Source: Bacteroidota bacterium (GTDB lineage: Bacteria; Bacteroidota; Ignavibacteria; SZUA-365). Taken from it: a stretch of DNA of 32,107 bases. The stretch spans positions 1 through 32,107 of the forward strand of contig QKAF01000137.1 in the NCBI GenBank assembly GCA_003246455.1, in the 5' to 3' direction. Below the pieces are notes generated by a model. That model worked only from the letters and a program-made list of their open reading frames with translations, ran no database searches and was not told the DNA's origin. The position numbers and the translations under genes were made by a program. Positions 1 to 32,107 of the stretch are shown here, piece by piece. Numbering within the stretch: the first letter of the stretch is position 1; each line of letters opens with the position of its first letter.

Positions 1-276
1 GCAGTCGGAGACGTTCCGCACGCGGAATCGGCTGTGCTCGCCTTCTATCCGCATCCATCGACCGCGGGCGCGCCGCTGCATGCGCAGTGGGAGATCCCCG
101 GCAAGGTCGATGCCGAACTGCGTATCTTCGATCTGCTTGGACGCCTTGTGCATGCGCAGCAGCTGCGTGCCTCGACCGGCGGTCTCACGACATCCGTCGT
201 CGCTCTGCCGTCGAATCTTCACGGAATGTTCCTCGCCCGGCTGGGCACGCTCACGCGCCTGCTCGTGATTGAATGA
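1..276 (+). CDS. C-terminal end of a T9SS-exported protein (partial)
   Basis: The reading frame is open from the first base and ends with TGA at 274-276, so only the last 91 codons are present. The visible part is a type A T9SS sorting domain. It has the FYPHPS entry motif (a YPNP variant), a strand reading LRIFDLLGRLVHAQQL, and the closing strands GMFLARLGTLTRLLVIE. In this family the domain directs the protein through the T9SS outer-membrane translocon and is then cut off or anchored. A GTG at 34 lies inside the domain and is not the true start. The function of the missing upstream part cannot be inferred. A hairpin terminator follows directly. Confidence 0.8.
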   Translation, partial: AVGDVPHAESAVLAFYPHPSTAGAPLHAQWEIPGKVDAELRIFDLLGRLVHAQQLRASTGGLTTSVVALPSNLHGMFLARLGTLTRLLVIE

Positions 277-310
277 AAACCGGTCCGCCAGGAGCAGACC
301 GGTTTCTTTT
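277..310. terminator. Bidirectional intrinsic terminator
   Basis: A 9-bp perfect stem, AAACCGGTC (277-285) with GACCGGTTT (297-305), has an 11-nt loop and is followed by CTTTT. On the minus strand the same stem is followed by a T run (from AAAA at 277-279 and before). It sits between two convergent genes, so it can end both the plus-strand T9SS gene and the minus-strand operon. A second, weaker 8-bp stem lies at 336-343/354-361, just after the minus-strand stop. Confidence 0.75.
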
Positions 311-371
311 GTAAACCCACCCTCGGATTCAGCAGCCTGCCGTGGAGGACATGACGGCAGGGCGGAAAGCG

Positions 372-872
372 TTACCGCACGACGGTGAGCTTCAGCGTTG
401 CGATGACGCCGGCGGACTGAAGCCGTACGATGTACATGCCCGGGGCTACGAGCGTACCGGAGCCGTCGCGTCCGTCCCACTGCACGGAATGACTGCCCGC
501 CCCCATGTCGCTGTCCGTCAGCACGCGCACGACGCGGCCGAGGATGTCACTAATGACGATGCGCACGGGAGCGGCTGTTTTCAACGCAAATGGGATGGTG
601 GTCGACACCCCGGACGCGAGCGAAAACGGGTTCGGATAATTCTGCGCGACGCTGATCTGCTCCGCTGCGGCGATCGGCGTCTCCCCAACCGCGGTGGGGG
701 GATCGATGACATTAGTTTCCAGTACGAGGAATGCGGTGAACGGCGTCAGAATCTGGTGTTTGATGCTCAGATTGATGATGCTTTCCTTCAGCTCGTCGAG
801 CTTCTCCGTCTCGTAGCGTTTCAGCAGGGCGTCGATATGCGAGGCGGCCCAGTATGACGCTACCTGCTTCAC
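372..872 (-). CDS. Frameshifted 3' part of VIT/vWA protein: C-terminal region plus T9SS sorting domain
   Basis: The frame encodes about 166 residues. The first 50 (VKQVASYWAASHIDALLKRY and then a segment with LSIKHQILTPFTAFLVLE) match the conserved post-vWA segment of inter-alpha-trypsin-inhibitor-type proteins, in which helices are followed by a 'KYxIxTPYTSFxxxE' strand. The rest is a T9SS type A sorting domain: QNYPNPF, then IVISDILGRVVRVL, WDGRDGSG and GMYIVRLQ. The apparent start is a GTG at 872-870 with no ribosome binding site, overlapping the upstream stop by 4 nt. The same frame continues sensibly upstream (..VAFNACRVDV), so this is the tail of the gene at 869-2455 displaced by a frameshift, not an independent gene. 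Confidence 0.75.
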   Translation of the reverse strand: MKQVASYWAASHIDALLKRYETEKLDELKESIINLSIKHQILTPFTAFLVLETNVIDPPTAVGETPIAAAEQISVAQNYPNPFSLASGVSTTIPFALKTAAPVRIVISDILGRVVRVLTDSDMGAGSHSVQWDGRDGSGTLVAPGMYIVRLQSAGVIATLKLTVVR

Positions 873-2455
873 ATCGACACGGCAGGCGTTGAACGCGACG
901 GAGCGAACGACATCGAGGCGTCGAGGTAGCTCAGCCGGACGTTCGAAGGCGTCAGGTCGGTCAGACGACCGGTGGTCACCAGCTTGTCGATTCCGATCAC
1001 GGAGCTGAAATCGTGCGGGTAGACGAAGTACGCGTTCCCGTCGTCATAATGGACCTCGGGGGATGAGATGCCTCCGATATTCAGTTCGAGCATGATGCGC
1101 GAGATGATGGTCTGCAGATTATCGCCTGTCTCCACCATCGTCACCTTGCCGCCGCGTTCGTCGGCGATATCGTAGAGCTGGTCGATGCGGTCGCTGAAGA
1201 TGATGACCGGGAAGATACCCACGCCCATCGGGTCATTGTCCCTGATGACCTGGAGCAGACCCTCTGTCGTCACCGTTCCGCTGTTCGGCATGCCGTCGGT
1301 GAGAAAGAGCATGCGCCGTACCGCATCCTGCCTGAATTCCACACCGAGTGCCGCACGGAGTGCATTTTCGTAGTTGGTCGATCCGCCGGTGATGTACATG
1401 CGCTCGATGAAGTCGATGCCGTCGGCAATGCTTTCACTTGTCGCGTCGAGGAGCGTATTGGTCGTGGGGAAGGATACCGCGAAATCGCTGAACAGAACGA
1501 TGCGGAAGCGGTCCGTCGCGGTCAGCTGCAGCAGGATACCCGAAACCGCGTCTGCCACCATCTTCCTCCGCTCCTCGTACATGCTGCCGGACGCGTCGAG
1601 CACGAACACCAGGTCGCGCGGCTGCGTGACCTCCTCATTGATGCGCACGGGATGCCAGCACATGAAGTACGGGAATTCGCTCTGGTCTTCTTCCATGTAG
1701 GTCAGCGCCGGAAAAATGGAAAACGCGTCCAATGGCTTATACGTGAGTTCGAAATCCTGTGAATACATCTGCTGCTCGAGACCGAAATCCACCTGGTAGG
1801 CGAAATCCCCCAGCTGCTGCGTTCGGCATAGCAGGGGATTCGAATCGAAATTCGTACTGAAGCCCTCGATGCGCTGGAGAGATGAGACGTTTACGCGGAG
1901 CGCGGTTCTCTCAACCGGCGTAGTCTGATAGCCCTGGAGATTGAGCGGATAACGGTAGTGGATGCTGCCGTCGGGTGTCATCGGAAGGGTGTTGAAATAC
2001 TGAATTTCAATTCTGCGGGAACTGTGCGGATTTATCGGGAAGACTTTCAGCTGAAATCTATTGTTGCCAAGCGATTCGAGAAGGGCGGGATCGCGCCGCT
2101 GGCCGACAACGACACTGTCGTAGAGACGCTCGGCCTCTTCCTTCTTTTTGACGATGAAGGTGAGACGATTGCCGTCCACCCAGAGCCAGAGACCGTCCAC
2201 CTTCGCGCCTTCGGGAAGCTGGAAGGCATAGAATCCCTCGAGAATGAGGTTGTTTTCGTTGTAGAACTCTTCGTCCACATGGGTGACTGCGAGCTGCCCG
2301 GTAATGTTTACTGTCGTACGGATATTGCTGATGCGCAGGTTGTATACCGGCGTCTCCGTTCCCGGTCGGCGCGCATAGAGCACGCCGGCATCCGCGGCGG
2401 ATGTCCCGATGAGAAAAAGCAGCAGCGCAACGAAAAAATATGTAGCCCGTGTCAT
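869..2455 (-). CDS. VIT and vWA domain exported protein (5' part of a frameshifted gene)
   Basis: The start is placed at ATG 2455-2453. It has GGAGGTG a few bases upstream and begins a clean signal peptide (MTRATYFFVALLLFLIGTSAADA). The longer frame from 2491 lacks these. A VIT domain (about residues 20-150) with the characteristic ..VDEEFYNENNLILEGFYAFQLPEGAKVDGL pattern is followed by a vWA domain. Its MIDAS motif is DASGS near residue 287, with a later LTDGMPN strand. Such proteins bind ligands through a metal site in the vWA fold; here the protein is predicted to be on the cell surface. The frame runs out into unrelated residues (about SRSTPAVSM) and stops at 869, while the expected continuation lies in the adjacent frame (372-872). 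It is the last gene of the sigma-factor operon, separated from the vWA gene upstream by 263 bp holding repeats. Confidence 0.85.
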   Translation of the reverse strand: MTRATYFFVALLLFLIGTSAADAGVLYARRPGTETPVYNLRISNIRTTVNITGQLAVTHVDEEFYNENNLILEGFYAFQLPEGAKVDGLWLWVDGNRLTFIVKKKEEAERLYDSVVVGQRRDPALLESLGNNRFQLKVFPINPHSSRRIEIQYFNTLPMTPDGSIHYRYPLNLQGYQTTPVERTALRVNVSSLQRIEGFSTNFDSNPLLCRTQQLGDFAYQVDFGLEQQMYSQDFELTYKPLDAFSIFPALTYMEEDQSEFPYFMCWHPVRINEEVTQPRDLVFVLDASGSMYEERRKMVADAVSGILLQLTATDRFRIVLFSDFAVSFPTTNTLLDATSESIADGIDFIERMYITGGSTNYENALRAALGVEFRQDAVRRMLFLTDGMPNSGTVTTEGLLQVIRDNDPMGVGIFPVIIFSDRIDQLYDIADERGGKVTMVETGDNLQTIISRIMLELNIGGISSPEVHYDDGNAYFVYPHDFSSVIGIDKLVTTGRLTDLTPSNVRLSYLDASMSFAPSRSTPAVSM

Positions 2456-2557
2456 GGTCGCACCTCCGGCTCCGTATGTATGAGACTTCATCTTGTGAAC
2501 AGACGCCCGGTAGACACATGAGACGGGGTATCGTTCCTCCCGGCGGAGGAAAAATCC

Positions 2558-2620
2558 GCAGGAGGCGGGAAGCAGGAGGCGGGAAGCAGGAGGCAGGAGG
2601 CAGGAGGCAGGAAGCAGGAA
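2558..2620. repeat. Heptanucleotide tandem array (9 units of GCRGGAR)
   Basis: Nine consecutive 7-bp units, alternating GCAGGAG, GCGGGAA and GCAGGAA, run without interruption. The array lies in the 263-bp gap between the two vWA genes. It produces proline/serine-rich shadow reading frames, but none has a start signal or a homologous look. Strictly tandem short units are prone to copy-number change. Confidence 0.85.
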
Positions 2621-2636
2621 GCCGTGAGGAGACCGT

Positions 2637-2677
2637 CATGCCGAGTGGTCGCCGAAGGCGACCGTATCGAGGCATGG
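2637..2677. repeat. REP-like intergenic hairpin element
   Basis: An inner perfect stem GGTCGCC (2647-2653) / GGCGACC (2657-2663) with a GAA loop is enclosed by an outer inverted pair CATGCC (2638-2643) / GGCATG (2671-2676). Together they form a long imperfect cruciform. It lies directly beside the heptamer array in the leader of the VIT/vWA gene. Its form resembles dispersed REP-type elements. No second copy is visible in this window. Confidence 0.6.
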
Positions 2678-2718
2678 AGAGGATATCACGTGGAACAGCG
2701 GGTGCGGGTGTGTCCGGA

Positions 2719-3921
2719 CTACTCGATCACGGTGAGTTTTCCACTGTGGAACTCCGTTCCGCTGCCGAGGCGGTAGATATAGAAACCCGGTTTGAGCGAA
2801 GCCGGTGAGTATTTCGCGGCATGCGCACCCGGGGCCAGGTCTTCATCGAGCACGGTGGCGACGTGGCGTCCGAGGAGATCGAAGAGGTCGAGCCGCACGC
2901 TGCCCGCGTCGGCGAGGGTGAACTGAAAGCGTACTTCCGTCGATCGGGAGACGGGATTCGGATAACTTTGCCCGAGACGGATGTTCACTGCCGCGGAGGG
3001 CGGCGATACGGCGGTGACGGGCAGCTGATTGAAAATACGTGTCGCCCACACACTGTCGCTGCAGGCTTCGAGACGCATGCGGATGTGCAGATTCAGCATC
3101 GTGACGTCTTTCGTTCGACGTATGATGCGATGCTCGTCGTACTCGCGCTGAATGAACCCGACGAAGTTCTCATACATCGGGACGAGATCGTCGGGGGAAT
3201 TCGCGCGATAGAAAATGCCGCCGCTTTCCGTACAGAGGGTTCGCAGAGGCGTCTCGTCCAGGGAACTGCCCAGTGCGATAATGAACACGCGGATGCCGTA
3301 CTGGCGCACGTCTTCCAGCAGCTGATTGAGATTCGTCCCGCTGCTGTTGTCGTTTCCGGTGGTGAAGGCGAGAACGGCCTGCACCCTCGCGGTGCCGCCC
3401 GTGTAAAGAGTAGTTACTCCTGCGCTGATACCGTCATAAAGCGCCCGCCTCCCGCTCACGCTCATTGCGTCTATCGCGCCACGCAGCGCGTCACGGTCGC
3501 CGGTAAGAAAAGTGCGGACCGTGGGAAGGTCATCGAATGAAATGATCGAGGCATTGTCGCAGGATTTGGACATCGTGTCGACGAACGCGCGTCCCGCGTT
3601 GATCACGGAGGGGAGATCCGCCCCTACACTGCTCGAGTTGTCAAAGGCGAGGACGATTTCATAACAGGTGTTGCGGCTCGGTGAAGCGAGGCGGTCGATC
3701 TGGAAGTCGAAGGTGTCTATTCTTCCGAACTCCTCTTCCAGGATCAGCTGTTCCTTCCGGAGATCGTATATCACACTGTCGCCGCAGAACGTCGCGAAGT
3801 ACAGCTGGTAGTAATAGTAGGCCGGCGTGTTGGATTTCAGCAGCCGGAGATCGAGACGGGGCTGTGCGCTCGCCCCCGCCGCGGCGAAAAGCAGAATCAG
3901 TATGATGGATAGTCGTTTCAT
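2719..3921 (-). CDS. vWA domain T9SS-exported protein
   Basis: A 400-residue protein with a signal peptide (MKRLSIILILLFAAAGASAQ). A vWA domain starts near residue 88, with the strand EIVLAFDNSSSVG giving a MIDAS-type DxSxS (D-N-S-S-S near residue 95), and runs to about 255. The last 90 residues are a T9SS sorting domain: QSYPNPVSRSTEV, then VRLDLFDLLGRHVATVL and GFYIYRLGSG. AAGGAG lies about 8 nt before the ATG. It begins 21 nt after the lipoprotein gene, so the two are probably co-transcribed. vWA modules act as metal-dependent adhesion or protein-binding domains; the ligand is unknown. There are several cysteines (CGD, NTCYE, SCDN, LCTESGG, EACSD), compatible with disulfides in an exported protein. 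Confidence 0.88.
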   Translation of the reverse strand: MKRLSIILILLFAAAGASAQPRLDLRLLKSNTPAYYYYQLYFATFCGDSVIYDLRKEQLILEEEFGRIDTFDFQIDRLASPSRNTCYEIVLAFDNSSSVGADLPSVINAGRAFVDTMSKSCDNASIISFDDLPTVRTFLTGDRDALRGAIDAMSVSGRRALYDGISAGVTTLYTGGTARVQAVLAFTTGNDNSSGTNLNQLLEDVRQYGIRVFIIALGSSLDETPLRTLCTESGGIFYRANSPDDLVPMYENFVGFIQREYDEHRIIRRTKDVTMLNLHIRMRLEACSDSVWATRIFNQLPVTAVSPPSAAVNIRLGQSYPNPVSRSTEVRFQFTLADAGSVRLDLFDLLGRHVATVLDEDLAPGAHAAKYSPASLKPGFYIYRLGSGTEFHSGKLTVIE

Positions 3922-3942
3922 GCGTGTAACTCCTTGGTTCCG

Positions 3943-4695
3943 TCACGGAAACAGCGGAGACGAAACGTACCAGGGGTACGGGATGTTGTAGTGCGCCTGT
4001 TCGCCGCGCACGTTGATGATGAAAATGGTCGCAAGATAGTCCGGCGATGATTGAAATCGCGGGACGTTATTCTGTCCAAGGTAAATCAGGACATTCGACT
4101 GATCGCTGGAGAATTTGTAATCCCACGGGACGGTCGAGAGTTCGCCCTGCACGAAAGCGTAAAGGCTCTGTTCGCCCGCACCGACCAGGGGTTCGCCGCG
4201 ATCGTAGCGGCTGTTTTCGTTGGTGTCATGATAGACAACGATGACGGCGACCGCGAGACGCGAACAACTGAAATCGCGGAAATACTCCGGAAGAATCTCC
4301 GCCGTGAACGGCAGACCGGTCGCGGGAATATCGAGGTAGTTGGCGGACACGGAGTAGATATCTTTCCACGGAACTGCGGCGGAATCACCGGAAGCACTCG
4401 AATCGGGGGGCACGCAGACGAGACTGACCCGGAGTCCGCTTCCCGAAAAGCGTTTCAATGGATAAAGCGTGGTGTCCACGATTGCCTCGAAACGGATGGT
4501 GGTTTTGACGCGGACCGTATCACCGCGCCATTCCGCATCACACGGTTTCGGCGTTTTAGTTGTACCATTGATCTCTTCAGGAGGTGAACAGGATACAGCG
4601 AGGACAGCGAGGAGCAGCGCTCCCGCGGAAAGGACACGGCGGCAGAATTGCTGTCTTCCGCCGTGTGCTCCGTACGCATGTATCTTGTGTCTCAA
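3943..4695 (-). CDS. Outer-envelope lipoprotein of unknown function
   Basis: A 250-residue protein with a long N-region and a lipobox LAVSC, placing the lipidated cysteine at residue 36. The TTG at 4695-4693 is the best in-frame start seen. It lies 8 nt after the stop of the anti-sigma gene, which suggests translational coupling. The mature part contains an EF-hand-like acidic stretch (YHDTNENSRYDRGEP), of the kind often seen in calcium-stabilised surface proteins, and beta-rich sequence. No family was recognised. Its place between a regulator and two secreted vWA proteins suggests a partner in the same surface assembly; this is inference. Confidence 0.75.
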   Translation of the reverse strand: MRHKIHAYGAHGGRQQFCRRVLSAGALLLAVLAVSCSPPEEINGTTKTPKPCDAEWRGDTVRVKTTIRFEAIVDTTLYPLKRFSGSGLRVSLVCVPPDSSASGDSAAVPWKDIYSVSANYLDIPATGLPFTAEILPEYFRDFSCSRLAVAVIVVYHDTNENSRYDRGEPLVGAGEQSLYAFVQGELSTVPWDYKFSSDQSNVLIYLGQNNVPRFQSSPDYLATIFIINVRGEQAHYNIPYPWYVSSPLFP

Positions 4696-4703
4696 CGAAA
4701 CGT

Positions 4704-5960
4704 TCAGAACCTGTAGCGAATGCCGTATGATATGCCGAGACTGTGACTTGTGAAAAGCTTGTCCTTGTACTTGTATGCGAGCAGAGTGCCGTTGCCGCCC
4801 AGTACCAGGCTGATGCGCTCGATCGGATCGAAACGCACGCCGATACGTGCACCGAAAACCGGGCCGTAATCACATCCGCCGATCTGCAGGGTCAGTTCGG
4901 GAGTGACGCCGCTGAAGAGCGGCTGCGAATAACGGTAGAATCCTGCACCGTAGAATAATGCGGGCTGCTGCTGGAAGAGAAACAGAGAGTCGTTTTCGAT
5001 GCGGTAGTATTCCATCGCGAAGGACTTTTCTCCCGCCATGATGCCGGCCGCATGATGTTCGTTGAACACGTACCCGAGGGAAGCGGCGAATTGCTGCTGC
5101 GTGCGGCTTGCTCCGACACGGCTGTAATCAATATACGGGTAGGTGGTCAGATGCTCACGCTGCAGTTCGAATTCGATGCGTCCCGGCAGCGATACCGGCG
5201 ACATGGCGTAGGGCTGCTCTGTAATCTCGATGGGGCGCTGGTCCTGTGCGGTCTGCATCAGTGCGATCAGCACTGTGTCATAGCGCTGCACGATCATGGG
5301 TTCAGACGCGGCAGCCGCTTCCTGCGCCGGCACGAATACGGTGTCGACACGTGTCACGTACACGTTCCGGTATACGATGCGCAGCGTGCCATTTTGCTCA
5401 CCATGGCCCGTGCGGGCAGCCTGTGTCCCCTCGTTAGAGGCAGCGGAAGGGACGGAAGGAGCGGAAGGGGCGGAAGGAGCGCTTGTTACGCCCACGCCGG
5501 TGGTGGATTCCGTTCCGGGGGAGAACATGTCGCTGAGATACCATCCGCCGGTAAAGAGTGAGAGTCCGAGGAGGACGGCCGTGATCACGCGGCCCGCGGT
5601 CCAGAAGGCAGCGCCGCTCAGAGCCGTTCCTGCAGTTCCAACGGTTCCTCCCGCCGCAGCGATCGCCGCGCCTGCGGCGCTTGCTGCGCCGATCGTCGCG
5701 GATGTTCCAGCTGCCCCGATGGCTCCGCCTGCTGCCGCACCACCGGCTGCCGCGCCGGCAGCGCCAAGGATCGCCATGTCGAGGTGTGAAGGAACGGCGG
5801 CGCTGCGGGCGTCCGCGGCGAAGACCGAGCGCGTGCCGAGATAGGAATGGAAGAGCGCGCGTTTTTCGGGCGAGACCGAAAGGATATGGAGAAACTCCGT
5901 CTCCTCGCCGGACGTGAGCGCGCCGTCCATGAATGCCGATATTTGTTCTTCGAAGTTCAT
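4704..5960 (-). CDS. Membrane anti-sigma factor fused to a beta-barrel-like C-terminal domain
   Basis: This 418-residue protein overlaps the sigma gene by 4 nt (ATGA), the usual arrangement for an ECF sigma and its anti-sigma factor. Residues 1-50 (EQISAFMDGALTSGEETEFLHIL...) have the short helical pattern of an anti-sigma domain but lack the HxxxCxxC zinc motif. Residues 61-118 are an Ala/Gly run rich in GxxxG/AxxxA-type spacing. Residues 121-142 form one transmembrane helix. Residues 160-174 are a PSA-repeat linker encoded by 9-bp units. Residues from about 255 to the end alternate polar and hydrophobic residues as in a small outer-membrane barrel and finish in an aromatic residue (GIRYRF). 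By family logic the N-terminus would hold the sigma factor in the cytoplasm. The barrel-like tail is unusual for an anti-sigma factor. Confidence 0.8.
   Translation of the reverse strand: MNFEEQISAFMDGALTSGEETEFLHILSVSPEKRALFHSYLGTRSVFAADARSAAVPSHLDMAILGAAGAAAGGAAAGGAIGAAGTSATIGAASAAGAAIAAAGGTVGTAGTALSGAAFWTAGRVITAVLLGLSLFTGGWYLSDMFSPGTESTTGVGVTSAPSAPSAPSVPSAASNEGTQAARTGHGEQNGTLRIVYRNVYVTRVDTVFVPAQEAAAASEPMIVQRYDTVLIALMQTAQDQRPIEITEQPYAMSPVSLPGRIEFELQREHLTTYPYIDYSRVGASRTQQQFAASLGYVFNEHHAAGIMAGEKSFAMEYYRIENDSLFLFQQQPALFYGAGFYRYSQPLFSGVTPELTLQIGGCDYGPVFGARIGVRFDPIERISLVLGGNGTLLAYKYKDKLFTSHSLGISYGIRYRF
5446..5484. repeat. In-frame 9-bp tandem repeat coding the PSA linker
   Basis: Successive units close to GCGGAAGGA (plus strand) encode Ala-Pro-Ser repeats in the linker of the anti-sigma/barrel protein. 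Unit changes of 9 bp keep the frame, so the array could change linker length without breaking the gene. Confidence 0.6.
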
Positions 5961-6517
5961 CGTTCCGTTGTCCGATTCATGTCGGGGGCTAATATCTGGC
6001 GCAGCCGCTGCCGCGCGCGAAAGATGCGTTTCCGCACCGTTGTCACAGGGACTTCCGTCATCGCTGCGATCTCGTCGTACGAGTAGCCCTGATACTCACA
6101 GAGCAGGAGCGCTTCGCGGTTGACCGCGGGCAGTTCCTGCAGGGCGCTTTCCAGGTCATCGTATTCCCCCACCATGACACGTTCTCCACCGGGGAGAAAT
6201 TCCTCCAGTTCGTCAACATCCTTCGGGTACTTTCGGTCACGAATCACGTTCAGGCAGCGATTACGCGCCGATCGGAGCAGGTATCCCTGCACGTTCTCGA
6301 TGTCGCTTCCGCCGCGAATGCGCTCGAGCAGGTTCAGGAAGACTTCCTGAAAAATGTCCTCGGCTGCGGGACGGTCGCCCAGGAAGCGGGTGCAGTAGAG
6401 ATAAACCCCCTGCCGATACCCGGCGTAGAGTTCCGCAAATGCGGCATCGTCACCTCCACGGATGCGCTGCTGCAGCTGCAGGTCCTGCAAGACGGTTTGA
6501 CTCACTTCTTCAAGCAC
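5957..6517 (-). CDS. ECF-family RNA polymerase sigma factor
   Basis: Region 2 is clear (FAELYAGYRQGVYLYCTRFL, then AAEDIFQEVFLNLLERI), which in this family binds core polymerase and the -10 element. Region 4 has a helix-turn-helix (LPAVNREALLLCEYQGYSYD, then EIAAMTEVPVTTVRKRIFRA), which reads the -35 element. The open frame reaches 6682, but its first 55 residues are not family-like. I place the start at GTG 6517, preceded by an AGGA at good spacing; GTG 6505 is the alternative. The resulting length of 186 aa is normal for an ECF sigma. The gene overlaps its anti-sigma gene by 4 nt and heads the operon 6517-372. Positive autoregulation is typical for the family, but no obvious repeated promoter motif was found. 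Confidence 0.9.
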   Translation of the reverse strand: MLEEVSQTVLQDLQLQQRIRGGDDAAFAELYAGYRQGVYLYCTRFLGDRPAAEDIFQEVFLNLLERIRGGSDIENVQGYLLRSARNRCLNVIRDRKYPKDVDELEEFLPGGERVMVGEYDDLESALQELPAVNREALLLCEYQGYSYDEIAAMTEVPVTTVRKRIFRARQRLRQILAPDMNRTTER

Positions 6518-6816
6518 ATCGTTCCTGTAACCATTACTGACACCGAAGCACCGTTGTCGCCCCAAAGACACCGCAGACGGGGAAAAATTCCCTCGTCCGC
6601 GAAAAAAAACTGGTTTAGGATCGGTCTGTCCGCGGAAACTTAGCCCAATCACGCTGGAAAAGCAATGGAAATGGAATGTCACGAACCTTCGCGACGTACG
6701 CGGGAGGCGCCGCGGCGCGGCACATGCGCCGCAAGACGGGTGGAATAGGTGTAACTTCTCCGAAATGCGGGTTGTCTCCCTTGCCTGTTACCCAGTTCAA
6801 ACAAGCGGAGGATGCC
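6518..6816. promoter_or_regulatory. Divergent promoter region between the sigma-factor operon and the Asp-box gene
   Basis: About 300 bp between two outward-reading genes must hold promoters for both. I see no confident -35/-10, sigma-54 or Bacteroidota TAnnTTTG match. The region contains an imperfect hairpin at 6572-6601 (CGCAGACGGGGAA against TTCCCTCGTCCGCG). It is followed on the plus strand by a run of eight A, so it is not a terminator in either direction. A 12-bp GC-only palindrome lies at 6707-6718. Frames extending both neighbouring genes into this region are not protein-like. Confidence 0.4.
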
Positions 6817-8523
6817 ATGACAAGGATGCTGCGACGTGCGCTGTTTCCCGTATTTCTGATCATCGTTTTATGCGCGGATCCCTGCTCATCCCAGCTGCTT
6901 CCGGAATGGATCGTATCCGGCGGCGGCCAGTTCACCGCCCTTTCGACGGTGAAGGGAATATCGGGATGCCCCGGCGGCTGCTACCTGACAGGAGGACAGT
7001 CGGAAAATGACTACGTGCTCCAGGTGTCGGAGGATGCAGGCCGAAGCTGGATCGAGGTACTGCGGCTGAAGCGCTATGGCTTCGGTGCGGTACAGTCCCC
7101 GCTGTCGCGGCCGTTTCTGGAAGTCCAGGTCAATACCGTGCTGCGTCCGACTGCAGCGGTCTGCTTCGCGTACGGCTGCGGAAGCTATGAACTGAACGGG
7201 GCATACTTCCCATTTCTGCTCCGCTCCCTCGACAGCGGCCGCACCTGGAATGAGATCGCGCTGGCGGATTCCGGCCAGGGCATCTTCAGCTCCAGCCTTG
7301 CGATGAAGGATTCCCAGTATGGCATTCGGAGAGGCGGTTATGTCGACGCGCAGCATTCCGTCATGTACCGGACATCGGACGGCGGGCTCACATGGAGCAC
7401 CGTGGATGTCCCATTCAGGGACTACCGTGTCTTGGACATCTTCTACGCTGATGACGGAGCGCTGTTCGTGACGGAGAACCAGTCGCCGGCAGCTCTTTAC
7501 CGGTCGATGGACGATGGTGCGACCTGGGAGTATCGCGGTCCCCTTCCAGCTTCCCGCACGCCGTGTTTCGTGTCCGCCGATCTCGGGTGGATTGCTTACG
7601 GCGAGAGTAACGGTATCGGGAGTCAGGAAAAGGATGTTATCGCACGGACGACCGACGGGGGAAGCAGCTGGACGACCATTCGCGACACCCTGCAGGAACC
7701 GGCATTCGGTCTGATCGCGATCGCTGCGGCGGATGCGGAACATGTGATCGCTGTCGGAAGACTCGGGAAATCCCTCCATTCAACGGACGGCGGGGCGACG
7801 TGGGAAACGGGGACCCGTCCGTTTTACCTCTACGATCCGGCCACGGTTGAGGTGGAATATCCGGATACGGCTTCGGCGGTCTCCGGCGCGCTGATGCATA
7901 TCATGACATACACCGGGAAGAGAAACCTGCCGGCACCGACACTCACCGTGAAGCAGGGAATGGACGTGATGCAGCCGGTCGCACACTGGACCACGGTCAA
8001 CGGGGCGGTCGAATACCAGCTCGAAATGGCTGAGGATTACCACACGAACACCATGCAGTTCGAGATCTTCGATGAAGATCCCTATATGCAGAGCGGTTGG
8101 CTCGCCGATACGACCCTTGCGCTGAATTTCTGGCTGCGGGAAAACCGCGACTATTTCGTGCGTGTGCGTGCGCGGGGTGGCGCGTACACCAGTGACTGGA
8201 GCTACCCGGAGAAGTTCTACACACAGCAGTCGACGGGCATTCCACCGGTTTCGCTTCCCTCGCGGCTCACCCTGTCCGTGAGTCCGCATCCGGCAGGGGA
8301 CGTCGCCAATGTCACCGTGCGCGGGATGCGTGCGGGGGAGAACTGGACGATGACACTGCATGATGCGCAGGGGCGTACTTGCCGAAGCGACGGCGGTGTT
8401 GCGGCGTCAGACGGAATACTGCTGCGCGAACTGCGCGCCGGCGGGCTGGCGAATGGAATGTACTATATCCATTTCGCCTGCGGTGGCGAGTACGAGGTAT
8501 TCCCGCTGCACATTGTTCGATAG
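6817..8523 (+). CDS. Asp-box beta-propeller and FnIII protein exported by T9SS
   Basis: The start is ATG 6817, with GGAG 6 nt upstream and a signal peptide directly after it (MTRMLRRALFPVFLIIVLCA, then DPCSSQ). The frame is open back to 6676, but that extension is not protein-like. At least six Asp-box (BNR) motifs of the S-x-D-x-G-x-T-W type are visible: SEDAGRSW, SLDSGRTW, TSDGGLTW, SMDDGATW, TTDGGSSW and STDGGATW. They span about residues 60-370 and indicate a YCF48/sialidase-like propeller. A fibronectin-III-like stretch follows (APTLTVKQGMDVMQPVAHW, later YFVRVRARGG and SDWSYPEKFYT), and then a T9SS sorting domain (SPHPAGDVANVTV.. to ..VFPLHIVR). Propellers of this type in surface proteins serve binding or scaffolding; no catalytic residues are claimed. 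It is convergent with the ABC-F gene, 53 bp apart. Confidence 0.85.
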   Translation: MTRMLRRALFPVFLIIVLCADPCSSQLLPEWIVSGGGQFTALSTVKGISGCPGGCYLTGGQSENDYVLQVSEDAGRSWIEVLRLKRYGFGAVQSPLSRPFLEVQVNTVLRPTAAVCFAYGCGSYELNGAYFPFLLRSLDSGRTWNEIALADSGQGIFSSSLAMKDSQYGIRRGGYVDAQHSVMYRTSDGGLTWSTVDVPFRDYRVLDIFYADDGALFVTENQSPAALYRSMDDGATWEYRGPLPASRTPCFVSADLGWIAYGESNGIGSQEKDVIARTTDGGSSWTTIRDTLQEPAFGLIAIAAADAEHVIAVGRLGKSLHSTDGGATWETGTRPFYLYDPATVEVEYPDTASAVSGALMHIMTYTGKRNLPAPTLTVKQGMDVMQPVAHWTTVNGAVEYQLEMAEDYHTNTMQFEIFDEDPYMQSGWLADTTLALNFWLRENRDYFVRVRARGGAYTSDWSYPEKFYTQQSTGIPPVSLPSRLTLSVSPHPAGDVANVTVRGMRAGENWTMTLHDAQGRTCRSDGGVAASDGILLRELRAGGLANGMYYIHFACGGEYEVFPLHIVR

Positions 8524-8576
8524 GTCTTGCGTCGTGGGCGTTGCGTCACAGATCGCGACGGCAGAGCGGTACGGAT

Positions 8577-10550
8577 TCAGTTCTCGAAATCCCGATCGAT
8601 CTCGTCGATTTCCGCCTGAACGCTCTCCCATTCAGCGTATGCGGCCTCGAGTTCCGCCGCGAGATCCCGGTACTGCTGGGTGAGGATTTTTGCTTTCGCC
8701 TCGTCGCGATACGTCGCTTCATCGGCGAGCGCATTCTCCACGTCGGATTTCCTGGTCTCCAGGTCGCCGACAAGCTTTTCCGCGCGATCGAGACGGTTCT
8801 TCAGAGGCTTGACGCGCTTGTAGCGGTCCTGGCGGCGCTCGGCCTCTTCGCGCTTGCGATCGCGTTCGCTGTGCACGGCCGATTTCTTCTCCACGACATG
8901 ACCGGCGGCATCACGCTGCCTGTGCTCCTCGATTTCTTCCGCGCGCTTTCGCAGGTAATCGCTCACGGTGCCGAGCGTGATGCGCAGCTGTCCGTCACGG
9001 AAATCGATACACTTGTTCACCAGCGGCTCGAGGAAATCGCGGTCATGGGAGACGATGACCATGGATCCCTCGTAGCGGGAGAGTGCATCCTGGAGCACCG
9101 CTTTCGAGCGCATGTCGAGATGGTTCGTCGGCTCGTCGAGAATGAGAAGGTTCGATGGCGTCAGCAGCATTTTCGCCAGGGCGAGTCGGCTTTTTTCTCC
9201 TCCCGACAGGACCGAAACCAGTTTGTCGACGTCGCTGCCCGAGAACATGAAGCAGCCGAGCAGGGTGCGAAGACGCTTGCGCACTTCCCCGGCAGCGACG
9301 AGATCGAGCGTCTGAAACACGGTGTTCTGCGGAACCAGTTCTTCGGCCTGGTTCTGTGCGTAGTAACCGATGGAGAGGTTGTGTCCCGGTTTGCGGTTCC
9401 CCCGCTGAAATGATTCGATGCCCGCGATGATGCGGGCAAGGGTCGATTTTCCCGCGCCGTTCACCCCAAGGAACGCGATGCGATCTCCGCGCTCGATCGT
9501 CAGATCGAGATTCTCGAAAAGATGGAGATCGCCGTAGGATTTCGCGATCCCGTCGAGTTCCATCAGCAAGCGTCCCGGCTGCGGCGGCTCGGGGAAATCG
9601 AAGGAAATGCCGCGCTCCTCGTCCTCGAGTTCGATGGGTTCCAGCTTTTCGAGCTGGCGCAGGCGGCTCTGCACCTGCCGCGCTTTCGTCGCCTTGTAGC
9701 GGAAGCGCTCGACGAACTGCTTCGTCTGCTTGATATGCTGCTGCTGGTTGTCGAACGCCGCGCGCTGCTGTTCTGTGCGCAGCACCTTCTGTTCGACGAA
9801 GTACGTGTAATTGCCGCTGTATTCAGTCAGCTTGCCGAGCGAAATCTCGATGGTCCGTTTCGTCAGGTTGTCGAGAAAGCGCCGGTCATGGGAGATCAGG
9901 ACAATCGAATGCTCATATCCGACAAGGTAATCCTCCAGCCACTGCAGTGCCTCGAGGTCGAGGTGGTTGGTGGGCTCATCGAGCAGGAGAATGGTCGGCT
10001 CCCGCAGGAGCAGCTTCACCAGCGCGATGCGCATCTGCCAGCCCCCGCTGAATTCCTCGGTACGCCGCTGGAAATCGCGCTCGTAGAAACCGAGGCCGGT
10101 GAGCACCTGCGCGACCTTCGTCTGAATATTGTACCCTTCGCGATGCTCGAGCAGATGCTGGATCTCCCCGAGCTCTTCCACCTTCCGATGGAGCAGCTCC
10201 TCGTCATGATCCGGCTGCGCCGTGATCCGGGAAATCTCCGCGCTCAGTTCGTCGACGCGGTCATGCATGGCGATGATGTCATCAAACGCCGTGGAAGCCT
10301 CGTCGAACAGCGTGCGTCCGCTGTGCGCGATTCCGTCCTGCGGAAGGTAGCCCACGGTGTTGCTGCGCGACTGCGCGATTTCTCCCGAATCGGGTTCCAT
10401 ATCCCCGGTGATGATTTTCATCAGGGTGGATTTCCCTGTTCCGTTCGAACCGACAATGGCGACGCGCTCGTTGTCACCGATGCGCAGCGAGACGTCCTTG
10501 AAAAGGACCTTCCCGGGATATTCCTTTGTTATGGCGTTGAGGGAGATCAT
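8577..10550 (-). CDS. ABC-F family ATPase
   Basis: The product has two ABC ATPase domains in one chain and no membrane segments, as in ABC-F proteins that act on ribosomes. Domain 1 has Walker A GSNGTGKST at residues 34-42, signature FSGGWQMRIAL, and LLDEPTNHLD. Domain 2 has Walker A GVNGAGKST, signature LSGGEKSRLALAKM, and LILDEPTNHLD. Between them lies the charged inter-domain linker (KQFVERFRYKATKARQVQSR). A C-terminal charged coiled coil covers about residues 545-657. I choose ATG 10550 (657 aa), giving MISLNAITKEYPG, the family-typical start. The longer frame to 10604 runs through an intergenic palindrome. Whether it is a housekeeping translation factor or protects against an antibiotic cannot be told from sequence alone. 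Confidence 0.92.
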   Translation of the reverse strand: MISLNAITKEYPGKVLFKDVSLRIGDNERVAIVGSNGTGKSTLMKIITGDMEPDSGEIAQSRSNTVGYLPQDGIAHSGRTLFDEASTAFDDIIAMHDRVDELSAEISRITAQPDHDEELLHRKVEELGEIQHLLEHREGYNIQTKVAQVLTGLGFYERDFQRRTEEFSGGWQMRIALVKLLLREPTILLLDEPTNHLDLEALQWLEDYLVGYEHSIVLISHDRRFLDNLTKRTIEISLGKLTEYSGNYTYFVEQKVLRTEQQRAAFDNQQQHIKQTKQFVERFRYKATKARQVQSRLRQLEKLEPIELEDEERGISFDFPEPPQPGRLLMELDGIAKSYGDLHLFENLDLTIERGDRIAFLGVNGAGKSTLARIIAGIESFQRGNRKPGHNLSIGYYAQNQAEELVPQNTVFQTLDLVAAGEVRKRLRTLLGCFMFSGSDVDKLVSVLSGGEKSRLALAKMLLTPSNLLILDEPTNHLDMRSKAVLQDALSRYEGSMVIVSHDRDFLEPLVNKCIDFRDGQLRITLGTVSDYLRKRAEEIEEHRQRDAAGHVVEKKSAVHSERDRKREEAERRQDRYKRVKPLKNRLDRAEKLVGDLETRKSDVENALADEATYRDEAKAKILTQQYRDLAAELEAAYAEWESVQAEIDEIDRDFEN

Positions 10551-10588
10551 GCTGCGAAAAAGATGAAAGTTAGTAAATGTCCGATTCG

Positions 10589-10618
10589 TGTAGGGGCGCA
10601 GCATGCTGCGCCCCTACA
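10589..10618. repeat. 30-bp perfect palindrome
   Basis: The half-site TGTAGGGGCGCAGCA is followed exactly by its reverse complement with no spacer. It lies 39 bp upstream of the ABC-F start and about 50 bp after the S9 peptidase stop, so it is intergenic in the minus-strand gene run. As RNA it would fold into a very stable hairpin on either strand. No second copy occurs in the window. The form is that of a mobile palindromic element (REP/MITE-like). Confidence 0.85.
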
Positions 10619-10667
10619 TTTGCGAATGGTTCGAAGGCCGATGGTTTCGAGGGATCCTGCGATGTCC

Positions 10668-12797
10668 TCAATTCATCAGGTGTTTTTTGAACCAGGCATG
10701 GAATTCATGATACCAGAGCTGGGCGTTGCGGGGCTTGAGCACCAGGTGTCCTTCGTCGGGGAAATAGAGGAACTTGCTTTCCACGCCTCGGCGCTGAAGC
10801 GCCGTGAACAGCTGCATGCCCTGCTCGACAGGGACGCGGAAATCCTGCTGTCCGTGTACCACATACGTGGGTGTGCTGAAGTTCGCGGCCTTGCGGCTCG
10901 GAGACCACTTGTCGTACATCTTCTGGTTGGTCCATGGCGTCCCCTTGAACTCCCATTCCGGGAACCAGAGTTCCTCGGTACCGCCGTACATGCTCATCAG
11001 GTCGTACACGCCGTCGTGGGAGAAAATCGCCTTGAAGCGCTTGGTGTTGCCGAGAAACCAGTTCATCATGTATCCGCCGTAGGAGGCGCCCGCCGCACCC
11101 ATGCGGTCCTTGTCGATGAACGGGTATTTCTTCAGCACGAAATCGAGTCCGGTCATCAGATCCTTGAACGGCGCGCCGCCCCAGTCCCCGTTGACACCGT
11201 CGGTGAAGCTCTGGCCGAAGCCCTGCGAACCGCGGCAGTTGACGGCCACGATCACGAATCCCGGCGACGCGAACAGCGAGGTGTTCCAGCGGTAGTGAAA
11301 ATTGTCGGACCAGACGCCCTGCGGTCCGCCGTGCACGAGGTAAATCAGCGGGTACTTCTTTGCCGGATCGAAGCCCGGCGGAACGATGATCCAGCCCTGT
11401 ACCTCGGCGCCGTCGAAGCTCTTGAAGGTGAACATCTCCGGTGCGGGCATGTCGATGCTGTCAAGCAGAGCCTTGTTCGTGCTGGTCAGCTGACGGATGT
11501 CTGAGAGTTTCTTTCCGTCGTAGAGAATGCTCATGACCTCGGTGGGATAGTTCTGCCGCTCGCCGAGGAAGACGAGACGTTCGCCGTCGGGATGGAGCCG
11601 GAAATCGTGTCGGTACGTGCCGAGCTCGATGGTCTGCACGGTGTCCATATGCGCATACTGCAGTTCGAGCATTCCCTTGATCACGCGCAGAACATCTCCG
11701 CCGGCCGCCGGCACTTCGAACAGCGATTTGTACGGTCCGTCCTGCGCGGTGAACAGCAGTCGCTTTCCGTCCTTCGTCCAGAGAATTTCGTCCACCGAGC
11801 GGTCCACTCCTTCGGTGAGAAGCGTGGTTTTCCCGTTCGTGCGGTCATACACTTTCAGGTCGTATTTATCCGCCTCGTATCCCGCGCGCGACATGCTGCG
11901 GTAGGCGATGAAGCGGCCGTCCGGGGAATAAACCGGCTGATTGTCGTTGGCCTTGTTCTTCGCGGTGATGCAATGCGGATTGCTTCCGTCGATGTTCACC
12001 AGCCAGATGTCGTTGTTGGTGCTGGCCGCCACCATCGCATCCGTGTTCTTGACGAACGCGACTTCTTTCCCGTCAGGAGAGGAGATGAAATCCTGTCCGC
12101 CGCCGATATCGATCGGGGGGGTGTCGTACGGACCGGGAGTAAGATCGCGGGCGATGCCGCCGGCGGAGGGAATAACGAAGACGTGGCTGTACTTGTCGTC
12201 TTTCCAGCTGTTCCATACGCGATACGGCAGCCGGTCGATCAGGCGCGCCTTGACTGGATCCTTGGCCTTCTCCTCGTCGCGGATGCGATTGCATTCATCG
12301 TCCGGACAATCCGGGTAGACGCTCGAGGAATAGAGGAAATGCGTACCGGTCGGGGTCCATTCGAATGCGTCGATGCCGGTGGATACGCCTGTCACGCGCC
12401 GCTGTCCGCTGCCGTCGGGATTCATCGTCCAGATCTGCGGACCGTTTTCGCGGGTGGAAACGAACGCGATGCTCGAACCGTCCGGAGACCAGCGGGGGCG
12501 CGAATCGCCGCCCGGCGCTTCGGTCAGGCGCACGGGATTTTCTCCGGTGACACCGATCTTCCAGATATCGCTGTTCGATTTGTTCGTTTCGATACTATAG
12601 TACGTGACCACGTAGAGAACGCTCTCGCCGTCCGGGGCGATCTGCGGATCGCTCACGCGGCCCATCGCGTACATTTCCTCGACCGTAAAGGGATGTTTCG
12701 GGGGTTCATCCAGCAGCTCTATTTTCTCGACCTTCGTCTGCGCCTGCAGCGCAGCGGCCAGAACCAGGAACAGGACGACAAAACGAAATCGTGACAT
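10668..12797 (-). CDS. Exported S9-family serine peptidase (acylaminoacyl/dipeptidyl-peptidase type)
   Basis: A 709-residue protein with a signal peptide (MSRFRFVVLFLVLAAALQAQ). The N-terminal half is a TolB/WD-like propeller with repeated SPDG motifs (IAPDGES, WSPDGSSIAF, SSPDGKEVAF, YSPDGRFIAY, LHPDGERL). The C-terminal half is the alpha/beta hydrolase: LIYLVHGGPQG for the oxyanion region, nucleophile Ser in GAAGASYGGYM, acid Asp in VVHGQQDFRVP, and His in FPDEGHLV. In this family the propeller gates access of peptides to the active site. AAGGAG precedes the ATG. It follows the polyprenyl synthetase gene by 22 bp and is likely in its transcript. It has no T9SS domain, so a periplasmic location is likely. 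Confidence 0.92.
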   Translation of the reverse strand: MSRFRFVVLFLVLAAALQAQTKVEKIELLDEPPKHPFTVEEMYAMGRVSDPQIAPDGESVLYVVTYYSIETNKSNSDIWKIGVTGENPVRLTEAPGGDSRPRWSPDGSSIAFVSTRENGPQIWTMNPDGSGQRRVTGVSTGIDAFEWTPTGTHFLYSSSVYPDCPDDECNRIRDEEKAKDPVKARLIDRLPYRVWNSWKDDKYSHVFVIPSAGGIARDLTPGPYDTPPIDIGGGQDFISSPDGKEVAFVKNTDAMVAASTNNDIWLVNIDGSNPHCITAKNKANDNQPVYSPDGRFIAYRSMSRAGYEADKYDLKVYDRTNGKTTLLTEGVDRSVDEILWTKDGKRLLFTAQDGPYKSLFEVPAAGGDVLRVIKGMLELQYAHMDTVQTIELGTYRHDFRLHPDGERLVFLGERQNYPTEVMSILYDGKKLSDIRQLTSTNKALLDSIDMPAPEMFTFKSFDGAEVQGWIIVPPGFDPAKKYPLIYLVHGGPQGVWSDNFHYRWNTSLFASPGFVIVAVNCRGSQGFGQSFTDGVNGDWGGAPFKDLMTGLDFVLKKYPFIDKDRMGAAGASYGGYMMNWFLGNTKRFKAIFSHDGVYDLMSMYGGTEELWFPEWEFKGTPWTNQKMYDKWSPSRKAANFSTPTYVVHGQQDFRVPVEQGMQLFTALQRRGVESKFLYFPDEGHLVLKPRNAQLWYHEFHAWFKKHLMN

Positions 12798-12819
12798 CAG
12801 ATACTCCTTTTGGCTTTTC

Positions 12820-13791
12820 TCATTTCTTCCGCGTCACCACGAAATCCGCCAGCTGCAGCAGTGACTGCTTCGCTTCCGAATCCGGCAGAGCCGCAAGCTG
12901 CTCCATGGCACGATCGCGATAGGTCTCAGCGGTCGCGCGCGCGTAAGCGATCCCGCCGAATTCCTCGACGAAGCGAATGATATCGTCGATGTCCTTGCGC
13001 TTCACCCCTTTCTTCAGCGATCGCAGCACGGTCTTCCTGCGGTCGGACGGGGCGTTGGTAAACGCATGGATCAGCGGGAGCGTGAACTTCTTTTCCTTCA
13101 GATCGCCGCCCACGGGTTTCCCGATGGTGGACTCCGTTCCGGTGAAATCGAGTATGTCGTCCCGGATCTGGAACGCGATGCCGAGATTCTCGCCGTAAAG
13201 GCGGAGACGCGCGACCGTTTCGCTGTCCCCGGTCACGCTCAGCGCGCCGATCTCGCAGCAGGTCGCGAGCAGTGAGGCGGTTTTGTCGCCGATGATCTGG
13301 AAGTACGTTTCCTCGTCGTTGCGAAGCTGGCGCGACTTCTGGATCTGCAGCAGCTCGCCTTCGCTCATTCTTTTCACCGCGGTCGAGGTACTGCGCAGGA
13401 AGTCGATGTCGTTGTGCTCGAGGGAGAGCAGGAGTCCGCGTGAAAGCACGTAATCGCCGAGCAGCACCGCGACCTTGTTCTTCCAGATTGCGTTGATCGA
13501 CGGCCAGTTGCGCCGGGTTTCCGCTTCGTCGACGACGTCGTCGTGAATCAGCGTGGCGGTGTGCAGGAGCTCGACCAGGGCCGCGCCACGGAACGTGGCA
13601 TCGTTGACACCGCCGCATGCACCGGCGGAGAGCATGACGAGGGCCGGACGGATGCGCTTGCCTTTGCGCTTGACCATGTAGCGCACCACCGCGTCGACCA
13701 GTCCGACGTTGGAGGTCAGCGACCGGCGAAAATGCACTTCAAATTTCCGGAGATCCCGTTCTACGGGAGCAATGATGGAATCGAGTTTCAA
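12820..13791 (-). CDS. Polyprenyl (trans-isoprenyl) diphosphate synthase
   Basis: 323 residues, normal for the family. The product condenses isopentenyl diphosphate onto an allylic diphosphate to make long-chain prenyl diphosphates, used for menaquinone side chains or related lipids. Both aspartate-rich motifs are intact: LIHDDVVDEAETRR (first, DDxxD) and FQIRDDILDFTG (second). The IPP-binding GKRIRPALVML is present near residue 45. Its ATG overlaps the tatC stop by 4 nt, pointing to coupling. The product chain length (for example hepta- or octaprenyl) cannot be decided by eye, so no gene symbol is given. Confidence 0.93.
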   Translation of the reverse strand: MKLDSIIAPVERDLRKFEVHFRRSLTSNVGLVDAVVRYMVKRKGKRIRPALVMLSAGACGGVNDATFRGAALVELLHTATLIHDDVVDEAETRRNWPSINAIWKNKVAVLLGDYVLSRGLLLSLEHNDIDFLRSTSTAVKRMSEGELLQIQKSRQLRNDEETYFQIIGDKTASLLATCCEIGALSVTGDSETVARLRLYGENLGIAFQIRDDILDFTGTESTIGKPVGGDLKEKKFTLPLIHAFTNAPSDRRKTVLRSLKKGVKRKDIDDIIRFVEEFGGIAYARATAETYRDRAMEQLAALPDSEAKQSLLQLADFVVTRKK

Positions 13792-14597
13792 GCGGTTGTT
13801 CTCCCGCCTTTTTTCTGGCTGAGTTTGCTTATCCAGATGCTGATTTCATACAGGAACACCAAGGGAATCGCCATCATGAGCATGCTCACGGGATCGGGTC
13901 CGGGAGAAATCAGCGCGGCGACGAACGCGCTCACGACCATGGCGTGACGCCAGTACTTGCGCATGAGCTTCGGAGAGAGAATCCCCAGCCGCGAGAGGAA
14001 AAACGACAGCATGGGCAGTTCGAATACGAGTCCCGCGCCGATCATCAATGTGAGAATGAAGTCGAAATAATATTCGACGGAAATGATATTGTCGATGTCC
14101 GTGGTTCCGAAATTCACGAAAAACTGCAGCGCCGCCGGCAGGATGAAGAAATATGCGAACGCGACGCCGATCAGAAAACAGATCGATGTAAAGGTGACGA
14201 TCGCGCTGATGTAGCGGCGTTCCCGCGGATACAGCCCGGGCGCGATGAATTTCCAGATCTGGTAGATGATGTTCGGAATGCTGATGATGATGCCGCCGAA
14301 GATCGCGACCTGCATATAGATGAGTACCTGGCCGAAGGGCCGAAGGTTCTGCAGATGCATCTTGTACTGCGTCGCGGGACGCAGGAGCACGTTCTCCATC
14401 AGGGGATCGATGAAAAACCAGAGACCGACGGCGCAGACGACGATGCCGATCATGCTGTAGATGATGCGCCAGCGCAGTTCCTCGAGATGGTCGAGGAAGG
14501 ACATTTCCTTTTCGCCCTTATCCGGCGTTTCCGCGTCCTCCGGTGATGCATCCTCCTCGGGACGATCGTACGGACTTTCTTCAGCTTCTTCTTTCAT
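13788..14597 (-). CDS. tatC: Sec-independent (Tat) translocase subunit TatC
   Basis: TatC recognises twin-arginine signal peptides at the inner membrane. The family's cytoplasmic N-terminal motif MSFLDHLEELRWRI is present, followed by six hydrophobic segments. The membrane glutamate is seen in AGLVFELPML, corresponding to the conserved TM4 region. An acidic extension of about 30 residues precedes the motif. I choose ATG 14597 (MKEEAEESPYDRPEEDASPE..); the frame is open to 14636. No tatA or tatB is visible nearby. It overlaps the polyprenyl synthase gene by 4 nt. Confidence 0.94.
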   Translation of the reverse strand: MKEEAEESPYDRPEEDASPEDAETPDKGEKEMSFLDHLEELRWRIIYSMIGIVVCAVGLWFFIDPLMENVLLRPATQYKMHLQNLRPFGQVLIYMQVAIFGGIIISIPNIIYQIWKFIAPGLYPRERRYISAIVTFTSICFLIGVAFAYFFILPAALQFFVNFGTTDIDNIISVEYYFDFILTLMIGAGLVFELPMLSFFLSRLGILSPKLMRKYWRHAMVVSAFVAALISPGPDPVSMLMMAIPLVFLYEISIWISKLSQKKGGRTTA

Positions 14598-14754
14598 GGT
14601 GTTCCGGTGTGCGACAATCGGTCTGCGTGTAATCAATTAAAATACGAAATTTACGCGTAGCAGGTAAGGGCGGGAAGTTTCCCCGGCAGCCATTGCGGTT
14701 TCACCGTTCAGTGGATAAATTCAAGGTTTGTTATCCGAGCATTATGGGGGACGC

Positions 14755-16941
14755 ATGTCCGTTCGTACAGGCGCCGAGAGAATGAAATACGGTGTGATAA
14801 CCGCCGCCGCCGCCCTGGCGGCGCTGAGGCTTCTCGCGCTGCAGACGGACGGGATCCGCGTGTGGGGACTGGACGTTCTTCGTCATCTCGATCCGGGATG
14901 GACCGTGGCATTTTCGCTCCTGCCGCTGCTCGCCGCGCTGCCGGCCGTGGAGTCGAAGCTGGCGGCGCTGACCGCGAAACGGGATGTGCCGTGGACGCGC
15001 ATGCTCTGGGCCGCCGTCGCGGTGCTGCTGGCCGCGGCCGTCCTCTTCCCGATGGATACTTTTTATTACGGTGACGGGGGACCGTTGGTCAGCGAAGTGT
15101 ACAAGATCGGCGCACAGGAACATTACAGCAGCAGTCTCCTGCTGAACCTGAAATCGGCTCCCCTTTCCGGCGGCCTGCTGCACCTGCTTTCAGTGCTTAT
15201 TCCCTCGGTGATGTACTCGCTCGGACTGAAACTGCCCGAAACACCGCTGTTCCCCTTCCTCGCGCTTTCGCTCGCGGGCAGCCTCGTGCTCGGATGGTCG
15301 ATGCATCTTGAAAAAGAGCGCGGATACCGCCTTCCGCTCCTGCTGCTCGTCGCCGGGACCGGCGGAGCGCTTTTCTTCTTCCGCTATGCGGAGATGTACC
15401 TTCCCCTGTTTCTCGCCGTGACGGCATATCTGCTGGCGGCTTCGGCTGCCATTCGCGGTGAACGTCCGGTATGGATCGCCGTTCTATTCTATGCCATCGC
15501 GGTGGCGTCCCATTACATGGCGCTGGCGCTGCTGCCTTCCCTTCTGTACCTGCTTCTCCGGAAGAATGCCGTGATGAAACGGCTGACCGCGACACCACGC
15601 GCTCTGGCGCTTGCGCTGACGGGAATGCTCGCGCTCGCCTTCGCGCTGTATTTCATCTTCGGGTACCAGCACTCCGACAGCCGCATCATCATGCCGCTAT
15701 ATCCGGTGGAGTCAGCAGCCGGCACCCTCTCCTACACACTGCTTTCTTCCTACCATCTTCTCGACCTGGGAAACCTGCTGCTGCTCCTGGCGGGATTTCC
15801 GCTGCTCTGTCTCATGTTCGCGGGATTCGCGGCACGGAAAACGCATGGGAGCGGAAAGGGCGTGACGGAGGAAACCGGACACGCGCGCGGGGAGTCGATG
15901 CGTTTTCAGCTCATCGCGGGATTTTCCTTCCTTCTGTTCCTGTTCTTTGCGAACACCTCGCTCGGACTCGCACGCGACTGGGACATCGCCGCCCCGCTGG
16001 GAGTTATGATCGTCATGATTCTCGCGGAGTTCCGTGCGACGGGAAATGATGGAGGCGGTACCTCGCGCCTGTCTGCCGCACGACTTCTGCAGATGGGCAT
16101 CGTCTCCGTGCTGTTCGTCATTCCCTGGATCGCCGCCAACGTCGATCGCGAGGCGTCGACTGCGCGCTTCGCCGATATCATGACGCTGGATGATGAACAC
16201 ATGTACGGGGATTACGCGCTCAGCGGCTACGAAGCGCTGCGCAAACAGGCGGTGCATGAAAAGGATTTCGACCGTGAGGGGGAAATCCTGCAGCGCATGA
16301 TCGAGATTGTCGGGTACACCGAACAGTACCGGATGCTCATTGTGAACGCACTCCATTATCCCGAGAAACGGCCGGAACTCTACCTGCGGCTCAATGACTG
16401 GGCGCTCGAGCACCTGGCCGGGAAAGCGGCGGCACTGCGCGCGGAAGGACGCGACCGGGACTATTCCATCGGACTGAAGCAGGTTGACTCGCTTGCGGCG
16501 GTGATCGCGATGGAATCGGTGACCCAGAGCCATATGGAAGACCTGTATCCGCGCATGACCGCGTTTGCCGAGCGCTCCGGCTGCAGCACGGGGCTGAACA
16601 TCCTGCTTGCAACGGGATGGTATATGGAGCAGGCGTTCGGAAAGGCGATTTCGCTTTTCGCCGCAGTCCGCAACGCCGGCTTCCGCGATGCGCGTGCCGA
16701 CGGAATGTACGGCATCTGTCTTTTTCTCAACGGCGACACTGCACAAGCCGATGCCGAATTCGAGGACGGACTGCAGCGCTATGCCGACAATTCGCAGTAT
16801 CTCTTCATGGTTGCGACGAGCTACCTGCGCGGAGGAACGCGGATGACGGAGGCACGCTCCCTGCTCGAGCGTGCGCTTTCCCTTGATCCGCCGCCGGAGG
16901 CCCGGAAGCAGATCGAAGACATCCTCGCGCATGTGAAATGA
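14755..16941 (+). CDS. Multipass membrane protein with C-terminal TPR-like repeats (possible GT-C type)
   Basis: ATG 14755 is preceded by GGGGGACGC. The product is about 728 residues. The first 470 are mostly hydrophobic, with roughly ten to twelve membrane helices. An early extracytoplasmic loop carries an acidic motif (MDTFYYGDGGPLV), in the position where GT-C glycosyltransferases keep their catalytic acid; this is only a resemblance. The soluble C-terminus, from about residue 480, is helical. It ends in tetratricopeptide-like pairs (AFGKAISLFAAVRNAGFRDA, LNGDTAQADAEFEDGLQRYA and MTEARSLLERALSLDP). Such membrane+TPR proteins are common around envelope glycan assembly in Bacteroidota. No specific family could be named. 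Confidence 0.7.
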   Translation: MSVRTGAERMKYGVITAAAALAALRLLALQTDGIRVWGLDVLRHLDPGWTVAFSLLPLLAALPAVESKLAALTAKRDVPWTRMLWAAVAVLLAAAVLFPMDTFYYGDGGPLVSEVYKIGAQEHYSSSLLLNLKSAPLSGGLLHLLSVLIPSVMYSLGLKLPETPLFPFLALSLAGSLVLGWSMHLEKERGYRLPLLLLVAGTGGALFFFRYAEMYLPLFLAVTAYLLAASAAIRGERPVWIAVLFYAIAVASHYMALALLPSLLYLLLRKNAVMKRLTATPRALALALTGMLALAFALYFIFGYQHSDSRIIMPLYPVESAAGTLSYTLLSSYHLLDLGNLLLLLAGFPLLCLMFAGFAARKTHGSGKGVTEETGHARGESMRFQLIAGFSFLLFLFFANTSLGLARDWDIAAPLGVMIVMILAEFRATGNDGGGTSRLSAARLLQMGIVSVLFVIPWIAANVDREASTARFADIMTLDDEHMYGDYALSGYEALRKQAVHEKDFDREGEILQRMIEIVGYTEQYRMLIVNALHYPEKRPELYLRLNDWALEHLAGKAAALRAEGRDRDYSIGLKQVDSLAAVIAMESVTQSHMEDLYPRMTAFAERSGCSTGLNILLATGWYMEQAFGKAISLFAAVRNAGFRDARADGMYGICLFLNGDTAQADAEFEDGLQRYADNSQYLFMVATSYLRGGTRMTEARSLLERALSLDPPPEARKQIEDILAHVK

Positions 16942-16995
16942 ACCCCAGCCATTCACCGTTTGGAAACGCGTCGAGCGGACGATTGTGAGGAAACC

Positions 16996-17448
16996 ATGAA
17001 AAAACACCGATTTTCCGCTGTCATTGAAAGCGCCGGGGGCGGCGGCGCCTTCGTCATCGTTCCTTTCGACGTGGAGGCGGTCTTCGGAAAGAAGCGCGTT
17101 CCCGTCGCGGCAACGATTGACGGTGTACCGTACCGCGGCAGTCTGATGCGATACGGAAGGCCCGAACACATGCTCGGTGTGCTCAAGGACATCCGCCGGC
17201 AGATCGGAAAGGACATCGGTGATACGGTCGACGTCGTCGTCTGGGAGGACCACGGGGAGCGTGTCGCGGATGTTCCGCCGGAGCTCGCGGAAGCGCTGGC
17301 GAAGAATCCCGAGGCAAAAGCGCGGTTCGAGAAGCTCTCCTACACGCATCAGCGTGAACACGCCGCATACATTGCCGAAGCGAAAAAAGAAGAAACGCGG
17401 CAGCGCCGCGTCGAGAATACCATCCGTTTCCTGCTGGAGAACGCATAG
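16996..17448 (+). CDS. YdeI/OmpD-associated and DUF1905 family protein
   Basis: About 150 residues. The N-terminal half (KHRFSAVIESAGGGGAFVIV, then PFDVEAVFGKKRVPVAATID and a GxPYRGSL strand) matches the DUF1905 barrel. The C-terminal half (PPELAEALAKNPEAKARFEK.. SYTHQREHAAYIAEAKKEET.. RRVENTIRFLLEN) matches the YdeI/OmpD-associated helical domain. Members are linked to bacteriocin or stress protection in annotations, but the biochemical role is not settled. The start ATG 16996 has TGAGG 5 nt upstream; a frame open to 16960 is less good. It lies 54 bp after the membrane/TPR gene and may share its transcript. Confidence 0.85.
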   Translation: MKKHRFSAVIESAGGGGAFVIVPFDVEAVFGKKRVPVAATIDGVPYRGSLMRYGRPEHMLGVLKDIRRQIGKDIGDTVDVVVWEDHGERVADVPPELAEALAKNPEAKARFEKLSYTHQREHAAYIAEAKKEETRQRRVENTIRFLLENA

Positions 17449-17664
17449 CGTCCGCAGCCGCCCCGCGTTACGACTCACCATGCACTGGATCGCGTTCGAG
17501 GGAGAACGTCTGATTCCATCATTCCCTCCATCACATCTGCACAGATCATCCCCATAACCCGCTGAAGCGCCAAGCGCGCAATGTCCATCGCTTCACCATC
17601 TCCTGAAACCTATCACCCCGAATGAAAATTCCGCCGGTTTTGGTGTTCGGAACGGGCACGTTTC

Positions 17665-17683
17665 GCGTTCGGATTCCGAACGC
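17665..17683. promoter_or_regulatory. Palindromic candidate activator site (UAS)
   Basis: GCGTTCGG and CCGAACGC face each other across ATT, giving an 8-bp inverted repeat. A smaller palindrome GTTCGGAAC lies 14 bp upstream (17645-17653), sharing the GTTCGG half. The centre is about 125 bp upstream of the start of transcription predicted from the sigma-54 promoter, within the usual range for enhancer-binding proteins. No T run follows, so it is unlikely to be a terminator. Confidence 0.5.
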
Positions 17684-17773
17684 CGAATGAGCGCATCGTT
17701 CGACACACCGACAGCACATCGGTCAGAATGGTATAAAACGGTCATTTCGGCGATATTTCGGCAATTTTCGTAA

Positions 17774-17790
17774 TTGGCACGCGGATTGCA
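17774..17790 (+). promoter_or_regulatory. Sigma-54 (RpoN) -24/-12 promoter
   Basis: TTGGCACGCGGATTGCA matches the consensus TTGGCACG-N4-TTGCA at every defined position, with the obligatory GG (17776-17777) and GC (17788-17789) 10 nt apart. Transcription would begin near 17801, leaving a leader of about 64 nt before ATG 17865. Promoters of this class need an ATP-driven enhancer-binding activator. Confidence 0.8.
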
Positions 17791-17864
17791 GCAATAGAGG
17801 CAACGGCGAACAGAATACACGCCGGAAACCAAGAACGAAAATCACTTCATAGATCGAGACGAAA

Positions 17865-19124
17865 ATGAATCGCATGGTTACCTTCTTCATCGCTTGCCTG
17901 GTCACAGTTTTTGCTGGTACGGCTTCCGCGCAGATGATGTGGCCTTCCTCACTCAACTGGGTGGGGTATACGTATTCGAACTCCGAGGCCGTTCAGGATC
18001 CGCAGGATATTCCCAACAATCAGATCGCATTCGATCTGGTATACGACGCGAATGCCCCGTATTCGGTCATGGTTGCCGCCACCATCACGCATGTATACTT
18101 CCGTCTCCAGGTTCGCGATATCACGGACTGGACCGTCGGTACCTACGTGCTTTACATCGCGGACGCCACCGGCACGATTCTCGGCAAGACCTATCTGACA
18201 CTCACCGGAAATGCCGGTTCGATCCACGTCGTCAATGCCGCCGGATCCGTCGATCAGACCACCGGCAGCGGTTCCCACGCGAGCAACATCGGCGGATGGG
18301 CGCGCATCACCGCCGTCGGCGGAAGTTCGACGCACGATTATGTCGACTTCCAGGTCCCGCGCGGGATCTTTGAAAGCGTGCTCGGTATCGCCAACGGACA
18401 GATCCTGATCAAGTTCTACGCCGGAACGAGCACTGGCGCCGGTAATGTCAACAATATCAACACCGACTGGATGACGCCCAGCACCAATGCGGTTCCCACC
18501 GCTGCTGATTTCGGCATGCTTTCCGGCGCAACCGTGAGCGGACTGACCATGGGTGTTCTTCCTGTGGAACTCACATCCTTCAGCGCTTATCTCAAGTCGA
18601 ACACCGTCGAACTTCGCTGGAACACGGCGACGGAGAAGAACAACTTCGGTTTCGACGTCGAACGCCGCATTGAAGGCGGAGAGTGGACCAGTGTCGGATT
18701 CGTCGCAGGGCACGGCAACAGCAACAGCCCGAAAAGCTACCGTCACAACGATGAGGTCAGCGGACTGAAAGGCGCGGTCGCCTACCGTCTCAAGCAGATC
18801 GACCGCGACGGAAGCATCGAGTATTCTTCGACCGTCATGGTCAGCTTCGATGCCGAAACGGGAATGAACATCACCGATGCCTACCCGAATCCTTTCAATC
18901 CGACGACGACGGTGAACTTCACGCTCGGCCAGGATTCGAATGTCCGTCTCAGCCTTCACGACGTGACGGGCCGCGAAGTGAAGACCATTCTCGAGAACGC
19001 TTCGCTCAGCGCCGGGTCGCATGCGCAGACCATCAACGCCGACGGTCTGGCCAGCGGACGTTACTTCCTCGTTCTTCAGACTGCCTCGGCCCGCAGCATG
19101 TACCCGGTCCTTCTCAGCAAGTAA
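17865..19124 (+). CDS. T9SS-exported surface protein, paralog 1 of 3
   Basis: 419 residues. A signal peptide (MNRMVTFFIACLVTVFAGTA, ending SAQ) is followed by a beta-rich domain of about 210 residues with landmarks WVGYTYSN, VQDPQD, VYFRLQV, GGWARI, DYVDFQVP and FYAGTSTGAGN..NINTDWMT. Next comes an Ig/FnIII-like module (LPVELTSFSAYLKSNTVELR to AYRLKQIDRDGSIEYS) common in T9SS cargo. The sorting domain follows (AYPNPFNPTTTVNF, LSLHDVTGREVKTIL, GRYFLVLQ). The first domain resembles DOMON/CBM9-type beta sandwiches only loosely; I do not recognise the family. The same three-part plan occurs in the next two genes. A sigma-54 promoter lies upstream and a 12-bp-stem hairpin downstream. Confidence 0.85.
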   Translation: MNRMVTFFIACLVTVFAGTASAQMMWPSSLNWVGYTYSNSEAVQDPQDIPNNQIAFDLVYDANAPYSVMVAATITHVYFRLQVRDITDWTVGTYVLYIADATGTILGKTYLTLTGNAGSIHVVNAAGSVDQTTGSGSHASNIGGWARITAVGGSSTHDYVDFQVPRGIFESVLGIANGQILIKFYAGTSTGAGNVNNINTDWMTPSTNAVPTAADFGMLSGATVSGLTMGVLPVELTSFSAYLKSNTVELRWNTATEKNNFGFDVERRIEGGEWTSVGFVAGHGNSNSPKSYRHNDEVSGLKGAVAYRLKQIDRDGSIEYSSTVMVSFDAETGMNITDAYPNPFNPTTTVNFTLGQDSNVRLSLHDVTGREVKTILENASLSAGSHAQTINADGLASGRYFLVLQTASARSMYPVLLSK

Positions 19125-19167
19125 AGCATCGACAGAAGGATATGGAGGTTCATTTCGCTCATAACTT

Positions 19168-19198
19168 CAGTGGTCCTTGTTAACTGCAAGGACCACTG
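19168..19198 (+). terminator. Strong hairpin after paralog 1 (no T tract)
   Basis: CAGTGGTCCTTG (19168-19179) pairs perfectly with CAAGGACCACTG (19187-19198) across a 7-nt loop. It lies 44 nt after the stop codon. No run of T follows, so it may act as an RNA stabiliser, a processing site or a leaky terminator rather than a classical terminator. Confidence 0.55.
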
Positions 19199-19362
19199 CT
19201 GTTAAGAAGACGAACATTAAAGTATATTAGGGAATGATTTCGCTAAAAAATTGATTTTTCTAGTAATTATGGAATTCGTTCATTATCTTTTCGCTCATTC
19301 GTGAATAGATTGACGATTGCCTCGAAAACGAACTGTCCTATCCGCAGGAGAAGAAGAAAGTG

Positions 19363-20625
19363 ATGCACTGGTCAAAATCATTCGGAACGTGGTTGATCCT
19401 TTTTTCCTGGCTGTTGTGTACAGCCACAGAGGCACAGCCGTTCAACTGGAGCACGACACCGCTGACCTGGGTCGGCTATCGGTATTCGAACGGCACCGCG
19501 ATACAGGATCCGTCGAGTGATGTGACGAACAATCCCTCGTATAATCTCACGTTTGATCCGACATATGCCCCGTTCACGCTTCAAATGGCGGCGACGCCCA
19601 CAACGGGGGTTTTCCGGATCCAGGTGGACGGGCTCACGCAGTGGAGCGTGAATTCTTACATCATTTTCATTGCGAATGCGGCGAACGTGCAGATCGGCCG
19701 GGTATTCCTCTCTCTCAGCGGAAACAGCGGGGATATCGGTTTCAACAACAATTCGTCCACAGTGCTCGTTGTCAGCAAAGGGTCCCAGGCCACCAACATG
19801 GGCGGCTGGGCTCGGATTGTTCAGGTTCCGAACACGAGCAATTCCTATATCGATTTTCAGTTCCCGCTCGCAACCCTCTACAGTCATCTGGGTATCACCG
19901 CGTCGACACCGATCAAATTTTACGCTGGCACGTCGACGGGTGCAGGAAATCTCGCAAACATCAATATCGACTGGATGACGACCACCTCAAACGGCATACC
20001 GGCACCCGCCGATTTCGCTTCGCTCATGGAAGCTTCCATCACGTCGATTTCGATCGGGGCGCTTCCCGTGGAACTGACGGGGTTTTCCGGACGCCATTAT
20101 GACGGACGAACCGTACTTCACTGGGAGACAGCGTCGGAAATCAACAGCGCCGGTTTCGAAATCCAGCGCTCCGTCGACGGAAACGCGTGGAAGCCGGAAG
20201 GGTACGTTCCGGCAGCAGGAACGTCGTACGTGCCGCGGCGATATGAATTTGTGGATCAGATCGAAGCCGCCGGGGAGCAGCTGCGCTATCGACTGCGCCA
20301 GATCGACAGGGATGGCACGGAAGAATTCTCACCCGTCGTGGAGGTCGCGACAACCGCAGGGCCGGAAGCATCGCTGCAACTGTTTCCACAGCCCGCGCAT
20401 GGCCAGACCTCGGTCCGATGCTCCATTTTACAGCCCGGGATCGTGCAGGTGAAACTCTTCGATGCCTGCGGACGGGTCGTACGCACGCTGCTCGAAAGTG
20501 CCGCGCAGAACGCAGCGTCCTTCAGCTTCGTATTCAATACGGAAGGGCTCCGGAGCGGACGCTACTTCATCGTCATGCATCACGCAGACGGGACGACCGT
20601 GCGGCCGTTTCTCCTGGTCGAGTGA
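19363..20625 (+). CDS. T9SS-exported surface protein, paralog 2 of 3
   Basis: About 420 residues with the same plan as its upstream neighbour. A signal peptide (MHWSKSFGTWLILFSWLLCT..EAQ) is followed by the shared beta domain: LTWVGYRYSNG, IQDPSSD, VFRIQV, GGWARI, YIDFQFP and IKFYAGTSTGAGN..NIDWMT. Then come the Ig/FnIII-like module (LPVELTGFSGRH to RYRLRQIDRDGTEEFSPVVE) and a sorting domain whose entry is FPQPAHGQTSV instead of YPNPF. It is closer to paralog 1 than to paralog 3. A GTG at 19360 directly precedes ATG 19363; the GGAG at 19347-19350 is better spaced for the GTG, so either is possible. The 238-bp gap upstream is AT-rich and contains only a weak GG-N10-GC promoter candidate. Confidence 0.85.
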   Translation: MHWSKSFGTWLILFSWLLCTATEAQPFNWSTTPLTWVGYRYSNGTAIQDPSSDVTNNPSYNLTFDPTYAPFTLQMAATPTTGVFRIQVDGLTQWSVNSYIIFIANAANVQIGRVFLSLSGNSGDIGFNNNSSTVLVVSKGSQATNMGGWARIVQVPNTSNSYIDFQFPLATLYSHLGITASTPIKFYAGTSTGAGNLANINIDWMTTTSNGIPAPADFASLMEASITSISIGALPVELTGFSGRHYDGRTVLHWETASEINSAGFEIQRSVDGNAWKPEGYVPAAGTSYVPRRYEFVDQIEAAGEQLRYRLRQIDRDGTEEFSPVVEVATTAGPEASLQLFPQPAHGQTSVRCSILQPGIVQVKLFDACGRVVRTLLESAAQNAASFSFVFNTEGLRSGRYFIVMHHADGTTVRPFLLVE

Positions 20626-20891
20626 CCTAGCAAGCCCCTCGACATCATCCCGCCGGAAAACCCCCGAATTCAGGACCTGCTCTATCTGAATTATATGTAA
20701 CCAAATGTTAATAGGGAGTTCAGGCAGCGGGTAAACCGATTCGCTATGTTGGTAGCGCAACACCATCAGGCGTTTTTTTCGGGTGCACGCTGTCTTGATT
20801 CCTTTCTACGGACGGAATCTCCGGCAGAACGGCCACAAAAACGCGCGGTAATGCGGATAATTATCATCACTATTATCATATAGGTGCGAAA
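20626..20891 (+). other. AT-rich spacer between paralogs 2 and 3
   Basis: These 266 bp have no gene-like frame. A short stem CGCTA (20742-20746) / TAGCG (20753-20757) lies 15 nt before a run of seven T (20773-20779), a poor terminator at best. The last 40 bp are AT-rich (TAATTATCATCACTATTATC) and could hold a promoter for paralog 3, but no motif is clear. Confidence 0.35.
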
Positions 20892-22166
20892 ATGAATTCA
20901 GGACAGCGCTTTCGGGGGAGGGCGGGCCGACGCTTCATAACAACGCTGCTGCTCCTCGCGGGCATGACGGGAGCGGCATCGGCGCAGTATACTCCGGCGG
21001 CGTGGCCGGCGACCTTTGTGGACTACCGCGACAGCACGGGGAATTACATTCAGGATATCAGCGATCAGAATCCGTCATACACGGATATCATCTTCTCGGC
21101 GAGCACTCCCAGCTCCGTCATGGTCGCGTATGACGGGACAACCGCATTCTTTCGCCTCCAGCTCGCGGATAATGCCTGGAGAAGCAACGGAAGCTGGGCT
21201 CCGTACGCGTGGGTGGTGGCATTGAGCGGTCCCACAGGACAGGGGGAGCCCATCGGCTTTGTTTCCGTGAGCGGCTCGGGCAGTTCGCTGGATGTGGAAG
21301 TGAAAGACCAGACCACCACCGACCGGATCTATACGTATGCGAAAACGAACCCGAATCCGGCGGCTGTACGCTCGGTGCCGGCAGGTCTTTCCGGTTACTA
21401 CTATCTCGATTTCCAGGTACCCATGGCTGCGATGACCGCCAGGATCGGGATCGACGGATCCACACCGCTGCGCCTCTTCTACGGAACCTCCGCTTCCGGA
21501 GGGACGATCAACAAGGACTTCATGACCGGCGGCTCCGTGAACTTCCTCGGCCTGGGCACGACGAATTTCAACGGCATCATGCATGGAAGCATCACCGTGA
21601 ATCCGGTGGAGCTGACGTCCTTCTCCGCGTACAGGAAAAATGGAGCAGTCGCATTGCGTTGGAATACGGCCACGGAGCTGAACAACTTCGGTTTCGAAGT
21701 CCAGCGTACCGAAGATGGAAACTCATGGCGGATGATCGGGTTCGTCGCCGGCGCGGGCACGGTCTACAGCCCGCGCGCATACGAATTCGAAGACAGGTCG
21801 CTTCCGACGAGCGGGTATCTGCGGTATCGCCTGCGCCAGGTCGATCGCGACGGCAGTTCCGAGTATTCGCCGGTTGTCGAGGTGCGCACGGACGCACAGA
21901 CAGCGCCGGGAATCAGCGGCATGTTTCCATCGCCGGCACGCGCGATGACCACCGTCAGCTATTCCCTCGAATCCGCCGGAACCGCCGTCCTCACGCTGCA
22001 TGATCTCACCGGACGTCAGCTCCGCACGCTGTCTGAAGAATACAGTGCGGCGGCGGGATCGCACTCCTCCGTTGTCGACGTCAGCGGACTGACCACGGGG
22101 ATCTACCTCCTGCAGCTTCGCTCCGAAGGAGACATGCAGGTGATTCCGATGCAGGTACACAACTAG
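20892..22166 (+). CDS. T9SS-exported surface protein, paralog 3 of 3
   Basis: 424 residues; ATG 20892 has AGGTG 5-6 nt upstream. The signal peptide has an Arg-rich start (MNSGQRFRGRAGRRFITTLL, ending ASAQ). The diverged beta domain keeps the landmarks TFVDYRDSTGNYIQD, PSSVMVAYD, FFRLQLAD, YYLDFQVP and LRLFYGTSASGG..NKDFMT. It has a larger middle insertion and lacks the GGWARI motif. The Ig/FnIII-like module (NPVELTSFSAYRKNGAVALR to RYRLRQVDRDGSSEYSPVVE) and the sorting domain (FPSPARAMTTVSY, LTLHDLTGRQLRTL, GIYLLQL) follow. It ends QVHN, an unusual finish for the last strand. A strong terminator lies 37 nt downstream. Confidence 0.85.
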   Translation: MNSGQRFRGRAGRRFITTLLLLAGMTGAASAQYTPAAWPATFVDYRDSTGNYIQDISDQNPSYTDIIFSASTPSSVMVAYDGTTAFFRLQLADNAWRSNGSWAPYAWVVALSGPTGQGEPIGFVSVSGSGSSLDVEVKDQTTTDRIYTYAKTNPNPAAVRSVPAGLSGYYYLDFQVPMAAMTARIGIDGSTPLRLFYGTSASGGTINKDFMTGGSVNFLGLGTTNFNGIMHGSITVNPVELTSFSAYRKNGAVALRWNTATELNNFGFEVQRTEDGNSWRMIGFVAGAGTVYSPRAYEFEDRSLPTSGYLRYRLRQVDRDGSSEYSPVVEVRTDAQTAPGISGMFPSPARAMTTVSYSLESAGTAVLTLHDLTGRQLRTLSEEYSAAAGSHSSVVDVSGLTTGIYLLQLRSEGDMQVIPMQVHN

Positions 22167-22202
22167 GGGAGCGCGGGGTACCCCGAGACGAATGTCCCGA
22201 AT

Positions 22203-22252
22203 GCGGGCGTCTGCCGGTGAGAGGTTTCAGGCAGGCGCCCGCGCTTTTTTTT
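22203..22252 (+). terminator. Intrinsic terminator after the paralog array
   Basis: GCGGGCGTCTGCC (22203-22215) pairs with GGCAGGCGCCCGC (22230-22242), a 13-bp stem with one G-T pair and a 14-nt loop. It is followed by GC and a run of eight T. It separates the array from uvrA. Confidence 0.9.
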
Positions 22253-22341
22253 CCCGCCGTGAACCGTTTTGCTTCAATCGCATGTTTTTTCATTTTAGAA
22301 GATTGAAACTACGGCAAGCAACTTCCCGGCTTCATAGAGAG

Positions 22342-25248
22342 ATGGAACACGACTTTATCACCATTCGCGGCGCGCGGGAACATAACCTCAAGGACATCGA
22401 CGTCGATATCCCGCGAAAGCAGCTCGTCGTCATCACCGGTCTGTCGGGTTCCGGGAAATCGAGTCTCGCGTTCGACACGATTTACGCGGAGGGGCAGCGG
22501 CGCTACGTCGAAAGTCTTTCCGCTTATGCGCGGCAGTTCCTCGGCAGCATGGAGCGCCCGGATGTCGATAATATCGACGGGCTGAGTCCGGCGATCTCGA
22601 TCGAGCAGAAAACCGTCAGCCGGAACCCGCGCTCCACGGTCGGCACCGTTACGGAAATCTACGACTACATGCGTCTGCTCTTCGCCCGGGCCGGCGTTCA
22701 GCACTGCCACAAGGACGGGTCGCCCGTGCAGCGGCAGAGCCTCGATCAGATGGTCGATCGTCTGCTTGCATACGAGAAGGGGACGCGGCTCATGATTCTC
22801 GCTCCCGTCGTCCGCGGCCGCAAGGGACACTACCGGGAGCTGTTCGAGGAAATTCAGAAGGACGGTTTTACGAAGGTGCGTGTCGACGGGGAGATGATGG
22901 AAATCACCGACGGCATGAAAGTGGACCGCTACAAGATCCACAATATCGAAATCGTCGTCGACCGCCTTGTTGTGAACGCGGAAGCGCGTTCGCGGATCGC
23001 GGACTCGCTTGAAATCGCGCTCAAGTTCGGTGAAGGAGTGGTGATCGTCGATGTGAACGGAGAGGACATTCTGATGAGTCAGAAAAACTCCTGTCCCGTC
23101 TGCGGCAGCAGCTACGAAGAACCCGCACCGAATTCCTTCTCGTTCAACTCCCCGTACGGCGCATGTGCAACCTGTGACGGGCTGGGAGAAACCCGGGAGT
23201 TCGATCTCGACCTGATCATTCCCGACTCCGCGAAAACCCTCAACCAGGAGGGGCTTGTTCCCCTCGGCAAACCGCGCCGCACCTGGTGGTGGGCCCAGAT
23301 CTATGCCGTCGCGGAGAAATTCGGCTTCGATCTCGACACCCCGCTCAGCGACATCAGCGAAGAGGCGATGCATACGCTTCTGCATGGCAGCGGCAAGGAA
23401 AAATACCGCATCGAGTACACGCATCCGGACGGACGCACGACGCTGTACAATCACAGCATCGCCGGCGTGCTTGCGAGCCTCAAACAGTACTACGAAAACA
23501 CGAGTTCGAACGGCATTCGCGAGTGGGCAGAATCGTTCATGAGCACGAAACACTGCCCCGCCTGCGACGGCGGCCGGCTGCGGCCGGAGAGTCTCGCCGT
23601 ACTCATCGATGGACATTCGATTCACCACGTCACGCGCGCATCAGTGAAGGAAGCGCTCGCGATTTTTCAATCCCTTTCTCTGACGCCGCGGCAGCGCGAA
23701 ATCGGAACGCAAATTCTCAAGGAGATCACCGCGCGCCTTGGATTCCTGTCGAACGTGGGTCTCGATTACCTGACGCTCGACCGTTCCGCGCGATCGCTTT
23801 CCGGCGGAGAAGCCCAGCGCATCCGTCTCGCCACGCAGATCGGAACGCAGCTCGTCGGTGTGCTTTACATTCTCGACGAACCGTCGATCGGGCTGCATCA
23901 GCGCGACAACACGCGGCTGATCGAGTCGCTGAAGCAGCTGCGGGATCTGGGCAACTCGGTCATCGTCGTCGAGCATGATCGCGAGATGATCGAGAGCGCC
24001 GACCACGTGATCGATCTCGGACCCGCCGCCGGGGAATTCGGCGGCGAGGTGGTGGCCGAGGGAACGGTGAAAATGCTGCTGAGCAGCAACGGGAACGGGA
24101 ACGGGAAGGCCAACGGTGCATTGCAGCGCAAGGCAAACAGTGCGACCGAAGAAGCGATGCTGAAGGGTCTCGCCAGGAAAGGGTCGCTCACCGCATCGTA
24201 TCTGCGCGGCAGTATGGCGATCGAAGTCCCGGAACAACGCCGGGAAGGTAACGGACTGACCATCGTCCTGCGGGCCGCCCGCGGACACAATCTCAAAAAC
24301 GTCGATCTCACGCTGCCGCTCGGAACGTTCATCTGCGTCACGGGGGTAAGCGGTTCAGGCAAGTCGAGCCTCATCAACGAAACCCTGTACCCTCTGCTCG
24401 CCAGGCAGTATTACAAATCGACCATGGCCACGCTTCCGCACGGCGGGATCGAAGGGCTCGAGCATATCGACAAGGTGATCGACATCGACCAGACGCCCAT
24501 CGGTCGTACGCCGCGTTCAAATCCGGCGACGTATACCGGTCTGTTCACGTTCATCCGTGACCTCTTCACGAATCTCTCCGAGGCAAAGATCCGCGGGTAT
24601 AATGCGGGACGATTCAGCTTCAACGTCGAAGGCGGCCGCTGCGATGCCTGCGGCGGCGACGGGGTCCGGAAAATAGAAATGAACTTCCTGCCGGATGTCT
24701 ACGTGCAGTGCGAGATCTGCAAGGGCAAAAGGTATAACCGCGAAACGCTGGAAGTCCGGTATCACGGAAAGTCCATCGCCGACGTCCTCGAAATGTCCGT
24801 GGCCGAAGCACTGGATTTCTTCAGCGAAATTCCGCGTATCCGCCGCAAACTGCAGACGCTTCACGACGTGGGGCTCGGCTACATCCGTCTCGGACAGCAG
24901 GCGACCACGCTCTCGGGCGGAGAAGCGCAGCGCGTGAAGCTCTCGACGGAGCTTTCGAAGGTCGGCACCGGAAACACGCTGTACATTCTCGACGAACCGA
25001 CGACAGGTCTGCATTTCGAAGACGTGCGCATGCTGCTGAACGTGCTCGGGCAGCTGGTCGAGAAAGGCAACACGGTGGTGGTGATCGAGCACAATCTCGA
25101 CGTCATCAAGACCGCAGACTGGATCATCGACCTCGGTCCCGAGGGAGGACACGAAGGCGGGTACATCGTTGCCGAAGGCACGCCGGAACAGGTCGTCACC
25201 TGCGAGAGAAGCCATACCGGCCGCTATCTGAAACAGGAATTATCGTAG
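22342..25248 (+). CDS. uvrA: Excinuclease ABC subunit A (UvrA)
   Basis: 968 residues from ATG 22342 ([20 protein letters not shown], the canonical UvrA start); the frame open to 22192 runs back through the terminator. UvrA is the damage-sensing ATPase of nucleotide excision repair, working as a dimer with UvrB. Visible are Walker [11 protein letters not shown] (residues 33-41), the first zinc module [17 protein letters not shown] signature [13 protein letters not shown], and [12 protein letters not shown]. The second half has Walker [12 protein letters not shown], the second zinc module [14 protein letters not shown], signature [13 protein letters not shown], and [13 protein letters not shown] short Asn/Gly-rich insert ([14 protein letters not shown]) lies in the linker between the two halves. 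A SOS-type operator was not recognised upstream. Confidence 0.97.
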
Positions 25249-25261
25249 TATACAGGATAAA

Positions 25262-25296
25262 GAGTAACCACGGATTACGCGGATTACTCAGATTAA
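25262..25296 (+). repeat. Dispersed intergenic repeat, copy 1
   Basis: Begins GAGTAACCACGGATTAC and continues as degenerate 9-10-bp units (ACGGATTAC-like). It is paired with copy 2 as an inverted repeat across about 87 bp in the uvrA-ppc gap, so a transcript could fold into a long stem. Confidence 0.8.
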
Positions 25297-25383
25297 CTTT
25301 TTCAACGGTCCTTCTCGAACGATCGCAGCGTCTTCCCTGAAATCAGGTAACTCGCGCAATGCGATTCGGGCAGTGGCAATAAA

Positions 25384-25420
25384 AGTCAATCTGTGCAGTC
25401 CGTGTAATCCGTGGTTACTC
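25384..25420 (-). repeat. Dispersed intergenic repeat, copy 2 (inverted)
   Basis: The minus strand reads GAGTAACCACGGATTACACG and then ..ACAGATTGACT, matching copy 1 at most positions. It ends 26 bp before the ppc start codon and just before its ribosome binding site. Confidence 0.8.
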
Positions 25421-25446
25421 CCCACCCAGGACGAGGAGGAACGACG

Positions 25447-28218
25447 ATGGCGGAAACGTATCGCGATACACTGGCCGGGGACAAGGAAGCGCTGCTGCGC
25501 AGGGACATCAGGGAGCTGGGCGCCATACTCGGAGAAGTGCTGATCGAGCAGGAAGGGCGCGATTTCTTCGATCTCGTCGAGCTGATGCGCAAACTGACGA
25601 AATCCTATCGCGCGGAAAACACGGAGGAGATCGAGCAAACGATTCGGGAAATCGTCGAATCGCTCGACCTCGTCAGGGCATACAAGCTGATCAGAGCATT
25701 CACGTTCTTCTTCGTCATCGTCAACGCGGCGGATGAAATTCATCGCATTCGCAGACAGCGCATCCATGCGATCGAGGAGGGCAGCGCGCAGCGCGGATCG
25801 CTGCGGGAGTCGCTGGAACAGATGGCGCTGGAAGGGCTGAAAGCGGGAGACCTCCGGAGCGTGCTCGAGGAAATGGATCTGGTGCCGGTTTTCACCGCGC
25901 ACCCCACGGAGGCGACGCGTCAGACCATTCTTCTGAAGATCCTGCACATTGGCGAACTCCTCCTGCGCCGGGATGTATCGGCGCTCACCGACGAGGAGCA
26001 GGAGGAGATCCGGCAGGAAATCCGCTCCGAGCTTACCATTCTCTGGCAGACCAACGCGATCCGGATTCAGAAAATCACGGTGCGCGACGAGGTGCGGCGC
26101 GGACTGTTTTTCTTTCGACATATCCTCTACGATACCATCCCCCAGCTGTATGCGACTTTGAACCGGGGACTGCGCGATGTGTTCGACGTGCAGGAACCCG
26201 CCCCGACGGTGCTGCGCTTCGGGTCGTGGATCGGCGGCGATCGGGACGGCCATCCGTTCGTCACGCCCGACGTCACCCGCATGGCCCTGGATCTGCAGCG
26301 AAAGCAGATTCTGCAGCTGTACCTGGACGATATGGATAAGCTGTTCCACGCGCTCAGCAATTCCACGCGTCTCGTGCAGTCGAGCAGCGAACTGCGGGAA
26401 TCGTTCGCACGCGACCGCGCGGCGCTCGCATCCGAGGTCAGCGACGAAAACCTGCGCGATCAGTCTGAAATCTACCGCGTGAAGATCTACTGTATCTGGC
26501 ACAAGCTGAAGAACACCCTGGACGGCACCGGATACCGGTACGAAAGCGCGGAGGAGCTACTCCACGATCTCGAGCTGATGCACGACAGTCTGCGGAGGCA
26601 CCGGGCCGAACTCGTGGCACGGCGGATGCTTCTGCCGGTGCTCTACAAAGTGAAGACGTTCGGCTTTCACCTCGCTTCTCTCGACATCCGTCAGAATTCC
26701 GAGCTGCTGGGCGCCGCCATCGCGGAGCTGCTCGATCGAGCCGATATCTGCGACCATTATCCGCGGATGCAGGAGGAAGAGAAGAGCGGGCTGCTCACGC
26801 GCGAACTGCTCAACAGCCGGCCGATCGTCAGCCATCGCAGCGAACTCTCCGACGGCGCCCGGCAGGTGCTCGAGGAATTCAGCGTGCTGCGCGAAGGGAA
26901 GGACCGGTTCGGGGAACAGGCGTGCAACGATTACATCATCAGCATGACCACCGGTCCCAGCGATGTACTCGAGGCGCTCATTCTCGCGCGCGAGGCAGGG
27001 CTCGTCAGTGTCCGGCGGGGGGAGGTAACCCGGTCACGTTTCGACATCCTCCCGCTTTTCGAGACCATCGACGATCTTCGCGGAGCGGCGCAGGCCATGG
27101 AGGCGCTGTTCGAGAATCCCGCCTACGCGCAGCACCTGGCCTGGCGCGAGATGCAGCAGAAGATCATGCTCGGCTATTCCGACAGCAACAAGGACGGCGG
27201 CATCGTCACCTCGACGTTCGAGCTGTACAAGGCACAGATCGCATTGCGCAGCGTCTGCGAGAAACACGGCGTGCGGCTCGTGATATTTCACGGTCGCGGC
27301 GGCAGCGTTTCCCGCGGCGGCGGACCGCTCAACCAGGCCATCCTCTCGCAGCCCGTCGGAACCGTGGATGGCGGCATCAAGATCACCGAGCAGGGAGAAA
27401 TGATATCCGCGAAATACGCGATGCCGCAGATCGCGCTGCGCAGTCTCGAGCTGGCAGCCTCGGCCGTGCTCCGGACGACCGCCGAGTGCAGCTATCTTCC
27501 GTGCAGACTCGAGTCCGTGGACAGGATGGAAAAATGCGAACGTCTGTCGCAGGACGCCATGACGGCATATCGCACGCTGCTGCAGCATGAGTACTTCATT
27601 CCGTTTTTCCGGCAGGCCACGCCGATCGACGTGATCGAGAATATCGAGATCGGCTCCCGTCCGCCGTCGCGAAAGAAATCCGACTCGCTCGACAATCTGC
27701 GCGCCATTCCCTGGGTATTTTCCTGGACGCAGTCACGCAACATTCTCTCGGGATGGTACGGATTCGGTACGGCCATGATGCGCGCCGTCGAGCAGCGCCG
27801 GCTGTCGTGGCAGGAACTGCGCAACTGGCACCGTCAATGGCCGTTCTTCAGCACGCTCGTCGGAAACATCGAAATGACGCTGCTCAAAGCCGACATGGCG
27901 ATTGCCGGGGAGTACGTGGGCCTGTGCGATGATCGTGAGAAAGCACAGGAGGTGTTTACGCTGATGCAGACGGAATTCGATCGGACACGAGAGGCCGTCA
28001 CGCGGATTACCGGCGGCGAACTCCTGTATGAAAATCCCTCGCTGCGACGTTCCATCCATCTTCGGAATCCATACATTGATCCCATCAGTCACATCCAGGT
28101 CGCGCTGCTGCGCCGCTACCGGGATTCTTCGCGTCCTGAAGCGGAGCGGGCCGCGCTCCTCGACGTACTGCGGGCTTCGGTCAACGGCATTGCCGCAGGA
28201 ATGCGACGCACCGGGTAA
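25447..28218 (+). CDS. ppc: Phosphoenolpyruvate carboxylase
   Basis: 923 residues from ATG 25447, which is preceded by AGGAGGA. The frame open to 25411 runs into a repeat. The enzyme adds bicarbonate to PEP to give oxaloacetate, replenishing the TCA cycle. Signature segments are all present: FTAHPTEATRQT with the catalytic His (about residue 152), GSWIGGDRDGHPFVT, LGYSDSNKDGG (about residue 577), and FHGRGGSVSRGGGP (about residue 616). The C-terminus ends MRRTG where the family usually has MRNTG. It is flanked on both sides by copies of the same intergenic repeat. Allosteric behaviour cannot be judged by eye. Confidence 0.97.
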   Translation: MAETYRDTLAGDKEALLRRDIRELGAILGEVLIEQEGRDFFDLVELMRKLTKSYRAENTEEIEQTIREIVESLDLVRAYKLIRAFTFFFVIVNAADEIHRIRRQRIHAIEEGSAQRGSLRESLEQMALEGLKAGDLRSVLEEMDLVPVFTAHPTEATRQTILLKILHIGELLLRRDVSALTDEEQEEIRQEIRSELTILWQTNAIRIQKITVRDEVRRGLFFFRHILYDTIPQLYATLNRGLRDVFDVQEPAPTVLRFGSWIGGDRDGHPFVTPDVTRMALDLQRKQILQLYLDDMDKLFHALSNSTRLVQSSSELRESFARDRAALASEVSDENLRDQSEIYRVKIYCIWHKLKNTLDGTGYRYESAEELLHDLELMHDSLRRHRAELVARRMLLPVLYKVKTFGFHLASLDIRQNSELLGAAIAELLDRADICDHYPRMQEEEKSGLLTRELLNSRPIVSHRSELSDGARQVLEEFSVLREGKDRFGEQACNDYIISMTTGPSDVLEALILAREAGLVSVRRGEVTRSRFDILPLFETIDDLRGAAQAMEALFENPAYAQHLAWREMQQKIMLGYSDSNKDGGIVTSTFELYKAQIALRSVCEKHGVRLVIFHGRGGSVSRGGGPLNQAILSQPVGTVDGGIKITEQGEMISAKYAMPQIALRSLELAASAVLRTTAECSYLPCRLESVDRMEKCERLSQDAMTAYRTLLQHEYFIPFFRQATPIDVIENIEIGSRPPSRKKSDSLDNLRAIPWVFSWTQSRNILSGWYGFGTAMMRAVEQRRLSWQELRNWHRQWPFFSTLVGNIEMTLLKADMAIAGEYVGLCDDREKAQEVFTLMQTEFDRTREAVTRITGGELLYENPSLRRSIHLRNPYIDPISHIQVALLRRYRDSSRPEAERAALLDVLRASVNGIAAGMRRTG

Positions 28219-28227
28219 ACACCGGAT

Positions 28228-28264
28228 GAGTAAGCACGGATTACACTGATTACACGGATTTGCC
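28228..28264 (+). repeat. Dispersed intergenic repeat, copy 3
   Basis: Begins GAGTAAGCACGGATTACACT and continues GATTACACGGATTTGCC, 10 nt after the ppc stop and in the same orientation as copy 1. It lies just upstream of the DUF2156 gene and includes a spurious TTG start at 28260. Confidence 0.75.
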
Positions 28265-28286
28265 TTCAGGAACGCACACCTCGCGA

Positions 28287-29351
28287 ATGACGGTGCCGCG
28301 GCACACGACACATATCGCCCAGCTTTCAACCTCTACCGCGCTGCAGCTCGCGCTTGACCTCGTGCTGGAGTACGGGTGGAACGCGACGTCGTATCAGATT
28401 CTGAACCCGGGAATCGCACACTGGTTCAGCGAGAGAGGGGATGCCGTTATCGGGTACGTCAGCCACTACGGTGTCCGTATCGTCGCGGGCGCGCCCGTCT
28501 GCGCGACCGATCGTCTTCCCGGGGTTCTGCAGGAGTTTGAGGCGTCGGGTTCGGGTTCGGTCGTGTGCTATTTCGGAGCGGAGGAGCGCATGGCGGAGGC
28601 ACTTACGGTACAGGCGCCGCGCGCGCGAATCGTGCTGGGCGCACAGCCGGCGTGGAATCCCTCACACTGGGGCGCGATGCTCTCGCATCATTCCTCGCTC
28701 CGTGCACAGCTGAGCAGGGCGCGCAACAAGGGAGTGCGCACCGAGCGGTGGGACAATGACCGGGCGACGATTCACCCGGAGCTGCAGCGATGTCTGCAGG
28801 AATGGCTGCGAACGCGCGGACTACCGCCGCTGCATTTTCTCATCGAGCCGCAGACGCTCGCGCGGCTGTTTGACCGCATGGTCATCGTGGCGCTGCTCGA
28901 GGATCGGCCGGTCGGTTTTCTGGTGGCATCCCCGATTCCCCTGCGTCACGGATGGCTCATCGAGCAGAACGTTCGCGGCGCCGATGCCCCGAACGGAACG
29001 GCGGAATTGCTGATCGACGCGGCGGTGCGAGAAATGTCGGCGGGGGGAAGCACGCATGTGACGCTCGGCCTGTCGCCGATCTCACGGTACGCGGGACTCG
29101 AGAAGGAATCGAACCCCTTCGTTCTGCGCATGCTGCTTTCCTTCGTCCGTTCCTACGGCCGGCGCTTCTACAATTTCGAAGGCCTCGACAGCTTCAAGGC
29201 GAAATTTCGCTCTCCCGCCTGGGAAACGGTATATGCGATTTCGAGCGAACGGCGGATGTCCATGCGCACGCTGTACGCCACCGCGGCGGCATTTGCCGGA
29301 GAAAGTCCGCTGATTACGCTGCTGCGCGCCGCTGTCCGTCGGAAGGAGTGA
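28287..29351 (+). CDS. DUF2156/MprF synthase-like protein without flippase domain
   Basis: About 354 residues with no transmembrane helices. The sequence follows the C-terminal domain of MprF (DUF2156), a double GNAT-like fold: LALDLVLEYGWNATSYQILN, VIGYVSHYGVRIVAGAPVCA, ..LGAQPAWNPSHW..LSRARNKGV, ..GFLVASPIP..GWLIEQNVRG.. TAELLIDAAV, VTLGLSPIS, and a late FYNFEGLDSFKAKFRSPAWE. In MprF this domain transfers an amino acid from aminoacyl-tRNA to phosphatidylglycerol, while other stand-alone members act on different acceptors. So lipid or small-molecule acylation is likely, but the substrate is unknown. The start is taken at ATG 28287; a TTG at 28260 lies within a repeat. There is no clear ribosome binding site. 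Confidence 0.8.
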   Translation: MTVPRHTTHIAQLSTSTALQLALDLVLEYGWNATSYQILNPGIAHWFSERGDAVIGYVSHYGVRIVAGAPVCATDRLPGVLQEFEASGSGSVVCYFGAEERMAEALTVQAPRARIVLGAQPAWNPSHWGAMLSHHSSLRAQLSRARNKGVRTERWDNDRATIHPELQRCLQEWLRTRGLPPLHFLIEPQTLARLFDRMVIVALLEDRPVGFLVASPIPLRHGWLIEQNVRGADAPNGTAELLIDAAVREMSAGGSTHVTLGLSPISRYAGLEKESNPFVLRMLLSFVRSYGRRFYNFEGLDSFKAKFRSPAWETVYAISSERRMSMRTLYATAAAFAGESPLITLLRAAVRRKE

Positions 29352-29476
29352 TCGCCGGGCTCCTGCGCCGCACCGGCACGGAAGCGGCTGCGGGCATATT
29401 TTGCACGGCCGTTTCCGTGACGATATTCACGCCACGGTGTCTATTCGGTATCCACCACTGAACGAAGAGTGTTATC

Positions 29477-30058
29477 ATGAAACTTCGCATACTGTTTTTC
29501 CTGCTTTTTCCCATGCTGTTCCTGCTGGCGTGCAGCGACGACGATCCCGTCAGCGCAGCGCCCTCGAATCTCGCAGATGATGAATACGCGGTCTGGTCCG
29601 CGACCCTCGACTCCATGGTCGTGTGGGAAAAAGATGATGTCGTGGTTCTGCAGAGTGCCACAGACAGCTACGCGCTCGGGGATTCCGCGATGGCGGCCTA
29701 TGTGAAGCAGCAGCTCAAGGTGACGGACGCAGTGCTGCAGCATTACGCCGCGCAGAACCTGCAGGTCGCGACGATTGAGCGGAAACTCACCCTTCCGGTC
29801 GATTACGTCCTGCTCGCTCCCTCGGAAATCGAGAACATCCTCAATCAGGGCGGATACGAGGAAATGTATTCCCGCTACCCGGACTGCAACGGGGTGACCA
29901 CGCTCTCGCGCGTGGGATTCAACACGGATCACAGCACCGCTCTCGTCTACATGACGCACACGACGGGTTATCTCGCGGGAGCCGGCTGGGCGGTGCTGCT
30001 GCGCAAGGTCTCCGGAGTCTGGCAGGTCATTGCCAACACCATCGTGTGGGTCTCGTAA
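29477..30058 (+). CDS. Lipoprotein of unknown function
   Basis: 193 residues with a lipoprotein signal (MKLRILFFLLFPMLFLLAC) placing the acylated Cys at residue 19, followed by an acidic start (SDDD) typical of Bacteroidota lipoproteins that stay in, or pass beyond, the inner membrane. GAAGAG lies 6-7 nt before the ATG. The C-terminal half (SRVGFNTDHSTALVYMTH.. GYLAGAGWAVLLRKVSGVWQ VI) is a beta-strand pattern seen in small secreted domains of unknown role. It lies 125 bp after the DUF2156 gene; a shared transcript is possible but not shown. Confidence 0.8.
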   Translation: MKLRILFFLLFPMLFLLACSDDDPVSAAPSNLADDEYAVWSATLDSMVVWEKDDVVVLQSATDSYALGDSAMAAYVKQQLKVTDAVLQHYAAQNLQVATIERKLTLPVDYVLLAPSEIENILNQGGYEEMYSRYPDCNGVTTLSRVGFNTDHSTALVYMTHTTGYLAGAGWAVLLRKVSGVWQVIANTIVWVS

Positions 30059-30165
30059 TACGGCAGGCTGTTCTCGACGGACGCCGGGAAAACACACGCA
30101 CAGGTGAGCCCGGCGCTTCGTATCTTGGGGAAAACGGCACGGAACATGCGTGAAGTGCCATGCCA

Positions 30166-30202
30166 AATCAATCTGTGTAATCCGTGTCATCCGTGGTAAC
30201 TC
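30166..30202 (-). repeat. Dispersed intergenic repeat, copy 4 (inverted)
   Basis: The minus strand reads GAGTTACCACGGATGACACG and then GATTACACAGATTGATT, the fourth member of the family, in inverted orientation to copies 1 and 3. It overlaps the first codons of the flavoprotein gene, including its GTG start at 30184. Confidence 0.8.
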
Positions 30203-31479
30203 TTCAAGGTGAGAACGCAGCGCCTCCCCGCGTCGCCATCGTCGGTGCGGGCGCGGCGGGACTCATGGCTGCCGTGTTCGCCGCACGCGCCGGTGCCGAG
30301 ACGCTTTTGCTGGAACGTACCGCCGAGGGCGGACGCAAGCTGCTGATCAGCGGCGGCGGACGATGCAATATTCTTCCCTCGGAAGTGGACGAATCCCTCT
30401 TCGTGACCGATTCCTCGGTCAACTCGATGAAAAAAATGCTTCGCAGCTGGCCGCTTCGGGAACAGATCGCCTTCTTCGAAAAGGAACTTCGGCTGCCGCT
30501 CGAGAAGGAAGCCGAAACGGGCAAGTTGTTTCCCGCATCCCAGCGCGCGCGGGATGTGCGCGACGCGATGCTGAATGACGCGCAGTCCTTCGGTGCGCGG
30601 CTGTATTCCCAGGCCTTCGTCACGAAGGTGGAACCGCGGGCGGAAGGGTGGCGGGTGCTGCTCGCCGATGCGCCGCCGCTGGACGTGGACGCCGTCGTGA
30701 TCGCGACGGGCGGACTCTCCGTTCCCAAAACCGGCAGCGACGGCAGCGGCTTTGCGTTCGCACGGAAGCTCGGTCTCAAGGTGAACACCACGTACCCGGC
30801 GCTGACGCCGGTGACCTCGCATGACGCGCGATTTCATTCCCTGGCGGGCATTGCCCTTCCGGTTGAAATCACGGCCACGGATGCGGCGCGATCATACGCG
30901 GCGCGTGACGCTTTCCTCTTTACCCATCGGGGGTACAGCGGTCCGGCGGTGCTCGATGTATCGCACATTCTTGCGCGTTCCATCGACGAAGGACGTCGCG
31001 ATGCGCGTCTCTCCGTGAACTGGACTCTCCTCGATGAAGCGGAATGGCAGTCCCGGCTCGACCACGGCCGTACGGGAAGCGTGATCGGGGTGCTGCGGCG
31101 CGAGCTGCCGGAACGTCTTGCGGAAGTTCTCTGCGCGCATGCGCAGGTGGATCCGGCGCGTACGCTTTCGCAGCTGCGCAAGGACGAACGCCGACGTCTG
31201 CTCGATGCACTGCTGCGCTGCGCGCTGCCCTGGTCGGGACACGAAGGATATCGCGTCGCGGAGGTCACCGGAGGCGGGGTGGACCTTTCCGAGGTGCATC
31301 CGAAAACAATGGAGTGCCGGAAGCATCCGGGTCTTTTCTTCTGCGGAGAAGTGCTCGACGTGTTCGGTCCGATCGGCGGGTACAATTTCCTCTGGGCCTG
31401 GGCCACCGGCCGCGCAGCGGGCATCGGAGCAGCGGACTGTAAAACACAAAGAAACCAAGGCACGAAGACACGAGATTGA
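30184..31479 (+). CDS. HI0933/BaiN-family NAD(P)/FAD-dependent oxidoreductase
   Basis: 431 residues. The N-terminal dinucleotide fold is clear (VAIVGAGAAGLMAAVFAARA..LLLE), followed by the family signature GGRKLLISGGGRCN. Further conserved stretches are KLFPASQRARDVRDAML, VVIATGGLSVPKTGSDGSGF, THRGYSGPAVLDVSHI, and the closing CGEVLDVFGPIGGYNFLWAW. Members reduce organic substrates such as steroids in some species, but most have no assigned substrate. The only upstream starts are GTG 30184 and GTG 30193, both inside a dispersed repeat, and no ribosome binding site is seen. The last 13 residues (CKTQRNQGTKTRD) come from a second repeat. So both ends of the gene have been trimmed or replaced by repeats, while the core is intact. 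Confidence 0.9.
   Translation: MSSVVTLQGENAAPPRVAIVGAGAAGLMAAVFAARAGAETLLLERTAEGGRKLLISGGGRCNILPSEVDESLFVTDSSVNSMKKMLRSWPLREQIAFFEKELRLPLEKEAETGKLFPASQRARDVRDAMLNDAQSFGARLYSQAFVTKVEPRAEGWRVLLADAPPLDVDAVVIATGGLSVPKTGSDGSGFAFARKLGLKVNTTYPALTPVTSHDARFHSLAGIALPVEITATDAARSYAARDAFLFTHRGYSGPAVLDVSHILARSIDEGRRDARLSVNWTLLDEAEWQSRLDHGRTGSVIGVLRRELPERLAEVLCAHAQVDPARTLSQLRKDERRRLLDALLRCALPWSGHEGYRVAEVTGGGVDLSEVHPKTMECRKHPGLFFCGEVLDVFGPIGGYNFLWAWATGRAAGIGAADCKTQRNQGTKTRD
31441..31475. repeat. AAACACAAAG-type intergenic repeat
   Basis: A purine-rich stretch of degenerate units (AACACAAAG, AAACCAAGG, CACGAAGA, CACGAG) spans the end of the oxidoreductase gene and supplies its last codons and stop. Its base use differs sharply from the surrounding coding DNA. 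Confidence 0.55.
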
Positions 31480-31483
31480 TCAT

Positions 31484-31510
31484 GGAGGATGAGCCTTCAG
31501 GCTCGTCCAT
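31484..31510. repeat. Hairpin repeat at the start of the broken gene
   Basis: GGATGAGCC (31487-31495) pairs with GGCTCGTCC (31500-31508), one G-T pair, across a TTCA loop. It sits between ATG 31482 and the hydrophobic core of the signal peptide, so it encodes the first residues (EDEPSGSS). Confidence 0.65.
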
Positions 31511-31696
31511 TTTAGCCCTGATCCTCCTCCTGTCCGCCGGCGTTCTCTCCGCGCAGCCTGCGGCATACGCGCCGCGCGGCGTGCGTGCCTACCTGGTGAA
31601 TTACGGTGCCGTCCACGGCGACCGCTTCCTGGCGGAATTCGCGGCGCGGCGTTTCGTGCTCATCGACGAAGCCGGGAGCACCGACATTCCCATGAT

Positions 31697-31734
31697 GCGC
31701 GCGATCACGCCGGACGCGCGCGATCACGCCGGAC
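31697..31734 (+). repeat. 19-bp exact tandem duplication
   Basis: GCGCGCGATCACGCCGGAC occurs at 31697-31715 and again directly at 31716-31734. Nineteen is not a multiple of three, so the second copy shifts the frame by one. Confidence 0.95.
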
Positions 31735-31831
31735 CTCCCCGTGCTGCGTTATCGCGACATGGTCGCGGTGTATCCTTCCTTTCCGGAATTCCCGCAGGTG
31801 GACCGCGACGAAGGTGCATTCATGCATTCCA

Positions 31832-31845
31832 CCGAACCCCGAACC
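31832..31845 (+). repeat. 7-bp exact tandem duplication
   Basis: CCGAACC occurs at 31832-31838 and again at 31839-31845. Removing one copy joins ..FMHSTEP directly to SGLTVSVSG in frame. Confidence 0.9.
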
Positions 31846-32107
31846 TTCGGGATTGACCGTATCCGTCAGCGGCGATACGGCGACGATCGCCTGGATGTCC
31901 GACCGGAGCGCGCTCCCGGTGAAAGGGTATCGGCTTCGCTGGAGCACCGATTCGCTGGGTCCTGCAAATCCGCTCGTCGATTCGCTTATCACGACGCTTC
32001 CTGTGCGGGTTCGTCTGCCGAAATCCGCCGTGTTTCTCCGGGTCGACTCCGAACTCGATGACGGCAGTCTGCTCGCGTACGGATTCCCGGTGCGCTGGTA
32101 CACGGCG

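Follow-up and report, generated by a model that had tools for sequence, protein, structure and literature searches.

A Dma-type anti-sigma and ECF sigma factor locus as the predicted control centre of a dispersed regulon of T9SS surface cargo

Results

Gene content and organization of the locus

The window, i.e., the whole 32,107-nt stretch of DNA that was analysed, was contig C101 of genome G000 (4.1 Mb in 165 contigs). It contained an operon encoding, in order, an ECF sigma factor, an anti-sigma, a lipoprotein, a vWA protein and a VIT-vWA protein, every gene being on the minus strand:

5957..6517, minus strand: ECF sigma factor, 186 aa, GTG start; Pfam Sigma70_r2 and Sigma70_r4_2
4704..5960, minus strand: anti-sigma of Dma layout, 418 aa; weak RseA_N match, 9-ortholog alignment, AlphaFold2, Foldseek
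3943..4695, minus strand: lipoprotein, 250 aa, TTG start, lipobox Cys at residue 36
2719..3921, minus strand: 400-aa secreted vWA protein bearing a T9SS sorting domain; Pfam VWA, TIGR04183
869..2491, minus strand: VIT-vWA N-terminal part, likely start ATG at 2455; Pfam VIT and VWA
372..923 (start about 923), minus strand: VIT-vWA C-terminal part in a shifted frame, FlgD_ig/T9SS sorting domain; TIGR03788, TIGR04183

HMM searches of the operon proteins detected sigma70 r2/r4, VWA, VIT and T9SS sorting domains. These searches detected no FecR domain in any operon protein, the anti-sigma included. A TonB receptor was found neither in the operon by HMM nor in the conserved locus, in agreement with an earlier note made from the same DNA. 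The coordinates also agreed with the tight packing that had been described: the sigma and anti-sigma genes overlapped by 4 nt, and gaps of 8 nt and 21 nt separated the anti-sigma gene from the lipoprotein gene and the lipoprotein gene from the vWA gene. The VIT+vWA open reading frame (ORF) did follow after a repeat-bearing gap, which was 227 nt long and included a GGAAGC/GGAGGC repeat. Intergenic gaps of this genome contained repeat runs of the GGAAGCAGGAGGC type, both at window positions 2555-2620 and ahead of the sigma gene of another locus (L069); the runs were missing at the matching place in relatives and resembled a spreading simple repeat.

Two further features of the window were recorded. 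A divergent BNR/Sortilin-like secreted protein (6676-8523, plus strand) adjoined the sigma gene and was also a neighbour of the locus in G001. At 17865-22166 (plus strand) there were three successive proteins of ~420 aa, two of which carried T9SS sorting domains; these are perhaps tandem duplicates.

Conservation of the operon

The earlier note had proposed searching relatives for the ordered gene set, and the order held. The full set of five genes was present in G003, G005 and G008, and the set was ordered up to the contig ends in G001, G002, G009, G010 and G011. In G007 (L065, L169) the first four genes lay together, and the VIT-vWA gene lay ~8 kb off with the same promoter kept. All genomes with the orthologous locus belonged to one family. 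A scan of named genomes with the anti-sigma alignment returned only six loci, whose organism labels were either Bacteroidetes bacterium or uncultured Ignavibacteria bacterium; two of the six were from Ignavibacteria (NCBI phylum Ignavibacteriota).

Sigma factor orthologs shared 51-90% identity. Compared with G003, the closest relative, dN/dS was 0.07-0.15 for every gene, both halves of the VIT-vWA gene included. Judged by this constraint and the conserved order, the arrangement is more than chance.

Architecture of the anti-sigma

Dma proteins consist of an anti-sigma domain, a transmembrane helix, a disordered tether and a C-terminal barrel, and are encoded beside an ECF sigma factor (PMC13088901). 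The anti-sigma of the operon was compared with this published description. Its N-terminus (residues 1-51) was helical and strongly conserved in the nine-ortholog alignment, and RseA_N matched it weakly, at an E-value of 0.0024 that falls short of the curated cut-off. Secondary structure in the AlphaFold2 model comprised four helices at residues 3-69, a helix at 116-146, an unstructured stretch at 147-260 and about nine strands at 261-418. Variable stretches lay on either side of a hydrophobic helix at 118-136, Ala/Gly-rich before it and polar after it, and conservation across the alignment was lowest in the linker (147-260). The C-terminal domain was conserved, and its terminal Phe was invariant in the orthologs.

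As in Dma proteins, a single transmembrane helix and a long disordered tether were found. A C-terminal outer-membrane beta-barrel was also predicted, as read from a poor model (mean pLDDT 43.6, low confidence). The barrel assignment draws on the secondary structure, on conservation and on Foldseek matches, which had low TM-scores and among which the OmpA transmembrane domain ranked first (E 4e-5 to 1e-3). On these sequence and model features the anti-sigma was treated as Dma-like. The barrel had been mentioned in the earlier note and Foldseek supports it as OmpA-like, but no link had been drawn there to trans-envelope anti-sigmas of the Dma type.

The lipoprotein and the two vWA proteins

The lipoprotein family had no Pfam or NCBIfam match, NigD included, and the structure model (mean pLDDT 39) was too poor for a structure search. 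Its orthologs conserved the lipobox region (CSPP/CAPP) and a DxNxNxR(Y/F)DxGE loop that, by its sequence, appears to resemble calcium-binding loops.

The earlier description of the cargo as metal-dependent domains held for one of the two vWA proteins. Judged by DxSxS, Thr and Asp, the VIT-vWA protein had an intact MIDAS (DASGS, T, D), but the first vWA protein (2719-3921) did not: it retained the Asp of DxSxS, while the MIDAS Thr was replaced by R159 and the Asp by T187, replacements that were invariant in all nine orthologs (9/9).

At the domain level both vWA proteins had a signal peptide and a C-terminal TIGR04183 domain, so the T9SS sorting domains ascribed to both of them were confirmed to that extent, but the tail of the VIT-vWA protein was out of frame in the window. 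The gene that had been taken as one was frameshifted: the ORF at 869-2491 stopped, and the remaining domain and T9SS tail continued in another frame from 372 to about 923. The two pieces matched positions 196-470 and 515-578 of the TIGR03788 profile. In G003, G005 and G008 the VIT-vWA protein was encoded by a single intact ORF, indicating that the copy in the window lost its frame, with a net loss of 13 nt relative to G003. Since dN/dS was low in both halves, the break would be either recent or a fault of assembly. A programmed frameshift was rejected because relatives had one open frame, and a one-base homopolymer error is unlikely given the net 13-nt difference from G003 and the lack of a long run at the site.

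Promoters at the operon

Two copies of one promoter were found at the locus:

6566..6592, minus strand: promoter 1 (operon), GGGAATTTTTCCCCGTCTGCGGTGTCT, with -35 GGGAAT and -10 GTGTCT; exact pattern match
2511..2537, minus strand: promoter 2, AGGAACGATACCCCGTCTCATGTGTCT, located 56 nt upstream of the ATG at 2455, within the gap that bears the repeat; pattern match

GGAA-N16-GTGTC was found upstream of the sigma gene at seven of eight orthologous loci, the spacer being N17 in G002, and a matching element preceded the VIT-vWA gene in all six orthologs with that gene. An alternative, longer sigma ORF reached 6682 and would begin upstream of promoter 1; the position of promoter 1 inside that ORF argues for translation starting at 6517. 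No copy of the promoter was found on the strand of the neighbouring BNR/Sortilin-like gene (6676-8523, plus strand). The sigma factor consisted of r2 and r4 only and its own promoter was, at the sequence level, the one common to the regulon described below. The same promoter before both the sigma and the VIT-vWA genes favours the earlier proposal that the locus may switch on its own components.

Dispersed sites and the predicted regulon

The regulon was searched for with two exact patterns, the main one being GGGAAY-N15-GTGTCW. In the five sigma-bearing genomes this pattern occurred at 48 sites: 11 in G000, 12 in G003, 7 in G005, 6 in G008 and 12 in G007. Forty-two of the 48 lay outside the operon and are referred to as dispersed. 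The reversed pattern had no sites in the same five genomes, and shortening the spacer by 2 nt (N13) left six sites across them, as against 48. Sigma-less genomes of the same family contained one and two sites, and genomes of the order and class contained 0-3. With the relaxed pattern, the five genomes had 14, 17, 10, 15 and 14 sites vs. two and three in the sigma-less relatives.

Positions left free in the search agreed as well. Positions 7-9 read [GT][AT][AT] at 12/14 operon sites, 27/42 dispersed sites and 1/26 sites from sigma-less genomes (p 2.6e-7, dispersed vs. sigma-less). At positions 18-20 there was agreement in 33/42 dispersed sites vs. 2/26 sigma-less sites (p 7e-9).

Most dispersed sites lay ~30-150 nt before a gene encoding a signal peptide. 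The first gene after the site matched TIGR04183 at E<=0.001 in 24 of the 42 cases. In G000 the background of sorting domains was at least 150 places (the 150 listed of 269 candidates) on an estimated ~3,500 genes, i.e., 4-8%. A minority of dispersed sites had no convincing exported gene downstream; these may be chance occurrences.

Gene families retained the promoter across genera. The Pfam names of single families below were assigned from member counts:

Tat-signal-like DUF362 protein with sorting domain: G000, G008, G007
328-aa protein, probably of GH43_C2/DUF1349 type: G000, G003, G005, G007
799-aa protein: G003, G008, G007
134-aa protein ending SVKRTWGSIKAMFR: G000, G003, G007, G008
Second VIT-vWA family: G005, G008, G007

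The small secreted protein of ~134 aa (L179:1545-1946; orthologs in L143, L164 and L191) was strongly conserved over three genera and always lay behind GGGAAY-N15-GTGTCW; it had no clear type A sorting domain. The DUF362 proteins (L132, L154, L162) apparently combined a twin-arginine-like start, DUF362 and a T9SS-like C-terminal domain. This combination suggests a cofactor-bearing protein that is exported by Tat and then by T9SS.

The dispersed regulon was not universal, as G002 had sites at chance level; its sigma factor had diverged (51%) and the spacer of its promoter was 1 nt longer. A variant motif tried in G002 gave chance-level matches only.

The earlier note had suggested a self-contained surface sensing or adhesion module; the sigma factor would then serve no genes beyond its own operon and the VIT-vWA gene next to it. 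The conserved five-gene order and the promoters before both transcription units accord with that reading, and a paralog of the locus, which these genomes also carry and whose motif occurs once in each, behaves in just this way. For the present locus, however, each of the five genomes had 6-12 exact sites of the motif, most of them preceding unlinked genes for other secreted, T9SS-exported proteins, and the extra positions matched between operon and dispersed sites. The chance-level counts of sigma-less genomes, the spacer dependence and the agreement of the free positions together argue against a self-contained adhesion module, which we now regard as very improbable.

A second alternative is a regulator of vesiculation or envelope remodelling resembling Das1/Dma1. 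The sigma factor would then mainly set vesicle output, perhaps via the lipoprotein, with the surface proteins as passengers. The anti-sigma layout, the adjacent ECF sigma factor and the downstream lipoprotein are the same, and the functions for which Dma proteins have been tested are control of vesicles and of polysaccharide-utilization loci (PULs) (PMC13088901). Against this, the lipoprotein had no match to NigD or any other family, and the predicted regulon was rich in T9SS cargo with no vesicle gene recognised among its members. This alternative is unlikely, if less so than the self-contained module.

A paralogous locus with a private promoter

The same genomes contained a paralogous module comprising a sigma factor, a Dma-like barrel-bearing anti-sigma, a vWA lipoprotein and a vWA protein with a T9SS sorting domain. 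The example in the genome of the window was:

G000:C111:103983-107743 (L069 5984-9744), minus strand: paralogous locus, conserved in the same genomes

The vWA lipoprotein of this locus had its cysteine in ACDSPL, and the paralogous vWA proteins kept the canonical MIDAS residues. Its promoter, TGTAACCTT-N12-GTGTTA, had a single occurrence in each genome, ahead of the sigma gene of this locus and nowhere else. A paralogous locus with a private, single-site promoter suggests that the module was probably duplicated, one copy apparently regulating only itself and the other having acquired or kept a wide regulon.

The dispersed promoters might instead be read by another ECF sigma factor of similar specificity, the operon being one of its targets. 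G000 had 19 ECF-like genes, and overlapping ECF regulons are thought possible in flavobacteria (PMC9723704). Yet in none of the five genomes examined was another ECF gene preceded by the motif, the excess of sites followed the presence of the operon's sigma factor, and the closest paralog had its own distinct motif. We consider this explanation about as improbable as the self-contained module.

Discussion

Proposed mechanism

The locus is likely the control centre of a dispersed regulon of T9SS surface cargo under a Dma-type anti-sigma and an ECF sigma factor. This reading starts from what the sequence shows directly: the order of the genes, the two promoters and their dispersed counterparts, the T9SS tails and how the anti-sigma is laid out. 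From these we infer sigma binding, an envelope topology, a signal and a role for the accessory proteins. The anti-sigma would hold the ECF sigma factor through its cytoplasmic N-terminal domain, and its single chain would pass through the inner membrane, span the periplasm and end in an OmpA-like outer-membrane barrel. A presumed envelope or cell-surface signal would loosen this hold. The freed sigma factor would read GGGAAY-N15-GTGTCW promoters, amplify its own operon (sigma, anti-sigma, lipoprotein and vWA protein), drive the VIT-vWA gene from the second promoter, and switch on scattered genes for T9SS-exported surface proteins.

The lipoprotein and the vWA protein probably work at the cell surface, where they would affect either the barrel of the anti-sigma or its signal. 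A more speculative extension, which we hold to be a minor possibility, is that the trans-envelope anti-sigma adjusts T9SS cargo output to conditions at the cell surface. The vWA cargo lacking a metal site and the lipoprotein would report export by engaging the barrel and, depending on secretion or surface load, the sigma factor would be released or kept bound.

Dma anti-sigmas have been described only recently, and little has been settled about their signals or direct promoters. The present locus adds a pair of Dma type from outside Bacteroides, for which the promoter is sharply defined and predicted targets are named, most of them exported via one secretion system. It joins the question of what an anti-sigma that runs from membrane to membrane senses to that of how the expression of T9SS cargo is set. 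The paralogous locus with its private promoter provides a built-in comparison in the same genomes. In the open-access literature searched, no report of an ECF sigma factor with a T9SS cargo regulon was found, nor anything relevant on the function of bacterial VIT-vWA proteins.

Comparison with known systems

The closest parallels were Das1/Dma1 and Das2/Dma2 of Bacteroides thetaiotaomicron (PMC13088901). There, as here, an ECF sigma factor lies beside a single-chain anti-sigma with an N-terminal sigma-binding domain, one transmembrane helix, a disordered tether and a C-terminal beta-barrel. Both systems form a short operon with further genes and have a strong effect on their own operon, which is predicted in the present case. 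Unlike Das/Dma, the operon described here carries a lipoprotein without a family and T9SS vWA proteins, and it belongs to another organism group, with Ignavibacteria among the named matches (2/6). The targets also differ: nigD1, PULs and vesicle output for Das/Dma (PMC13088901), and T9SS surface cargo for the regulon predicted here.

In FecIR/SusCD-type signalling, too, a sigma/anti-sigma pair controls outer-membrane functions, but the conserved locus described here has no FecR domain and no TonB-dependent receptor.

ECF control of the T9SS machinery has precedents in SigP (PMC4800418) and the SM6 promoters (PMC9723704); among the targets predicted here, no T9SS machinery gene was recognised. 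The SM6 promoters of Flavobacterium psychrophilum are likewise of ECF type and include a sigma/anti-sigma pair and T9SS genes (PMC9723704). SM6 targets the T9SS machinery (GldN, PorU) with a -10 box of CGT (PMC9723704), whereas the motif and the gene set of the present locus are different. The PorXY-SigP system of Porphyromonas gingivalis also ties an ECF sigma factor to T9SS (PMC4800418, PMC7712824). SigP is under response-regulator control and drives the T9SS machinery (PMC4800418), while the sigma factor described here is paired with a Dma-type anti-sigma and its predicted targets are cargo genes. PorA, a T9SS-type surface protein, feeds back on the SigP pathway (PMC7712824) and is a precedent for a surface protein of this type acting on an ECF pathway.
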